This document shows positions 1 to 60,624 of a stretch of DNA of 60,624 nucleotides, piece by piece. The notes under the pieces are model-generated. The model saw only the letters and a list, made by a program, of their open reading frames with translations. It did no database searches and was not told where the DNA came from. Where the stretch lies: the NCBI GenBank assembly GCA_014802105.1, contig JAAVCX010000001.1, positions 1 through 60,624 of the forward strand. Direction: 5' to 3'. The translations under genes were made by a program, and so were the position numbers. Position 1 is the first letter of the stretch. Every line of letters starts with the position of its first letter. This DNA is from Bacteroides sp. (GTDB lineage Bacteria > Bacteroidota > Bacteroidia > Bacteroidales > Muribaculaceae).

Positions 1-882
1 GACTACGGCGCATTTGTCGAGATCGCTCCCGGCGTAGAAGGTCTGATCCACGTCAGCGAGATGTCCTGGAGCCAGCACCTGCGCAGCGCTCAGGATTTCA
101 TGAAGGTCGGCGACGAGATCGAGGCCGTGATCCTCACCCTCGACCGCGAGGACCGCAAGATGTCGCTCGGTATCAAGCAGCTCCGCAACGATCCCTGGGA
201 GAACATCGAGACCAAGTATCCCGTAGGTTCCAAGCACACTGCCCGTGTTCGCAACTTCACTAACTTCGGTGTATTCGTAGAGATCGAGGAGGGCGTAGAC
301 GGCCTCATCCACATCTCTGACCTCTCTTGGACCAAGAAGGTTAAGCACCCCAGCGAGTTCACTCAGATCGGTGCTAACATCGACGTGCAGGTGCTCGAGA
401 TCGACAAGGACAGCCGTCGTCTGTCGCTCGGCCACAAGCAGCTCGAAGAGAACCCCTGGGAGGTATTCGAGACCATCTTCACTCCCGGTAGCGTACACGA
501 GGGCACTATCATCGAGGTAGTCGAGAAGGGTGCTGTCGTAGCTCTCCCCTATGGTGTTGAAGGCTTCGCTACTCCCAAGCACCTCGTCAAGGCTGACGGC
601 AGCCGTGCTCAGCTCGACGAGAAGCTCGACTTCAAGGTGCTCGAGTTCAACAAAGACTCCAAGCGCATCATCCTCTCCCACAGCCGCACCTTCGAGGACG
701 ACTCTAAGGGAGGCGAGCGTGCTCCCAAGGCCGCTAACGCTGGCAACAACCGCAGCGAGCGTCGTGGTGGCAACCGTCGTGCAGCCGAGGAGACTCCCGT
801 GCTCAACGCTCCCCTTGAGAAGACCACTCTCGGAGACCTCGAGGCTCTCGCAAGCCTCAAGGAGAAGCTCGCCGGCAAGTAA
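1..882 (+). CDS. rpsA: 30S ribosomal protein S1, 3' part (5' end outside window)
   Basis: The reading frame is open from base 1, so only the C-terminal 293 codons are present. S1 binds mRNA on the 30S subunit through repeated OB-fold S1 motifs. The window holds the end of one motif, a full motif (around residues 75-150 of this fragment, with GVFVEIEEGVDGLIHISDL) and a more divergent last motif (about residues 160-235). A basic, low-complexity tail rich in R, G and N follows, ending in a conserved-looking TLGDLEALASLKEKL segment as seen in other Bacteroidetes S1 proteins. Codon use is strongly biased, as expected for a highly expressed gene. A strong terminator follows. Confidence 0.95.
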   Translation, partial: DYGAFVEIAPGVEGLIHVSEMSWSQHLRSAQDFMKVGDEIEAVILTLDREDRKMSLGIKQLRNDPWENIETKYPVGSKHTARVRNFTNFGVFVEIEEGVDGLIHISDLSWTKKVKHPSEFTQIGANIDVQVLEIDKDSRRLSLGHKQLEENPWEVFETIFTPGSVHEGTIIEVVEKGAVVALPYGVEGFATPKHLVKADGSRAQLDEKLDFKVLEFNKDSKRIILSHSRTFEDDSKGGERAPKAANAGNNRSERRGGNRRAAEETPVLNAPLEKTTLGDLEALASLKEKLAGK

Positions 883-918
883 TAACTGACCTCATCAATA
901 AGAGATAATAAAGTATCG

Positions 919-985
919 GTCACTCCATACGGCGGATGCTCCCCCCTGAGAGGGCGGGCGTTGGCGGTATGGAGTGACTTTTTTT
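919..985 (+). terminator. rho-independent terminator of rpsA
   Basis: A 12-bp perfect stem (GTCACTCCATAC at 919-930 with GTATGGAGTGAC at 967-978) encloses a second C/G-rich hairpin and is followed at once by a run of seven T (979-985). It separates rpsA from purU. It also shows that the TTG-started upstream extension of the purU frame, which runs through this hairpin, is not coding. Confidence 0.9.
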
Positions 986-1008
986 ATTCACTACGTAGTC
1001 CACGACTC

Positions 1009-1881
1009 ATGGAGAGAGCCCATTCAACCGATACGGCAGTGCTCAGGATGCATTGCCCCGATCAACCCGGCATCATCGCCGTAATCACTGATTTCATCAC
1101 CTCCAATGGCGGTAATATCGTGTATCTCGACCAGTATGTCGACCGCGCAGACGGAGTTTTCTATATGAGGGTCGAGTGGGATCTGAAGACATTCGGTATC
1201 CCCAAAGAGAAACTGTGTGATTATTTCGCCACGCTCTATGCCCGGCGTTACGATATGACATACAATATCAGTTTCACGTCCCGTCGTCAGCGTATGGCTG
1301 TATTTGTCTCTAAAATGAGTCACTGTCTTTACGACCTGCTCTCGCGCTATATAGCCGGCGAGTGGGATGTAGAGATCCCGGTGATTATTTCCAATCATCC
1401 CGATCTGGCCATAGTCGGCAAGCAGTTTGACATTCCCTTTGAGGTAATTCCCGTCAATCGCGACAACAAGGCCGAGATGGAGCAGCGCGAGTTTGAAATT
1501 CTCGACAGCTACGGTGTTGATTTCATAGTACTGGCCCGCTATATGCAGGTGCTTTCAGAGGATTTCATCAATCGCTACCCCAACAATATCATCAATATCC
1601 ATCATTCATTCCTGCCGGCTTTTATCGGAGCCAAGCCTTATCATCAGGCTTTCGAGCGAGGCGTGAAACTCATAGGCGCGACCTCCCACTATGTCACCAC
1701 CGAGCTTGATGCCGGTCCGATCATCGAGCAGGATGTCACGCGAATCACCCATAAGGACACTGTAGCCGATCTTGTCAAGAAGGGGCGCGACCTGGAGAAA
1801 ATCGTGCTCTCGCGTGCTGTTGAGAAACACATACAACGTAAGATACTCACCTTCGGTAACAAGACCGTTGTTTTCTCATAA
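1009..1881 (+). CDS. purU: formyltetrahydrofolate deformylase
   Basis: PurU hydrolyses 10-formyl-tetrahydrofolate to formate and tetrahydrofolate, balancing the one-carbon pool and feeding formate to purine synthesis. The 290-residue product has an N-terminal ACT domain (about 8-85, with HCPDQPGIIAVITDFI) and a formyltransferase-fold catalytic domain (about 95-290). The motif NIHHSFLPAF supplies Asn196 and His198, and ELDAGP supplies Asp234, matching the Asn/His/Asp triad of this family. I chose the ATG at 1009. An in-frame TTG at 961 would put the start inside the rpsA terminator. Length matches family members (about 280-290 residues). The gene stands alone between rpsA and a secreted hydrolase. 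Confidence 0.93.
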   Translation: MERAHSTDTAVLRMHCPDQPGIIAVITDFITSNGGNIVYLDQYVDRADGVFYMRVEWDLKTFGIPKEKLCDYFATLYARRYDMTYNISFTSRRQRMAVFVSKMSHCLYDLLSRYIAGEWDVEIPVIISNHPDLAIVGKQFDIPFEVIPVNRDNKAEMEQREFEILDSYGVDFIVLARYMQVLSEDFINRYPNNIINIHHSFLPAFIGAKPYHQAFERGVKLIGATSHYVTTELDAGPIIEQDVTRITHKDTVADLVKKGRDLEKIVLSRAVEKHIQRKILTFGNKTVVFS

Positions 1882-1940
1882 TTTACTTATTCAAACCTTT
1901 TGAGGAAAGTCAATAACATCAGGGATACCCTTACTATTCT

Positions 1941-2801
1941 ATGCTTCGTTCAGTTCTTAGCTTTATGACATTGCTCCTTGGGGTGATAGTGCCGCTGACT
2001 GTGGCAGCTCACAAGGGGCACGACCATTCGGGCATGAGTCCCGTGAAAATCAATCAGGCTCACGTCGACCGCTCAACACCATGGGCCGGAAAGAGGGTGG
2101 CTTTCCTTGGCGACTCAATGACCGACCCGGCCAACAGCTCCTCGGTGCTCAAATACTGGAACTATCTGGATTCCCTCACAGGCATCCGCCCCGTGGTATT
2201 TGCGCGCAGCGGCTACCGTTGGGACGGTATCTACCGCAAGGCTCAGGAGCTTGCCGACTCAGTGCCGGCCGACAGTCTCGACGCTATCTTCATCTGGGCA
2301 GGCACCAATGATTTCAACGGCTCTGTGCCTCCCGGGTCGCTGTTCACTGAGACGGTCGACTCCGTGAGAGTCAACGGTACTCCGAGCGCTCGCCGCCACC
2401 GCACGATCTCCTTGGCCGATTCTACCGTGAGCGGCAATATCAACCTCACCTTGAAATATCTGAAGACCAACTATCCGCGCATACCTATTGTAGTCATGAC
2501 CCCGATCCATCGGGGCTATGCACGTTTCAGCGCCAAAAACGAGCAACCCTCTGAGGAGTGGGCCAACGGATTGGGACTCTATATCGACCTCTATGTTTCA
2601 CTCATACGCCGCGGAGCCGAGTTGTGGTCTGTCCCCGTCATAGACCTCTTTGCCGAGAGCGGGATAGTGCCATCGCTCGACAGTAATATCCCGTATATCC
2701 ACGACAGCGGCAGCGACCGTCTGCATCCGTCAGACGAGGGTCATTACCGTATAGCCCGTATCATACAGTCGCGCCTCGCCACGATACCTGTTTCTGACTG
2801 A
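1941..2801 (+). CDS. secreted SGNH/GDSL-family hydrolase
   Basis: A 286-residue protein with a hydrophobic signal peptide (about residues 1-23) and the blocks of the SGNH esterase/lipase superfamily: GDSMTD (nucleophile Ser59), WAGTND (Asn123) and DRLHPSDEGH (Asp259 and His262). Such enzymes remove acyl groups from carbohydrates or lipids; the substrate cannot be read from the sequence. A short His-rich stretch (HKGHDHSG) right after the signal peptide is unusual and could bind metal. It follows purU by 59 bases with no terminator seen between them, so read-through transcription is possible. There is no carbohydrate-utilisation context here, so a cell-envelope or scavenging role is equally open. 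Confidence 0.8.
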   Translation: MLRSVLSFMTLLLGVIVPLTVAAHKGHDHSGMSPVKINQAHVDRSTPWAGKRVAFLGDSMTDPANSSSVLKYWNYLDSLTGIRPVVFARSGYRWDGIYRKAQELADSVPADSLDAIFIWAGTNDFNGSVPPGSLFTETVDSVRVNGTPSARRHRTISLADSTVSGNINLTLKYLKTNYPRIPIVVMTPIHRGYARFSAKNEQPSEEWANGLGLYIDLYVSLIRRGAELWSVPVIDLFAESGIVPSLDSNIPYIHDSGSDRLHPSDEGHYRIARIIQSRLATIPVSD

Positions 2802-2921
2802 GCCGATTCCGTCCACGGCTGACATTGAACTAAAAAACAGTGAATAACAAACGGTAAGGTTGTGGATATTAAATCTTGTGTTTTTTAGGTAGTTCATAAT
2901 AAAATTAATTTTTATTTTTCT

Positions 2922-2929
2922 TATCTTTG
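2922..2929 (+). promoter_or_regulatory. Bacteroidetes -7 element for glmS
   Basis: TATCTTTG matches the Bacteroidetes -7 consensus TAnnTTTG within an AT-rich stretch, and would give a leader of roughly 80 bases before glmS. No clear -33 TTTG is seen at the usual distance. Confidence 0.55.
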
Positions 2930-3016
2930 TATCGGAGCGAGAAATATCCTTTTTCAGCTCGGAGTAATAACCAATCTGAAATATCAAGACCTTAACTATA
3001 CAGAAGATAACTATAT

Positions 3017-4864
3017 ATGTGTGGAATAGTAGGATACATCGGTCCCAAAGGGGCTTTCGATATACTCATTCAGGGACTCAAACGTCTCGAATATCGTGGC
3101 TACGACTCGGCCGGAGTGGCTATGGTCGATGCCGACGGTAAGATCAATGTACATAAATCGCGTGGCAAAGTTGCCAATCTCGAGCGTGTAGCCCGGGCCG
3201 GCGACACATCGGGTTCGCTCGGCATAGCCCATACACGTTGGGCCACCCATGGCGAGCCAAACGATATTAACGCTCACCCCCATGTGTCGCAGAGCGGCGA
3301 GATAGCTCTCGTCCATAACGGCACGATAGAGAACTATGCCGTGCTCAAACAAGCACTTGAGAAGCATGGCTATACATTCAAGAGCGAGACCGACACCGAG
3401 GTGCTTGTCCAGCTGATCGACTATGTAAAGCATCACAATCAATGTACCCTCCAGGAGGCTGTGCGTGAGGCTCTCCTGCAGGTCGACGGTGCTTATGCCA
3501 TCGCTGTGGTAGAGAAGGGTGACCCCGACACGCTCATTGTGGCACGCAAGAGTTCGCCGCTGGTGATCGGTGTGGGCGAGGGTGAGACCTTCATCGCCTC
3601 AGACGCCACGCCAATTATCGGCTATACCGACCGCGTGATATATCTCAAGGACAACGAGATGGCTATCATCAAACGTGGCGGCGACCTCTCGATACGCAAT
3701 GTCAAGTCTTCGACTCCAACCCAGATCGACATACAGCAGCTCAAACTCTCGCTGGCCCAGCTCGAAAAGGGGGGCTACGACACGTTCATGCTCAAGGAGA
3801 TCTTTGAGCAGCCCTCGACTCTGCGCGACTGTCTGCGCGGCCGCATCACCGACGACTGCTCGCGAGTGGTGCTCGCCGGAGTCGAGATGCACAAAGATGT
3901 GTTCCTCAAGGCCAAACGTATCACTCTCGTGGCCTGTGGCACCTCCTGGCACGCCGCTCTTATAGGCAAACGTCTGATACAGGACTTCTGCCGTATTCCT
4001 GTCGAGGTCGAGTATGCCTCGGAGTTCCGCTACGGCAACCCGGTGCTCGACAGCGACGATGTTGTGATAGCCATTTCCCAGTCGGGCGAGACAGCCGATA
4101 CGCTCGCCGCCATCGAGCTTGCCAAGGAGAAAGGGGCCTTTGTCTACGGAGTGTGCAACGTGGTGGGTGCATCCATCCCCCGAGCCACCGATTCGGGCAC
4201 ATACATCCATGTAGGCCCCGAGATCGGAGTGGCTTCGACCAAGGCCTTTACCGGGCAGGTGACTGTGCTGACCCTGCTTGCCCTTGCCATAGGCCAGTTG
4301 CGCGGTGTCACCGACAAAGATACTGTACGTTCAGTGGCATCGGCTCTTCGGGAAATCCCTGATGTCATCGAGGAGACACTCAAGTGTGATCCCGAGGTCA
4401 AGAATATCTCCCGTATCTTCACCTATGCTCATAATTTCCTTTACCTGGGCCGCGGCTATAATTATCCGACCGCGCTCGAGGGTGCGCTCAAGCTCAAGGA
4501 GATCTCCTATATCCATGCCGAGGGTTATCCTGCAGCCGAGATGAAGCACGGGCCTATCGCTCTGATCGATCAGGAGATGCCCAGTGTCATCATTGCCCCC
4601 AGCGATTATCTGTATGATAAGATCATCTCTAATGTGCAGCAGGTCAAGAGCCGCGGAGGAGCGGTGGTGGCTATTGTCTCAAAGGGCAATACGGCTATGA
4701 ACGATATAGCCGACTACTGCATCGAGATACCTGCCGTGCCGGCCTGTCTGACTCCGCTCGTTGCCTCAATCCCCCTTCAGCTCATGGCCTATTATATAGC
4801 TGTCAATAAGGGTAAGGACGTAGATCAGCCCCGCAACCTGGCCAAATCGGTGACTGTGGAATAA
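3017..4864 (+). CDS. glmS: glutamine--fructose-6-phosphate aminotransferase (isomerizing)
   Basis: GlmS makes glucosamine-6-phosphate from fructose-6-phosphate and glutamine, the first committed step to UDP-GlcNAc for peptidoglycan and lipid A. The 615-residue protein begins MCGIVGYIG, so Cys2 is the N-terminal nucleophile of the class II glutaminase domain (about 1-230). Two SIS sugar-isomerase domains follow (about 290-425 and 460-600, with VACGTSWHAA and AISQSGETADT). It ends in PRNLAKSVTVE, whose Lys610 corresponds to the catalytic lysine of the isomerase. No glmS-ribozyme-like structure was recognised in the leader. It converges on metF. Confidence 0.97.
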   Translation: MCGIVGYIGPKGAFDILIQGLKRLEYRGYDSAGVAMVDADGKINVHKSRGKVANLERVARAGDTSGSLGIAHTRWATHGEPNDINAHPHVSQSGEIALVHNGTIENYAVLKQALEKHGYTFKSETDTEVLVQLIDYVKHHNQCTLQEAVREALLQVDGAYAIAVVEKGDPDTLIVARKSSPLVIGVGEGETFIASDATPIIGYTDRVIYLKDNEMAIIKRGGDLSIRNVKSSTPTQIDIQQLKLSLAQLEKGGYDTFMLKEIFEQPSTLRDCLRGRITDDCSRVVLAGVEMHKDVFLKAKRITLVACGTSWHAALIGKRLIQDFCRIPVEVEYASEFRYGNPVLDSDDVVIAISQSGETADTLAAIELAKEKGAFVYGVCNVVGASIPRATDSGTYIHVGPEIGVASTKAFTGQVTVLTLLALAIGQLRGVTDKDTVRSVASALREIPDVIEETLKCDPEVKNISRIFTYAHNFLYLGRGYNYPTALEGALKLKEISYIHAEGYPAAEMKHGPIALIDQEMPSVIIAPSDYLYDKIISNVQQVKSRGGAVVAIVSKGNTAMNDIADYCIEIPAVPACLTPLVASIPLQLMAYYIAVNKGKDVDQPRNLAKSVTVE

Positions 4865-4902
4865 CAACAGTCTCCCCGGAATACATCGTAATTCTCCCCC
4901 CC

Positions 4903-4954
4903 AAAAAAATAAGACCGCATCCCTGAAGTTAGGAAACTTACGGGATGCGGTCTT
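4903..4954 (-). terminator. terminator of metF, shared with convergent glmS
   Basis: A 13-bp stem (AAGACCGCATCCC at 4911-4923 with GGGATGCGGTCTT at 4942-4954). Read on the minus strand it is followed by a T-run (A7 at 4903-4909 on the + strand), so it is a canonical terminator for metF. It may also stop glmS transcripts. Confidence 0.88.
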
Positions 4955-4983
4955 GCTATAATATGATACGTGAAGTAGCTGTG

Positions 4984-5937
4984 TCAATATATCTCTCGGG
5001 CCACGCGTCTCACTGACTCCGAGGCCATGAGTGAATAGAAGTGGATCGAAGGCACTCCGTGGGCTATCAGGTCGCGACACTGGCCGATACACCACTCGAC
5101 ACCTACCTCCTTGGCTTCGTCGTCGGTCTTACACTTGGCCAGTTCGGCAGCAAAAGGCTCGGGTATATCGCTGCGGAACACTCTCGGGAGCACCGTCAGC
5201 TGACTGCAGTTGACCACAGGCTTTATGCCGGGGATGATGGGCACATTTATGCCCTCGCGACGGCAGCGGGCCACGAAGTCATAGTATTTCTGATTGTCAA
5301 AAAACATCTGGGTCACCAGATAATCGGCTCCCTGATCGACCTTCATTTTGGCATATCTCAGGTCGCTCTCCATGTTTGGAGCGGCCTCGTGTTTCTCGGG
5401 ATAGCAAGCCATGCCGTAGCTGAAAGGGGTGGCGTTGGCCTCAAAACGGTCACCGTCGGCATAGATGCCGCGGTTGAAGTCGTTGACCTGCTGCTGGAGG
5501 TCGGAGGCATGAAGATTGACTTTCTGGGGATCGGTCGACTTGTCGGGGCCCTTGGCGTCGCCCTGGAGCAGCAGCAGGTCGTGGACACCGAGGAAGTTGA
5601 GATCGATCAGCGCATACTCGGTCTCATCGCGGGTGAAGCCTTTACATATAATATGAGGCACGGCCGTGATGCCATATTTGTTCTGGATGGCCGAGGCGAT
5701 AGCTACAGAGCCCGGGCGCTTGCGCACCTTCTTGCGCACTATGGTGCCGTCGGGACGCTCCTGATATTGCACCTCGCTGCGGTGGGATGTGATGTTGATA
5801 TATTTGGGATCAAATTCGCGCAGACGGTCTATGATGTTGTAGACACGGGTGATGTCGTTGCCCTTAAGCGGAGGTAGTATCTCAAACGAGAAAGCTGTCT
5901 GGCCCGGATGGGCAGTAAGATGGTCGATTACTCTCAT
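4984..5937 (-). CDS. metF: 5,10-methylenetetrahydrofolate reductase
   Basis: MetF reduces 5,10-methylene-THF to 5-methyl-THF with FAD, supplying the methyl group for methionine. The 317-residue protein shows the TIM-barrel family signature near the N-terminus (FSFEILPPLKG, with the conserved acid Glu19) and VTQMFFDNQKYYDF in the middle, typical of the MetF FAD/folate site. Length is within the family range. It lies downstream of the WbqC gene with a 136-base spacer that contains a 9-bp inverted repeat (see the leader feature), so it may have its own control. Confidence 0.95.
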   Translation of the reverse strand: MRVIDHLTAHPGQTAFSFEILPPLKGNDITRVYNIIDRLREFDPKYINITSHRSEVQYQERPDGTIVRKKVRKRPGSVAIASAIQNKYGITAVPHIICKGFTRDETEYALIDLNFLGVHDLLLLQGDAKGPDKSTDPQKVNLHASDLQQQVNDFNRGIYADGDRFEANATPFSYGMACYPEKHEAAPNMESDLRYAKMKVDQGADYLVTQMFFDNQKYYDFVARCRREGINVPIIPGIKPVVNCSQLTVLPRVFRSDIPEPFAAELAKCKTDDEAKEVGVEWCIGQCRDLIAHGVPSIHFYSLMASESVRRVAREIY

Positions 5938-5988
5938 CGATGTAAAGGTTGTAAAAAACTCCTGAAAAATAAACGTCGTAATGATTTT

Positions 5989-6074
5989 ACACTTGAAACT
6001 CCTGGCAGGCTTTATACTCTCCGAGGCTTTTGTCAGGACTTAGATCCTCATAGCATAAATTGATGTTCAAGTGT
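5989..6074 (-). promoter_or_regulatory. possible structured leader of metF
   Basis: On the minus strand ACACTTGAA (6066-6074) and its exact complement TTCAAGTGT (5989-5997) bracket about 68 bases containing smaller hairpins (for example AGGA-TCTAAG-TCCT). A closing stem around a compact domain before a methionine gene suggests an RNA switch, but no known riboswitch consensus fits. The left arm touches the WbqC stop codon, so it could instead be 3' structure of that gene. Confidence 0.3.
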
Positions 6075-6700
6075 TACTTATAAGCCTTGCGGGCCGCTCG
6101 GTCGAGATAGATCTGAGCTTCGGGGCCGAGATTAAAAATAAGGTCGAGAACCGACAGGTTGCCGATAAAACCCAGAACCGAAGCTCTGACCTGGTGGTAG
6201 GGGGGCAGATCAGCCGTGGACGGGAGCGGGAGAGATCGAGGCTGAAGCGACTCGGAGGCCCGGTTGATACCGAGGATGTCGAGGATCTGTCGGTGCCAGG
6301 CTTCGGCCAGCTCTTCGAGTCGGGGATAACGTTGCTCGACTCCCACCGTGAGCATAGGCAGGAAGCGGTCGATATAAAATTCAAAATAGGGTGTGCGGCC
6401 GTAGGCACTCTCCAGGGTGACGCGATGGATGTCCCACCAGGCATCGTGGGTCGAGATCTTGATTTCGTTCCAGGCCACCCGGCTACTCGAGGGTTTGCTG
6501 ACGGGCACGGTGAGTTTCAGTTCTCCGCGTGTGTCGGCTATTGCAAAGCGATGGGCGCTCTTCTGGCGCTTGTCAAACCGTTGCTGCCAGTCCATGCGGC
6601 AGTCTCCGCAGGCCCAGGCAACCACGTAGGCCGGGATGGAGCCGCAGAGCTCGGGCTGCATCACGGCACAGGTCTCGGGAAACAGTATCGGTCGGCTCAT
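6074..6700 (-). CDS. WbqC-family protein
   Basis: A 208-residue protein of the WbqC-like family (PF08889). Members occur in O-antigen or polysaccharide clusters and in Bacteroidales housekeeping neighbourhoods; no reaction is established. Supporting blocks are the RFDKRQKSAHRFAIAD region followed by LKLTVPV, and YFEFYIDRF in the middle. The ATG at 6700 was preferred because the longer frame would overlap the lepB coding end. With that start, 49 bases separate it from lepB, the same spacing as between lepB and dapB, which suggests one dapB-lepB-wbqC transcript. The protein has no signal peptide and is probably cytoplasmic. Confidence 0.8.
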   Translation of the reverse strand: MSRPILFPETCAVMQPELCGSIPAYVVAWACGDCRMDWQQRFDKRQKSAHRFAIADTRGELKLTVPVSKPSSSRVAWNEIKISTHDAWWDIHRVTLESAYGRTPYFEFYIDRFLPMLTVGVEQRYPRLEELAEAWHRQILDILGINRASESLQPRSLPLPSTADLPPYHQVRASVLGFIGNLSVLDLIFNLGPEAQIYLDRAARKAYK

Positions 6701-6749
6701 AGATCGGTCATTGGAGAGATGTGGTTGGCTTGGATGAGGTGACGTAAAT

Positions 6750-8186
6750 TCAGTCGGGCACTCCCGAAAAGATGCGGTTCCAGCGTATACCTCCGTTAAA
6801 CAGAGATTTATCCTTGTCAAACGAGATCAGTACACGCTCGGGCCGCCCGACTATATGATCCTCGGGCACGAAGCCCCAGTAGCGCGAGTCGAGCGAGTTA
6901 TCGCGGTTGTCGCCCATCATGAAGTAATAGTCCATCTTGAAAGTGTAGGTGTCCCGGGGGGTACCGTCGATATAGACTTTGCCGTTGACCAGGCGTGCGT
7001 CGTGGTTGCCCTCGTGGTCGCGGATTGCGCGCTGATAGATGAGCCAGTTCTCGGGAGTAAGCTCTATGGTCGCGCCCTTGGCCGGAATCCATATCTCGCC
7101 ATAGTCGGCGCGGGTCCAGCCATCAGCTATCCCCTCGGGGAATAGATAGTCGCCGGGCTGAGCGGGCACCTGCATCACCTTGGCTATGTCGGGATTGGCC
7201 TGGAGCTTCTCTACCATAGCCTTGGTCATGGGCGAGGCATAGACTGGGGGAATGGTGCCGTCGGGGTTGATCATAAATCCGAGGGCTCTGAGCGAGGAGG
7301 CATCCTCCCGGCCGAGACTCACGTTGTGGCGGTCTTCGACCGATATGCCGAGCTCCTCCCAGTCGCTGTCGCTCATGCCTCGTCCGCGCAATTGAAAGTA
7401 GTAGTTGAACTGCACGTTTTCGGGCTGGGGGATAGCCTCGCCGTTGATGTGGATGACACCGTCGACTATGCTCAGACGCTCGCCGGGCAGACCTACACAA
7501 CGTTTCACATAGTTCTCGCGGCGGTCGACCGGGCGCCAGATTATTTCGCCGAAAGTCTGAGGATTGTTTCTGACAGCTTCACGGCCAAACATCCTGACCA
7601 GCGTGTAATAGTCGGGGTTCTGATACTTGAGAGCAACGGTGTCGCCGGCCGGAACGTTAAACACCACTATGTCGCCTCGCTTGACTGTGCCGAGGCCTTT
7701 GAGGCGTTTGTAGCTCCACTGGGGTGTCTCGAGATAGCTCTTGGTGTTGAGGATCGGGAAGGTGTTCTGTACCAGGGGGAAATGTATCGGGGTGTTGGGC
7801 ACTCTGGGGCCGTAGGCCATCTTGTTGACCCACAGGTAGTCGCCGACGAGCAGCGATTTCTCGAGCGAAGAGGAGGGTATCTGGTAGTTCTGACCGATGA
7901 ATGTGAACACGAAGTAGACGAGCACGAGCGCGTAGATTATCGCGTCGACCCATCCCATCACGGCACGCACGGCCGGGTTCTTGGATTTTTTCCACCAGGT
8001 GAAGGGTATGTAGCCGGTGATGTAGATGTCGGCTAAGAGTAGCCAGAAGATGGCTACCCACCAGCTTCCGAGCCATGCGACCCAAAGAAAGAATATCAGC
8101 GAGACGATTGCAAATCTTACCCATCGGGTGGGGCGCACGGCTTTGATGCGCGATCTGAAATCGGCAATGAAGTCTTGGTTTGACAT
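6750..8186 (-). CDS. lepB: signal peptidase I
   Basis: Signal peptidase I removes signal peptides from exported proteins at the cytoplasmic membrane. The 478-residue protein has several hydrophobic segments near the N-terminus (about residues 24-62 and 78-98). IPSSSLEKSLLVGD follows, giving the probable nucleophile Ser107, and NYVKRCVGLPGE supplies the general-base Lys228. A C-terminal box MMGDNRDNSLDSRYWGFVP is also present. It is longer than the E. coli enzyme (324 residues) because of insertions between the catalytic boxes, as is common in Bacteroidales. I started at the ATG at 8186 (MSNQDF); the upstream extension would run into the dapB end. Confidence 0.93.
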   Translation of the reverse strand: MSNQDFIADFRSRIKAVRPTRWVRFAIVSLIFFLWVAWLGSWWVAIFWLLLADIYITGYIPFTWWKKSKNPAVRAVMGWVDAIIYALVLVYFVFTFIGQNYQIPSSSLEKSLLVGDYLWVNKMAYGPRVPNTPIHFPLVQNTFPILNTKSYLETPQWSYKRLKGLGTVKRGDIVVFNVPAGDTVALKYQNPDYYTLVRMFGREAVRNNPQTFGEIIWRPVDRRENYVKRCVGLPGERLSIVDGVIHINGEAIPQPENVQFNYYFQLRGRGMSDSDWEELGISVEDRHNVSLGREDASSLRALGFMINPDGTIPPVYASPMTKAMVEKLQANPDIAKVMQVPAQPGDYLFPEGIADGWTRADYGEIWIPAKGATIELTPENWLIYQRAIRDHEGNHDARLVNGKVYIDGTPRDTYTFKMDYYFMMGDNRDNSLDSRYWGFVPEDHIVGRPERVLISFDKDKSLFNGGIRWNRIFSGVPD

Positions 8187-8235
8187 TATTATAATATGGA
8201 GTATTGAGTTTTTAGCAAAGGGGGTGTGTCTTAAG

Positions 8236-9030
8236 TCAGGCAAGCAGGGAGTCCATCATCTGGGAAATGGAGTAGACTCCTTTTTTGCCGGCGAGCCACT
8301 CGGCGGCCATAACTGCACCCAGGGCAAAGCCGTCGCGGCTTTTGGCCGAGTGACGCAGGGTGATCTCGTCGACGGGCGACTCCCATTTGACTTCATGGAT
8401 ACCGGGCACCTCGCCGCGACGATAGGTGGTGACGGCCATGCGGTCGGACGGGACTTCCGACTCGAGGCGACGGGCCTCGGCTTCCTGGGCTTTGCGCTCG
8501 GCTTCGGGAGCGTCCTCCCAGATCACACCGGTGTCGGCCCATCCGTTGAGACGGTCGAGCTCACTGATAACCCCCTCGGCGATGGTAAGGGCTGTGCCCG
8601 AGGGATGATCGAGTTTATGGATATGGTGGGTCTCGTTCATCGAGGGAGTATATTGGGGGAGTCGGTTCATGATTTGGGCCAGGCGGCGCGAGATGTTGTT
8701 GAACACGTGTACACCGATGCTGAAATTGCTGGCGGCGAGCAGGGCTGTGCCGGTCTGTTCGATGACCCGGGCTACCTGAGGCAGGGCGTCATACCAGCCC
8801 GTCGAGCCACACACCACGCTGACACCCTGACGGGCTGCTCTTTCGACGTTGGCGGCGGCTGTCGTCGGGGTTGTGAACTCAATAGCTACCCGGGCACTGC
8901 GGAAAGCCTCGCCTTCCATCTCGTCAAGATTGTGGGTGTCGATTATCGAGACGATCTCGTGGCCTCTCTCGAGAGCTATGCGCTCGATGGCATGACCCAT
9001 TTTGCCGTAGCCTATTATTGCGATTTTCAT
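8236..9030 (-). CDS. dapB: 4-hydroxy-tetrahydrodipicolinate reductase
   Basis: DapB reduces the 4-hydroxy-tetrahydrodipicolinate formed by DapA, in the route to diaminopimelate and lysine. The 264-residue protein begins with a Rossmann nucleotide-binding motif (MKIAIIGYGKMGHAIE) and carries the catalytic-site block ETHHIHKLDHPSGTA in the middle. It is the first gene of a minus-strand group with lepB and wbqC, behind a good Bacteroidetes promoter at 9049-9079. Confidence 0.95.
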   Translation of the reverse strand: MKIAIIGYGKMGHAIERIALERGHEIVSIIDTHNLDEMEGEAFRSARVAIEFTTPTTAAANVERAARQGVSVVCGSTGWYDALPQVARVIEQTGTALLAASNFSIGVHVFNNISRRLAQIMNRLPQYTPSMNETHHIHKLDHPSGTALTIAEGVISELDRLNGWADTGVIWEDAPEAERKAQEAEARRLESEVPSDRMAVTTYRRGEVPGIHEVKWESPVDEITLRHSAKSRDGFALGAVMAAEWLAGKKGVYSISQMMDSLLA

Positions 9031-9048
9031 AATAAATTATTTTAGTTG

Positions 9049-9079
9049 CAAATGTAACGAAAAAATCAACGACTGGCAA
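9049..9079 (-). promoter_or_regulatory. promoter of dapB-lepB-wbqC
   Basis: Minus strand: TTG (9077-9079), 20 bases, then TACATTTG (9049-9056), a full Bacteroidetes -33/-7 pair. The expected start site gives a leader of only about a dozen bases. Confidence 0.7.
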
Positions 9080-9124
9080 CTGTTATATAATGTTAACCGA
9101 TTGAAGATTTGTGTAACAGATGTG

Positions 9125-9154
9125 TTGACGGTTTGTAACAATATTGTAATTTTG
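9125..9154 (+). promoter_or_regulatory. promoter of the M28 lipoprotein gene
   Basis: TTG (9125-9127), 19 bases, then TAATTTTG (9147-9154). It is divergent from the dapB promoter and would produce a long leader of about 170 bases before the ATG at 9334. Confidence 0.65.
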
Positions 9155-9159
9155 CAGTT

Positions 9160-9333
9160 ACAACTCTGCTACAAAGTAAGGAGACATCCGATCAACCTGC
9201 TTCAGGTTAAGTTGACGGGCCTATTTCAGGCCATTTAGCTTAGTCTCAAGCTTCACGACCTGAGATCTGTTTATTCGCGGTGTTGATTGTTGCCAGTCTT
9301 TATTACATTATTTCTCTCCTGAGTTCCAGTCTT
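9160..9333 (+). promoter_or_regulatory. long structured 5' leader of the M28 gene
   Basis: This fills most of the 303-base gap between dapB and the M28 gene. It contains AACCTG-CTT-CAGGTT and, shortly after, GGCCT-ATTTC-AGGCC, two perfect small hairpins, then CTCA...TGAG pairing. No T-run terminator and no recognised riboswitch family were seen. The neighbouring mapped-looking promoters have leaders of 5-25 bases, so this length stands out. Confidence 0.4.
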
Positions 9334-10338
9334 ATGAATAGTAAGTATTATTTCGGTCTCGTGTGTGTAGCCGGCCTGATGTTGTCGACTGTATCATGTA
9401 AATGCACCTCGGGAGCTTCTTCGTCTGACGAGGAGACTTCCGTTAAAGTCAAGCAGGTCGCCGTCTTTGACGCCGACACGGCTTTTAGCTATGTAGCGCG
9501 CCAGGTAGCACTCGGCCCGCGTGTGCCCGGTTCGCGGGCCAACGAGATGTGTGCCGAGCTGATCATCAACGAGCTCAACCGCCACGGGGCAGACACGGTC
9601 GTTGTCCAGAAGGGTGTGGTCAAGGCGTTCAATGGCGACGTACTTCCTATCGAGAATGTGATGGCGTCTTTCAACTCCTCTTCACCCAGGCGTCTGCTCC
9701 TGCTCGCTCACTATGACACCCGTCCCTGGGCCGACAGCGACCCGGTCGAGGACAATCGTCTGAAGCCGGTACCCGGAGCCAACGACGGCGGTAGCGGAGT
9801 AGCCGTGATGCTTGAGATAGCACGTCAGCTGGGCCGTCACAATCCGGCTGTGGGTGTCGATCTGCTTTTTGTCGATGCCGAGGACTACGGGCAGTCGGGC
9901 GGGTTCTCCAACCATGACGAGTCGTGGGCGCTCGGCACCCAGTATTGGGTCGATCATCTCCCCTACGCTCCTGACTCCCTGCCCTCCTACGCTATATTGC
10001 TCGATATGGTCGGTGGTATAGACGCCAAGTTCCATCGTGAGTTTTTCAGCAATCAGTCGGCTCCTCAGATCGTCGACCGGGTGTGGAGCATCGCTTCGGC
10101 CTCGGGTTATGGCGACCGGTTTGTGAATATCAACGGCGGCTCGGTGATCGACGATCACGTGTTTGTCAACAAAGCCGGCATCCCGGCCATCGACATTATA
10201 GAGTCGAAACATGATGCCACCGGCACTTTCTCTCCGACCTGGCACACCACCAACGATGATATGGACAATATCGATCGCTCCACTCTGGAAGCTGTCGGTC
10301 AGACTGTCCTCAACGTGATCTACAACGAGAAGGTCTGA
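9334..10338 (+). CDS. M28-family zinc peptidase or glutaminyl cyclase, lipoprotein
   Basis: A 334-residue exported protein. The N-terminus has a hydrophobic segment ending at a lipobox-like site (Cys22 in LSTVSC), so it is probably anchored to the periplasmic or outer membrane. The fold is the M28 di-zinc type. LLLLAHYDTRPWADSDP, VPGANDGGSGVAVML and LLFVDAEDYG carry the His, Asp and Glu metal ligands, and a late His lies in SPTWHTTNDD. Members include aminopeptidases. In oral Bacteroidales (for example P. gingivalis) this type is a glutaminyl-peptide cyclotransferase, which forms N-terminal pyroglutamate on exported proteins. I favour the cyclase reading but cannot separate the two by eye. 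I used the ATG at 9334, not the upstream GTG at 9280. Confidence 0.8.
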   Translation: MNSKYYFGLVCVAGLMLSTVSCKCTSGASSSDEETSVKVKQVAVFDADTAFSYVARQVALGPRVPGSRANEMCAELIINELNRHGADTVVVQKGVVKAFNGDVLPIENVMASFNSSSPRRLLLLAHYDTRPWADSDPVEDNRLKPVPGANDGGSGVAVMLEIARQLGRHNPAVGVDLLFVDAEDYGQSGGFSNHDESWALGTQYWVDHLPYAPDSLPSYAILLDMVGGIDAKFHREFFSNQSAPQIVDRVWSIASASGYGDRFVNINGGSVIDDHVFVNKAGIPAIDIIESKHDATGTFSPTWHTTNDDMDNIDRSTLEAVGQTVLNVIYNEKV

Positions 10339-10453
10339 AACTTCCGGCCGGGAGATCTGACAGCTTGTCATTGAAGTCAATCACAAGATAACAATAAGGT
10401 ACATCTCAAGACCTAAGGTTTCCGAAAAGATCAGCATAAGAACACACTAAATA

Positions 10454-10497
10454 ATAAGAGACATGAGTCGACGTGAAGACGCGCTCATGTCTCTTAT
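10454..10497. terminator. bidirectional terminator between convergent genes
   Basis: ATAAGAGACATGAG (10454-10467) and its exact complement (10484-10497) form a 14-bp stem between the M28 gene and the antiporter. There is only a weak T-rich tail on either side, so efficiency is uncertain. Confidence 0.55.
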
Positions 10498-10545
10498 CGT
10501 TTATCTCAGTAGAGATGTCGCTAAGGTGTGGACATCGGGGGATTC

Positions 10546-12690
10546 TCAGATCTTCTTTCCACGTAGACGGCGCAGGAAAGAGTTGATCCACAGGTAGATG
10601 GTTGAGGGCGGAGCTATAAGATCGGTAGCCATTGTCTCGGCCATGGTCATGGGGGCCTCGGATCCGAACTGACTCGGATAGATCAGCAGCAGGTTGGTGT
10701 TGGCGAAATATTTGCGCAGGAACTCGGGCATCGACTCCATATCGGAATCAAACGACACGGCCGCACGTCGCGAGCTCACTACCACCAGCAGATCGTCATC
10801 GCCGACCTCGGCCGATTTCACTACAAAGTCGTCGAAGCTCTCGAGCGTGGCGAAGCTCACGGGTACCTCGATGCGAGCCTGCTGGAGCACTGTCCTGATC
10901 ATGGGAGCGGTAGAGTCTTCACACCAGAACTCTGTGTGACAGCCTATGTGACGGGCAAGATTGCCCAGGGCCTGTACCCAGCGACGAAAACCTGTCTCAA
11001 ACTGGGCTTTCTTGGGGACGGCCACTATGATGCGTCTCATGGTCGAGAGCGGGTTGAAGCAGCGTGTCACCACGAGCATGCGGTTGGTCGACTGGAGCAG
11101 GTGTTCGAGCTTGTTGCCGAGGAAGGTGTCGATCAGCGCGTTGCGGCGATGGAGACCGATGACTACCTCGGTGATGTCGCGCTCCTCCATGGTGTTGAGC
11201 ACTCCGGTGACGATGTTGAGATCATAGCGTTCGATAGGCGTGAGCGAGACCTCTACCGAGGCAGCGGCTCTCTCGGCCACGTCGAGCGAATTGCGCGAGA
11301 TGGCGCGCGCCGAGGCTGAGTTGTCGTTTCTGACATGGAGGGCATAGAAGTCGCCGGGCACCGAGGAGTCGGGAAATCTCATGGCCAGGGCCAGGTCGAC
11401 GACTCCGGCGGCGGTGAGAGGATTGGAGATGGCCAGGAGTGTGCGCGGACGGGTGGTCGACTCGTCACGGCCCAGCTCCTCGTCGGCCTGCTCGATGAGC
11501 TGAACCTTGAGCTTGGTGGCGGCACGGGCGGTGCCCATCGAAGAAACGGAGCAGGTCACGAGTATCATCACCACGGTGCCGTTGAGGATCTCTACCCCGA
11601 AGAGCCCCATGCGATAGCCGATCATGACCACGGCGAGAGCCACGGCGGTGTGGGCGTTGGAGAGCTGATACATGATGGAGCGGTCTACGCCGGTGAGCGA
11701 GAAGATCTTCTGGGTCACCAGCGCGGCTATCCATTTGGTCGACATGGCTACGGCCGACATCACCGCGGCGATATAGAGAGTGTTCCAACCGTCGGTCACT
11801 ACCCGCAGGTCTATGAGCATGCCGACTCCGATGAGGAAGTAGGGGATGAAGATGGCGTTGCCGACAAACTCAAGGCGCCCCATCAGCGTGGAGCGGGCCG
11901 GTATGAAGCGGTTGAGCACCAGGCCTGCATAGAAAGCGCCGAAGACTCCCTCCACTCCTATCCATCCGGCGGCTGCGGCGGCCAGAAAGAGCATGACCAG
12001 GACGTAGATGAATTGCTGGATGCCGTCGTGGTATTTCTTGAAGAAGTAGGCTGTCAGGCGCGGATAGATGTAGAAGATAGCCAGACAGTAGACCACGAGA
12101 TAGCCGAGTATCCTCAACAACGAGTCGGCTGAGCCGTCGCGCACGATGCCTGTCACTCCGGCAAGCACTATCAGGGAGCCGAGCACGGTGACTATTGTGC
12201 CCGAGATGGCAATGATAACCGCCGGCGAACGTGTCACCCCCAATCGCGCAACGATAGGGTAGGCAAGAAGTGTATGGGCTGCAAACATCGAGGCCAGCAG
12301 GGTCGACTCGAGTATTCCCATGCCCATGAGCGCCACGGCGGCCAGGGAGCCTATGACAAGTGGTATCGAAAAGGTGAAGAAGCCAAACACCAGCCCTTTG
12401 CGCAGGTTTTTGCGCAGGTGGTACATGTCTATCTCTATACCGGCCAGAAACATCAGCCACAGGAGTCCTACCTGGCCAAACACTTCGAAGCTCATGTCGC
12501 GGTCGAGCAGGGCAAAACCGTATGGCCCCACGGCCACTCCGGCGATAATGAGTCCGATCACATGGGGGATCTTGAGACGGTTGAGCAGCAGTGGAGTCAC
12601 GAGGATGATGGCCATCACAGTCAGAAAAATGGGTACAGGCTCTGTGATGACCGGCAGACGTGTGAGCAGGGTCGTGACCAAGTAATTCAT
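10546..12690 (-). CDS. CPA2-type cation:proton antiporter with C-terminal stress-protein-like domains
   Basis: A 714-residue membrane protein. About twelve hydrophobic segments (residues 20-410) form a Kef/NhaP-like Na+(K+)/H+ exchanger domain, including IPHVIGLIIAGVAVGPYGFA and LMFLAGIEID, hallmarks of the CPA2 family. The C-terminal third (about 420-680) is soluble and looks like two universal-stress-protein-type domains, with segments such as RTLLAISNPLTAAGVVDLAL and RRIIVAVPKK. Ion specificity cannot be read from sequence. The gene is monocistronic. Its promoter sits only seven bases before the ATG (12698-12729). Confidence 0.88.
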   Translation of the reverse strand: MNYLVTTLLTRLPVITEPVPIFLTVMAIILVTPLLLNRLKIPHVIGLIIAGVAVGPYGFALLDRDMSFEVFGQVGLLWLMFLAGIEIDMYHLRKNLRKGLVFGFFTFSIPLVIGSLAAVALMGMGILESTLLASMFAAHTLLAYPIVARLGVTRSPAVIIAISGTIVTVLGSLIVLAGVTGIVRDGSADSLLRILGYLVVYCLAIFYIYPRLTAYFFKKYHDGIQQFIYVLVMLFLAAAAAGWIGVEGVFGAFYAGLVLNRFIPARSTLMGRLEFVGNAIFIPYFLIGVGMLIDLRVVTDGWNTLYIAAVMSAVAMSTKWIAALVTQKIFSLTGVDRSIMYQLSNAHTAVALAVVMIGYRMGLFGVEILNGTVVMILVTCSVSSMGTARAATKLKVQLIEQADEELGRDESTTRPRTLLAISNPLTAAGVVDLALAMRFPDSSVPGDFYALHVRNDNSASARAISRNSLDVAERAAASVEVSLTPIERYDLNIVTGVLNTMEERDITEVVIGLHRRNALIDTFLGNKLEHLLQSTNRMLVVTRCFNPLSTMRRIIVAVPKKAQFETGFRRWVQALGNLARHIGCHTEFWCEDSTAPMIRTVLQQARIEVPVSFATLESFDDFVVKSAEVGDDDLLVVVSSRRAAVSFDSDMESMPEFLRKYFANTNLLLIYPSQFGSEAPMTMAETMATDLIAPPSTIYLWINSFLRRLRGKKI

Positions 12691-12697
12691 GGTGGTG

Positions 12698-12729
12698 CAA
12701 AATTACTCAAAATCCCCGTAATCACCAAA
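12698..12729 (-). promoter_or_regulatory. promoter of the antiporter, almost abutting the ATG
   Basis: Minus strand: TTTG (12726-12729), 20 bases, TAATTTTG (12698-12705), then seven bases to the ATG at 12690. The predicted start site falls at or within a few bases of the start codon, so the mRNA would be leaderless or nearly so. Confidence 0.7.
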
Positions 12730-12853
12730 CGGCCTGCCGGAAGTGGGGGGCTCGCCCTACGCTTTACGGAGTATGAGAAAACAACGGCGGGCCTGCGGCG
12801 CAAATACACTTGCAGGGACATCCGGCCCGTACATCCGCCGCTAAATTATCGGC

Positions 12854-12886
12854 AAAAAGTAAGGACGCACAAGCTGTGCGTCCTTA
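12854..12886 (-). terminator. terminator of the M13 peptidase gene
   Basis: A 12-bp stem (GTAAGGACGCAC at 12859-12870 with GTGCGTCCTTAC at 12875-12886). On the minus strand a T5 run (A5 at 12854-12858) follows immediately. Confidence 0.9.
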
Positions 12887-12912
12887 CAAGATGATTATTT
12901 CGGGTTATGACA

Positions 12913-14964
12913 TTACCAGATGATCACGCGCTCCGACTCGGGACGGTAGAGGGGATCGCCATCCTTGATGCCGAAAGCCTCAAAGAAGGGTGCGATGTTG
13001 CGCAGGGTGACGTTGACGCGGTTGACGCTCAGCGAGTGGGGGTCGCGGGTGGTGAGCGAGCTGATCTCCTCGGGGCGTATGTTCATGGCCCAGATGTTGG
13101 CATAGTTCATGTAGAATACCTGGGTGGGAGTGAAGCCGTCGATGAGAGCCTCGGGAGAGTCAATGTCGACACCCTTGTCTTTCTGAGCCTTCTTGAAGGC
13201 GGTCATAGAGACTCTCAGGCCACCCTGGTCGGCGATATTCTCGCCGAGAGTGAAAGCGCCGTTGGCATGGAGGCCGGGGAGAACTTCCACCTCGTTGAAC
13301 TGCTCGACGAGGCCGTTGGTGAGGGCCTGGAATTTCTCGGCGTCTTCCTGAGTCCACCAGTTGGTCATGTTGCCGTTGGCGTCGAAGTTGCGGCCCTGGT
13401 CGTCAAAGCCGTGGGTCATCTCGTGGCCGATCACCACGCCGATGCCGCCATAGTTCTCGGCGTCAGAAGCCTCGGGGTTGAAGAAGGGAGCCTGAAGGAT
13501 AGCGGCAGGGAAGACGATCTCGTTGGCCAGGGGATTGTAGTAGGCGTTGACAGTCTGAGGAGTCATGCCCCACTCGGTGCGGTCGACAGGTTTGCCCCAC
13601 TTGGCGTAGGTCTCGGCCTGATGCCACATGGAGGCGCGGTGCATGTTCTCGTAGTAGCTGAGCGAGGGATCGAGCTCCATCGAGGAGTAGTCTTTCCATT
13701 TGTCGGGATAACCGATCTTGACGGTAAAGGCATCGAGTTTCTCGTGGGCGCGGGCCTTGGTGGAATCGCTCATCCACTCGAGGTTGTCGATGTGTTCACC
13801 GAGGGCTACACGGAGATTTTCAACGAGGCCCACCATATAGTCTTTGGACGACTGGGGGAAGTATTTCTCGACATAAAGCTGGCCGATGGCCTCGCCGAGA
13901 GCACCTTCGGTAGCGCCGAGGGCGCGCTTCCAGAGGGGACGCTGCTCCTGCACGCCGCTCATGACCTTTGAGAACTCAAAATTGGCATCGGTAAACTTGT
14001 CGGAGAGCTTGGAAGAGGCCTGGTCGACATAGAGCCAGAGGTAATAGTCCTTGATCTCGCGCTCTGAGAGCGATTTCATGAGCTGGGTGGCCCTGGCGAG
14101 AGCCTTGGGCTCGGTGACGATGACGGTGTCGGGAGTGGCGATACCCATGGTGGCAGGGAAGAAATTGTCCCAGTCGACGGCGGGATAATCGCTTTTTACC
14201 TGAGCGATAGTGCGGGGGTTATACATGGCGACGATGTCGCGGCTCTCCTCGCGGCTCTTGGCGTCGCGGGCCTGGGCGGTCTCGATCTTGAGCACATTGT
14301 CGGTGATGCGGGCGGCGTCGGCCTCAGAGTAGCCGGCGTTGACCATCTGTTTGGTTATGAGAGCGCGATAGGCGTTGCGCACGGTGGTGTTGCGCTCGTC
14401 GTCGAGCAGATAGTAGTCACGGTCGCCCATGCCCAGCGAGGGGCCGCCCAGATACATGGCATACTGTGTGGAGTTGACCATGTCTTCCATGGGGCCGGCT
14501 CCAAAGAAGGGGCTGCCGTAGTTGGTGTGCATCCAGAGGAAGAGGGAGTCGAGGTCAGAGGCCTGGGTGTTCTCGATGCGTGAGAGGTCGGCCAGGATAG
14601 GGGTTGCTCCCTCGGCATTGCGTCGGGCCGAGTCCATGGCCAGAGAGTAGATTGTCCACACTTTGTGGGCCACGGTGCCGTCCTCGGGATTGGTGGCTCC
14701 GAGTCCCTCTACGAGCGAGCGTACGCGGGCCTCAGAGGAGTCGCTGAGGATGTTGAACATGCCGTAGCGGGCATACTCGTCGGTGAGGGGGTGGGCTTCC
14801 ATCCATCCCTTGTTGATGTGATGGTAGAAGTCGGTGCCCGGAGCGATGGTTGTGTCGATATAGGCTTTGTTGATGCTGGCCAGATGCTCTCCGCTGTTGT
14901 GGGAGCAACCGGTGACAGCTGCCGCGGCTGAGAGTGTCATAGCGATTACGGGTAATGCTTTCAT
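12913..14964 (-). CDS. M13-family zinc metallopeptidase (neprilysin/PepO-like), lipoprotein
   Basis: A 683-residue endopeptidase of the neprilysin family, which cleaves oligopeptides outside the cytoplasm. The N-terminus (MKALPVIAMTLSAAAAVTGC) is a signal peptide with lipobox Cys20. The zinc site is HEMTH (514-518) with the third ligand Glu575 in GENIADQGG. GFDDQGRNFD follows the HExxH as in M13 enzymes, NAYYNP forms part of the substrate-binding region, and the protein ends in the conserved Trp683. I chose the ATG at 14964 because the longer frame would place the signal peptide internally. It follows xseB by 53 bases and is probably cotranscribed with it. Confidence 0.92.
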   Translation of the reverse strand: MKALPVIAMTLSAAAAVTGCSHNSGEHLASINKAYIDTTIAPGTDFYHHINKGWMEAHPLTDEYARYGMFNILSDSSEARVRSLVEGLGATNPEDGTVAHKVWTIYSLAMDSARRNAEGATPILADLSRIENTQASDLDSLFLWMHTNYGSPFFGAGPMEDMVNSTQYAMYLGGPSLGMGDRDYYLLDDERNTTVRNAYRALITKQMVNAGYSEADAARITDNVLKIETAQARDAKSREESRDIVAMYNPRTIAQVKSDYPAVDWDNFFPATMGIATPDTVIVTEPKALARATQLMKSLSEREIKDYYLWLYVDQASSKLSDKFTDANFEFSKVMSGVQEQRPLWKRALGATEGALGEAIGQLYVEKYFPQSSKDYMVGLVENLRVALGEHIDNLEWMSDSTKARAHEKLDAFTVKIGYPDKWKDYSSMELDPSLSYYENMHRASMWHQAETYAKWGKPVDRTEWGMTPQTVNAYYNPLANEIVFPAAILQAPFFNPEASDAENYGGIGVVIGHEMTHGFDDQGRNFDANGNMTNWWTQEDAEKFQALTNGLVEQFNEVEVLPGLHANGAFTLGENIADQGGLRVSMTAFKKAQKDKGVDIDSPEALIDGFTPTQVFYMNYANIWAMNIRPEEISSLTTRDPHSLSVNRVNVTLRNIAPFFEAFGIKDGDPLYRPESERVIIW

Positions 14965-15017
14965 GATGGGTATAGCTGATTTAGAGGTTGATGCTTGTCG
15001 GATGCGTGGCTTGGCCG

Positions 15018-15230
15018 TCACTCGTCTCTGAGAGCGGCCAGGGTGTCGCGCAGTTGCTCCTCGGTGGCCGTGAGACGTGAGCGGCAGTGGGCCAGAAGCT
15101 CAGTGGCACGCCTGGTGTAGTCGGCCAGATGATCGATGTCACATTTGTCGCTCTGCATGAGCCTTACCAGCTCCTCGAGCTCGGCTACGCTCGCCGAGTA
15201 GGAGAGTGTCTCTACGGGTTGATGTTCCAT
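15018..15230 (-). CDS. xseB: exodeoxyribonuclease VII small subunit
   Basis: A 70-residue, largely helical protein matching XseB, the small subunit of exonuclease VII, which degrades single-stranded DNA in both directions during repair. The block YSASVAELEELVRLMQ near the N-terminus and a basic, heptad-like second half (LLAHCRSRLTATEEQLRDTL) are typical. The start at 15230 follows adk by 25 bases. The large subunit xseA is usually the partner but is not next to it here, so it must lie elsewhere if present. Confidence 0.85.
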   Translation of the reverse strand: MEHQPVETLSYSASVAELEELVRLMQSDKCDIDHLADYTRRATELLAHCRSRLTATEEQLRDTLAALRDE

Positions 15231-15255
15231 AATAATAGATGGAGATATTTTTTCT

Positions 15256-15831
15256 TCAGCCACACACGGGGAGGCTGGTGACGATGCGGTCAAAGATCTC
15301 GTCGATCGATCCCAGACCATGTATGCCCTTGTATTCGCCACGGGCTATATAGTAGTCGCGCAGAGGCGAAGTGGTGTTGTGGTACACTTCGAGACGCTTG
15401 CCGATGGTCTCGGCGTTGTCGTCGGCGCGGCCCGAGCTCTTGCCTCGCTGTATCAGTCGCTCGGTGAGCACTGAGTCGGGCACTTCGAGACCCACTACGG
15501 CGTTGACTTTCTCGCCACGTTTGTCGAGCATTTTGGCGAGCTCGTCGGCCTGTGCGATAGTGCGGGGAAAGCCGTCAAAGATAAATCCTTTTGAGGTCTT
15601 TGCCAGACGGTCTACCTCGGCGGCCAGGATGTTGACCATGAGGTCGTCGGGGATGAGGTTGCCCTTGGAGATATAGCTGTCGGCTATTTTACCGAGCTCG
15701 GTGCCGTTGGCTATCTCGTTGCGGAGCACTTCGCCTGTCGAGATGTGGGTGAGCCCGTAACGCTCAATGAGTTTTTCGCTCTGAGTGCCCTTGCCGCTGC
15801 CCGGGCCTCCGAAGATAACGATGTTAAACAT
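15256..15831 (-). CDS. adk: adenylate kinase
   Basis: Adk interconverts ATP + AMP with 2 ADP in the cytoplasm. The 191-residue protein carries the P-loop GGPGSGKGT near residue 8, the AMP-binding THISTGEVLR segment and the FIFDGFPRT motif. The LID region (RGKSSGRADDN) is short and lacks the four-cysteine zinc site, so this is the short-LID form. It is followed by xseB. No strong TAnnTTTG was found in the 129 bases between it and hpt, so it may be cotranscribed with hpt. Confidence 0.96.
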   Translation of the reverse strand: MFNIVIFGGPGSGKGTQSEKLIERYGLTHISTGEVLRNEIANGTELGKIADSYISKGNLIPDDLMVNILAAEVDRLAKTSKGFIFDGFPRTIAQADELAKMLDKRGEKVNAVVGLEVPDSVLTERLIQRGKSSGRADDNAETIGKRLEVYHNTTSPLRDYYIARGEYKGIHGLGSIDEIFDRIVTSLPVCG

Positions 15832-15960
15832 AAAGCAATTTTACTTAAAATGTACTCAGATTGGAAAATTATGCTCACGGCCCGGGTTTATGAGGCCGGC
15901 GGGGCTATTGATTGAAATGATAAATGAAATCGGCTGTTGTAGTTCTCTCGAGGATAAGGC

Positions 15961-16506
15961 TCACGCCCCGCCCTCGGCGAGGGTATAGATGTCGTTGAGA
16001 TTGCGGCCCCGGCCGTCGATGTCGAGCCCGTAACCTATGATGAAATCGGCCGGTATCTCGAAACCTGTCCAGTCGGGCCTGATGTCGACCTTGAGCGAGG
16101 ATGGCTTGAGCAGCAGGGTGGCTATGCTCACCGAGGCGGGCCCTCGCGAGGAGATCTCGTCGACCAGCCGGGCCATGGTCAGGCCCGAGTCGATGATGTC
16201 TTCCACTATGATGACGTGGCGACCTTTGATGTCGTCTTCGAGCCCCATGATCTGCTTGACGTTGCCGGTCGAGGAGGTGCCTTCATAGCTGCGCATCCTG
16301 ATGAAAGTGATCTCGGCGTCGATGTCGAGCGATCTGAAGAGGTCTACCGCAAAGGGAGCGGCACCGTTGAGCACACACACCAGCAGCGGATAGCTGTCGC
16401 CGTAGCGCATGGAAATCTCTCGCCCGATCTCGCTGACGCGGGCCAGAATTTCCTCCTTTTCAATAAAAGGCCGGAATGTCAGTCCTTGATAAGTCTTCCG
16501 TTTCAT
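15961..16506 (-). CDS. hpt: hypoxanthine phosphoribosyltransferase
   Basis: Salvages hypoxanthine (and probably guanine) to the nucleotide with PRPP. The 181-residue protein shows the PRPP-binding motif VIIVEDIIDSGLT, the flexible-loop region RMRSYEGTSSTG, and a C-terminal segment ADFIIGYGLDIDGRGRNL typical of HPRT. Start is the ATG at 16506, just behind a good promoter; the longer frame would begin upstream of the promoter start site. It is followed by adk, a plausible purine-salvage pairing. Confidence 0.93.
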   Translation of the reverse strand: MKRKTYQGLTFRPFIEKEEILARVSEIGREISMRYGDSYPLLVCVLNGAAPFAVDLFRSLDIDAEITFIRMRSYEGTSSTGNVKQIMGLEDDIKGRHVIIVEDIIDSGLTMARLVDEISSRGPASVSIATLLLKPSSLKVDIRPDWTGFEIPADFIIGYGLDIDGRGRNLNDIYTLAEGGA

Positions 16507-16523
16507 TATGGCAACTTTGGGTG

Positions 16524-16554
16524 CAAAGTTACGAAACATTTGTCAATAAATCAA
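16524..16554 (-). promoter_or_regulatory. promoter of hpt(-adk)
   Basis: Minus strand: TTG (16552-16554), 20 bases, TAACTTTG (16524-16531). It lies 17 bases before the hpt ATG, giving a very short leader. Confidence 0.7.
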
Positions 16555-16672
16555 TCGCTACACACGACATTTTATTGTCGCACTCGTGAAAAAGACAGAG
16601 AAAGACATCTCGGGCTTCGGGCATATTGCCGACTGCCAAAACATCTGCCGGGGTAAGTCCCCGATCGGTCTC

Positions 16673-17071
16673 TCAGGATATATTGATGAGCTCGATGTCA
16701 AATATGAGAGTCGAACCGCCGGGTATGCCGGGCTGATTGAAGCGGCCGTAAGCCTGCTCGGCCGGGATATAGACCTCCCAGCGGTCACCGGGATGCATCT
16801 GCTGCATGGCGATGATCCATCCGGGGATGAGGTCGCGCAGACGGAAAGCCGCCGGGGCTCCTCCGCGGCTTGAGTCAAAGGTCTTGCCGTTGATGGTCTT
16901 GCCGGTATAGTGGGCCACTACTACACTGTTGCGGTTGGGCGACTGGCCCCCCTTGGCTCCTTTATGGATCACTTTGTAGCAGATGCCCTTGTCGAGCGAG
17001 ACTACTCCGGGCTCTTTGGCCTTGTCGGCGAGCCACTGCCGGTTGCGGTCGATATATTCCTGTTTAGCCAT
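16673..17071 (-). CDS. FKBP-type peptidyl-prolyl cis-trans isomerase
   Basis: A 132-residue FKBP-fold prolyl isomerase. Supporting blocks are VVVAHYTGKTINGKTFDSS, LIPGWIIAMQQMHPGDRW and VYIPAEQAYG, followed by the closing strand STLIFDIELINI, all characteristic of the FKBP domain (about 40-132). There is no signal peptide, so it should act in the cytoplasm, unlike the periplasmic FkpA type. The N-terminal 35 residues are charged and family-specific. It lies 45 bases downstream of rlmN on the same strand. Confidence 0.9.
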   Translation of the reverse strand: MAKQEYIDRNRQWLADKAKEPGVVSLDKGICYKVIHKGAKGGQSPNRNSVVVAHYTGKTINGKTFDSSRGGAPAAFRLRDLIPGWIIAMQQMHPGDRWEVYIPAEQAYGRFNQPGIPGGSTLIFDIELINIS

Positions 17072-17116
17072 AGATGAAGATCTGAAAAGGGTTGAGTGGA
17101 AGGGTGTTGATTAACC

Positions 17117-18199
17117 CTAAGATTGGCGGGTCGATTTCTCGCCGCTGAGCATGCCGCAGGCTGCTTGTATGTCCTCGCCGCGCGAGGCTCGTATGGTGGC
17201 GGTCACGCCCAGTTGGTTGAGGCGGTCGCGAAAGCGTTCCATGGCTTCGCGCGAGGCGGGGCGTCCTTCAAAGCCCGGGATGGAGTGGAAACGTATGAGA
17301 TTGACGCGGCAGTGGAGTCCGCGGAGGGCGCGGGCCAGGGCGTCGGCGTGGCGCAGATCGTCGTTGACCCCCTGCCACATTATATATTCGGCCGAGAGGC
17401 GGCGCTGGTGGCTGAAGTCATACTCGCTGAGGAGTGCCGTGACAGCGGTCAGCGGGAAGGCTCCCTCGACCGGCATGAGGTCGCGACGCTCGGTAGGGTA
17501 GGGGGAATGGACGCTGATGGCTACATGTACCTTGGTCTCGTCGAGCAGTCGGCGCAGTCCGTCGAGCTTGCCGATGCTCGAGACGGTGATGCGAGTCGGG
17601 CTCCAGGCCAGACCCCAGGGAGAGGTGAGTACTTCGATGGCCTTGATCACTTCGTCGACGTTGTCCATCGGTTCGCCCATACCCATAAACACGATGTTGG
17701 TGAGGCTCTCCGACTCGGGTATGGAGAGGATCTGATTGATGATGCCTGCCGATGAGAGGTCGCCGTGGAGACCCTGGCGGCCGGTCATGCAGAAACGGCA
17801 ACCCATGCGGCAACCGGCCTGGGAGGAGACACAGAGTGTGGCTCTGTCGCGGTCGGGGATATAGACGGCCTCGATGTCGATCAGGGAGTCGCGTTGGTTT
17901 TTGAGATAGTCGACCGAGGGGGTGCGCGTTGCAAAGAGATATTTCACGGTGCCGTCGGTCGAGCGCGAGGCGAGGCGAGGCGGTGTGAGACCGACCTGAT
18001 AGTTTTGTTCGAGCCAGGCGCGTGATGGTTTGCTGAGCTCTGTCATCGCGTCGATTGACTTCACGCGGCCGACATAAAGGCGACGGGCCATCTGGCCGGC
18101 TGCAAAGGGGCGCAGGCCGGCCTCCGAGGCCACCCGGCGCAACTCGTCGAGCGTCATGCCGACAAGTGGTTTGAGGTAGGTTGAGTGATCGGCAGGCAT
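17117..18199 (-). CDS. rlmN: 23S rRNA (adenine(2503)-C(2))-methyltransferase
   Basis: A radical-SAM enzyme that methylates C2 of A2503 in 23S rRNA and A37 in some tRNAs. The 360-residue protein has the cluster motif CRMGCRFC (CxxxCxxC), the GEPMDN motif binding SAM, and near the C-terminus ASRGEDIQAACGML, whose cysteine is the catalytic residue. Its start lies three bases after the ribF stop codon, so the two are very probably translated from one transcript. Confidence 0.95.
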   Translation of the reverse strand: MPADHSTYLKPLVGMTLDELRRVASEAGLRPFAAGQMARRLYVGRVKSIDAMTELSKPSRAWLEQNYQVGLTPPRLASRSTDGTVKYLFATRTPSVDYLKNQRDSLIDIEAVYIPDRDRATLCVSSQAGCRMGCRFCMTGRQGLHGDLSSAGIINQILSIPESESLTNIVFMGMGEPMDNVDEVIKAIEVLTSPWGLAWSPTRITVSSIGKLDGLRRLLDETKVHVAISVHSPYPTERRDLMPVEGAFPLTAVTALLSEYDFSHQRRLSAEYIMWQGVNDDLRHADALARALRGLHCRVNLIRFHSIPGFEGRPASREAMERFRDRLNQLGVTATIRASRGEDIQAACGMLSGEKSTRQS

Positions 18200-18202
18200 G
18201 GC

Positions 18203-19126
18203 TTATTTCAGGATTTTATTGGCCCTGGCTATATCCTCTTTGATCTGGGCGACGAGTTTGTCGGTCGAAGGGAAGCAACGCTCGGGGCGGAGACGGTCTA
18301 CAAATTCTACCCTGAGTTCTTCGTCATAGATGTATCCCTGGAAGTCTATGATATGAACCTCAATCGAGGGCGCGGCTCCGGGGGTGGTCTCGACGGTGGG
18401 GCGAGTGCCGATGTTGACTACCCCGCGTCGGCGACGGCCGTCGGGGGTGGTGACCCACGCGGCATATACCCCGTGGCGCGGTATCAGCTGATCTTCTCCC
18501 GAGGGGAGGATGTTGGCGGTGGGAAAGCCTAAGGTGCGCCCCAGATGTTTGCCGTCGACCACTTTGCCACGCAGCATATAGTGTCCCCCCAGGGCCTCGG
18601 TGGCCTTGGCTATGTCGCCTTCACGCAGGTATTGACGTATGGCCGATGAGCTGATGGGGGCTCCTGTTCCGCGATATTCGGGTGCCGGGATCACGTCGAT
18701 GCCCACGGCGGAGCCTATCGTGCGGTACTGGTCGATCGTCGAGGGAAGGTCGTGGCCGAGCCTGTTGTTGAAACCTATCACCAGAGCCTGTATGCCGTAG
18801 CGGTTTTTGAGGCGGCTCAGAAACTTTTCGGCGCTCATGTGGTGGAGGCTGTCGTTGAAGGAGAGCATGATGATGTCTTCGGCACCGGCTTCAGAGAGCT
18901 TGATCACGCGGTCTTCCACATTGTCGAGCAGCATGGGGGCTTCGGAGGGGCGCACCACAGTCAACGGGTGGCGCATGAAGGTGACCACCGACGGCACGAG
19001 GCCGCGGCTACGGGCTTCGACGCCCAGATAGTCGATGAGAAAACGGTGACCCAGATGCACACCGTCATACATGCCCACGGCCGCGATGCGCCGCCGCGAG
19101 TTATCGGGAGAAGTGATGAGGTTCAT
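18203..19126 (-). CDS. ribF: bifunctional riboflavin kinase / FAD synthetase
   Basis: Converts riboflavin to FMN and then to FAD. The 307-residue protein has an N-terminal nucleotidyltransferase domain (about 1-175, with GMYDGVHLGHRFLI and ISSSAIRQYLREGD) and a C-terminal flavokinase domain (about 180-305, with GKVVDGKHLGRTLGFPTANI). It is tightly coupled to rlmN. Confidence 0.95.
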   Translation of the reverse strand: MNLITSPDNSRRRIAAVGMYDGVHLGHRFLIDYLGVEARSRGLVPSVVTFMRHPLTVVRPSEAPMLLDNVEDRVIKLSEAGAEDIIMLSFNDSLHHMSAEKFLSRLKNRYGIQALVIGFNNRLGHDLPSTIDQYRTIGSAVGIDVIPAPEYRGTGAPISSSAIRQYLREGDIAKATEALGGHYMLRGKVVDGKHLGRTLGFPTANILPSGEDQLIPRHGVYAAWVTTPDGRRRRGVVNIGTRPTVETTPGAAPSIEVHIIDFQGYIYDEELRVEFVDRLRPERCFPSTDKLVAQIKEDIARANKILK

Positions 19127-19160
19127 GTCTTTATAACGTTGGGAGACCCCTGAATGTTAT

Positions 19161-19817
19161 TTAGAAGGTGTCGGTGTGCGCCTGCTCGTTGCCGGGGGCA
19201 GGAGATTGCTCTACCGAGCGTATCACGTCGATAAACTCGACTCCCGGGGCCACGTGTGCTCCGAGATAGCCGGCTCGGCGTCCGGCCTCGACATTGGCCA
19301 TCGAGTCGTCGAGAAAGAGGGTCTCCCCGGGGTTGATGCCACAGTGGGCGGCGGTGTAGTCAAAGATTTCGCGGTCGGGTTTATAGCAATGGGCTTCATA
19401 GCTCTTGACCATGCCGTCAAAGTAGTCGGCCATCTCGAGTCCTTCCTGGCGGAACTGCTCGGCGATGAAGCTGTCCATCATGATGGGGTTGGTGTTGGAG
19501 AGCAGATATATACCGTAGTGTTTGCGCAGCTCGCGCAGGGCCTCGAGCCTATGCAGGGGTATACCGATGAGGAATTTGCAGAAAGCCGTGTCGATCTCCT
19601 CGTCGGTGACGGGGCGCGAGAATAGCGGGCGTATGCGCCGACGGAACTCAGCGGCATCGATGTCGCCTCTCTCGAGGGCAAGGAAGTCGCCCTTCTGTCC
19701 GTAGACACCGAGAAAGTCGTCGGCATCCTTCATTCCGAGCTCGTTGAAAGCTCTCACGCAGCGGTCACGGTCGAGATCCATGATCACACCTCCGAGATCA
19801 AATAGTAGATTTTTCAT
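19161..19817 (-). CDS. HAD-superfamily (subfamily IA) phosphatase
   Basis: A 218-residue haloacid-dehalogenase-type hydrolase. The nucleophile motif is FDLGGVIMDLD (Asp7; the usual +2 Asp is replaced by Gly, as in YihX-like enzymes). Motif II is LLSNTNP, a motif III Lys precedes PDREIFD, and motif IV is LFLDDSMANVEAG. The closest characterised relatives dephosphorylate small sugar phosphates such as glucose-1-phosphate; the substrate here is unknown. The start at 19817 is preferred over 19841 because the longer form would begin upstream of the promoter start site. It is divergent from pyrG. Confidence 0.85.
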   Translation of the reverse strand: MKNLLFDLGGVIMDLDRDRCVRAFNELGMKDADDFLGVYGQKGDFLALERGDIDAAEFRRRIRPLFSRPVTDEEIDTAFCKFLIGIPLHRLEALRELRKHYGIYLLSNTNPIMMDSFIAEQFRQEGLEMADYFDGMVKSYEAHCYKPDREIFDYTAAHCGINPGETLFLDDSMANVEAGRRAGYLGAHVAPGVEFIDVIRSVEQSPAPGNEQAHTDTF

Positions 19818-19838
19818 TGCGAATATTGTAAGGCAGTG

Positions 19839-19846
19839 CAAAATTA
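19839..19846 (-). promoter_or_regulatory. -7 element of the HAD phosphatase gene
   Basis: TAATTTTG on the minus strand, 21 bases before the ATG at 19817. It is within 14 bases of the pyrG -7 element on the other strand, so the two divergent promoters overlap. Confidence 0.55.
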
Positions 19847-19859
19847 AGGAATATTTTTG

Positions 19860-19867
19860 TACTTTTG
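19860..19867 (+). promoter_or_regulatory. -7 element of pyrG
   Basis: TACTTTTG, about 42 bases before the pyrG GTG start; no clear -33 TTTG at the usual distance. Confidence 0.5.
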
Positions 19868-19909
19868 CACCTTAATAATTAAAGTATCACTCAGCTATCA
19901 CATTTAGCC

Positions 19910-21526
19910 GTGGAAACAAAGTATATTTTCGTGACGGGAGGAGTGGTCTCCTCGCTCGGCAAGGGTATTATCTCCTCCTCGCTCGCCTGTCTGCTCAAGG
20001 CTCGTGGGTTCAGGGTAACTATCCAGAAGTTTGACCCTTACATCAATATCGACCCCGGTACACTCAACCCCTATGAGCACGGTGAGTGTTATGTCACCGT
20101 AGACGGCCACGAGGCCGACCTCGACCTTGGCCATTACGAGCGTTTCACCAACACTCCCACCACCCGCGCCAACAATATCACCACCGGCCGTATCTACCAG
20201 AACGTGATCGACAAGGAGCGTCGCGGCGACTATCTGGGCAAGACCGTGCAGATCATACCTCACGTCACCGACGAGATCAAACGCAACATCATGGCTCTCG
20301 GCAAGACCGGCGACTTTGACTTCGTGATCACTGAGATAGGCGGTGTGGTAGGCGACATCGAGAGTCTCCCCTTCCTTGAGGCTGTGCGCCAGCTCAGGTG
20401 GGAACTTGAGAAAGACACCCTCTGTGTCCACCTCACCTACGTGCCCTATATCGCGGCCGCCAAGGAGCTCAAGACCAAGCCCACCCAACACTCGGTCAAG
20501 CAGCTCCAGCAGCTCGGCATACAGCCCGACGTCCTGGTGCTCCGCACCGAGCATGAGATCGACACCCAGATGAGGAAGAAGATAGCGCAGTTCTGCAACG
20601 TGGCTCCCGAGGCCGTGGTGCAGAGTCTCGACGCCAAGAGTATATATAAGGTGCCCGTGCTCATGCACGAGCAGCATCTCGACGAGATAGTGCTCGGCAA
20701 GGTGGGTATCATCCCCCTCGGACAACCCGATCTTGGCCCCTGGCGCGAATTTCTCACCAAGATGGATACCTCGAGTGAACCGGTCACCATCGGCCTGGTG
20801 GGAAAATATGTCGAGCTCCAGGATGCTTATAAGTCGATAAACGAAGCTCTCTTCCAGGCCGCTACCTATGCCGGCCGCAAGCTCGATCTGAGATATATCC
20901 ACTCTGAGAAGGTCAATCCCGACAATGTCGGCGCCCAGTTGGGCGATCTCGACGGAGTCATTATCGCCCCTGGATTTGGTCAGCGCGGTATCGAGGGCAA
21001 GTTTGTGGCGCTCGAATGGTGTCGCACCCACGATGTCCCGACTTTCGGTATCTGTCTGGGCATGCAGTGTATGGTCATAGAGTTTGCCCGCAATGTGCTG
21101 GGACTCAAGGAGGCCAACTCCACCGAGATGGATCCCCATACCCCCTATAACGTCATCGACCTCATGGAGGAACAGAAGAGCATCCACAACATGGGCGGAA
21201 CCATGCGTCTCGGTGCATACGACTGCCGTCTCGCTCCAGGCTCGAAAGTGGCTGCTGCCTACGGAGCCACCGATGTCAAGGAGCGTCACCGTCATCGCTT
21301 CGAGTTTAACAACGACTACCGCGAGCGTTTCGAGCAGGCCGGTATGAAATGTGTGGGCGAAAATCCCGCCACCCATCTGGTGGAGGTGGTGGAGCTCCCG
21401 TCCCACCGCTGGTTTATAGGCACTCAGTATCATCCCGAATACTCCTCGACCGTCCTCTCGCCCTCGCCGCTGTTCACCGACTTCATAGCCGCCGCCATCG
21501 CCTATCGCGACGAGAAGAATGTCTGA
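19910..21526 (+). CDS. pyrG: CTP synthase
   Basis: Makes CTP from UTP, ATP and glutamine. The 538-residue protein has the N-terminal synthetase domain with its P-loop-like FVTGGVVSSLGKGI, and a C-terminal class I amidotransferase domain with nucleophile Cys in FGICLGMQCM and the His/Glu pair in QYHPEYSS. Start is a GTG at 19910; the first in-frame residues after it (ETKYIFVTGGV) match the usual N-terminus, so the GTG assignment is firm. It is followed 51 bases later by yidC. Confidence 0.96.
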   Translation: METKYIFVTGGVVSSLGKGIISSSLACLLKARGFRVTIQKFDPYINIDPGTLNPYEHGECYVTVDGHEADLDLGHYERFTNTPTTRANNITTGRIYQNVIDKERRGDYLGKTVQIIPHVTDEIKRNIMALGKTGDFDFVITEIGGVVGDIESLPFLEAVRQLRWELEKDTLCVHLTYVPYIAAAKELKTKPTQHSVKQLQQLGIQPDVLVLRTEHEIDTQMRKKIAQFCNVAPEAVVQSLDAKSIYKVPVLMHEQHLDEIVLGKVGIIPLGQPDLGPWREFLTKMDTSSEPVTIGLVGKYVELQDAYKSINEALFQAATYAGRKLDLRYIHSEKVNPDNVGAQLGDLDGVIIAPGFGQRGIEGKFVALEWCRTHDVPTFGICLGMQCMVIEFARNVLGLKEANSTEMDPHTPYNVIDLMEEQKSIHNMGGTMRLGAYDCRLAPGSKVAAAYGATDVKERHRHRFEFNNDYRERFEQAGMKCVGENPATHLVEVVELPSHRWFIGTQYHPEYSSTVLSPSPLFTDFIAAAIAYRDEKNV

Positions 21527-21577
21527 GAGCTTCGCCTCTCCCCCCTCTGATCAACGAAATCTTTTAACCTTAAATAA

Positions 21578-23671
21578 ATGGATAAAAACACTCTCACCGG
21601 CCTGCTGCTCATGGGCCTCGTGATATTTGGTTTCATGTGGCTCAACAAGCCCTCGGCCGAGGAGCTCGAGCGCCAGCGCGCCGAGCGCGAGCGCATGGAA
21701 GCCGAAGCGGCTGAGCGTGCCGCCGACAACGGTGCTCTGGTCTTTGACTCGATCACTCCCGCCGAAGTAGCCACCATAGCCGCCACTGTGCGCGAACTGG
21801 GCACTACCGACACCCTCTCCCATATCTCGCGTCTGCGTATCGATCACCTCGATCTCACTGTCGACGGTGCCGGAGCCGTCTCGGGTACTGTCGAGGCCGA
21901 CGGTCAGGCCGTCGCCGTGGCTCCTCTGCTGGCCAATTCTACCGACGGACTCTCCACTCTGCTGGCCGCCAAGGCTGTCAAGGCCATGCGTCAGGGTCTC
22001 GCTACCGCCGCCCGCTATCGTGGTCTGGCGCGTCATCTCACCGGCGACAGCACTACAGTCACCCTTGCCAACAAACTCCTCACTCTCGACATCAGCAACA
22101 AGGGTGGTGTCATAGCCCGTGCCGCGCTCAACGACTATCGCAGCTACGACTCGACTCAGGTGACACTCCTCGACCCGACCACCGACAGCTACTCCTTCTC
22201 GATGCTGATGGCTACCCAGCATTTCGACTCGCGCGAGTTCTATTTCACCCCCTCTGAGGTGACCGATTCGAGTGTCACCATGTCGCTTGATCTTGGCGAC
22301 GGAGCTGTCTGGGCTCTGCGCTACACCCTCCTGCCTGACTCCTATCTGGTCAAGATGGATGTCATACAGCAGGGCATGCAGAGCGTCATACCCTCGTCGA
22401 CTGCCTCGATGGACTTCACCTGGAGCCAGAAGATGCGCCGCCTCGAGGGCGGACGTGTGTTTGAGGAGCGTAACTCTGCACTTTATTATATGTATCCCGA
22501 CGGCGATGTCGACCATCTCAAGGAGAGTGGCGACGACACCGAGGATATTTCCCAGCGTCTGAAATGGGTGAGCTGCAAGAACCAGTTCTTCTCGGCCGTG
22601 CTCATGGCTCAGTCTACCTTTGTGGCCGGCAAGCTCTCCAGCTCGGAGATCAAGAACAACCCCGACTTCATCAAGCAGATGGATATCGCGCTGACTCTCG
22701 ACTACTCGGCCGCGCTGGCCAATCCCGCCTCGTTCGTGATGTATCTCGGCCCCAACTCCTATCCCGTCATGAAGTCTCTTGAGAAGGAGATCTTCCCCGA
22801 GGAGAATATGCACCTGACCAAGCTCATTCCTCTGGGATGGCCTATCTTCCGATGGATCAATACGCTGATCATAATCCCGGTGTTCAGCTTCCTGGGATCG
22901 TTCATATCTAACTACGGTATCATCATCCTGCTGCTCACCATCTTCATCAAGGTTATCCTCTATCCCTTCACCTACAAGAGTCTGGTCTCTCAGGCCAAGA
23001 TGCGCCTGCTGGCTCCCGAGCTCAAGGTGATCAACGAGAAATATCCGGGCAATGAGAATGCCATGAAGCGTCAGCAGGAGTCGATGGCTCTCTATTCGCG
23101 CGCCGGTGCCAACCCCATGTCGGGCTGTCTGCCGATGCTCCTTCAGATGCCTGTCCTGGTGGCCATGTTCTGGTTCTTCCCATCGGCCATAGAGCTCAGA
23201 GGCGAGTCGTTCCTCTGGGCCAAGGATCTTGCCGCTCCCGATGCCATAGTTTCCTGGACTGCCAATATACCATTCATTTCCTCGACCTTCGGCAATCACA
23301 TCAGCCTCTTCTGTCTGCTCATGACTGTCACCAATATCATCTACACCTATCTCAACATGCAGTCTCAGGCTTCCTCGGGTATGCCCGGCATGAAATGGAT
23401 GATGTATATGATGCCTCTGATGTTCCTCTTCATCTTCAACAACTATGCGGCCGGCCTCAGTTACTACTACTTCCTGTCGCTGCTCATCACTATACTGATG
23501 ACTTTCCTCTTCCGCCGTCTGGTCTCGGAGGACAAGATGCGAGCCAAGATGGCCGAAAACGCCCGCAAGCCAAAGAAGAAGGGCTGGATGCAGGCTAAGC
23601 TCGAGGAGGCTCAGCGCCAGCAGCAGGCTATGTTGCGCGAGCAGCAGCGTCGCGCAGGCAAGCGCCACTGA
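21578..23671 (+). CDS. yidC: membrane protein insertase YidC
   Basis: YidC inserts and folds proteins in the cytoplasmic membrane, alone or with SecYEG. The 697-residue protein has the N-terminal anchor (about 7-21), a large periplasmic domain, and a C-terminal five-helix insertase core (about 430-650, with LYPFTYKSLVSQAKMRLLAP and GCLPMLLQMPVLVAMFWFF). It ends in a basic, Lys/Arg/Gln-rich tail likely to contact ribosomes. It is somewhat longer than typical Bacteroides homologues (about 620), mainly through an Ala-rich stretch near residues 45-150. Confidence 0.95.
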   Translation: MDKNTLTGLLLMGLVIFGFMWLNKPSAEELERQRAERERMEAEAAERAADNGALVFDSITPAEVATIAATVRELGTTDTLSHISRLRIDHLDLTVDGAGAVSGTVEADGQAVAVAPLLANSTDGLSTLLAAKAVKAMRQGLATAARYRGLARHLTGDSTTVTLANKLLTLDISNKGGVIARAALNDYRSYDSTQVTLLDPTTDSYSFSMLMATQHFDSREFYFTPSEVTDSSVTMSLDLGDGAVWALRYTLLPDSYLVKMDVIQQGMQSVIPSSTASMDFTWSQKMRRLEGGRVFEERNSALYYMYPDGDVDHLKESGDDTEDISQRLKWVSCKNQFFSAVLMAQSTFVAGKLSSSEIKNNPDFIKQMDIALTLDYSAALANPASFVMYLGPNSYPVMKSLEKEIFPEENMHLTKLIPLGWPIFRWINTLIIIPVFSFLGSFISNYGIIILLLTIFIKVILYPFTYKSLVSQAKMRLLAPELKVINEKYPGNENAMKRQQESMALYSRAGANPMSGCLPMLLQMPVLVAMFWFFPSAIELRGESFLWAKDLAAPDAIVSWTANIPFISSTFGNHISLFCLLMTVTNIIYTYLNMQSQASSGMPGMKWMMYMMPLMFLFIFNNYAAGLSYYYFLSLLITILMTFLFRRLVSEDKMRAKMAENARKPKKKGWMQAKLEEAQRQQQAMLREQQRRAGKRH

Positions 23672-23718
23672 TCCTCGCTGTCTCTACTCTCTCAATTAGT
23701 TAACTATCTTTTAGATCC

Positions 23719-25155
23719 TTGCGTAGATTACTGATCTCTCTCCTGTTCATGCCTCTGCTCGCCACGGCCCGCACTATCACTGCTGAGCCGGGCGAGCTGG
23801 CTGCATCGGCTCCGGGCAGTTTGTCCGATGCCCAATTGGTGATCACCGGCACGATCAATGCGGCCGACCTCGACCGACTGACCAGCGAACTCCCGGCAGG
23901 GAGCTCCCTGGATCTCTCGGCGGTCAATATTGCGGCTTATGACGGCGGGATTGTCGGGGTAGCTTGCAGCCGGGCACCGGCCGATGCTCTGCCTCCATAT
24001 ATCCTGGCCGGACTGCGGTCTGAGACACTTGTGCTCCCGGCCTCGCTCAAAACAATAGGCGAGGGAGCTCTGCTCGACGCCGCGATCACCTCGGTCGAGA
24101 TCCCCGCCGGAGTCGTGGAGATCGGCGACGCGGCTTTTGCCGGTTGCCGGAGCCTCACGACTGTCACTTTCGCCGATGGCTCGGCGGTTGATGCCATTCC
24201 GACCAGATGTTTCGACGGGGATGCACAGCTTACCACGGTCTCTCTCCCTGACGGCCTCGGATCAATCGGCTCCAGGGCTTTTGCAGGATGCAACTCGCTG
24301 ACATCGCTGGAATTTCCCGCCACGCTCGTCGCTATTGCCGATGAGGCTTTCGCGGCTTCGGGGCTGGAATCACTCGATCTGGCCCGATGTCATTCGCTGA
24401 GACGGATAGGCACCAGAGCCTGGGCCGAATGTACGGCTCTCGCCACAGCCACACTTCCGGCCGGGGCAATGCTCGGCGGCGAGGCTATATTCATGGGGTG
24501 TCCGTTGCTCACGGCTGTCTCGCTGCCGGCCAAGGCTACCTCTATCCCTGCTCTCACTCTCGCCGGAGCTTCGTCGCTCCCGTCGCTCTCCCTGCCTGAG
24601 GGAGTCGACTCCATAGGGGTGCTGGCCCTTGCCCACGCCTCGGCTGTCAGGACTCTCGCGCTCCCGGCCTCTTTGCGTCACATCGACTCAGGGGCCTTTG
24701 AGGAGTGTACCGGCCTGGAGCATATCGATGCCTCGGCTCTGGAAAATGTCCCGACTCTCGGCGACGAGGTGTGGAGCGGAGTCATCTGCGGCGATGTCAC
24801 TCTTAGGGCCACGGCCGATACCGAGCAAGCCTTTCTCGATGCCCTCCAGTGGCAGGATTTCTCGATAGTCACCTCGGGGATCACCTCGATCCCTGCCGCC
24901 GACAATACTGGCGATGATGTAGCAGCCGAGGTCTGTGGCTCGTTCAACAGCGCCATCCTCACCATCAGTTCAGACATCCCCGTGACTCAGGTCACCGTCT
25001 ATTCTCTCGACGGAGCCGCTCTCGAGATCAAGCCCTCTACGCCTCAACTGATACTGTCGGCCGACACTTCGGCTCTCGGTGGCCGGGTGATGATAGTGAC
25101 CGTCGCGCTCAGAGGCCACCTGAAGCCTGTCACTCTCAAGCTGCTTCGCCGCTAA
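23719..25155 (+). CDS. secreted BspA-like leucine-rich-repeat protein
   Basis: A 478-residue exported protein with a signal peptide (about 1-17) and tandem LRR_5 (BspA-type) repeats from about residue 90 to 340. The repeating pattern is L.LPaslksIG..AF..c..L..v.LP, as in GDAAFAGCRSLTTVTF and GSRAFAGCNSLTSLEF. The last 70 residues form a separate beta-rich domain (VTVYSLDGAALEI) resembling type IX-secretion-type C-terminal domains; that comparison is tentative. BspA-like proteins mediate surface binding in Bacteroidales. The start is a TTG at 23719, since the next ATG (residue 11) would cut the signal peptide. Gene order suggests cotranscription with yidC. Confidence 0.8.
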   Translation: MRRLLISLLFMPLLATARTITAEPGELAASAPGSLSDAQLVITGTINAADLDRLTSELPAGSSLDLSAVNIAAYDGGIVGVACSRAPADALPPYILAGLRSETLVLPASLKTIGEGALLDAAITSVEIPAGVVEIGDAAFAGCRSLTTVTFADGSAVDAIPTRCFDGDAQLTTVSLPDGLGSIGSRAFAGCNSLTSLEFPATLVAIADEAFAASGLESLDLARCHSLRRIGTRAWAECTALATATLPAGAMLGGEAIFMGCPLLTAVSLPAKATSIPALTLAGASSLPSLSLPEGVDSIGVLALAHASAVRTLALPASLRHIDSGAFEECTGLEHIDASALENVPTLGDEVWSGVICGDVTLRATADTEQAFLDALQWQDFSIVTSGITSIPAADNTGDDVAAEVCGSFNSAILTISSDIPVTQVTVYSLDGAALEIKPSTPQLILSADTSALGGRVMIVTVALRGHLKPVTLKLLRR

Positions 25156-25193
25156 TCCATACCTGAAAACAACAAAGCCTTTCAACTTTCAAT

Positions 25194-25946
25194 ATGGGAA
25201 AAAACAAGCTCAAAAAGTTTGCCGAGATGGAGACACTCCCCTGTGTCTACCAATACCCTTATTCCGAGATCAGAAACTCAGAGGATTTCGCCATGCGTGG
25301 CCGTTGGGCTGCCGAGGCCTTCCATAACGACTCACCGATCACCCTCGAGCTCGGATGTGGCAAGGGCGAATATGCCGTCGGGATGGGATGTCTCTATCCC
25401 GAACGAAATTTCATAGGTATCGATATAAAAGGAGCCCGCATGTGGACTGGAGCCCGTCGGGTCAACGACGAGGGTATAAAGAATGTCTCGTTCCTGCGCA
25501 CATCGATCCACCTGCTCCCCTGTTTCTTTGCCCCGGGCGAGGTTTCAGAGATCTGGATCACCTTTCCCGACCCTCAGATGAAAAAGGTCAACAAGCGTCT
25601 CACAGGCACCCATTTTCTTGACATCTACCGCAAGGTCATGGCCCCCGGCGGGATCATACACCTCAAGACCGACTCGCCGTTTCTCTACACCTACACCAAG
25701 GCGATGGCCGAGCACAACGGCCTTGAAATACTCGCCGCGACCGACTGTCTCTACGAGTCGGAATATGCCTCGAGCGTCCCGGCCATCACCACCTACTACG
25801 AGCAGCAATGGCTCTCGCGCGGCATCCCCAGCAAATATATAGCCATGAGAGTGCCGTCGCCCGAGGTCGAGCTCACCGAGCCCGATATAGACATCGCCCC
25901 CGACACCTACCGCTCCTTTGGCCGCAACGCAGTCATAAACGACTGA
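25194..25946 (+). CDS. trmB: tRNA (guanine(46)-N(7))-methyltransferase
   Basis: TrmB methylates N7 of G46 in the tRNA variable loop using SAM. The 250-residue protein has the SAM motif ITLELGCGKGEYAVGM, NFIGIDIKGARMW, the catalytic-region motif ITFPDPQMKK and the C-terminal block LKTDSPFLY. It lies 38 bases after the LRR gene on the same strand. Confidence 0.95.
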   Translation: MGKNKLKKFAEMETLPCVYQYPYSEIRNSEDFAMRGRWAAEAFHNDSPITLELGCGKGEYAVGMGCLYPERNFIGIDIKGARMWTGARRVNDEGIKNVSFLRTSIHLLPCFFAPGEVSEIWITFPDPQMKKVNKRLTGTHFLDIYRKVMAPGGIIHLKTDSPFLYTYTKAMAEHNGLEILAATDCLYESEYASSVPAITTYYEQQWLSRGIPSKYIAMRVPSPEVELTEPDIDIAPDTYRSFGRNAVIND

Positions 25947-25962
25947 AAGCGATCAGTCAAAC

Positions 25963-26006
25963 AGACATCCTGACATCTTGTAAAAAATGTCAACCTGACA
26001 AGAAGC
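25963..26006. repeat. 8-bp microsatellite array, copy 1
   Basis: Imperfect repeats of period 8 (GACATCCT, GACATCTT, then GTCAACCT, GACAAGAA) lie in the trmB-mrp spacer. They are related to the arrays at 34895-34966 and 48850-48909. Confidence 0.6.
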
Positions 26007-26013
26007 AAAAAAT

Positions 26014-26055
26014 CTCTATACCCTATACCCTATACTCTATACCCTACATCCTATT
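26014..26055. repeat. 7-bp microsatellite array (CYCTATA)n, copy 1
   Basis: Six successive heptamers (CTCTATA, CCCTATA, CCCTATA, CTCTATA, CCCTACA, TCCTATT) end nine bases before the mrp start codon. The leading AATCTCTATAC matches the inner part of the inverted repeats flanking the four-helix-bundle gene at 44.5 kb. Confidence 0.85.
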
Positions 26056-26063
26056 CCACTAAA

Positions 26064-27158
26064 ATGTATCCCGCCCTTATCACTCAGGCTCTCTCCACAG
26101 TGCGCTATCCCGGCACCGGCAAAAATCTTGTCGAGGCTGATATGGTGGCCGATGACATACGCATCGACGGTGATAAAGCCGTCAGCTTCACGCTTATATT
26201 CGACAAACCTACCGACCCGTTCATGAAATCGGTGGTCAAGGCCGCCGAGGCCGCTATCCACGCTCACGTCTCGCCCGATGTCAAGGTGAATATCTCCACC
26301 GCTTCGCGTCAGGCCGCTCCCGCCCAGGCTGCCCCTGTGCTCCCCGGTGTCAGGAATATCATCGGAGTCTCCTCGGGCAAAGGCGGTGTGGGCAAATCGA
26401 CCGTAGCCGCCAATCTTGCTGCCGCTCTTGCCGCCGAGGGTTACAAGGTCGGACTTCTCGACGCCGACATCTTCGGCCCGTCGGTGCCCAAGATGTTTGG
26501 TATCGAGGACGAGCAGCTCTATATTCATGACGTCGACGGTCGCTCCATGATTGTGCCGGTAGAGCGATATGGAGTCAAGATACTCTCGATCGGCTTTGTG
26601 GTCGACCGCGACAAGGCCGTGATGTGGCGTGGCTCGATGGCCTCCAATGCGCTCAAACAACTTATCACCGATGCCGACTGGGGTGAACTTGACTATTTCC
26701 TCATCGACATGCCCCCCGGCACCAGCGACATCCATCTCACCCTTGTGCAGACTCTCGCCCTGACCGGCGTGGTGGTGGTCACCACCCCCCAGGAGGTGGC
26801 TCTGGCCGATGCACGCAAGGGTATTTCAATGTTCCGCGATGACAAGGTGAATGTGCCTATCCTCGGTCTTGTCGAGAATATGGCGTGGTTTACCCCGGCG
26901 CCCCATCCCGAGGAGCGTTACTATATCTTCGGCCGCGAGGGTGGAGTGAAACTTGCCGAGAAGCTTGGAGTCAAGCTCCTGGCTCAGATACCTCTGGTCG
27001 GAGGTATCGCCGACAGTGGCGATAACGGTACTCCTATCGCGCTCAGCGACACCATCACCGGCCAGGCCTTCATGCACCTGGCCCATGAGGTGGTTCACGC
27101 CGTCGACGAGCGCAACTCCACACTTCCGCCCACACTGCGCGTGGAGCTCAAGCGTTGA
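26064..27158 (+). CDS. Mrp/ApbC-family P-loop ATPase (Fe-S cluster carrier type)
   Basis: A 364-residue protein with an N-terminal MIP18/DUF59-like domain (about 1-95) and a deviant Walker A ATPase domain (SSGKGGVGKSTVAANLAAAL, around 103-122; IDMPPGTSDIHLT further on). Family members bind and transfer Fe-S clusters to apoproteins. The CxxC pair that normally ligates the cluster after VENM is missing: the segment reads ENMAWFTPAPHPEERYYIFG. As I recall, Bacteroides homologues look the same. The cluster-carrier function is therefore inferred from family only. A heptamer repeat array sits directly upstream. Confidence 0.88.
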   Translation: MYPALITQALSTVRYPGTGKNLVEADMVADDIRIDGDKAVSFTLIFDKPTDPFMKSVVKAAEAAIHAHVSPDVKVNISTASRQAAPAQAAPVLPGVRNIIGVSSGKGGVGKSTVAANLAAALAAEGYKVGLLDADIFGPSVPKMFGIEDEQLYIHDVDGRSMIVPVERYGVKILSIGFVVDRDKAVMWRGSMASNALKQLITDADWGELDYFLIDMPPGTSDIHLTLVQTLALTGVVVVTTPQEVALADARKGISMFRDDKVNVPILGLVENMAWFTPAPHPEERYYIFGREGGVKLAEKLGVKLLAQIPLVGGIADSGDNGTPIALSDTITGQAFMHLAHEVVHAVDERNSTLPPTLRVELKR

Positions 27159-27273
27159 GCCGCGTCGGGAGGGGATGGAAAATCCTCCCCCCCGGGAGTT
27201 GGTCTAATGATCGGTCAGAATGGTCATTTTGTCACCAGACTTATGCAGATAACCTATAATTAATGTCAAAAGG

Positions 27274-27304
27274 TTTGAAATGATAAACAAAATGCTTACT
27301 TTTG
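27274..27304 (+). promoter_or_regulatory. promoter of the Lrp/AsnC regulator gene
   Basis: TTTG (27274-27277), 19 bases, TACTTTTG (27297-27304); leader of about 100 bases to the ATG at 27408. Confidence 0.7.
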
Positions 27305-27407
27305 TTAATAAATTTCAACCTGCCGCCACCTACTGTGTGTAGACTTTAGTGCTGTGGCCCTGTAATCTCAAACAATCTGATAATAGATTTCTAAGGTCTT
27401 GCAATTC

Positions 27408-27875
27408 ATGGAAAAAATAGATAATTTAGATAGAAAGATACTCGATATAATAATGCGCAATGCACGCATCGCTTCCAAGGACGTAGCCCAGGAGTGTGGC
27501 GTGTCGCGTGCGGCGATCCATCAGCGCATACAGCGCATGATCGATCTCAATGTCATCACGGGCTCGGGCTACAATGTAGATCCCAAGATCCTCGGCTACC
27601 GCACATGCACATTTGTAGGAGTCAATCTCGAGCGCGGAGCCTTGTATCGCGAGGTGGTGCCCGAGCTCATCAAGATACCCGAAGTCGTGGAATGTCATTT
27701 CACTACCGGCCCCTACACGATGCTTGTCAAGCTCTTTGCCCGGGACAACGAGCATCTGATGGAACTGCTCAACCACAAACTCCAGGTCATACCCGGAGTT
27801 GTCGGCACGGAGACGCTCATCTCGCTTGACCACTCGATCTCGCGGGTGCTCCCTGTCACCTATAACGAGGACTGA
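27408..27875 (+). CDS. Lrp/AsnC-family transcriptional regulator
   Basis: A 155-residue DNA-binding protein. An N-terminal helix-turn-helix (about 5-55, with LDRKILDIIMRNARIASKDV and VSRAAIHQRIQRM) is followed by an AsnC/RAM ligand-binding domain (about 70-150). These proteins sense amino acids and act as octamers or dimers. The ATG at 27408 was chosen; a TTG three codons earlier is the only alternative. It is transcribed alone from its own promoter. The effector and targets are unknown, and autoregulation is likely from family behaviour. Confidence 0.9.
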   Translation: MEKIDNLDRKILDIIMRNARIASKDVAQECGVSRAAIHQRIQRMIDLNVITGSGYNVDPKILGYRTCTFVGVNLERGALYREVVPELIKIPEVVECHFTTGPYTMLVKLFARDNEHLMELLNHKLQVIPGVVGTETLISLDHSISRVLPVTYNED

Positions 27876-28022
27876 AGCCCGGCACCTGTCGCTGTGGCGA
27901 CTGAAAGTAATCGGTATTGCCCTGCGGTAGTCAAGAACTCTATCGCGGGGCAAAGGGTTATAAAAGAGGGCCCCTATGTGATGAGGGTGTCCTGATCTTA
28001 TCATCAATTCTAAATTCAGCTT

Positions 28023-29735
28023 ATGTCAACATTTGAAGAAATAGGAGTAAGCGCTCCTCTGCGCCGGGCCATCGAAGAGCTCGGATATGAATCACCGATG
28101 CCTATTCAGGAGAGGGTGATACCCAGATTGCTCGGCGATGCCGACGATATTATAGCTCTGGCCCAGACCGGAACGGGCAAGACGGCCGCCTTCGGCCTGC
28201 CTGTGCTCCAGCGTGTCGATGCCTCTATGCAGCGGCCCCAGGCTCTTGTGCTGGCCCCTACCCGTGAGCTCTGTCTCCAGATCAGCGGTGATCTGGTCGA
28301 CTATTCCCGATATATCCCCGGCATCAAGGTCTTGCCTGTCTATGGTGGCTCGAGCATCGAAAGCCAGATACGTGCCCTGCGTCAGGGAGTTAACGTCATC
28401 GTTGCTACTCCGGGTCGATTGATCGACCTGATCAAGCGCGGAGTGGTGAAGCTCGACGATGTGACAACCGTGGTGCTCGACGAGGCCGACGAGATGCTCA
28501 ACATGGGATTTCTCGACTCGATAGAGGAGATCCTTTCTCATGTCCCCGCCGACCATAAGACCCTGCTCTTCTCGGCCACAATGCCTGCCGACGTGCTCAA
28601 GATCGCCAAGCGATATATGCGCGACTATGAGGAGATCGTGGTGGGCTCGCGCAACGAGGGCGCCGAGAATGTGCGCCACATCTACTATATGGTCAACGCC
28701 CGCGACAAGTATCTGGCCCTCAAACGTGTGGTGGATAACTCGCCGGGCATCTACGCCATAGTCTTCTGCCGCACACGCCGCGACACTCAGGAGATCGCCG
28801 ACAACCTCATACGCGACGGCTACAACGCCGAGGCTCTCCACGGCGATCTCTCCCAACAGCAGCGCGACATAGTGATGAAGAAATTCCGCGACAGAGTGGT
28901 GACCCTGCTCGTGGCTACCGACGTGGCCGCCCGAGGTCTCGATGTCAACGATCTCACCCACGTGATCAACTACGGTCTGCCCGAAGACACCGCCGTCTAC
29001 ACCCACCGCTCGGGGCGTACCGGCCGTGCCGGCAAGAAGGGTGTCTCGATAGCCATCATCCACTCTCGCGAGAAAGGGCGACTCAAGGAGATACAGCGCA
29101 TCATCGGCAAGACCTTCGAGCACAAGGAGGTGCCCACGCCCGAACATATCATCGAGAAACAGCTCTACACCCTGGCCGACAGGCTGGAGCGCGTGAAGGT
29201 CAACGAGGATGAGATAGCACGTTATCTCCCCGGCATAGCCCGCAAGCTCGAATGGCTCTCGGAGGAGGATCTGCTCAAACGTGTGATCTCGCTGGAGTTC
29301 AACCGACTGCTCGATTACTATAAGGATGCGCCCAAGATCGACTTTATCGACGCCCGTCCCGAGCGGCCCGAACGCCCGTCCAAAGGACGCAAGAGCAAGA
29401 AAAACGAGCGTCCCGCCGACGATAGCGAGAAAGACCGGCGCACAGCTGCCAAGGGTATGGAGCGCATCTATGTCAATGTCGGCAAGCGCGACGGTTTCTA
29501 TGCCGGCAATCTTATCGATATGCTCAATAAGCTCGTGCAGGGCAAGCGTGTCGACGTAGGCCGTATAGACCTGCTCCCCTCCTACACTCTCTTTGATGTC
29601 AGCCGCAAGGATGCACGCAAGGTGGTAGGCGCGCTGACCGGAGCCGAGTTTGTAGGCAAGCGGCTCCATAGCGAGATAGCCGACACCGAGCGCGACTATT
29701 CACGCATAGCCGACAAGCGTAAGAAGAAATCCTGA
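28023..29735 (+). CDS. DEAD-box RNA helicase (DeaD/CsdA type)
   Basis: A 570-residue ATP-dependent RNA helicase. Motifs in order: Q motif region MPIQERVIP, AQTGTGKTA (I), PTREL (Ia), DEADEML (II), SAT (III), and HRSGRTGRAG (VI). A basic linker (about 440-480) is followed by a DbpA/CsdA-type RNA-binding domain (about 485-560, with RIYVNVGKRDGFYAGNLI). Such helicases assist ribosome assembly and mRNA decay, often in the cold. The 147-base leader contains an imperfect 10-bp hairpin (27917-27926 with 27944-27953), which could be regulatory. Confidence 0.93.
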   Translation: MSTFEEIGVSAPLRRAIEELGYESPMPIQERVIPRLLGDADDIIALAQTGTGKTAAFGLPVLQRVDASMQRPQALVLAPTRELCLQISGDLVDYSRYIPGIKVLPVYGGSSIESQIRALRQGVNVIVATPGRLIDLIKRGVVKLDDVTTVVLDEADEMLNMGFLDSIEEILSHVPADHKTLLFSATMPADVLKIAKRYMRDYEEIVVGSRNEGAENVRHIYYMVNARDKYLALKRVVDNSPGIYAIVFCRTRRDTQEIADNLIRDGYNAEALHGDLSQQQRDIVMKKFRDRVVTLLVATDVAARGLDVNDLTHVINYGLPEDTAVYTHRSGRTGRAGKKGVSIAIIHSREKGRLKEIQRIIGKTFEHKEVPTPEHIIEKQLYTLADRLERVKVNEDEIARYLPGIARKLEWLSEEDLLKRVISLEFNRLLDYYKDAPKIDFIDARPERPERPSKGRKSKKNERPADDSEKDRRTAAKGMERIYVNVGKRDGFYAGNLIDMLNKLVQGKRVDVGRIDLLPSYTLFDVSRKDARKVVGALTGAEFVGKRLHSEIADTERDYSRIADKRKKKS

Positions 29736-29759
29736 AAACTTTCCCCCCGATAATCTCAG

Positions 29760-30377
29760 ATGAAAAGACTGCTCGCCGTCATGGCTCTCCTGCCGGCTCT
29801 CTGGAACGGAGCCTCGGCTATCACCCCCGAAGAAGCTTTCACTTCGGCCCCGGCAGAGGTATTCCCTCTGCTTGACCGCAATTCACGTCTCGATATGCTG
29901 GACTATTTCCGCAGCGGTCTCGACACCCCCACGGCCAACAGGCTCGACGGTCGCTCGGCTGTCACCGGCCTTTCGTCGGGGTCGCTGAGTGTCAGGCTCT
30001 CTGATGTCTCCACGGCCCAGCTTGTGGTGCTCCCCTCGCGTGGCGACACTATCGTGGCCGTGGTGACCACCATGAATGTCCCGGCCAAGGACAGCTCCAT
30101 AGCCTTCTACACTTCAGACTGGCAGCCGCTTGCCACCGACAGCTATTTCAAGGCTCCTACACTTGCCGACTGGACGGCCAAGGGCCATCGCGCGGCCGAG
30201 CTCGAGCAGAATGTCCCGTTTATGCTTGCGGCCATTGATATTGATCAGCCGGCGGGGACACTCACTCTCACCAATTCTCTCGCCGAGTTCTTGGCCCCCG
30301 AGGTCTACGGGTCGATCTCGGGAGCGATAGTCCCCTCGATAACTTATCGCTGGGACGGACGCCACTACTCACGCTGA
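29760..30377 (+). CDS. exported DUF3256-like protein
   Basis: A 205-residue protein with a signal peptide (about 1-20) and no membrane segment afterward. I relate it to the DUF3256 family of Bacteroidales from its length and the N-terminal pattern AEVFPLLDRNSRLDMLDYF. No function is established. It follows the helicase by 24 bases and is probably on the same transcript. After the DUF3256-like gene the strand continues into an independently promoted small RNA. Confidence 0.65.
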   Translation: MKRLLAVMALLPALWNGASAITPEEAFTSAPAEVFPLLDRNSRLDMLDYFRSGLDTPTANRLDGRSAVTGLSSGSLSVRLSDVSTAQLVVLPSRGDTIVAVVTTMNVPAKDSSIAFYTSDWQPLATDSYFKAPTLADWTAKGHRAAELEQNVPFMLAAIDIDQPAGTLTLTNSLAEFLAPEVYGSISGAIVPSITYRWDGRHYSR

Positions 30378-30435
30378 GTAATGAGATGGATCGGTAGCAA
30401 AATTTTATCGGGAATATGATTTTGTTATAAAAATG

Positions 30436-30466
30436 TTTGTCGGATAGAATAAAATGTGTACATTTG
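30436..30466 (+). promoter_or_regulatory. promoter of a candidate small RNA
   Basis: TTTG (30436-30439), 19 bases, TACATTTG (30459-30466), a full Bacteroidetes promoter with no coding frame behind it. Confidence 0.7.
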
Positions 30467-30471
30467 CAATG

Positions 30472-30588
30472 TAAAAAATCATATTCACACATACAGGAAA
30501 TCTTATAGATTTTGAGAGTAGCTATAAAAGGCGCAGCGGCGATGGGCGTGGCTTCAAGGCCACCGGGAATCGCTGCTGTGTTTTTTTT
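30472..30588 (+). ncRNA. candidate small RNA, about 117 nt
   Basis: A consensus promoter lies at 30436-30466 and a rho-independent terminator at 30531-30588: a 13-bp stem (30531-30543 with 30569-30581, three G-U pairs) followed by a run of T to 30588. The 3' domain carries a nested hairpin GTGGC-TTCAAG-GCCAC, and the 5' domain carries AAATC-TTATA-GATTT (30498-30512). There is no open frame of note. The parE promoter starts 27 bases after the terminator, so this is not simply a parE leader. No Rfam family was recognised. Confidence 0.6.
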
Positions 30589-30614
30589 GAGGCATGCCGG
30601 GGAGGGGTGATATT

Positions 30615-30646
30615 TTTGCATTTAAGGGAAAAAAGTGGTAACTTTG
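30615..30646 (+). promoter_or_regulatory. promoter of parE-coaD-S41 protease, abutting the ATG
   Basis: TTTG (30615-30618), 20 bases, TAACTTTG (30639-30646), and only five bases to the ATG at 30652. The predicted start site is at or beside the start codon, so the transcript should be leaderless. Confidence 0.7.
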
Positions 30647-30651
30647 TCAGC

Positions 30652-32640
30652 ATGAGCAATCAGGAAAACAATCTGCAATCGGATCCCGAGCAGCTCTTTG
30701 AGAACGGGGAGACCGAGACATCAGCCGAGGTGCAAGTGGTGGATTACAGCGAGGATGACATACGCACCCTCGACTGGAAGGAACACCTGCGCCGCCGCCC
30801 CGGCATGTATATAGGTAAGCTTGGCGACGGATCAAACTTTGACGACGGTATCTATGTGCTTATCAAAGAGGTGCTCGACAACGGCATCGACGAGTTCATG
30901 ATGGGCTACGGCAAGCAGATTCTGGTCGATGTCGAGGACTCGACGGTCACTGTGCGTGACTTCGGCCGAGGCATCCCTTTGGGCAAGGTGGTCGACGTAT
31001 CGTCCAAGATGAACACCGGCGCAAAGTATGACTCCAAGTCGTTCAAGAAATCGGTCGGACTCAACGGTGTCGGCATCAAGGCTGTCAACGCCCTGTCGTC
31101 GTCGTTCTATATACGCTCTATCCGCGACGGCCGCGCCAAGGCCGTGAGTTACAGTCGCGGCGAGATAGTGGAGGATTATCCTCTTGAGTCTACCGACGAG
31201 CCTACCGGTACTCTGGTGAAGTTTACGCCCGACAGCACTGTATTCCGCGACTATCAGTTTCAGGAGAAGTTTATAGTCCCGCTGATCAAAAACTACACCT
31301 ATCTCAACACCGGCCTCAAGATCGTCTTCAACGGCAACGCTTACGTCTCGCGCGGCGGTCTGCTCGACCTGTTGCGCGACAATATGAGCGTGGAGCCTCT
31401 ATATGAGCCTATCCACCTCAAGGGCGAGGACATCGAGGTGACCATCACCCATGCCAATCAGCGCGGCGAGGAATACTACTCCTTTGTCAACGGCCAGCAC
31501 ACCACCCAGGGAGGTACCCACCTCTCGGCGTTCAAGGAGGCTGTCTCGCGCACCATCAAGGAGCACTTCAAGAGCGACTTCGACTATTCCGACATACGCA
31601 ACGGCATGATAGCCGCCGTCAGTGTCAAAGTCGAGGAGCCCGTCTTCGAGTCTCAGACCAAGACCAAGCTCGGTAGCCGCGACGTGGGGCCCGAGGGGCC
31701 CTCGGTGGCTAAATTTGTCGGCGATTTCATCAAGACCGAGCTCGACAACTACCTCCACCGCAATCTCGAAACGGCCGAGATACTCCTGCGCAAGATCAAG
31801 GACAGCGAGCGCGAACGCAAGGCGATGGCCGGAGTGGCCAAGCTTGCTCGCGAGAAAGCCAAGAAAGTCAATCTCCACAACAAGAAACTCCTCGACTGCA
31901 GGGTACACTTCAATGATCCCAAGGGGGACGAGGAGAAGAAACTCGCCTCGTCTATATTCATCACCGAGGGTGACTCGGCCGCCGGCTCGATCACAAAGAT
32001 ACGCAATGTCGAGACCCAGGCGGTGTTCTCCCTGCGGGGCAAGCCTAAGAACTCTTATGGCGTCCCGGCCAAGATACTCTACGAGAACGATGAGTTCAAC
32101 CTACTGCAGGCCGCGCTCAATATCGAGGAGGGGATCGACGGCCTGCGCTACAACAATGTGATCATTGCCACCGATGCCGATGTCGACGGCATGCACATAC
32201 GTCTGCTGCTGATGACCTTCTTCCTGCAGTTCTTCCCCGATATGGTCAAGAAGGGCCATCTCTATGTGCTTCAGACCCCACTCTTCCGTGTGCGCAACGG
32301 CAAGACTGCCCGACGCGGACGCCACTCCTCAGGCCCCGCCGAGGAGACCTACTACTGCTACACCGATCAGGAGCGTATCGATGCCATCAATAAGCTCGGC
32401 GACAATGCCGAAATCACCCGTTTCAAGGGTCTGGGCGAGATCTCTCCCGAGGAGTTCAGAGGCTTCATAGGCCCCGACATGAGGGTCGACCGTGTGGCCC
32501 TGCGCAAGGAGGATGCCGTCGACGAACTGCTCGAGTTCTATATGGGCAAGAACACTATGGACCGCCAGGAATTTATCATCAATAATCTGCGTGTCGAGGA
32601 TGATTCCCATCTCAACTCGCTCGAACATCAACCCGAATGA
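30652..32640 (+). CDS. parE: DNA topoisomerase IV subunit B (GyrB/ParE family)
   Basis: The ATPase subunit of the type IIA topoisomerase that decatenates chromosomes. The 662-residue protein has the GHKL ATPase domain ([44 protein letters not shown]), a transducer domain, and a TOPRIM region ([26 protein letters not shown]). The SLDWKEH-like [19 protein letters not shown] start is typical of Bacteroidetes ParE, not GyrB. The partner subunit A gene is not adjacent. Its TGA overlaps the coaD ATG. The ATG at 30652 was chosen over 30607, which lies upstream of the promoter. Confidence 0.92.
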
Positions 32641-33149
32641 CAGCTTCCGAAGATCCTCGCGGCCTATCGGCCCCTGACTCGGCTGAGTCGCCCCACGGGG
32701 GTGACAATACGCTGCCGGTGATAGTTTTTCCGGGTACTTTCGACCCCTTCACCGTCGGTCATGCCTCGCTGGTGGAGCGTGCCCTGCCGCTCTGCTCGCG
32801 CCTGGTGATAGCCCTGGGCTATAACCCTGCCAAATCTTCGGCCGACACGGTGGCCTCGCGTCTCGAGTCAATCAAGGCCCTCTATGCCTCCGAGCCACGT
32901 GTCGAGGTGGTTTCCTACACGGGTCTCACCGTCGATCTGTGTCATTCACTCGGGGCCGGCTGGATGCTCAGGGGGGTGAGGACAGTGGCCGACTTTGAAT
33001 ATGAACGTAATCTTGCCGACATCAACCGCCGCATAGGCGGTGTCGAGACACTCCTGCTCTTCACCCTGCCCGAACTCGCGTGTGTCTCCTCGTCGACCCT
33101 CAGAGAACTGGCCTCATTTGGCCGCGACATAACCCCGTTTCTCCCATGA
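32637..33149 (+). CDS. coaD: phosphopantetheine adenylyltransferase
   Basis: Catalyses the penultimate step of coenzyme A synthesis. The 170-residue protein has the nucleotidyltransferase signature [20 protein letters not shown] and the later SSSTLREL. An N-terminal extension of about 25 residues (Ser/Asp/Pro-rich) precedes the usual start of the fold. It might be real or the true start may be internal, but no ATG lies between. Start and stop codons overlap parE upstream and the S41 protease downstream (ATGA in both cases), so the three are translationally coupled. Confidence 0.92.
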
Positions 33150-34732
33150 GAAAAATAGTTTTTACCCTTATGATGGGCCTGGCTTCGATCGTGGCCCTGA
33201 GAGCCGAGTTTGTGCTCACTCCCGAGCGTAAGCTCGCCTTTGCCGAGCAGATTATCGCCGGCTATTATGTCGACCCTGTCGACACCACCAAGATTGTCGA
33301 GGATGCCATCATCGCCATGTTGCGCGATCTCGATCCTCATTCCACCTACTCCAACGCCCAGGAGACGCGCGAGCTTACCGAGCCTCTCGCCGGTAATTTC
33401 TCGGGTATAGGCATACGCTTCCAGATGGTGCGTGACACGGTCTATGTCGTCGAGTCGATTCCCGGTGGCCCATCCGAGAAAGTAGGTATAGTGCCCGGCG
33501 ACAGGATCATCTCCTGCAACGACACCGTGATCTCGGGCGTGGGCAAGGTCAACAGCGACATACTCAAAGTGCTCCGGGGGCCCAAGGGCTCGACAGCCGA
33601 GCTCAAGGTAGTGCGTGGAGCTCCGGCGGCCCCGCTCACTTTTGCTGTGCGCCGCGATGATATACCTATCTACAGTGTCGATGCTGTCTATATGGTCAAC
33701 GACAGTGTCGGCTATATCTCGGCCGCGCGTTTTGCAGCCTCGACAGGCGAGGAGGTGGCCAAGGCTATGGCCGAGCTCCGTTCCAAGGGGATGCGCCATC
33801 TCATACTCGACCTCTCGGACAATGGCGGCGGCTACCTCAAATCGGCTATCGATCTGGCAGGTATGTTCCTGCGCAAGGGCGACATGGTGGTCTACACCGA
33901 GTCGTCAAAGGGGGGTAACTCCGACTATCGTCTCCCGGCTGACGGCAATTTCCTCGACGGACGCCTGGTGGTGATGGTCAACCAATACTCGGCCTCGGCC
34001 AGCGAGATCCTCTCGGGAGCCGTGCAGGACAATGACCGTGGAGTGATAGTGGGCCGACGCACATTTGGCAAGGGTCTTGTGCAGCGCCCCTTCCCGTTTC
34101 CCGACGGGTCGATGATACGTCTGACGGTGTCGCGCTATTTCACTCCCGCGGGGCGTTGCATCCAGAAGCCCTATACCTCAGGCGATGAGGAGGAGTATGG
34201 CCGCGATATGCTCCACCGTCTCGAAAGCGGCGAACTGATGTCGGCCGACTCGATACAGTTTCCCGACTCTCTGCGTCGGTCGACTCTGCGCCTGGGACGT
34301 CCCGTCTATGGCGGAGGCGGCATCATGCCCGACCGTTTCGTGCCGCTCGACACCACTTATTTCTCCAAATATTACCGCGAGCTTGTGGCCAAAGGCACGG
34401 TAAGTCTCTTCTGTGTCGACTATGTCGATGCCAACCGCAAGGCGTTGCTTGAGAGCTATCCCGACGAACAGACTTTCCTGGAGAAGTTTGAGGTGAGTCC
34501 CGCTCTGCTTGCCGAGCTTGTGGCCAAGGGTGTTTCCGACGGTGTCGAATACACTCAGGAAGACTATGACCGCGCCCTGCCGCTGATATTGGCGTCGATG
34601 AAGGGTCTTATAGGCCGGGATCTCTATGATCAGTCGACCTATCGCCGGGTGATCAATCCCTGCAATAATATCTTCAACGAAGCTCTCGAGATCATCAACG
34701 ATCCTGAAAAATATCGCTCCTATCTGAAGTAA
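33146..34732 (+). CDS. S41-family C-terminal processing peptidase
   Basis: A 528-residue exported protease of the CtpA/tail-specific type. A signal peptide (about 1-20) is followed by a helical N-terminal region, a PDZ domain (about 85-165, with VYVVESIPGGPSEKVGIVPG), and the S41 catalytic domain. YSASASEILSGA carries the nucleophile Ser, and GRRTFGKGLVQ carries the general-base Lys. Such enzymes trim C-termini of periplasmic or outer-membrane proteins. Coupled to coaD by ATGA overlap; ends before a strong terminator. Confidence 0.92.
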   Translation: MRKIVFTLMMGLASIVALRAEFVLTPERKLAFAEQIIAGYYVDPVDTTKIVEDAIIAMLRDLDPHSTYSNAQETRELTEPLAGNFSGIGIRFQMVRDTVYVVESIPGGPSEKVGIVPGDRIISCNDTVISGVGKVNSDILKVLRGPKGSTAELKVVRGAPAAPLTFAVRRDDIPIYSVDAVYMVNDSVGYISAARFAASTGEEVAKAMAELRSKGMRHLILDLSDNGGGYLKSAIDLAGMFLRKGDMVVYTESSKGGNSDYRLPADGNFLDGRLVVMVNQYSASASEILSGAVQDNDRGVIVGRRTFGKGLVQRPFPFPDGSMIRLTVSRYFTPAGRCIQKPYTSGDEEEYGRDMLHRLESGELMSADSIQFPDSLRRSTLRLGRPVYGGGGIMPDRFVPLDTTYFSKYYRELVAKGTVSLFCVDYVDANRKALLESYPDEQTFLEKFEVSPALLAELVAKGVSDGVEYTQEDYDRALPLILASMKGLIGRDLYDQSTYRRVINPCNNIFNEALEIINDPEKYRSYLK

Positions 34733-34800
34733 AAGATACGGGATGACATGGAGATCCTGCCGATTGATGGCAGCTCTTGACCCTCCCGACAGAATATATT

Positions 34801-34850
34801 GACACCGCGCCCTCTGCCTGATCCCGAGGCAGAGGGCGCGGTGTCTTTTC
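34801..34850 (+). terminator. terminator of the parE-coaD-S41 operon
   Basis: A perfect 19-bp stem (34801-34819 with 34827-34845), GC-rich, loop of seven bases, followed by TTTT. Confidence 0.92.
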
Positions 34851-34894
34851 AGCCGGGAAGAGGGAGAGGGTCGACCTCCTCCCCCGGGACACCC

Positions 34895-34966
34895 CGACAT
34901 CTTGGCAATATGTTAACTTGACAAGATGACAAGATGACAAGTTGTCAAACTGACAGGATGTCAAGA
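34895..34966. repeat. 8-bp microsatellite array, copy 2
   Basis: Units of period 8 (GACAAGAT, GACAAGAT, GACAAGTT, GTCAAACT, GACAGGAT, GTCAAG) preceded by degenerate units and an inverted match (CATCTTGGCA with TGACAAGATG). The same family occurs at 25963-26006 and 48850-48909. Confidence 0.75.
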
Positions 34967-35000
34967 AAAAAAGACCGGGGGAGGATACTTCCTGCCCCGG
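34964..35000 (-). terminator. terminator of the SusC/D-DUF4843-PKD operon
   Basis: Minus strand: a 10-bp stem with one mismatch (34991-35000 with 34975-34984), then a T-rich run (A7 at 34966-34972 on the + strand). Confidence 0.8.
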
Positions 35001-35047
35001 CCCAAAACCTGAAATATAAAGATTTATTGAAACAGAAAAATCTCGGA

Positions 35048-36658
35048 TCAGCGACGCTCGCGATAGAGAACGTCGACTATCTCCTCGCCAAAGCCGGAGT
35101 ATTCTTCAAGAAGGTTTAACTTATTGGAGTTGGCGTCGATCGAGTAGAAACGCACCTTGCCTCCGTCGGCCTGACCGTTGCCGGTGGCCACCACAAGGTT
35201 GAACTGCTTGTCCATGAAGGCTTCGCTCTGATCGTTGAGGGAGGTGAGAGACATGTTCTGATAGAGGTTGAACTTCAGCTTGGTGATCTTCTCGCCTGCA
35301 TCAAGGGTCACCATGTCGGTGACGGAATGGGAGGTGGTGTTGTAGCAATAGAGCTTGTTGCCGTAGCTGTAAAGGATCACGGGGAGCTGGGAGTGGAAGG
35401 CATACTGCTCGGCGTCGTTGAAGTGTTCGGCGCTGATATTATCCTCGGCCGATACCTGAGTCATACCTCCCATATAGCCGGCGATATTGATGCCGTAGAC
35501 GTGGCGCTGACCGGAGTTGTCCTGAAGCACCGAGTAGACGATACCGTTGGAGCCGCGGGTACCTTCCATGTGTACCAGATCCATGCCGGTAGAGTAGGAG
35601 AAGAGCTTGTCGGCAGGGTCGGGCTCGGGATAGAGAGTCTTGTCGGTGTTGAGGGCGGTCTCGTAGTACTGGCCATAGGAGTTCCAGCGCAGGAAACGCT
35701 TGTTGGTCTCGTCGTAAAGAAGTGCCTGATAGGAGTTGCGTGCCTGGCTCAGACCGATGAAGGGAGCTACCTTGTAGGCGGCATCGCCGCCCCACTCGGT
35801 GTTGTTGATGAGGTTTTCGTAGCAGGCACCGGCATTGGTGGTGTTGATCTTGTAGACGTCACCCTCAGAGGTGATGATCAGACGGCCCATAGGGGAATAG
35901 CCGGTCGCAACCACACAGCCAAACACAGTGGGCTCACCAGCCACTCCTGCAGGCATGATGAACTCGGTGTTCTTGATGTTCTTGGCACTGGTGGTAGTGA
36001 GACTGTTGGCATCGAGAGCGTATGAGCCCGATTTGCTGAAGAGATAGATCTGGTCGCCGGTCGAGTACAGGCTCGGGTAGAAGCCGAGCTGGGTGGCCTC
36101 GGTGATGGCAGGAGCGTCGGCTCCGAGCAGATTGTAGGAGCAGCGTGATTTGCCGGATGGATCCTTGAAGATGATGTCGAGGCGGGCCGATTTATCGGCA
36201 CCGTTGTTGCTCAGCACCATCCAGCCCTCGTAGGTTGTCGAGAGGATCTCGACTGTGCCGCGGAAGTTGAAGGTCACGCCGGTGGTCTTGTTGGTGACGG
36301 TGTACCACATCACGTAGTTGCCGGCAGGGATGTCGGCCGGGTGGGTCACTGTCATGGTGCCCTCGGGGTTGATGTCATACCACATCTCCGAGTCGCCGTC
36401 ATCATTGTAATGGCGATAGTTGAGTTTGCAACCGAAGGTGTAGTTGGGATTATCGGCCTTGATCTCACCCTCGAGCTTGGAGACTACCGTGGGAGTAAAC
36501 ACGATGTCGTCAGCACCATAGAGAGCCTTGATGTCATCGGGGAAAGTCACGGTCATCTCGTCGACCGGGGAGTAGGTGTAGTTGCCTTTGTCCTCGCTGC
36601 AGGCCGAGAGGGTCAGTAGCGAGCCCAGAGCGACCGAAAGGTATATGAATGATTTCAT
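35048..36658 (-). CDS. PKD-like-family lipoprotein of a SusC/D locus
   Basis: A 536-residue exported lipoprotein (lipobox LTLSAC, Cys20). The N-terminal half has Ig/PKD-like beta domains (about 30-140). The C-terminal part (about 145-536) looks like a beta-propeller-type fold, with repeated segments such as DQIYLFSKSGSYALD and NKLYCYNTTSH. This is the architecture of the PKD-like lipoproteins found as the last gene of SusC-SusD-DUF4843 loci. It probably sits on the cell surface and binds cargo beside the SusC/D transporter; the ligand is unknown. 16 bases separate it from the DUF4843 gene. Confidence 0.8.
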   Translation of the reverse strand: MKSFIYLSVALGSLLTLSACSEDKGNYTYSPVDEMTVTFPDDIKALYGADDIVFTPTVVSKLEGEIKADNPNYTFGCKLNYRHYNDDGDSEMWYDINPEGTMTVTHPADIPAGNYVMWYTVTNKTTGVTFNFRGTVEILSTTYEGWMVLSNNGADKSARLDIIFKDPSGKSRCSYNLLGADAPAITEATQLGFYPSLYSTGDQIYLFSKSGSYALDANSLTTTSAKNIKNTEFIMPAGVAGEPTVFGCVVATGYSPMGRLIITSEGDVYKINTTNAGACYENLINNTEWGGDAAYKVAPFIGLSQARNSYQALLYDETNKRFLRWNSYGQYYETALNTDKTLYPEPDPADKLFSYSTGMDLVHMEGTRGSNGIVYSVLQDNSGQRHVYGINIAGYMGGMTQVSAEDNISAEHFNDAEQYAFHSQLPVILYSYGNKLYCYNTTSHSVTDMVTLDAGEKITKLKFNLYQNMSLTSLNDQSEAFMDKQFNLVVATGNGQADGGKVRFYSIDANSNKLNLLEEYSGFGEEIVDVLYRERR

Positions 36659-36674
36659 GGATAACTTAATTTAT

Positions 36675-37514
36675 TTATTCCTCTACGTCGGGTAGATATG
36701 CCTGATAGTTGACTAAGTATTTGCTGGCAAGCTGCATGTAGGAGCCGTCCTCGTCGAGCACGGGGGTGCCGGCGTCGGCCATCTTCTGGAGATAGCGGCG
36801 GGTCTGGTCGGCCACGAAGTCGAGCTTACCGTAGGCCACTGTGCCGTCGCTCCACGACGAGAATGTCCAGCCCATCACGTTGTTAATAACCATGAGTTTT
36901 GAGACGGTGTAGGTGCCGAAGAACTGGGGGAAGTAAACATCGCCCCAAGGCCAGGGAAGCACATACTCCTCGCTGAAGATAATCTTATAGCGGTCGGTGG
37001 GGAGCATTTCGCCATCATCGCTCCAGGAGGCGGAGTTCTTGAGCTCGGTGATGGGCACGGAGAAGTGTTCGTTGGGGACAATGCGCAGGGTGATCTGCAA
37101 CTTCTCGTGGCGCAGGCGGGGGGTGCGTAGCAGCTTGACGTTATAACGGGCGGTAGACTCGCCGGCCTTGATGACCGACTCGTTCTCGCTGAGATCAAAG
37201 TCTTCCCCCTCGACGGCGTTGGTCTCCTCGGGGATGACCTCCACTACGAAGGGTCGGTCGTAGTTTTTGGTCTTGCCGATGGTGCGGATGTTTATACGCT
37301 CGTAGACATAAGTGATGTCTTCGCTGTAGTTGCTGAACGAGCGCTCGATCTCGTCGCGATACTCATGGGGGTTACCATTAATGTCGGTTCGGCTTACCTC
37401 CTGGATGAAGATGCCTGCATCTATACCGCTGTAAGTGTCGAGGTCGTCGGAGGAGCAGGAGCTCATGGCCGAGACTGCGGCGATTGATAATGCGAAATAT
37501 ATAAAACGTTTCAT
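36675..37514 (-). CDS. DUF4843-domain lipoprotein
   Basis: A 279-residue lipoprotein (Cys20 in MSSCSSDD) matching the DUF4843 family by its position and by the central blocks NAVEGEDFDL and STARYNVKLLRTPRLRHEKL, a Calx-beta-like strand pattern. Its role in the neighbouring transporter is unproven; surface-exposed cargo binding is likely by analogy with SusE. Transcribed from susC with 15 bases to susD. Confidence 0.8.
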   Translation of the reverse strand: MKRFIYFALSIAAVSAMSSCSSDDLDTYSGIDAGIFIQEVSRTDINGNPHEYRDEIERSFSNYSEDITYVYERINIRTIGKTKNYDRPFVVEVIPEETNAVEGEDFDLSENESVIKAGESTARYNVKLLRTPRLRHEKLQITLRIVPNEHFSVPITELKNSASWSDDGEMLPTDRYKIIFSEEYVLPWPWGDVYFPQFFGTYTVSKLMVINNVMGWTFSSWSDGTVAYGKLDFVADQTRRYLQKMADAGTPVLDEDGSYMQLASKYLVNYQAYLPDVEE

Positions 37515-37529
37515 TGCTTGGAGTGATGA

Positions 37530-39032
37530 TTAATAGGTTTCACCTGAGGGGATGGGCACATTGTAGCGGCTGGCTTTGGCAGGGGTGTCGAAGCCGGTAC
37601 CTGTTGAGCCGTCGAGGTGGATTTTGTTGGGGCTGTAATATTCTCCTACCGTGGCGTTGAGGCGCTTGAGCAGGAAGAAGCTCTGGCCCTCGCCGCGGAG
37701 CTCGCGTACATACTCGAGCTCAATCTCTTTCTGGAGGTTGGCTGTGGTGACGCTGGGATCGAGGTCGGGCACTCCGCGGGCTGCAAGCACAGTGTTGATG
37801 TATCCGCGAGCGGCGTCGAGATCACCCTCGTTGAGAGCCGACTCGGCAGCGATGTAGTAGGCCTCGGGGAGTCGGAGCAGACCGTAGAAGGTGGCCCAGA
37901 ACTCGGGAGCGGTCGACGAGGGAGTGAAGCTCTGATATTTGATGAATTCATATCCGGCGTTGATCGAGGGAGCCGAGCGCCACTGGGTCTGGTAGCGGTA
38001 GTCGCTGGTGGCGGGGAAGAGGATGTTGATATAGTTTCTGCGCACCTGGAGCAACTGGTCGGAGCTGAGGGACGACGAGAAGCTGTTCTTGTAGATGTTG
38101 GAGATGTCGTTGCGGTAGAAGCCAAAGAGACATTCGGTCGAGAAGCCACAGTCGGGGTTGGTGATGTTGGCCAGGAGCTTGTTGGGCACTACCCAGGGGA
38201 ACACGTTGTTGACGTTGGGATCGTCGGTGAGTTTGCGGGCCTCGGCCAGAGCGTTGGGGTAGTCACCGAGCCAGAGGTAGGCGCGGGCCTTGAGCAGGGT
38301 CACGGCGTAGTAGTTGAGACGAAGCTGGCGGTAGCGCTCCCAGTTGGCGGCGGTGCTTCCGCCGTCAGTGTTGAGCACGCCCTCGTTGATGATGGGGTCG
38401 TAGTTTTTCATGATCTCCTGAGCCTCTGAGAGGTCGACCAGAATGTGCTCGTTGATGATCACGTCGGCAGGGAGACGGTCACGCTTGGTGGCCTCGGGGG
38501 TGTCGGCGTAGGGGACGGCGTCGCCGGTGATCTTGACCGAGGGGATCGGGCCGAAGATGCGGGTGAGGTCGAAGTGGATATAGGCGCGCACGGCGAGCAT
38601 CTCGGCCTTGATCATGGCTGCATCCTGCTCTTTGAGCACGTCGGGAAACTCCTCGAGGGCCTGGAGCACGAGGTTGGCGTTGAGGATGGTATTGTAGGCT
38701 GTCGACCAGATGGAGGTAAGCACGCTTGAGGCCAGGTCGCCTGTATAATTGGCCGACTTGAACTGATACATGGTGTTGTTGGCCTGGCCTACGTCAAAGC
38801 TCAGACCCATAGCGTCGATGGGGCCGTAGGAGAGGTTGTAGCCGTAGAGGCTCGAGGAGGTGAGCTGAGTGTAGATGCCGTTGACGGTTGTGTGAAATCC
38901 TTCCGCTGTAGAGAACTGCTGCTCGTAGAGCTGCTTGTCCTTGGGAGTGTAGTCAAGCCAGTCGGAACATCCGCTCATAGCCGTGGCAAAGCCTATGGCA
39001 GTGGCGAGAGTAAGGGTTTTATATAGTTTCAT
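37530..39032 (-). CDS. SusD/RagB-family nutrient-binding lipoprotein
   Basis: A 500-residue outer-membrane lipoprotein (lipobox AMSGC, Cys22; then SDWLDYTPKD as in many SusD proteins). It has the TPR-like helical framework of the family (for example AYIHFDLTRIFGPIP and KARAYLWLGDYPNALAEA), and the C-terminal SusD region (residues about 340-495, with YELRGEGQSFFLLKRL-type ending). SusD lids the SusC barrel and captures ligand. It is immediately downstream of its partner susC (21 bases). Confidence 0.93.
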   Translation of the reverse strand: MKLYKTLTLATAIGFATAMSGCSDWLDYTPKDKQLYEQQFSTAEGFHTTVNGIYTQLTSSSLYGYNLSYGPIDAMGLSFDVGQANNTMYQFKSANYTGDLASSVLTSIWSTAYNTILNANLVLQALEEFPDVLKEQDAAMIKAEMLAVRAYIHFDLTRIFGPIPSVKITGDAVPYADTPEATKRDRLPADVIINEHILVDLSEAQEIMKNYDPIINEGVLNTDGGSTAANWERYRQLRLNYYAVTLLKARAYLWLGDYPNALAEARKLTDDPNVNNVFPWVVPNKLLANITNPDCGFSTECLFGFYRNDISNIYKNSFSSSLSSDQLLQVRRNYINILFPATSDYRYQTQWRSAPSINAGYEFIKYQSFTPSSTAPEFWATFYGLLRLPEAYYIAAESALNEGDLDAARGYINTVLAARGVPDLDPSVTTANLQKEIELEYVRELRGEGQSFFLLKRLNATVGEYYSPNKIHLDGSTGTGFDTPAKASRYNVPIPSGETY

Positions 39033-39053
39033 GATGACTGTCGGTGAATGATA

Positions 39054-42000
39054 TTAGAGAGAGAATGAGAGGGCAAAAGTGTAGCTGCGGGCAAAGGGGT
39101 AGGCGGTACCGCGCTCCTGCTTGATGGTCGAGAGCCAGAAGACGTCGTTGGCGTAGAAGTTGATACGCAGGGCGTCGAGGCCGATCTTACCGGCTATCTG
39201 ATAGAAGTCATAGCCGAGCTGGAGCGACTGGAGTGTCAGCGAGTTGTTGCGCTGCACGAAGCGCGACGACATGGGGGTGCTCAGGGAGTTTGCGATGTTC
39301 TTGAACTGAGCTATGTCGCCGGGTTTCTGCCAGCGGTCATAGAGGGCGCGGCGATCCTGGTTGTAGTTGAGCTGGGTGGCGGTGATATTTTCGACCTTAT
39401 TATAGAGGGCCGAGTTGTAGGCCTTGCCGCCCCACTTGTAGTTGAAGTTCATGCCGAGGCTGAAGCCCTTGTAGTTGAGGTTGGTACCGAAGGCACCCTC
39501 GACCTTGGCGCGGGTGTTGCCCACGATCACCTCGTCGTCGGGGTTGTAGTCGTAGGTGTATTCACCGTCTTTGGTGATGAAAAGTTCACGACCGTTGGAG
39601 GGGTCGATACCTGCCGAGCGCACAGCCCAGATAGCGTCGGGGTCGGCACCGTCATAGTAGCGCTTGGTGGCGTTCTGCTTGGCGGTCTGGTTGAGATCGT
39701 CGAGGGCACCGTTGAGGTTCATGAGCTTGATGTTCTCGTGGCGCAGGGTGGCGCGGACGCTCCAGGTGAAGCGGTCGGCCATGTTGCGGAGTATGTAGTA
39801 GCTTGCCGAGGCGAGCACACCCTTTGACTTCTGCTTGCCGAGGTTGGTGTTCCAGAGGCTGGTTATACCGGTCGACAGGGGCACGGCGATGCTGATGAGC
39901 AGGGGGTCGGTGGTCTTGTCGTAGTAGTCAAACTCAACGTTCCAGCGGTCGGTCGAGAAGTCGAGGCCGACGTTATAGTCGCGAGTGGTCTGCCAGCGCA
40001 GATTACGGTTACCGAGGGTCTGGAGAATGGTGGAGTTGCCGAAGTAGTTGAAGGCACTGTAAAGGAAGCGATAGGTGATCAGCGAGGCAGCTGAGCTGAA
40101 GTCCTGGTTGCCGGGGTTACCGTAGGAACCGCGGATCTTGAGCATGGTCACCATGGGGAAGGCTTCGCGGAAGAAGGCTTCGTTCATGATGTTCCAGCCG
40201 ATACCTACCGACCAGGTGTTGATGAACTTCTTGTTGGAGCCAAACACCGATGAGCCGCTGATGTTGTAGTTGAGGTCGGCCAGATAGCGGTTGTCGTAGG
40301 CATAGTTGATGGTGGTCAGGAAGGAGGCCGAGCGAGAGGTGTTCTCGTAGTAGGTGGGGGTGCCACCCTCGGGATAACCGTTGGAGAAGGAGGGATAGGT
40401 GTAGTTGCCCTCGGGGAAGCCGACGGCCGAGTAGCCCTGGGTGAGGGTCTTGGTCTGAGAGAGCTTACCGTCGGCGGCTACATTGATGCGGTTCTTGCCG
40501 AAGGCCTGGCCATAGATGGCAGTGAATGAACCGTTGTAGCCGGTGGTGCGGGTGTGGTCAGAGGTGAATGAGCCTTTCTTGGTGGCGTCGGAGTTCTCGA
40601 AGCGGGTATCGAGGGGTGAGACGAAGACTTCCTTGTCGTTGGTGGAGTGGTTGATACCAAACTTGGCGCGCAGTTTGAGCTCATTGATGGGGTTAAACTC
40701 GGCGATGAAGTAGTTGGTGAGCAGGAGGTTGTTGCCACCGTTGCGACTGTTGAGCGAGGCGTTGTAGAGAGGGTTGGGCGACTTGGCGAAGTCATTGTTC
40801 TCGAGCCAGGGAGTGATGTCGCCGTTCTCGTCGGTCATCTTGTAGTAGGGGTTGGCGTTGGCATATTCGCTGAAGGCTACCACGGGATCTTTGGTGTCGG
40901 TGTAGAGCACCGAGAGCTGGTCGGAGAAGAGGAGCTTGCCCAGACGGTAGGTGAGGTCGAGGTTGCCACCGTAGCTCTGACGGGAGCTGCCTTTCATGAC
41001 ACCTTCCTGGTCGCTGTAATTGGCACCGAGACCAAACATGAAGCCGTTGCTACCGCCGTCGATATACACCTGATGTTTCTGGGTGTAGCCGGTGCGGGTG
41101 GGCACTTTGAGCCAATAGGTGTCGACACCGCTGGCGATCTCGGCCACACGCTTGTTGTAGATGTCGGAGTAGAGGATCTCGTTGGCGGCGGTCCAGTTGC
41201 CCGAGTTGAGGGAGTAACGGCCTGCGAGGGTCTCAAACTCGAGCTTCTCCGAGGCGTTCATCAGATCGTAGGAGTCGAGGTCGGGGGTGGAGAGGGCAAT
41301 GGAGCCGTTGTAGGAGAGACGGAGCTTGCCGGCCTTAGGCTTTACAGTCTCGACTACTACCACGCCGTTGGCGGCCTTTGAGCCATAGATGGCTGTCGAG
41401 GCGGCATCCTTGAGGATGGTCATTGACTCGATGCGGTTGATGTCGAGATTGAACACAGCCTCGAGGGTCGACTCAAATCCGTCGACGATGAAGAGGGGCT
41501 GGTTGGGGTCGTTGACAGCCTCGTCGCGCTGGCCGATCACCGAGGATTTGCCGCGGATATTGATGTCGGGCAGGTTGTTGGGGTCAGATCCGGCTACGTC
41601 GTTGGTCAGGAGGTTGAACGCGGGATCGAGGGCGGCCAGCGAGGCGATGGGGTTCTGGACGCCGATCATCTTGAGCTCGTCGCGCGAGAATGTCGAGGCC
41701 GATCCGGTAAATGAGGTCTTGTCTTTGGTGACGATACCTGTCACAACGACCTCCTTGAGGGCGTTGGAGTCATCGTCGAGGGTGATGACCATAGGGGTGC
41801 CTGTCACAGGTTTGACCTCTTTGGTCTTTTTGCCGATATAGGAGATCTCGAGTTTGGTCGCTCCGTTAGGTTTCATTACAAATGCACCGTCGACGTCGGT
41901 GACCGTGAGGTCTTTGCCGAGTTTAACGGTTGCTCCGATGAGCGGTTCGCCGTCGGTGTCAAATACGTTACCGGCGATTACAGAAGTGTTTCCAGGTTTT

Positions 42001-42107
42001 ACGCTTGTAACTACCCCCCCCGTATTGCTCTGTGCCATAGCACTTTGCGTGAATGGGACGAATCCTGTTACCAAAAGCATAAAGCAGCCTAATTGTTTTA
42101 GTGTCAT
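39054..42107 (-). CDS. SusC/RagA-family TonB-linked outer-membrane transporter
   Basis: A 1017-residue TonB-dependent receptor. After a signal peptide (about 1-25) comes a carboxypeptidase-regulatory-like domain (about 42-115, with VIAGNVFDTDGEPLIGATV), a plug domain (about 120-240, LKEVVVTGIV and INIRGKSSV) and a 22-strand barrel ending in YTFALSFSL. It lacks an STN domain, so it probably does not signal to an anti-sigma factor. The ATG at 42107 gives a proper signal peptide. A run of eight G codes for Gly-Gly just after the signal peptide (42014-42021). No glycoside hydrolase, lyase or regulator is encoded nearby, so the cargo is not predictable. Confidence 0.93.
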   Translation of the reverse strand: MTLKQLGCFMLLVTGFVPFTQSAMAQSNTGGVVTSVKPGNTSVIAGNVFDTDGEPLIGATVKLGKDLTVTDVDGAFVMKPNGATKLEISYIGKKTKEVKPVTGTPMVITLDDDSNALKEVVVTGIVTKDKTSFTGSASTFSRDELKMIGVQNPIASLAALDPAFNLLTNDVAGSDPNNLPDINIRGKSSVIGQRDEAVNDPNQPLFIVDGFESTLEAVFNLDINRIESMTILKDAASTAIYGSKAANGVVVVETVKPKAGKLRLSYNGSIALSTPDLDSYDLMNASEKLEFETLAGRYSLNSGNWTAANEILYSDIYNKRVAEIASGVDTYWLKVPTRTGYTQKHQVYIDGGSNGFMFGLGANYSDQEGVMKGSSRQSYGGNLDLTYRLGKLLFSDQLSVLYTDTKDPVVAFSEYANANPYYKMTDENGDITPWLENNDFAKSPNPLYNASLNSRNGGNNLLLTNYFIAEFNPINELKLRAKFGINHSTNDKEVFVSPLDTRFENSDATKKGSFTSDHTRTTGYNGSFTAIYGQAFGKNRINVAADGKLSQTKTLTQGYSAVGFPEGNYTYPSFSNGYPEGGTPTYYENTSRSASFLTTINYAYDNRYLADLNYNISGSSVFGSNKKFINTWSVGIGWNIMNEAFFREAFPMVTMLKIRGSYGNPGNQDFSSAASLITYRFLYSAFNYFGNSTILQTLGNRNLRWQTTRDYNVGLDFSTDRWNVEFDYYDKTTDPLLISIAVPLSTGITSLWNTNLGKQKSKGVLASASYYILRNMADRFTWSVRATLRHENIKLMNLNGALDDLNQTAKQNATKRYYDGADPDAIWAVRSAGIDPSNGRELFITKDGEYTYDYNPDDEVIVGNTRAKVEGAFGTNLNYKGFSLGMNFNYKWGGKAYNSALYNKVENITATQLNYNQDRRALYDRWQKPGDIAQFKNIANSLSTPMSSRFVQRNNSLTLQSLQLGYDFYQIAGKIGLDALRINFYANDVFWLSTIKQERGTAYPFARSYTFALSFSL
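42014..42021 (-). repeat. G8 homopolymer in the susC coding sequence
   Basis: Eight C on the + strand (G on the coding strand) at about codons 29-31 of the SusC gene. A tract this long inside the 5' coding region can slip during replication. Confidence 0.9.
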
Positions 42108-42170
42108 GAATCTGGCTGATTTAACTGTTAGTAAAAATTGATAATGATTGGTTTCTTTGATATATTTTTG

Positions 42171-42178
42171 CAAATATA
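42171..42178 (-). promoter_or_regulatory. -7 element of the SusC/D operon
   Basis: TATATTTG on the minus strand, about 60 bases before the susC ATG. The -33 partner is not at ideal spacing. Confidence 0.5.
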
Positions 42179-42301
42179 TGAATAAATCTTAAACAATTTA
42201 CTATTATTCCAAAAAAATATAATCGTTCAAATGATTTTTCTTTTTCAATAACATTATCAATGTTAAAAAGACACGAGAATATCAGGGCGACCGGAATGGA
42301 G

Positions 42302-42334
42302 GCGGGGCGGTGCCCGATACAGGCACCGCCCCGC
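42302..42334 (-). terminator. GC-rich hairpin after the rhamnose operon
   Basis: A perfect 13-bp stem (GCGGGGCGGTGCC at 42302-42314 with its complement at 42322-42334) and a seven-base loop. It lacks a clear T-run, so it may stop transcription only partly or protect the 3' end. Confidence 0.55.
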
Positions 42335-42390
42335 TTGTTGCAGACGAAACTGAATAGTCAGCTATGATAGCTCGAGACTAATCTGAGAGT

Positions 42391-42450
42391 AGATGGAGTA
42401 TATATTATAGATGGAGTATATATTATAATAGATGGAGTATATATTATATA
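42391..42450. repeat. three tandem copies of an AT-rich unit
   Basis: The unit AGATGGAGTATATATTAT occurs at 42391, 42409 and 42430, with 0-3 extra bases (AAT, ATA) at unit ends. No dyad or coding capacity. Confidence 0.85.
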
Positions 42451-42532
42451 GGTGTAAATAGGGTCGGAGGAGTGGTTGGATAGAGTGGCTACACAGTTGT
42501 AGACAACTCAAAACGCCGCTCTCAGGTAGAGA

Positions 42533-42573
42533 CTCTATACCCTATACTCTATACTCTATACTCTATACTCTAT
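42533..42573. repeat. 7-bp microsatellite array (CTCTATA)n, copy 2
   Basis: Six heptamers (CTCTATA, CCCTATA, then CTCTATA three times, CTCTATT). The last unit supplies the rhaD stop codon (TAG, minus strand). It is identical in motif to the repeats flanking the four-helix-bundle gene. Confidence 0.9.
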
Positions 42574-43376
42574 TTGGGCAGATTAAAGGCGACAGTCATC
42601 TCGCGCATCTGCTCGTCAGACATGCCGTCGGGCTCGAATCCCATGTTTTTGGCGCAGATGTAGATCTGGGCCGACTTGTTGAGCACGTCGATCTGGTCAA
42701 AAGCGGCCATTACGTCGGTGTCGACAGCAAAGACTCCGTGCTTCTCCCAGAGGGTCACGTCATAGTCGCCAAGCTCCTTGATGGTCGACTCGGCGAGCTC
42801 GTTGGAGCTGGGGAGCTGATAGGGGATGATGCCCAGTCCGCGGGGACAGAAGGCTTTGGTCTCGGGAATCATGCTCCAGAGCAGACGGGTGGCTACGTCT
42901 TTCTCGAGATACTTCTTGCAGTGAGACATGGCCACGAGCTCGATGGGGTGGGTGTGAACCGAAGCCTTGTAGTTGCTGCCCTTGCCGATGAGATAGTTGT
43001 GGACTGCCAGGTGGGAGGGGAGCTCAGAGGTGGGGGCCACGGGCTTGTCGGCGATGATCTCGTAGTGGGCACAGTCGTCGAGGATGCGTATGAACGAAGC
43101 GTTATCCATGGGCCAGCGGGCCAGGTCGCGCATGCGCTTGTTGGTGCCTTTGCAGAAGAAGTAGCAGCCTTTGAGGTTGGGGAGGGTGAAGCCTATGGGA
43201 CGGGGCTCGCTGATGGCGGGCATGGCGCGGATGGCATCGTCGATGTGTTGGGTGACGTTGACGGTGATGTTGCCGCCGTTGCGTTCGGCCCAGCCTTTCT
43301 GCCACAGATAGCCGGCTACCTCAGCCACCTGCTCTACCTCGCGGGCGAGCTCGGGACGGTTGTCGAGTATTGACAT
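42570..43376 (-). CDS. rhaD: rhamnulose-1-phosphate aldolase
   Basis: Cleaves L-rhamnulose-1-phosphate to dihydroxyacetone phosphate and L-lactaldehyde. The 268-residue class II zinc aldolase shows GWAERNGGNITVNVT near the N-terminus, the metal-binding VHTHPIELVA, and LWEKHGVFAVD with the third His. Length matches E. coli RhaD (274). It is the last gene of rhaB-rhaA-rhaT-rhaD. Its stop codon lies in a heptamer repeat array, 27 bases separate it from rhaT. Confidence 0.94.
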   Translation of the reverse strand: MSILDNRPELAREVEQVAEVAGYLWQKGWAERNGGNITVNVTQHIDDAIRAMPAISEPRPIGFTLPNLKGCYFFCKGTNKRMRDLARWPMDNASFIRILDDCAHYEIIADKPVAPTSELPSHLAVHNYLIGKGSNYKASVHTHPIELVAMSHCKKYLEKDVATRLLWSMIPETKAFCPRGLGIIPYQLPSSNELAESTIKELGDYDVTLWEKHGVFAVDTDVMAAFDQIDVLNKSAQIYICAKNMGFEPDGMSDEQMREMTVAFNLPK

Positions 43377-43403
43377 ATATTAAGCGTTTAAGATTGGTTT
43401 GGA

Positions 43404-44435
43404 TCAGACTAATTGGGGAAGGAAGCAGGAGACGACGAGCACCACGATGCCGATGACAAGCACTGTGATGGTGCGCGGCGAGCAGCCTTTCCATTCCTTG
43501 AGGATGATGCCCCAGACGTTAGAGAAGACTACGTTGAGAGCCATCAGTATACAGAACGAGAGCGTGGTCAGGGTCTCGCTTGAGGTCAGGAAGCCCTTGC
43601 CCAGAGCGAGGCCGAAGAACTGGCTGTACCACAGGGCTCCTGCCAGGAGGCAGAACAGCAGGTTGTTGGCCAGGACGTCGCCCTTGAGATAGTCGCCCCA
43701 GGTGTGGTTTTTCTGGTTCTGATAGAAGCAGTAGATGGCGTTGGTGACGAAGCCTCCGAGGGTCACGAGCAGAGTGGCGGGGAGTGTCTTGTAGATCTCG
43801 GGAGTGAGGTCGCCGAAGTTGATGTCCTGACCGAAGGTCAGACCGACGTTGAAACATCCGCTCATGAAGCCTGCGAGCAGGGCGATGGTGATGCCTTTGG
43901 GGAAGTTGAAGTCCTTGACGGCGGCTTTTTTCTCTTCTTCGCTCAGCGAAGCAGCTTTCATGGAGCCTGCGATGCCGATGATGGCGATGCCGATGAGAGT
44001 CACCACTACGCCGAGTATCACTGCAAAGGTGAGCTGGGAGAGGGGGTCGTTTTCAGGGAAGAAGATGTTGAGCAGCACGGGGCCCATGATGGTGCCGAGA
44101 CCGGCACAGGTGCCCAGGGCTATGGACTGGCCGAGGGCTACGCCGAGATAGCGCATGGAGAGGCCGAAGGTGAGACCTCCGACACCCCAGAGGGCACCGA
44201 AGAGGATGGTCATCCAGATATTGAACGACTGCTCGGCGGTGAAGAGTTCACAGAGGGAGTGGCCGGCGGGGACGGCGAGCAGGGCACCGAGAAATGGGAG
44301 TATGAGCCAGGCGAAGACTCCCTGAGTGATCCAGTAGCTTTCCCAACTCCAGGATTTGATCTTGTTGATGGGCACATAGCAGCTTGACTGGCAGAAGGCT
44401 CCGATGGCGATAATGAGTAGTCCGATAAAAATCAT
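43404..44435 (-). CDS. rhaT: L-rhamnose/proton symporter
   Basis: A 343-residue inner-membrane sugar:H+ symporter of the RhaT type (drug/metabolite transporter superfamily), with about ten hydrophobic segments. The N-terminal block PINKIKSWSWESYWITQGVF and GLTFGLSMRYLGVALGQSIA are characteristic of RhaT. The start at 44435 follows the right-hand side of the inserted four-helix-bundle unit by 17 bases. Confidence 0.93.
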   Translation of the reverse strand: MIFIGLLIIAIGAFCQSSCYVPINKIKSWSWESYWITQGVFAWLILPFLGALLAVPAGHSLCELFTAEQSFNIWMTILFGALWGVGGLTFGLSMRYLGVALGQSIALGTCAGLGTIMGPVLLNIFFPENDPLSQLTFAVILGVVVTLIGIAIIGIAGSMKAASLSEEEKKAAVKDFNFPKGITIALLAGFMSGCFNVGLTFGQDINFGDLTPEIYKTLPATLLVTLGGFVTNAIYCFYQNQKNHTWGDYLKGDVLANNLLFCLLAGALWYSQFFGLALGKGFLTSSETLTTLSFCILMALNVVFSNVWGIILKEWKGCSPRTITVLVIGIVVLVVSCFLPQLV

Positions 44436-44452
44436 AATGATTGGATTTATAA

Positions 44453-44492
44453 AGTATAGAGTATAGGGTATAGAGTATAGAGATTCTGAATG
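44453..44492. repeat. left inverted repeat of the four-helix-bundle unit
   Basis: 40-bp arm of period-7 repeats, ending inward with GATTCTGAATG; pairs with 44952-44991 with two mismatches. Confidence 0.9.
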
Positions 44493-44524
44493 ATAATGAG
44501 TTTGGAGAGAGGATGGATAGGTTT

Positions 44525-44908
44525 TTAGAATGGGGTGACTGTCGAATTCCGTTTTATAATGAAATTGCGATAGCCGCTCATCATTCGTCCTATCTCCTCA
44601 ATGTCAATTCTTAGACTTTGCATGGTTTCAGGGTTAACAATGCCTATATCATGAGCCAATGTAAGCTGACAACTTACTTCGGTCAGAGAGCCATAAGCAT
44701 TGCTAAGAAACCTGAGTTTTTCTTTATCGGAAATTCTACCTGAACCTTCGGCTATGTTTGAGGATATCGATATGACGGCTCTGCGTATTTGATCAGTAAG
44801 AGCATATTTCTCTTCCACCGGAAAATCCCGTGTGAGAAGATAGATGTTCCTGACCAGTGTTCGCGATTTCTGCCATAATTGTAGCCTCTCATAGTTGAAC
44901 ACCGACAT
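44525..44908 (-). CDS. four-helix-bundle protein (23S rRNA-intervening-sequence / S23 family)
   Basis: A 127-residue, all-helical protein of the family TIGR02436/PF05635: FNYERLQLWQKSRTLVRNIY, then FPVEEKYALTDQIRRAVISI, SSNIAEGSGR and LSNAYGSLTEVSCQL. Members form small oligomers; relatives are the Avd protein of diversity-generating retroelements and proteins coded in rRNA intervening sequences. No enzymatic activity is established. It is unrelated to rhamnose metabolism, has lower GC than its neighbours, and is bracketed by inverted repeats, all suggesting insertion. No reverse transcriptase or variable repeat is nearby, so a DGR is not supported. Confidence 0.9.
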   Translation of the reverse strand: MSVFNYERLQLWQKSRTLVRNIYLLTRDFPVEEKYALTDQIRRAVISISSNIAEGSGRISDKEKLRFLSNAYGSLTEVSCQLTLAHDIGIVNPETMQSLRIDIEEIGRMMSGYRNFIIKRNSTVTPF

Positions 44909-44951
44909 CGTTTCGCGTAAATGAAAAACTAAAAACTTTGAATCGAATAAA

Positions 44952-44991
44952 CACTCAGAATCTCTATACTCTATGCCCTATACTCTATACT
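44952..44991. repeat. right inverted repeat of the four-helix-bundle unit
   Basis: Complement of 44453-44492 in 38 of 40 positions; ends four bases before the rhaA stop codon (44996-44998). Confidence 0.9.
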
Positions 44992-44995
44992 CAAT

Positions 44996-46249
44996 TTATC
45001 GCTTGGAGGTGACTTCCTTCTCGTATTTCTCGATTTCGGGAACGAAGGTCTCGCCGACGGGAACGTTGTTCTTGAGGCAGAACATGTCGTAGACAGCGTT
45101 CCAGGGGAGGTTCTTGCACTCCTCGAGGATGGCGAGACGCTGGAAATACTGGCCGGCGAGCTCATATTTGCGGAGCATCTCGGTGGGCTCGAGCAGGGCG
45201 CGGAGCATACACTTCTGAGCGGCACGGCTACCGATTACGTAGGCACCGATGCGGTTGAGGGTACCGTCGAAGTAGTCGAGGCCGTAGTGTACGCGGTTGA
45301 GGGCGCCTGCGCGGACGATCTCGCTGAAGAGGTCGAGGGTGGGGTCGTCCATGATGGTGACATGGTCGGAGTCCCAGCGGATGGGGCGCGAGACGTGGAG
45401 CATCAGCTCGGGCACATAGAGCAACATGGCTGAAACCTTGTCGGCTACGCTCTCGGTGGGGTGGAAGTGGCCGGTGTCGAGGGTGATCATCATGTTGTTT
45501 TTGGCGGCGTAGGCGGTGTAGAAGTCGTTTGAGCCTACGGTGTAGCTCTCGAGACCGATACCGAATACCTTTGACTCAACACAGTCTTTCATCCAGTCGT
45601 AGCGGTGCTCGAAGATCTGGTCGAGGGAGTCCTTGAGGAGCTCGCGGTAGTAGTAGCGGTTGACGGTGATGTCTTTGGAGCCGTCGTGTACCCAGGTGTT
45701 CATGATACAGGGATCCTGCTGGGCCTCACCGATGGCCTGGGAGATGGCGCGGCAACGCTTGGAGTGCTCGATCCAGAAGTCGCGTATGCCCTTGTCGGGG
45801 TTGGAGAGGGAGAGGTCGCCGCTCTTGGAGTGGGAGAAAGAGGTGGAGTTGAAGTCGAGCTTGATGTCGTTGGCTTTACCCCAGTCGATCCAGCTCTGGA
45901 AGTGTTCTACCGAGCACTGGTCGCGATCGACGTATTTGCCGCCGAAGTCGCCGTAGATCTCGTGGAGGTTAAGACGGTGCTTGCCGGGGATGAGCGACAT
46001 GGCATAGAGGATGTCGGCGCGGAGCTCGTCGATATTGCGGGCTTTGCCGGGATAGTTGCCGTTGACCTGGATGCCGCCGGTGAGTGAGCCGCCCTGGTTC
46101 TCGAAGCCGGCTACGTCGTCGGCCTGCCAGCAGTGCATGCTCAGGTGGAAGTCCTGCATCTGGTCGAGGACTTTGTCGGTGTCGATGCCGAGAGCGGCGT
46201 AGCGCTCGCGGGCGATTTCGTAGGCTTTCTTGATGAGTTCTTCTTTCAT
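44996..46249 (-). CDS. rhaA: L-rhamnose isomerase
   Basis: Converts L-rhamnose to L-rhamnulose (called rhaI in Bacteroides). The 417-residue TIM-barrel protein contains VLDQMQDFHLSMHCWQADDV near the N-terminus, LDFNSTSFSHSKSGDLSLSN, and the metal-ligand region MITLDTGHFHPTE and WDSDHVTIMDD. Length equals the known enzymes. It lies 43 bases after rhaB. Its 3' end abuts the inserted repeat unit, which separates it from rhaT. Confidence 0.95.
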   Translation of the reverse strand: MKEELIKKAYEIARERYAALGIDTDKVLDQMQDFHLSMHCWQADDVAGFENQGGSLTGGIQVNGNYPGKARNIDELRADILYAMSLIPGKHRLNLHEIYGDFGGKYVDRDQCSVEHFQSWIDWGKANDIKLDFNSTSFSHSKSGDLSLSNPDKGIRDFWIEHSKRCRAISQAIGEAQQDPCIMNTWVHDGSKDITVNRYYYRELLKDSLDQIFEHRYDWMKDCVESKVFGIGLESYTVGSNDFYTAYAAKNNMMITLDTGHFHPTESVADKVSAMLLYVPELMLHVSRPIRWDSDHVTIMDDPTLDLFSEIVRAGALNRVHYGLDYFDGTLNRIGAYVIGSRAAQKCMLRALLEPTEMLRKYELAGQYFQRLAILEECKNLPWNAVYDMFCLKNNVPVGETFVPEIEKYEKEVTSKR

Positions 46250-46292
46250 GGTAGAAATTGAGTTTTATATTGTTTGAGATAAGTTGATCGGA

Positions 46293-47726
46293 TTATTTAG
46301 AGGGGGTGTAGCTCACGGTCTCGGTGGAGCGTGAGGCGATCTCCCTCATGCGGCTCAGGGAGTCGGCGCGGCCGGTGCCGCGGAGCTGTACGAGCACGTT
46401 GCCCAGGGCGGTACATTCGGCGGGGCCGGCCACGACGGGGAGTGAGGTCTCGTCGGCGAGCATCTGCATCAGGTGGCTGTTGCGCGAGCCTCCGCCGATG
46501 ACGTGGAGACGGTCGACGCTCACGGGCGAGAGCTCCTTGAGCCATCCGAGCACTTCGCCTACCCTGCAGGCGAGGCTGCGGTAGATGACGCGGATGAAGT
46601 CGGCGCTTGTCTCGGGCACTTCCTGGCCGTGGAGACGACAGTAGTCGGTGATGGCGTCGACCATCGAGGGGGGATTGGCAAAGGTGGGATCGTCGGGGTT
46701 GATGACCGACTGGCAGGAGCTGTCGTGGCAGGAGGCGGCCAGGGCTGAGATGTCGGCGTCCTGAAGCCCCATCTCGGCTCTCACGCGCTCAAAGATCCAG
46801 AGGCCGCAGATGTTTTTGAGCAGACGGGTGGTGGAGTCGATGCCACCCTCGTTGGTGAAGTTGTATGCCAGCGCTTTGGGGCCGCTCTCGTGAACCGGAC
46901 TCTCGACGCCGAAGAGTGCCCAGGTGCCACATGAGAGGTAGGCATAGCGCTCGTCGGGGGTGGGCACTCCGATGACAGCCGAGGCGGTGTCGTGGCCGGC
47001 TACGGCGATGACCTTGACGGCTCCGAGGCCTGTGGCGGCCTGCACCTGGGGGGTGAGGGTGCCTATCTCCTGTCCGGGCTGCACCATGGGGCCGAATTTT
47101 GAGCGAGGGAGGCCCAGCTTCTCGAGGAGCACTTCGTCGAAGTCGCCGGTGGCCAGATTGAGCATCTGGGAGGTTGAGGCTACGGTAAACTCGGTCACTG
47201 CCACGCCTGTGAGCATATAGATCAGGGCGTCGGGCATGAAGAGGATCTTGTCGGCTGCGTCGAGCACCCCGGCTCCGGCCTCGCGGAGGGTGTTGAGCTG
47301 GAACAGGGTGTTGAAGTCCATGAACTGTATGCCGGTGGTGGCATAGACCATTTCCTTGGAGAGCTTAGTGGCCGAGAATTTCTCGACGGCGCCCTCGGTG
47401 TGGGTGTCGCGATAGCAGTAGGGTAGGCCTGCGAGCGATCCGTCGGCATAGAAGTAGGCCACGTCACAGCCCCAGGTGTCGATGCCTATCGACGAGAGCG
47501 CGGGGAGGTCGTGGTCTGTTATATATGTGGCTGCGGCCTTGAGGGCGTTGAGCACTTCCTGATAGATATATGGGAGGTTCCAGTGGAGATGTCCCGCAAT
47601 GGGGAGCATGGGGTAGTGGAAACGGGTGAGCTCGGTCATGTCGACACGCTCGCCGTCATAGGTGGCTATGATAGAGCGACCTGAGGTGGCCCCGAGGTCG
47701 ATAGCCAGATGGATAGTTTTTGTCAT
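46293..47726 (-). CDS. rhaB: rhamnulokinase
   Basis: Phosphorylates L-rhamnulose with ATP. The 477-residue FGGY-family kinase has the N-terminal phosphate-binding motif LAIDLGATSGRSI, SSIGIDTWGCDVAYF, and the C-terminal ADP-binding block LHVIGGGSRNSHLMQMLAD. It is the first gene of the rhamnose operon. No rhaR-type AraC regulator is in the window; a -7 element lies about 60 bases upstream. Confidence 0.94.
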   Translation of the reverse strand: MTKTIHLAIDLGATSGRSIIATYDGERVDMTELTRFHYPMLPIAGHLHWNLPYIYQEVLNALKAAATYITDHDLPALSSIGIDTWGCDVAYFYADGSLAGLPYCYRDTHTEGAVEKFSATKLSKEMVYATTGIQFMDFNTLFQLNTLREAGAGVLDAADKILFMPDALIYMLTGVAVTEFTVASTSQMLNLATGDFDEVLLEKLGLPRSKFGPMVQPGQEIGTLTPQVQAATGLGAVKVIAVAGHDTASAVIGVPTPDERYAYLSCGTWALFGVESPVHESGPKALAYNFTNEGGIDSTTRLLKNICGLWIFERVRAEMGLQDADISALAASCHDSSCQSVINPDDPTFANPPSMVDAITDYCRLHGQEVPETSADFIRVIYRSLACRVGEVLGWLKELSPVSVDRLHVIGGGSRNSHLMQMLADETSLPVVAGPAECTALGNVLVQLRGTGRADSLSRMREIASRSTETVSYTPSK

Positions 47727-47760
47727 GGTAATATAGACTGCTGTTAGAGACGTGAGTTAA

Positions 47761-47774
47761 GGGAACGTTTTCCC
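47761..47774. promoter_or_regulatory. short dyad between rhaB and gluQ
   Basis: GGGAA-CGTT-TTCCC lies between the predicted rhaB start site and the gene, close to the divergent + strand -7 TACTTTTG (47775-47782). It could be an operator, but arms are only five bases. Confidence 0.25.
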
Positions 47775-47785
47775 TACTTTTGCCC

Positions 47786-47793
47786 CAAAGTTA
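47786..47793 (-). promoter_or_regulatory. -7 element of the rhamnose operon
   Basis: TAACTTTG on the minus strand, about 60 bases before the rhaB ATG; a TTTC at the -33 position is only a partial match. Confidence 0.5.
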
Positions 47794-47828
47794 CGAATAT
47801 TACTGCGATTATGAAATTAAAAAAACTG

Positions 47829-47836
47829 TAAATTTG
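47829..47836 (+). promoter_or_regulatory. -7 element of gluQ
   Basis: TAAATTTG, about 60 bases before the ATG at 47897; a second candidate TACTTTTG is at 47775-47782. Confidence 0.45.
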
Positions 47837-47896
47837 CAGTCGGTATGTTTAAAACCCGTCACCGGGAGCATTGAAGTAACAAAATTTTCGTCAGTT

Positions 47897-48847
47897 ATGG
47901 CAGATTATAACGTCAAGACAGTCAAGGGGCGGTTTGCGCCTTCGCCGAGCGGCAGGATGCACCTGGGCAATCTTTTTTCGGCAATGGCCTCGTGGGCTTC
48001 GACACGCAGCCGAGGGGGGCGATGGTTGTTGCGCATAGAGGATCTTGATCCCCAGCGCAGCAAACCTCAGTGGAGCCGGTGGATAGAAGATGATCTGGCG
48101 TGGCTCGGTCTCGACTGGGACGAGGGGGGCACTCAAGGCTCGGGCGACGCCGGGCCTTATATGCAGAGCCGGAGAGGGGAGGTCTATGAGGAGTGTCTGA
48201 GCCGTCTCGTGGAGGCCGGTTATTGCTATCCGTGCAGTTGCCGGCGAGCCGATCTGCTGGCTACTCAGGCTCCCCATCAGAGCGACGGGCGTGTGATCTA
48301 CGGAGGGCGATGCCGTCCGCCTCAGATGCCGTGTCGTTGTGAACCGCGTCGGGGCGAGGCCTTGAGGCTCTGGGTGAGACCCGGCGAGGAGATAGAGTTC
48401 CGTGACAGGGTGTATGGCCGGCAGAGGGTCGATGTGGCCCGCGATTGTGGCGATTTTATAGTGAGACGCGGCGACGGAGCCTGGAGCTATCAGCTTGCGG
48501 TGGTGGCCGATGATGCACTGATGGGCGTGACCGAGGTGGTCAGAGGTCACGATCTGTTGTTGTCGGCGGCTCAGCAGATCTATGTGGGGCGGCTTCTCGG
48601 ATTTGAAGAACCGGCCTACGCTCATGTGCCGTTGATATGTAACGCTCAGGGTGTGAGACTCTCCAAACGTGACGGTGCCTTGGGTATGGAGGAGCTGCGC
48701 AGACGCTACACCCCCTTCGAGTTGCTGGGCTATCTCGCTTGGCTCGGCGGGCAGATACCTGTCGCCGAGAGGCTTACCCCCTCAGATCTCGCCTCCATCT
48801 GGGACTGGTCGAAAATGCCTCAGACTCCTACGATAGAGATAAAATAA
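47897..48847 (+). CDS. gluQ: glutamyl-Q tRNA(Asp) synthetase
   Basis: A 316-residue truncated glutamyl-tRNA synthetase paralogue that attaches glutamate to queuosine in tRNA(Asp). It has the class I HIGH-type motif SPSGRMHLGN and the KMSKS-type RLSKRDGA but ends soon after, lacking the anticodon-binding domain of GltX. Zinc ligands fit the GluQ-RS pattern: Cys113, Cys115, Tyr135 and Cys139. I used the ATG at 47897 (MADYNVKTVKGRFAPSP); the longer frame from 47780 would span both candidate promoters. It is divergent from rhaB and has no functional link to it. Confidence 0.9.
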   Translation: MADYNVKTVKGRFAPSPSGRMHLGNLFSAMASWASTRSRGGRWLLRIEDLDPQRSKPQWSRWIEDDLAWLGLDWDEGGTQGSGDAGPYMQSRRGEVYEECLSRLVEAGYCYPCSCRRADLLATQAPHQSDGRVIYGGRCRPPQMPCRCEPRRGEALRLWVRPGEEIEFRDRVYGRQRVDVARDCGDFIVRRGDGAWSYQLAVVADDALMGVTEVVRGHDLLLSAAQQIYVGRLLGFEEPAYAHVPLICNAQGVRLSKRDGALGMEELRRRYTPFELLGYLAWLGGQIPVAERLTPSDLASIWDWSKMPQTPTIEIK

Positions 48848-48849
48848 AG

Positions 48850-48909
48850 GTCAAGTTGTCAAAATGACAACTTGACAACTTGACAAGATGTCATCTTGGC
48901 ATCTTGTCA
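48850..48909. repeat. 8-bp microsatellite array with two nested palindromes, copy 3
   Basis: Period-8 units (GACAACTT, GACAACTT, GACAAGAT, GTCATCTT, GGCATCTT, GTCAT) lie between gluQ and the SGNH gene. They form a 12-bp inverted repeat (48850-48861 with 48865-48876, loop AAA) and a 10-bp one (48881-48890 with 48900-48909), so the array could end both convergent transcripts. Confidence 0.85.
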
Positions 48910-48939
48910 TTAAATAATAAAAATTTAAGCCGGGGGGAG

Positions 48940-49650
48940 CTACTTGTTGAGTACCTGAAGGACTTGGTCGGCGATGGCTGTCATGCCGGCCCGGGAGGGA
49001 TGGGAGGCTTTTTTGTCGATGTCGTGGAGCCAGATGACGGGGACTGAATAGTGGTCACAGACTGTGCGTATTGCGTCGTTGACGCTCTCGGTGAGATCGC
49101 TGTTGGCTATGAAATAAATGTCTGTGCCGGGAAAACGCTCGGTAGCTTCGCGCAGGAGTATGCCCAGCGCGGGGCGGAGTTCATAGTAGTGGCCGCGTGT
49201 GAGCCCTGAATAGGTGTATTCTCCCAAGGGGACTTTGGCCCAGCAGTCGTTGGTGGCACCGAAGATCAGGAGTATGTCGGGCGATCCGAGTTTGTCGAGG
49301 CGGGTGATGAACGAGCGGTCGGAGTAGTCGTCGCCTCGATAGCCGGTATAGGATATGGTCGATCCGCTCCAGGAGTTATTGCATCCGAGTATATAGCCTC
49401 CGCGGTCGATCACTTGCCACCACCAGGTCTGACGCACATTGTCGACATCGGTGCGTTTGGGGTCGGGGTTGGTGTTGTACCAGCAGTCATAGCCGGCGGG
49501 TATGTGCCCCTCGAAAGTCGAATAGGAGTCTCCGAGGATACTCACTACCGGCTTGGCCTGTCGGCGAGGCGAGGAGGCATTGACGTCACAGGCCGGGAAG
49601 AGGGTGACGAAGAGTAGAAGCAGGGGGAGGAAAAAACGGTGCATGGTCAT
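48940..49650 (-). CDS. secreted SGNH/GDSL-family hydrolase (probable lipoprotein)
   Basis: A 236-residue exported protein. The N-terminus is hydrophobic and ends at a lipobox-like LFPAC (Cys21). SGNH blocks are ILGDSYSTFEG (nucleophile Ser), a Gly in NNSWSGSTIS, FGATNDCWA (Asn), and DKKASHPSRAG with the catalytic His. It differs from the SGNH protein at 1941-2801 and the two are not close copies. The substrate is not known; deacylation of glycans is the usual activity. A second in-frame ATG at 49644 is possible. Confidence 0.82.
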   Translation of the reverse strand: MTMHRFFLPLLLLFVTLFPACDVNASSPRRQAKPVVSILGDSYSTFEGHIPAGYDCWYNTNPDPKRTDVDNVRQTWWWQVIDRGGYILGCNNSWSGSTISYTGYRGDDYSDRSFITRLDKLGSPDILLIFGATNDCWAKVPLGEYTYSGLTRGHYYELRPALGILLREATERFPGTDIYFIANSDLTESVNDAIRTVCDHYSVPVIWLHDIDKKASHPSRAGMTAIADQVLQVLNK

Positions 49651-49728
49651 GGTTTAGAAATGGGTTAAGCAAAGGATTTTTAGATTGCCTGAAAGGCACG
49701 GGAGCTGAGCCAAAGGCCCGATGACGTA

Positions 49729-50079
49729 TCAGACCTTGAGGGCGTTGCGCACACGCTGCCACACAGAGTCAGGCTCATCCTGGAGCTTGAGGTGGATATT
49801 CACCTCGGGCTTCTCTTTATGGAGGAAGATGATGGCCGAGTGGAGCACAATAGCGAGCTGGGTCTCGAAGTTGACCAGGGCGTTGATGTTGCGCAGGGGT
49901 ATGTTGGAGAAGGGGGAGGAGGGGTCGACACTGCCGATATAGAGGGCGTCCTCATCGATGAAGATGCCGTGGTTGTCGATGGCGGTGTCGAAGAGCAGAC
50001 CGATGTCGAGCTCGTCGGGGCTTTTGGGGGGACGAGCGTACTGGCGGTAGAGAGTCTTTATGACGTCTTTGGTAACCAT
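49729..50079 (-). CDS. conserved hypothetical protein
   Basis: A 116-residue acidic protein I do not recognise. It has no signal peptide or membrane span. Alternating hydrophobic strands (GIFIDEDALYIGSV, INALVNFETQLAIVLHSAIIFL) suggest an alpha/beta fold. Coding potential is supported by a full-length frame with codon use like its neighbours and 78 bases to the next gene downstream. It is on the same strand as the methylmalonyl-CoA decarboxylase operon but lies beyond that operon's terminator. Confidence 0.6.
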   Translation of the reverse strand: MVTKDVIKTLYRQYARPPKSPDELDIGLLFDTAIDNHGIFIDEDALYIGSVDPSSPFSNIPLRNINALVNFETQLAIVLHSAIIFLHKEKPEVNIHLKLQDEPDSVWQRVRNALKV

Positions 50080-50472
50080 GTCCGATGGGTAGTTGAGGGG
50101 GTGAATCTTATTAGGCAGAGACAGGAGTGATTGTTTGGAAAGGGGTTGTCACGTGAGGGTGACCGAGGAGATAGAGTGGCGTTGGAAACGGGAGGGAGAG
50201 ATTGGCGTTTCAGTCAGTATCCGGTTTGTTTGAAAATTAAACACTCCATGGGTGAAGATAGTTTTTATGTCAGGCCAAAAAATTATAAAAATTTTCAGGC
50301 TACCATCAGGTCTTCGAACAACAGGGTTTCGGGGAGGGGTGTCAGGTTGTAGTGTAAATGCTGTTGCGGGATAGACCCTTTTAAAAGAGTCAGGAGCGAG
50401 CCCCGGTAGATGGAAGGGCTGCACTCCTGACTGTAAAGGGGTATGGGTCAGGCCCTGAGAGACAGGGCAGGA
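50080..50472. other. 393-base gap before the decarboxylase operon end
   Basis: Apart from the operon terminator (50383-50432) I see no gene or clear promoter. There is an AT-rich patch at about 50270-50300. Short frames on both strands have no recognisable features. Confidence 0.6.
50383..50432 (-). terminator. terminator of the methylmalonyl-CoA decarboxylase operon
   Basis: Minus strand: an interrupted stem (AGTCAGGAG...GGGC with GCCC...CTCCTGACT, 50388-50432) followed by CTTTT. Confidence 0.75.
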
Positions 50473-51630
50473 TCAGGCAAGGAAGCCGAGAAGCACACCG
50501 GCAGCTACGGCCGAGCCGATCACACCGGCTACGTTAGGGCCCATGGCGTGCATGAGCAGGTAGTTGGTGGGATCATACTCCAGACCGAGGTTGTTGGAGA
50601 TACGTGCCGACATCGGGACGGCCGAGACGCCGGCGTTGCCGATGAGGGGGTTGATCTTTTTGCTCTTAGGCAGGAAGATGTTGAAGATCTTGACAAAGAT
50701 CACACCGCTTGCCGAGGCTATGACGAAGGCCATGAAGCCGAGCAGGAAGATGCGTATCGTCTCGGAGGTAAGGAACTCCGAGGCCTGGGTGGAGGCGCCC
50801 ACGGTCATGCCCAGCAGGATTGTGACTATGTCGGTCAGAGCGTTGGAGGCGGTCTTGGCCAGACGGTTGGTTACGCCACACTCGCGGAGCAGGTTGCCGA
50901 AGAAGAGCATACCGAGCAGGGGTATGCCCGAGGGCACTACGAAGCAGGTGAGGATCATGCCGACGATCGGGAAGATGATCTTCTCGTTCTGGGAGACGGC
51001 ACGGGCGGGCTTCATCTTGATGAGGCGCTCGTTGTGGGTAGTCAGCAGGCGCATCAGCGGCGGCTGTATCACGGGCACCAGAGCCATGTAGGAGTAGGCC
51101 GAGACGGCGATCGCACCCATCAGGTTGGGGGCGAGCTTGGAGCTCAGGAAGATGGCTGTCGGGCCGTCGGCTCCGCCGATGATTGCGATTGCACCGGCCT
51201 GGTCGGGGGCGAAGCCCAGGAGCAGGGCCACCATATAGGCTCCGAAGATACCAAACTGGGCGGCTGCGCCGATGAGCATGAGCTTGGGATTGGCGATCAG
51301 GGCCGAGAAGTCGGTCATGGCGCCGATGCCGAGGAAGATCAGCGGGGGATACCATCCGGCGCTCACACCGTTGTAGAGGATGTTGAGCACCGAGCCCTCC
51401 TCATAGATGCCTATCTCGAGGCCTGCGGTGGTGTTGAAGGGAATATTGCCTATCAGGATACCAAATCCGATCGGCACCAGGAGCATGGGCTCGAAGTTCT
51501 TCTTGATGGCAAGCCAGATGAAGAAGAGACCTACGAGGAGCATCACCAGGTGTTCCCACGTTGCATTGTAGAAACCTGTGAGATGCCAGAACTCCTGAAG
51601 GTTCTGCATGATAAATTCTCCAAAATCCAT
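50473..51630 (-). CDS. mmdB: sodium-translocating decarboxylase, beta subunit
   Basis: The membrane subunit that decarboxylates carboxybiotin and pumps Na+ out of the cell. The 385-residue protein has about nine hydrophobic segments and the conserved OadB/MmdB blocks GFGILIGNIPFN, FLGIGAMTDFSALIANPK and GGADGPTAIFLSSKLAP (containing the conserved Asp of the Na+ site), plus GNAGVSAVPMSARI. It is the last gene of mce-mmdA-oadG-mmdC-mmdB. Assignment to methylmalonyl-CoA, not oxaloacetate, rests on the operon's mce and mmdA genes. Confidence 0.93.
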   Translation of the reverse strand: MDFGEFIMQNLQEFWHLTGFYNATWEHLVMLLVGLFFIWLAIKKNFEPMLLVPIGFGILIGNIPFNTTAGLEIGIYEEGSVLNILYNGVSAGWYPPLIFLGIGAMTDFSALIANPKLMLIGAAAQFGIFGAYMVALLLGFAPDQAGAIAIIGGADGPTAIFLSSKLAPNLMGAIAVSAYSYMALVPVIQPPLMRLLTTHNERLIKMKPARAVSQNEKIIFPIVGMILTCFVVPSGIPLLGMLFFGNLLRECGVTNRLAKTASNALTDIVTILLGMTVGASTQASEFLTSETIRIFLLGFMAFVIASASGVIFVKIFNIFLPKSKKINPLIGNAGVSAVPMSARISNNLGLEYDPTNYLLMHAMGPNVAGVIGSAVAAGVLLGFLA

Positions 51631-51667
51631 AGGTAGAGTGAAGTTTACGTTTGTGGAAAAGGAGTCG

Positions 51668-52105
<438 letters not shown>

Positions 52106-52139
52106 GATTGATGTTCAGGAAAAGGGGTTAAGGGGAGTG

Positions 52140-53072
52140 TTAACGGCGAGGGAGCTCGCGCAGAGAGTAGATCTTGGAGCTCCAGGGAGAGTAGGAGCGA
52201 CGTACCTTGGTGATGGTGAGCACGGTGTTCTCGCGGTCATGAGCATCAAGGTGTTCGGCGAGGGCCATGGCTATGGCGGCGATCGCTTCACCCGAGTCGG
52301 CATCGGCGCGACCGTTGGCCGAGAGTGTCTCGGGAGAGTGCTCAGCGAGAGCTTTCTCCTTGGCGCGGGCCGAGATAGTGGCTCCGATGCGGTTGATGAT
52401 GTAGAACGAGAGCGAGAGCACTATCAGAGCTGCAAAGACGATACACATGGCCATGACAGCCATAGCGCCGCCGCGTGCATCCTGCTCGGCAAAGCGTCGT
52501 ATCTTGGGATTTTCGCTCTTGATGATGTTGTTGCTCGAGGGGGTGATGTAGCGGTCGGCCGAGCCGTCGCGCACTTCCCAAGCCTCGGGATTGTTCACTC
52601 CGCCCTCACCGTCGACTTTGCGTGCATAGCTCTGACCGGGGAGCAGCGAGGCAGGCACGATGATCTCGTCGATGAGAGTGCGACCGTCGGCGTCATAGAT
52701 GGCGACATAATTGTCGATGCCGGGGGTGAAGGTGAAGTTGGTGTGGAAAGTGCCTTTCTCATGCTGACCGTCGGCCCAGAAGAGTATGTGCTGACGGGTG
52801 GGTATGTCGGTGTTGACATCGCCCAGGGGGATAGCATAGAGGGTAGGACGGGTCGAGTCGTTGGTGAGGTAGACGCTCGAGATCTCGAGCGGGCCGAAGG
52901 TGGAGTTGAAGAGCTCGATCCAGGCGTTGTAACGACCGAAGTCGTCGACTACGCTTGAGGAGTCGTTCTCGATCATCACCTCGTTGATGCGCAGTCCTCG
53001 CCTTCCCTGGGCCGAGAGGGTCGAGACGGCTGCAAGGGCCACCACGATGAGAGTGAGAAGTCTCTGTTTCAT
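52140..53072 (-). CDS. OadG-like gamma/delta subunit fused to an N-terminal lamin-tail domain
   Basis: A 310-residue protein in the position of the small membrane subunit (OadG/MmdD) of Na+-pumping decarboxylases. A signal peptide (about 1-22) is followed by an extracytoplasmic lamin-tail (LTD) beta domain (about 25-165, with LRINEVMIEN, WIELFN and PGQSYAR). One transmembrane helix comes next (about 205-228), then a cytoplasmic tail containing the OadG-type region. Typical OadG proteins are only 80-120 residues, so the LTD part is an addition; I believe it recurs in Bacteroidales homologues. Its role is unknown. Confidence 0.82.
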   Translation of the reverse strand: MKQRLLTLIVVALAAVSTLSAQGRRGLRINEVMIENDSSSVVDDFGRYNAWIELFNSTFGPLEISSVYLTNDSTRPTLYAIPLGDVNTDIPTRQHILFWADGQHEKGTFHTNFTFTPGIDNYVAIYDADGRTLIDEIIVPASLLPGQSYARKVDGEGGVNNPEAWEVRDGSADRYITPSSNNIIKSENPKIRRFAEQDARGGAMAVMAMCIVFAALIVLSLSFYIINRIGATISARAKEKALAEHSPETLSANGRADADSGEAIAAIAMALAEHLDAHDRENTVLTITKVRRSYSPWSSKIYSLRELPRR

Positions 53073-53104
53073 AATTTGTTATAGAGATGTGGCGGTTGGG
53101 GTTA

Positions 53105-54658
53105 TCACAGGGGGATGTTGCCGTGCTTCTTGGCGGGATTGACTACCTTCTTGGTGGCGAGCTGCTGCAGGGCACGAATGATGCGGAAGCGGGTGTTGCG
53201 GGGCTCGATGACATCGTCGATATATCCGTAGCGTGCGGCGTTGTAGGGGTTGCAGAAGAGCTTGTTGTACTCCTCCTCCTTCTCGGCGAGCACCTTGGCG
53301 GGGTCTTCGGCGGCTTTGGCCTCCTTGGCATAGAGCACTTCGACAGCTCCGGCTCCACCCATTACGGCGATCTCGGCTGTGGGCCATGCGTAGTTCATGT
53401 CGCCGCGCAGTTGCTTGCACGACATCACGATGTGGCTGCCGCCGTAGCTCTTGCGCAGGGTGACGGTGACCTTGGGCACGGTGGCTTCGCCATAGGCATA
53501 GAGCAGCTTGGCGCCGTGGAGGATCACACCGTTATATTCCTGACCGGTGCCGGGGAGGAAGCCGGGGACGTCGACGAGGGTGACCAGGGGAATATTGAAA
53601 GCGTCGCAGAAGCGCACGAAGCGTGCGGCCTTGCGCGAGGCGTTGGAGTCGAGCACGCCGGCGAGATATTTGGGCTGGTTGGCCACGATACCTACGGCCT
53701 GACCGTTGAAGCGGGCAAAGCCGATGATGATGTTCTTGGCATATTCGCGCTGGATCTCCAGAAACTCGCCGTTGTCGATGATTGCGCCGATGACCTCATA
53801 CATGTCGTAGGGCTTGTTGGCCGAGTCGGGGATGATCTCGTTGAGCGAGTCCTCGAGGCGGTCGATGGGGTCGTTACACTCTACCAGCGGCGGCTCCTCG
53901 AGGTTGTTCTGGGGAATGTAGCTGAAGAGCTTGCGGATGATCGAGAGGGTCTCCTCGCCGTCCTCGGCTGCGAAGTGGGCCACGCCGCTCTTCTGGGAGT
54001 GTACGGTGGCGCCTCCCAGAGCCTCCTGGGTCACGTCTTCGCCGGTCACGGTCTTGACCACCTTGGGGCCGGTGAGGAACATATAGGAGATACCCTTGGT
54101 CATGATGGTGAAGTCGGTCAGCGCGGGTGAATATACGGCACCGCCGGCACAGGGGCCGAGGATACCCGAGATCTGGGGGATCACGCCCGAGGCAAGGATG
54201 TTGCGCTGGAAGATCTCAGAGTAGCCGGCGAGGGCGTTGATACCCTCCTGGATGCGCGCGCCGCCCGAGTCGTTGAGGCCGATGACGGGAGCACCCATCT
54301 TCATGGCCATGTCCATGATCTTGCAGATCTTCTGGGCCATGGTCTCGCTGAGCGAGCCGCCAAAGACGGTGAAATCCTGGGCGAAGACATAGACGAGACG
54401 GCCGTCGATAGTGCCGTAGCCGGTCACCACGCCGTCGCCCAGGTAGCTTTTCTTCTCCTGGCCGAAGTTGTGGCAGCGATGGCGCACAAACATGTCGATT
54501 TCCTCAAACGAACCCTCGTCGAGGAGCTGGGCGATGCGCTCGCGGGCAGTGTATTTGCCACGCTCGTGCTGCTTCTGGATGGCTTTTTCGCCGCCACCGA
54601 GGCGAGCCTCCTCGCGCAGGGCGATAAGCTCTTTTACTTTTTCAAGCTGGTTGCTCAT
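53105..54658 (-). CDS. mmdA: methylmalonyl-CoA decarboxylase carboxyltransferase (alpha) subunit
   Basis: A 517-residue acyl-CoA carboxyltransferase of the MmdA/PccB type, which moves the carboxyl group of methylmalonyl-CoA to biotin, releasing propionyl-CoA. Two crotonase-like halves are visible, with [14 protein letters not shown] near the N-terminus, [25 protein letters not shown] in the first half and [19 protein letters not shown] in the second. The C-terminus KKHGNIPL is conserved. It could be annotated as propionyl-CoA carboxylase beta, but the neighbouring pump subunits favour decarboxylase. mce precedes it by 37 bases. Confidence 0.93.
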
Positions 54659-54695
54659 TGTGCTTTCAGTGATATGAGTGGGGGAGGGAGTTTAT

Positions 54696-55118
54696 TTATT
54701 TCTTGGAGGGATCCTCACAGAGCTCGATGAGAGTGCCGTGAGTGCTCTTGGGGTGGAGGAAGGCGATGTTGAGACCCTCGGCACCCTTGCGGGGAGCCTT
54801 GTCGATGAGGGCGCAGCCCTTGTCAGCTACCTCGGCCAGAGCGTTGGCCACACCGTCCTCGATGGCGAGGGCCACGTGCTGGATGCCGCCGCGGCCGCCG
54901 TTCTTCTCGATAAACTTGGAGATGGCGCTCTCGGGAGCGGTGCCCTCAAGAAGCTCGATCTTGGTCTGACCGATGCGGAAGAAAGCGGTGCGCACCTTCT
55001 GGTCGGCTACCTCTTCGATGGCGAAACATTTGATGCCGAGAGTGTTCTCGTAGAAGGCGATAGCCTCCTCCAGATTGGGGACGGCAATGCCGATGTGCTC
55101 GATATGAGAAATTTCCAT
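54696..55118 (-). CDS. mce: methylmalonyl-CoA epimerase
   Basis: Interconverts (R)- and (S)-methylmalonyl-CoA, linking the mutase to the decarboxylase in propionate formation. The 140-residue glyoxalase-fold protein begins MEISHIEHIGIAVPNLEEAI (metal His) and has RIGQTKIELLEGTAPES and GIQHVALAIEDG with further ligands. Start is the ATG at 55118; the longer frame would begin upstream of the promoter. It is the first gene of its operon. Confidence 0.95.
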   Translation of the reverse strand: MEISHIEHIGIAVPNLEEAIAFYENTLGIKCFAIEEVADQKVRTAFFRIGQTKIELLEGTAPESAISKFIEKNGGRGGIQHVALAIEDGVANALAEVADKGCALIDKAPRKGAEGLNIAFLHPKSTHGTLIELCEDPSKK

Positions 55119-55180
55119 AGTTAAGCTGTGTATAAATTGGTTATTAGATTCGATATTATATGTATAGTCATTATACCGCG

Positions 55181-55212
55181 CAAAATTAGAGAAAAAAATC
55201 CGTAATCTCAAA
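55181..55212 (-). promoter_or_regulatory. promoter of the mce-mmd operon
   Basis: Minus strand: TTTG (55209-55212), 20 bases, TAATTTTG (55181-55188), consensus Bacteroidetes promoter. Confidence 0.75.
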
Positions 55213-55225
55213 ATATATTTGAGAT
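55205..55225. promoter_or_regulatory. candidate operator overlapping the mce -33 box
   Basis: ATCTCAAA (55205-55212), spacer ATATA, TTTGAGAT (55218-55225): perfect 8-bp dyad arms. It covers the -33 element, a geometry suited to repression. Confidence 0.5.
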
Positions 55226-55439
55226 AGGCTCTTCCCGGGGCTTAAATTAAGACCATCTTCCACGGTATTGGATAACGCTTTTGCCCCCCGGGCGTTATGC
55301 CGCTGTCGGTCTCTGATGTAGGATCGGCTTCGGGATGCTCACGGGTGTATCACATCCGTCGTGATAGTTTGACGGATGATTTGTCTATACTTACAAGAAA
55401 TACAAATTTGGAGTTTTCTTTAATTAAATTGTTATAAAA

Positions 55440-55471
55440 TTTGGAAATATTATCTTATTTAGTTATATTTG
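55440..55471 (+). promoter_or_regulatory. promoter of the C10 protease-serpin pair
   Basis: TTTG (55440-55443), 20 bases, TATATTTG (55464-55471); leader of about 22 bases to the ATG at 55500. Confidence 0.75.
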
Positions 55472-55499
55472 CCGATATTTTATTACAAAACTTAATGAT

Positions 55500-56717
55500 A
55501 TGAAACCATCAGTTTTATTTAGTGTCACATTGCAGATGATCGTTTTTTGCTCGTGTAGCAGTGGTATAGAGTCGAGTCTGTCAATTTCTGATTGCCCTTC
55601 TGAGGCATCTCATTCTCTGAAAATCTCATTTTCAGAGGCAAAGACAGTAGCTATAAATTCATATCGTGATTTCTTTAAGAACGATATGGCTCGAAGCCAA
55701 AGTTTTCAGGATTTGTCTTTAGGTGATTGTTTCTGTATTACATCTACATCAGATGCAGATACATTGATGTATGTGATAAATTATGCAGATAGTATGGGCT
55801 TTGCGCTTATCTCCCCAATTAGAAGTGAAGAACCTATTGCTATTGTAGAAAAAGGATATTATAATCCGTCAAATAAAGCTGATAATGCCGAATTCGATTA
55901 TTATATTCAACAAATTAAAGAAATTTGTTCAGAGAAGACAACACAAAGCAGATCTGCTTTGAGTCGTGCACCAATATCCTCAGGTATCGGAGATATTGTC
56001 GGAGAAATTACGTCAGGCCCATATTGTAGTGTGTCTTGGGGACAGTCGGGTATATACGGTGCTTATTGTCCTAATGGAATTGCGGGTTGTAGCAATACCG
56101 CCTTGGCTCAGGTTTTGTCTATGTTTGAATACCCTCAAGTAATTGATCTGACATTTGATAATTCGGGTCAAATGGAGCTTGGATGGGCCGAAATAAAAAA
56201 ACATATAAAAGGTAATGACTGTGATATTCATTCAAATAATACTCACGATGTTATTGCAAAACTAATGAGAGAGTTGGGATATCGCTCGATGAGTGATTAT
56301 AAAGACTCCAGCACAGGTACTTATCCTTCTTATTCGGCGTATGTGTTGGAACAATTAGGATATAATGTAATGAGTTCAGAATATTCTGATGATGTTGTAG
56401 TTAAATCCATTCCTTTTGAAAGTGGAGACGGACTTGGTGTGGATATAATTGTAGGATATGACAATGATAATGATCATGTAGGTCATATGTGGTTAATAGA
56501 TGGTTACAAGATTATAACCAAACGATATACAAGTCAGTTGGTAAATCCTGGCCTTGGCCCTGGAGTTGATTCAAATCCAACATATAAAACATTTCACTAT
56601 AACCATTTTAATTGGGGGTGGGATGGTAATTATAACGGATACTATATTAGTGGTGATTACCAAGTGGGCAAATATAATTTAAATAACGATGTATTTCTTT
56701 ATTCTGTATCATTATGA
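55500..56717 (+). CDS. C10-family cysteine protease (streptopain-like), probable lipoprotein
   Basis: A 405-residue secreted zymogen of the SpeB/Bfp type. A signal peptide ends near Cys17/Cys19 (FCSCSSG), suggesting lipidation. A Spi-type propeptide domain (about 38-135) precedes a papain-like catalytic domain (about 165-405). Catalytic residues: Cys197 in the block IAGCSNTALAQ, His329 in VGHMWLIDGYK, and Asn371-Trp372 in HFNWGWDG. WGQSGIYGAYCP before the Cys is the family signature. These enzymes degrade host proteins or process surface proteins. The gene is markedly AT-rich (about a third GC by eye) compared with its neighbours, so probably acquired. Its stop codon overlaps the start of a serpin gene. 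Confidence 0.93.
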   Translation: MKPSVLFSVTLQMIVFCSCSSGIESSLSISDCPSEASHSLKISFSEAKTVAINSYRDFFKNDMARSQSFQDLSLGDCFCITSTSDADTLMYVINYADSMGFALISPIRSEEPIAIVEKGYYNPSNKADNAEFDYYIQQIKEICSEKTTQSRSALSRAPISSGIGDIVGEITSGPYCSVSWGQSGIYGAYCPNGIAGCSNTALAQVLSMFEYPQVIDLTFDNSGQMELGWAEIKKHIKGNDCDIHSNNTHDVIAKLMRELGYRSMSDYKDSSTGTYPSYSAYVLEQLGYNVMSSEYSDDVVVKSIPFESGDGLGVDIIVGYDNDNDHVGHMWLIDGYKIITKRYTSQLVNPGLGPGVDSNPTYKTFHYNHFNWGWDGNYNGYYISGDYQVGKYNLNNDVFLYSVSL

Positions 56718-57982
56718 ATGGAAAGTATAGGATTTCAATGATTGCTGCGGTGGCTCTGGGGCTGCTTGCGGCAGGGTGTTCGTCAGAAAATGTCGTTGAT
56801 CCCGGTTTGGTAGATGACATCGATATCGCCGAGGGCGGTGATAAGATTGATAACACCCGCTATGACTTGGTGCTCACCGACGGCGAAGCTGACGTTGTAT
56901 CGGCCTATAACCGTCGGTCTGTGGCGTTTCTCGATAAACTCGCTGTGGACGAAGCTGAAAATGTCTACACCTCGGGACTGAGTCTCAATATGCTGTTGTC
57001 AATGTTTGCCAACGGTGTTGCCGGAGAGGCCCGCGCTGAGCTGCTCGATTATCTTGGCGCAAATTCTCTCTCGGAGCTTAATGGGTTGAACAGTAAGCTC
57101 ATGAGTGAGCTTGTGAAAATGGACAGAGAGTCGGCGTTATATATTGCCAATTCTCTTTGGGCGTCTCACGGATTTACTTTCAGTTCCTCTTATCGCGAGT
57201 TGATGGAAGAGTCATACTCAGGGACGTTTTATACTGATATACCGCTCTCGACCCGTCAGGGTAAGGATGCTGTCAATCAATGGTGCTCCGATAAGACCGA
57301 GGGGCTCATACCGGAATTTCTTGATCAGCCGGTGGAATCGCCCTATTTCAGCGTAAATGCTCTTTATTTCAAGGGTAAATGGTCTAAGGAGTTTGATAAA
57401 TCACTCACGTCGCCCGGTCGGTTCACGACAGCTGACGGGACTGTTGTCTCTGCCGATTTCATGGAGGCGGTGATGGACGTCAAGACCTGTGAGAAAGATG
57501 GCACTCTGATTCTTGAGATCCCCTTTGGCAACGGGGCGTTTGAGTTTGATGTAATGATGCCTGCTGAGGATCAGACGATAAAGGGTCTTCTCGCTGACAC
57601 TCAAAATCTGTCAATGCTTGACAATGTACCCGTGGATAGAGTAAGAGTAAGACTGCCAAGGTTGAAGATCGAGAACCGATATGACAATCTTGTCGAAGTG
57701 ATCAGAGAGATGGGAGTGACAAAACTCTTCAGCGAAGCAGATTTCTCAGGCATGACCTCGGCTGATATAAAGAAGGTAGATGTGATCAAGCAGAAAAACG
57801 TCTTTGAAATCGATGAGGAGGGTGCCGAGGGAGCTACTGTGACGGGTGGCGGCATGACTTCGGCCGTCGGCCCCGGGGCTGCTACGGTGCAGACCGTGTC
57901 GATCGACCGACCGTTTATGTTCATTGTGCGCGAGACGAGCACAGGTCTCTATGTCTCGCTGGGAGCCGTAAACAAAATATAA
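56714..57982 (+). CDS. serpin-family protease inhibitor, lipoprotein
   Basis: A 422-residue inhibitor. A signal peptide with lipobox Cys22 (LLAAGC) precedes a full serpin fold, with conserved segments NMLLSMFANGV, NSLWASHGF, YFSVNALYFKGKWS and the late SIDRPFMFIVRE (about 396-407). The reactive-centre loop (about 367-395, DEEGAEGATVTGGG onward) has the EEG hinge and small residues expected of an inhibitory serpin, and is a few residues longer than human antitrypsin; the scissile bond cannot be assigned. The ATG overlaps the C10 protease stop (ATGA), so translation is coupled. It probably protects the cell from the neighbouring protease or host proteases. The T. forsythia serpin miropin inhibits both serine and cysteine proteases, so cross-class action is plausible. 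Confidence 0.9.
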   Translation: MNGKYRISMIAAVALGLLAAGCSSENVVDPGLVDDIDIAEGGDKIDNTRYDLVLTDGEADVVSAYNRRSVAFLDKLAVDEAENVYTSGLSLNMLLSMFANGVAGEARAELLDYLGANSLSELNGLNSKLMSELVKMDRESALYIANSLWASHGFTFSSSYRELMEESYSGTFYTDIPLSTRQGKDAVNQWCSDKTEGLIPEFLDQPVESPYFSVNALYFKGKWSKEFDKSLTSPGRFTTADGTVVSADFMEAVMDVKTCEKDGTLILEIPFGNGAFEFDVMMPAEDQTIKGLLADTQNLSMLDNVPVDRVRVRLPRLKIENRYDNLVEVIREMGVTKLFSEADFSGMTSADIKKVDVIKQKNVFEIDEEGAEGATVTGGGMTSAVGPGAATVQTVSIDRPFMFIVRETSTGLYVSLGAVNKI

Positions 57983-58268
57983 AAACTCTCCCCGCCAAAG
58001 ATCGCTTTTAATATTACAGACCACGGCGTGTCATGTCTACCGGAATCGGCGCAGATATTTTTATCTCTGCCTTTCAGACATGACACGCCGTGGTCTGTTT
58101 TATCGACTATCTCCCGTCGGCGCAGTCGATTGTTCTGTCGTGTCGTGCTTTCGAGGATCAATCTCGGGCGAGCACGATTGCCCGGGCCTGATCGTAGGCA
58201 AGCCCGGGCATCTGTTGCTCTATAGACGCTCCTTAAAGCGGAGGTGTAGTATAGTTTCTCCTGACTTT
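57983..58268. other. intergenic region after the serpin gene
   Basis: It holds the 22-bp-stem terminator (58017-58102) and a 9-bp GC hairpin (TGCCCGGGC at 58179-58187 with 58202-58210). A 127-codon minus-strand frame here contains terminator sequence and looks spurious. Confidence 0.7.
58017..58102. terminator. strong palindromic terminator after the serpin gene
   Basis: Perfect 22-bp arms (58017-58038 with 58076-58097) enclose a second stem (GCAGA...TCTGC) and are followed by TTTTAT. The stem is much longer than a terminator needs, and would also stop minus-strand read-through from the susD gene. Confidence 0.8.
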
Positions 58269-59684
58269 TTAATAGTTGTTGGTCAACGAACTGTTCATCT
58301 TGGAGGCCTTGGTGGGGAAAGGATAGACCCATAACTTTGAGTCGGGAGCGATGGTGAATTTTCCATACTCCTGAAGGTCGTGTACGATGACCTTCTTATA
58401 CTTTTCCTCTGTGTTCCAGCGCTTGCGGTCAAAGAAGTTCTCGAATGTGTTGATAAATTCTACAGTGCGGCAACGCTGATAGATCTCCATCGCCTCGGCC
58501 TCGGTCAGATCGGTGCGCGATGAATAGAGCTCTGGAGAATAGATGCGGTTGAGGCGCACGGCATCAAGCTTGGCCATACCCTCTGAGATCTTGCCCGAGC
58601 GGATGAGACATTCGGCTGCTATGTAATACATTGACTCCGAGCGCAGGCCCCAGGTGTTGAAGCGTAGGTCGGCACCGACAAACATCAGGGCATCGGGTAA
58701 AGTATAGTCGTTGTATATGTCGCTCCAGCCCTCCATCGGGTCGTAGATGCAGTCCTTCACATAGTCGCCATACTCAAACATCTTGACCACCTCGGGGGTG
58801 ACGGCCACCGAGTACATGTCGCCCAGATTTGAACCGTCGCTGTTGATGAGCAGATAGTTATTGTCGGCATCATAGGGGGCCACCCATTTGCCGGCCGTCA
58901 TGGCTGTGGAGCGGTCCTCGATCTGGCTGTTGACACTGAGCGCCTTGTTGGCGTAGACGAGCGCCTCGTCATAGCGCTTCATCTGGAACAGCACGCGGGC
59001 ACGCACTCCGTAACCGAAATCGCTGCCGAATCGATAGCAGGTCTTGACAGTGCTCGGCTTGAGGCAGGCGATGACTTCATCGCTGCAATCGACGAGAATT
59101 TTCTCATAGACCTCGGCCAGCGAGATTTTCTTTTTCTGCTCGGCATTATTGATATTGTCCACATAGGCTATACCACCCTTCTGAGCGGCGGTAGCTTCGT
59201 CATATTGCTCGGCAAAAATGTTGACTGCAAGGAAATGAAACCATGCGCGTAGCACCTTGGCCTCGGCGATGATGCGCTGACGGGTGGCATCGTCGCCCGA
59301 CGCTTCGGGAGCTTTGGTTATGACGATATTGAAATTGCGCATGATCTTGTAGATACTTTCATACATACGCTCGCAGTCGCTTCCGTCAGTGATATTGGCT
59401 CGGTCAACGCTTTCATCGCCGGAGAGAAGGGCATAGTTGAAGGTGTTGGTCTCGGTGAGCTGCTGAGATATGGCAGGATAGGATTTGAGTTGCACACCGG
59501 CAAGAATGTCCAGCTCATTGGGAGCAGGATAGAGACGGAACTGCTGATTGAGCAGAGTCTCGAGGTCGTTGAGATTGGAGAGCGTAGACTCGCCCTTGGG
59601 AACAATCTCGAGTTGCTTGTCGCATGAAGTGGTGCCTACGAGCATCACCATCATGAGAAGCAGAGCTATATATTTTTTCATCAT
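58269..59684 (-). CDS. SusD/RagB-family nutrient-binding lipoprotein
   Basis: A 471-residue outer-membrane lipoprotein (lipobox VGTTSC, Cys22). It has the SusD N-terminal pattern (KQLEIVPKGESTLSNLNDLE) and helical TPR-like segments including AEAKVLRAWFHFLAVNIFAE, and the C-terminal region MEIYQRCRTVEFINTFENFF. It shares only family features with the SusD protein at 37.5 kb. I used the ATG at 59684, giving a standard lipoprotein signal. It follows its susC partner by 26 bases. Confidence 0.9.
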   Translation of the reverse strand: MMKKYIALLLMMVMLVGTTSCDKQLEIVPKGESTLSNLNDLETLLNQQFRLYPAPNELDILAGVQLKSYPAISQQLTETNTFNYALLSGDESVDRANITDGSDCERMYESIYKIMRNFNIVITKAPEASGDDATRQRIIAEAKVLRAWFHFLAVNIFAEQYDEATAAQKGGIAYVDNINNAEQKKKISLAEVYEKILVDCSDEVIACLKPSTVKTCYRFGSDFGYGVRARVLFQMKRYDEALVYANKALSVNSQIEDRSTAMTAGKWVAPYDADNNYLLINSDGSNLGDMYSVAVTPEVVKMFEYGDYVKDCIYDPMEGWSDIYNDYTLPDALMFVGADLRFNTWGLRSESMYYIAAECLIRSGKISEGMAKLDAVRLNRIYSPELYSSRTDLTEAEAMEIYQRCRTVEFINTFENFFDRKRWNTEEKYKKVIVHDLQEYGKFTIAPDSKLWVYPFPTKASKMNSSLTNNY

Positions 59685-59710
59685 TTGTAGCTGATTGAAA
59701 GTGATTAGGA

Positions 59711-60624
59711 TTAGAGGTTGAAGTAGAGGCTCATGGTGTAGCTGCGGGGAGTGCGGGCATAGCGGCTGCCGGATGTAAGGCCGATAGCCTCGGGATCGAT
59801 GCCCAGGGAGTTGCGGGCCCAGGTGCATACATTGTTCATCTGGAGGCGCAGGCGCAGATTTTCAAAACCGATCTTGCGGCACACTGACGATGGGAAGGAG
59901 TAGGAGAGCACCAGATTGCGCAGCTTCATATAGTCGGCGTGCTTCACATTAGACTCATAATAGGTGGTGTAATTGACCGTAGTGTAGCTGGCATTCTTGT
60001 ATCCGTTGCCAGGATAGGTGGTGTCGCCTTCCCAATATCTGAGCATCTCGGAGTTGATCGATCCCATACCCATGAAAGCTACATAGCCGCTTTCAGAACC
60101 TATGGAAGTGTTCCAGCGCTCGGCACCGGTGCGCATATAGTGTCCGCCGTAGAAGGCAAACATGGCCTCGAGCGAGAAACCGTTCCAGGTGATCTGTGGA
60201 GTGATGGCACCGCTGATCTTCGGAGTTGTAGAGCCTGAGAATACACAGTCCTCGATTTCGAGTTCTGAAGAGATGTTGCCCACGTGGATCTCTCCGTCCT
60301 TATCTTCCCAGCTGGTGTAGTAGCCACCGCCCTTCTCCACCATGCCGCGGTCGCGGATAGAGAAGAGCGAGTTGAGAGGATAGCCTTCGTGAAGACTGAA
60401 GCTGAGGTTGTTGGCGCCCGAAGAGGGGAAGTGGTGGATCTTGGTGACCTTGTTCTTATTGTAAGCGATATTGAATCCGAGGTTGATACCGAGATCTTTG
60501 CGCTGCTTGGCCTGAAGGATATGGCCGTTGAGCTGAAGCTCGATACCGTGGTTGACCATGTTGCCGGCATTAATCTTGAGAGTCTCGTAGCCGGTGGTCA
60601 TGTCGAGGTCCACATCGGTGAGCA
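59711..60624 (-). CDS. SusC/RagA-family TonB-linked transporter, C-terminal part
   Basis: The frame is open to the window edge, so only the last 300 or so residues of the barrel are present. Long alternating beta strands (INLGFNIAYNKNKVTK, LRLRLQMNNVCTWARN) and a C-terminal YTMSLYFNL with terminal aromatic-X-hydrophobic residues are typical of SusC. The gene pairs with the SusD protein downstream. The cargo and any neighbouring enzymes lie outside the window. Confidence 0.9.
   Translation of the reverse strand, partial: LTDVDLDMTTGYETLKINAGNMVNHGIELQLNGHILQAKQRKDLGINLGFNIAYNKNKVTKIHHFPSSGANNLSFSLHEGYPLNSLFSIRDRGMVEKGGGYYTSWEDKDGEIHVGNISSELEIEDCVFSGSTTPKISGAITPQITWNGFSLEAMFAFYGGHYMRTGAERWNTSIGSESGYVAFMGMGSINSEMLRYWEGDTTYPGNGYKNASYTTVNYTTYYESNVKHADYMKLRNLVLSYSFPSSVCRKIGFENLRLRLQMNNVCTWARNSLGIDPEAIGLTSGSRYARTPRSYTMSLYFNL

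Follow-up and report, generated by a model that had tools for sequence, protein, structure and literature searches.

A gene for a 23S rRNA intervening-sequence protein framed by heptamer-repeat arms between rhaA and rhaT in a Muribaculaceae genome

The intervening sequence (IVS) in the 23S rRNA of Coxiella burnetii, described as selfish, is 428 nt long; its terminal inverted repeats form a long stem, the loop of which contains an open reading frame (ORF) of the intervening-sequence protein (IVP) family (PMC4990558). Its excision by RNase III has been demonstrated, and tandem heptamers are located just 5′ of the ORF (PMC4990558). That paper assigns no known function to S23p, mentions S23p of Xanthomonas campestris, and treats intervening sequences as a matter of rRNA.

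Heptameric repeats have been described from other bacteria. In Xanthomonas and Nostoc, GGGNATC heptamers place their G-rich strand after stop codons and their C-rich strand before starts; two Xanthomonas genomes contain 70 and 75 inverted heptamer pairs, and an association of the repeats with mobile elements was generally not seen (PMC4692102). The Beggiatoaceae possess TAACTGA repeats, and heptamers lie 5′ of start codons in Beggiatoaceae and some Bacteroidetes (PMC4679880). The available portions of these two papers draw no link to IVP genes (the word “intervening” is absent from that of PMC4692102, and “S23” from that of PMC4679880).

The protein family itself has surfaced in several contexts. 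Work on retroelements and immunity notes the resemblance of PF05635 to Avd and treats it as an Avd-like protein (PMC10053308), and PF05635 is named in the legend of a figure on CRISPR association (PMC10910872). In Flavobacterium columnare, guanylate kinase, a four helix bundle protein, and nicotinate-nucleotide adenylyltransferase are consecutive and listed under phage elements (PMC5524665). Among the literature matches listed (open-licence papers, judged by title or the opening of the abstract), none dealt with operon-borne IVP units.

REP/RAYT systems combine many small dispersed hairpins with one gene that is framed by the same repeat. Here, we compare these systems with a unit found in a 60,624-nt stretch of a Bacteroides sp. 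genome of the Muribaculaceae (contig JAAVCX010000001.1), which is called the window in the following.

Results

Architecture of the window unit

The unit is situated among rhamnose genes (Table 1), and its neighbors in the window encode rhamnulokinase, L-rhamnose isomerase, RhaT, and rhamnulose-1-P aldolase. A first-pass annotation had described a 127-codon four-helix-bundle gene of the rRNA intervening-sequence family, and the assignment is borne out by matches to PF05635 (E 4.8e-37, 126.9 bits versus a cut-off of 33.8) and to TIGR02436, “four helix bundle protein” (E 7.4e-35). A solved relative is 2GSC, named XCC0516 (E 7.5e-22), which we take to be S23p of Xanthomonas campestris.

The 40-bp inverted repeats of the same annotation (38/40 complementary) were recovered as two arms of 40 nt each with 2 mismatches. 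The inverted-repeat (IR) score of the unit is 70, compared with a maximum of 24 in 100 shuffles, and in the predicted RNA fold the arms form a closing stem of ∼40 bp (z −10.4). The rhaA–rhaT spacer of 560 nt shrinks to 21 nt when the 539-nt unit is removed, in agreement with the earlier placement of the unit exactly between the two genes.

Table 1. Features of the window around the IVP unit and gene-less heptamer arrays
Feature	Position	Strand	Matches
Gene-less array of the window heptamer family, just 5′ of the ATG of a putative gene	26014..26054	+	
Gene-less array of the window heptamer, at and after the rhaD stop codon	42532..42573	-	
rhaT, L-rhamnose/proton symporter, downstream host gene	43404..44435	-	
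Downstream arm in gene sense: C-rich strand, CTATACT heptamers, adjoins the rhaT start	44453..44492	-	
IVP gene (23S rRNA intervening-sequence protein, four-helix bundle), 127 aa	44525..44908	-	PF05635, TIGR02436, relative 2GSC
Upstream arm in gene sense: G-rich strand, AGTATAG heptamers and GATTCTGAGTG	44952..44991	-	
rhaA, L-rhamnose isomerase, upstream host gene	44996..46249	-	

No transposase was seen within the unit, and the locus does not lie inside a 23S rRNA gene, its flanks being rhaA and rhaT. TnpA_REP is absent from the gene of the unit, which matches only IVP/Avd-type families. Avd of the diversity-generating retroelements is related to IVP, and its models bAvd (39.7 bits, cut-off 40) and DivGenRetAVD (42.8 bits, cut-off 80) both scored below their cut-offs. 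A reverse-transcriptase partner, as in an Avd-type retroelement, was rejected, with 0 matches to PF00078 in the 77%-complete window genome. A scan of 20 of the 237 surveyed IVP loci (see below), the window locus included, gave no Rfam match of any kind. The PADLOC models of anti-phage defense returned 0 families for the window IVP gene, and a phage collection searched at E 1e-6 gave no match, leaving phage carriage without support.

Occupancy of the rhaA–rhaT site in related genomes

The rhaA gene was found in 34 of 61 genomes. We retrieved 30 loci and read 18 rhaA–rhaT spacers, 17 of which belong to the window's genus, whereas G036 represents a different genus of the same family; L050, cut by a contig end, and L052–L062, not parsed, were left out. 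Three spacers contain an IVP gene in heptamer arms, namely those of the window genome (G000), G005, and G014. The IVP of G005 is 68% identical to that of the window genome, and at the G014 locus (L036), a single ORF between heptamer arms comprises two IVP stretches in succession. Four further spacers hold a gene-less hairpin of the heptamer type (G012, G017, G002, and G007, the last with another unit), in which no IVP was detected by HMM. The first-pass annotation had proposed that relatives be compared for empty rhaA–rhaT sites, and these exist: the remaining 11 of the 18 spacers possess neither IVP nor hairpin and measure 59–124 nt (3 spacers), ∼30 nt (3 spacers), or at most 3 nt (5 spacers).

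The gene-less hairpin of G017 has approximately the same sequence as the arms of G005, and both genomes fall into one supported group of the rhaA tree (95/93). The window genome groups with the gene-less G012 (91/90). Support in this tree is strong on 4 of 18 inner branches. Together with the rhaA tree, the distribution of IVP, hairpin-only, and unoccupied spacers across related genomes indicates that gene and hairpin come and go at the rhaA–rhaT site.

Dispersal of the heptamer in the window's genome and genus

In the 2.08-Mb window assembly, CTCTATACTCTAT gave 56 overlapping matches at 16 places, compared with 0 for the reversed control, and the CTCTATA heptamer is not private to the window unit. 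Most of these places are gene-less arrays, of which examples from the window are listed in Table 1. Among 13 further array regions inspected, inverted pairs occurred in two (C8 and C12) and single arrays otherwise. The C-rich strand of the single arrays usually lies directly 5′ of an apparent start codon, as judged by eye rather than by gene calling. Overall, the arrays carry the G-rich strand after stops and the C-rich strand before starts; the gene start was confirmed for ffh–folD and the stop for rhaD. Downstream of the rhamnose operon, near the array that follows rhaD, the window also contains a 21-bp unit repeated three times in tandem (42390–42448).

Within the window's genus, CTCTATACTYTATA (CTCTATA type) had overlapping matches in 7 of 27 genomes (G000, 63; G005, 35; G012, 24; G020, 5; G014, 4; G017, 3; G002, 2), and the reversed control had at most 1 match per genome. 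The unit of a G014 IVP (AAGGTTAT type) gave 28 overlapping matches in G014, 5 in G012, and 1 in G003, and that of the G003 IVP (TTAGTTT type) gave 171 in G003, 7 in G005, and 1 each in G007 and G017. The three units for which dispersal was counted are dispersed mainly in those genomes whose IVP elements carry them. Exceptions are G017, where the hairpin and dispersed heptamers occur in the absence of an IVP match, and G012, which has CTCTATA arrays, yet its own IVP is flanked by another unit. The window genome encodes one IVP above the family cut-off and two weak partial matches.

At ffh–folD, 9 of 24 spacers were readable, too few for a count. The spacer of G014 (L241) contains a 222-nt gene-less hairpin with units that resemble the arms of a G014 IVP gene.

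Arms and repeat units of IVP genes across the family

For a wider survey, IVP loci were taken from the Bacteroidales (the retrieved loci and a chosen part of the match list), from the window's family (likewise in part), and from all phyla (the best 80 of 589 confirmed matches). Identical proteins and ORFs <60 nt from a contig end were dropped, and arms were called at an IR score of at least 28. This score is reached at 163 of 237 IVP loci, or 113 of 175 when one locus per site is counted, since many of the surveyed loci represent the same site in related species; 74 loci fall below it. By set, arms are present at 63/90 loci from Bacteroidales, 48/64 further loci from the family, and 52/83 loci of the broad set. 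Control ORFs have arms in 5 of 154 cases (other ORFs of the retrieved loci and of the window, with slightly shorter flanks) and in 9 of 228 cases (other ORFs of the retrieved loci; Fisher p 6e-28 for the broad set). Outside the Bacteroidota, with phyla assigned from record titles, 13 of 18 IVP loci are armed. These include Verrucomicrobia, Planctomycetes, Acidobacteria, one Desulfosarcina, and one Betaproteobacterium, and one locus each from Firmicutes, Cloacimonadota, Chloroflexi, Thiobacillus, and Thiodictyon lies below the arm score.

A 7- or 8-bp array adjoins at least one side of 65/90, 49/64, and 52/83 IVP genes in the Bacteroidales, family, and broad sets, whereas arrays of 4–6 or 9–13 bp were found beside 7, 7, and 2 genes, respectively. 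Arrays of period 7 or 8 alone are a poor statistic, because neighboring ORFs share the same spacer (85/228 broad controls), and we therefore relied on the IR score. The repeat unit differs from one IVP locus to the next. Two features of the arms recur nevertheless across loci: the upstream arm is richer in G than in C (146/163 loci; 98/113 with one per site), and unit variants are arranged in mirror order, with an arm pairing of 51.1 versus 38.3 for permuted units (P ≤ 0.05 at 37 of 97 loci). The similarity of arms (cosine) follows the identity of the IVPs, at 0.83 for 80–100% identity, 0.32 for 60–80%, and 0.10 below 30%, which is largely a matter of same-site descent. At one locus (L143, G086:C67), two IVP genes that are 99% identical stand side by side, and the nearby repeats are 6-bp rather than 7–8-bp units.

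We also compared genomes of the window's family with and without IVP, using samples of up to 40 kb per genome. Intergenic arrays of 7–8 bp numbered 21 in 576 kb from 15 IVP-bearing genomes and 1 in 559 kb from 15 IVP-less genomes. Any such array was present in 7/15 IVP-bearing and 1/15 IVP-less genomes (Mann–Whitney p 0.006, uncorrected for kinship), and 8 of the 15 IVP-bearing genomes had none in their sample. The excess may in part reflect a general richness in repeats, because G037 contributes 10 of the 21 arrays by itself and a surplus in IVP-bearing genomes is also seen for arrays of 9–11 bp (14 versus 2).

Position and orientation of IVP units

Position was counted at 212 of the 237 loci; 25 were dropped because their neighbors were not both within 500 nt or because they lay near the end of the retrieved stretch. 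The upstream neighbor is encoded on the same strand as the IVP at 200 of the 212 loci, and both neighbors are at 160. At the 105 operon-like sites with arms, the armed unit begins a median of 2 nt after the upstream stop (quartiles −4 and 13) and ends a median of 9 nt before the next start (quartiles 3 and 21).

Outside this count, 23 cyanobacterial plasmid records match IVP, and 10 regions were opened. The sites include nrdB/nrdA (L333), cas6/cas4 (L334 and L335), and cmr2/cmr3 (L338), and arms of 7–8-bp units are visible by eye at several of these plasmid loci. In L333, L339, and L340, the IVP gene is oriented opposite to both annotated neighbors, an exception to the sense rule.

Gain, loss, and movement at other sites

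Two Nostoc plasmids, L337 and L341, display reciprocal occupied and empty sites. L337 carries a unit that separates a 441-nt gene from a 288-nt gene, and the same site is empty in L341. Conversely, L341 harbors a different unit 3′ of the 288-nt gene, at a site that is empty in L337. The stretch of the 288-nt gene is 99.7% identical between the plasmids, and the outer flanks are 93% and 90% identical. The empty form of the first site is a 3-nt spacer. At the second site, an overlapping TAATG becomes TAATG...ATG once occupied, and the stop and start of both host genes are preserved.

No general target duplication was found, as none was seen at the G005 insert and the Nostoc sites keep only ATG or nothing. 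The motif ATTTAT, which had been reported two bases outside both arms of the window unit, does occupy these positions but is weak as a target duplication, because the copy on the right shares bases with the rhaA stop codon and a comparable repeat is missing from both the G005 insert and the Nostoc sites.

In a genus other than the window's, the ftsY–rimO spacer contains an IVP with AGGGGAG-type arms in 4 of 30 genomes (G334, G410, G252, and G382). An IVP is also found in the spacer 5′ of cysS in 3 of 14 genomes, where that of G319 is of the AGGGGAG-armed ftsY–rimO type and those of G295 and G181 are of another type; no genome has an IVP at both sites. The IVP of G319 at cysS is 80.8% identical to that of G334 at ftsY–rimO and has the same kind of unit. 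One IVP type with the same repeat unit resides at two sites (L160 and L166). Many species of one genus carry short, species-specific arrays of ∼9-bp units (TCTAGA-, CGGATAATA-, and CTATAGTGG-like) without an IVP in their ftsY–rimO spacers (L405–L429).

The movement of IVP units appears to be slow, because 53 of 64 IVP pairs with at least 80% identity share both site and orientation. The others occupy the same site in inverted form (8 pairs), share one side (1 pair), or lie elsewhere (2 pairs). Eight close pairs with seemingly different flanks were considered as relocations and rejected, since they represent the same site with an inverted element. Inversion at the same convergent site separates L172 and L182 from L181 and L212, and L205 and L190 from L211, L206, and L217. 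At convergent sites, the stretch enclosed by the arms can apparently flip. Among the loci retrieved, no genome had near-identical IVP copies at different sites; the one such pair, in G086, stands side by side. The first-pass idea of a small mobile unit without its own transposase gains support from the presence and absence of units at orthologous sites, from L160 and L166, and from the family-wide association of IVP genes with arms.

Selection on IVP genes

The dN/dS ratio of IVP genes was 0.03–0.15 in the 10 pairs computed, with dS above 1 in 6 of these. For the pair of the window genome and G005, synonymous sites are saturated, and pN/pS is 0.33. By these substitution ratios, the IVP genes tested are under purifying selection, and the protein therefore seems to be kept for a function.

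Discussion

The window unit sits flush between a stop codon and the next start on the sense strand, and in relatives the same site is occupied, empty, or hairpin-only. Gene-less arrays and hairpins of its repeat unit are dispersed over the genome that carries it. We lean toward interpreting the window unit as a relative of the 23S rRNA intervening sequences that resides in mRNA, a small mobile hairpin element with gene-less derivatives. Like these intervening sequences, it possesses one IVP-family gene in the loop of a long inverted-repeat stem. In contrast to them, it lies between protein genes of an operon and not in 23S rRNA, and the IVP units studied here differ further in their stems of 7–8-bp arrays, in the purifying selection on the tested pairs, and in their gene-less dispersed copies. 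The unit would be classed as a variant of the intervening sequences by its gene family and architecture, although it lacks their defining position inside 23S rRNA.

The window repeat is comparable with the repeats of Xanthomonas, Nostoc, and Beggiatoaceae in its 7-bp units, its mostly intergenic location, and its genome-specific sequence. The heptamers of Xanthomonas and Nostoc also have the same strand polarity, and inverted pairs occur in Xanthomonas. However, their GGGNATC unit is capable of forming G-quadruplexes, whereas the window unit consists of CTCTATA/AGTATAG. Similar to REP/RAYT systems, gene-less hairpins with the repeat of the element are dispersed, although in the window genome these are mostly single arrays. 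The window unit encodes a four-helix bundle instead of TnpA_REP (HUH) and has 7–8-bp tandem stems instead of REP palindromes.

In a possible mechanism, the element would be a long hairpin with a single IVP gene in its loop and a stem built from 7–8-bp repeats in mirror order. Judging from the stem and the sense orientation, this stem would be cut in the transcript, probably by RNase III as in the rRNA intervening sequences, where such excision has been shown for Coxiella. As the stem is located between genes, the cut would do little harm to the host genes. An IVP oligomer may bind its own repeat stem, and this binding could help the element or its gene-less derivatives to persist and spread. 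Gene-less hairpins that share the unit of an IVP look like non-autonomous forms.

Alternatively, the heptamer hairpins could be independent intergenic repeats that are shaped by slippage and hairpin correction and have a role in mRNA processing or translation, with IVP as a passenger or a host RNA-binding regulator. Several observations fit such repeats: most heptamer arrays of the window genome are gene-less and often single, gene-less hairpins occur at the rhaA–rhaT site itself, G017 has repeats without an IVP match, and arrays of 9–11 bp are likewise commoner in IVP-bearing genomes. The GGGNATC heptamers of Xanthomonas and Nostoc, too, show the same polarity, generally without mobile elements (PMC4692102). 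Independent repeats do not readily explain, however, why arms bound 163 of 237 IVP genes, why, for the three units tested, dispersed arrays and IVP arms correspond within a genome, or why whole units of IVP plus arms are missing from sister sites. The Nostoc sites also lean toward insertion of a complete unit where no earlier repeat was present, and we regard independent repeats as a rather unlikely explanation.

The inverted ends, the clean empty sites on the Nostoc plasmids, and the inversion between arms at convergent sites would be expected of a non-autonomous transposon that carries IVP as cargo and relies on a transposase from elsewhere to move its ends. Yet the arm sequences vary among loci and species, and the two Nostoc sites share no target duplication, so that one transposase recognizing all arms is hard to see; we consider such a transposon improbable. 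Purifying selection and the many same-site orthologues might instead point to an ordinary, vertically inherited operon gene that happens to be surrounded by terminator-like hairpins. Its patchy presence within one genus, at odds with the rhaA tree, and the different IVP types at rhaA–rhaT speak against vertical descent, as do the empty sites beside a 99.7% identical neighbor in Nostoc. The empty sites largely refute this explanation, and its probability is very small.

A broader proposal is conceivable, although we hold it only tentatively and consider it on balance doubtful. IVP genes may define a phylum-crossing class of minimal mobile elements in which one four-helix-bundle protein recognizes its own 7–8-bp stem and causes operon hairpins to arise, spread, and turn over, each IVP lineage having its own unit. 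This class would then include, as branches, both the 23S rRNA intervening sequences and the heptamers of Xanthomonas, Nostoc, and Beggiatoaceae. At the cas6–IVP–cas4 and cmr2–IVP–cmr3 loci, insertion may be an alternative reason for the reported linkage of PF05635 with CRISPR, and IVP genes in CRISPR operons may be passengers. If IVP genes largely belong to operon-dwelling mobile hairpins, the protein would gain a testable role in the binding of its own repeat stem. Such hairpins would also provide a possible cause for the crowding of heptamers with fixed polarity at the gene junctions of unrelated bacteria and would represent a bacterial mobile element without a recognizable transposase.
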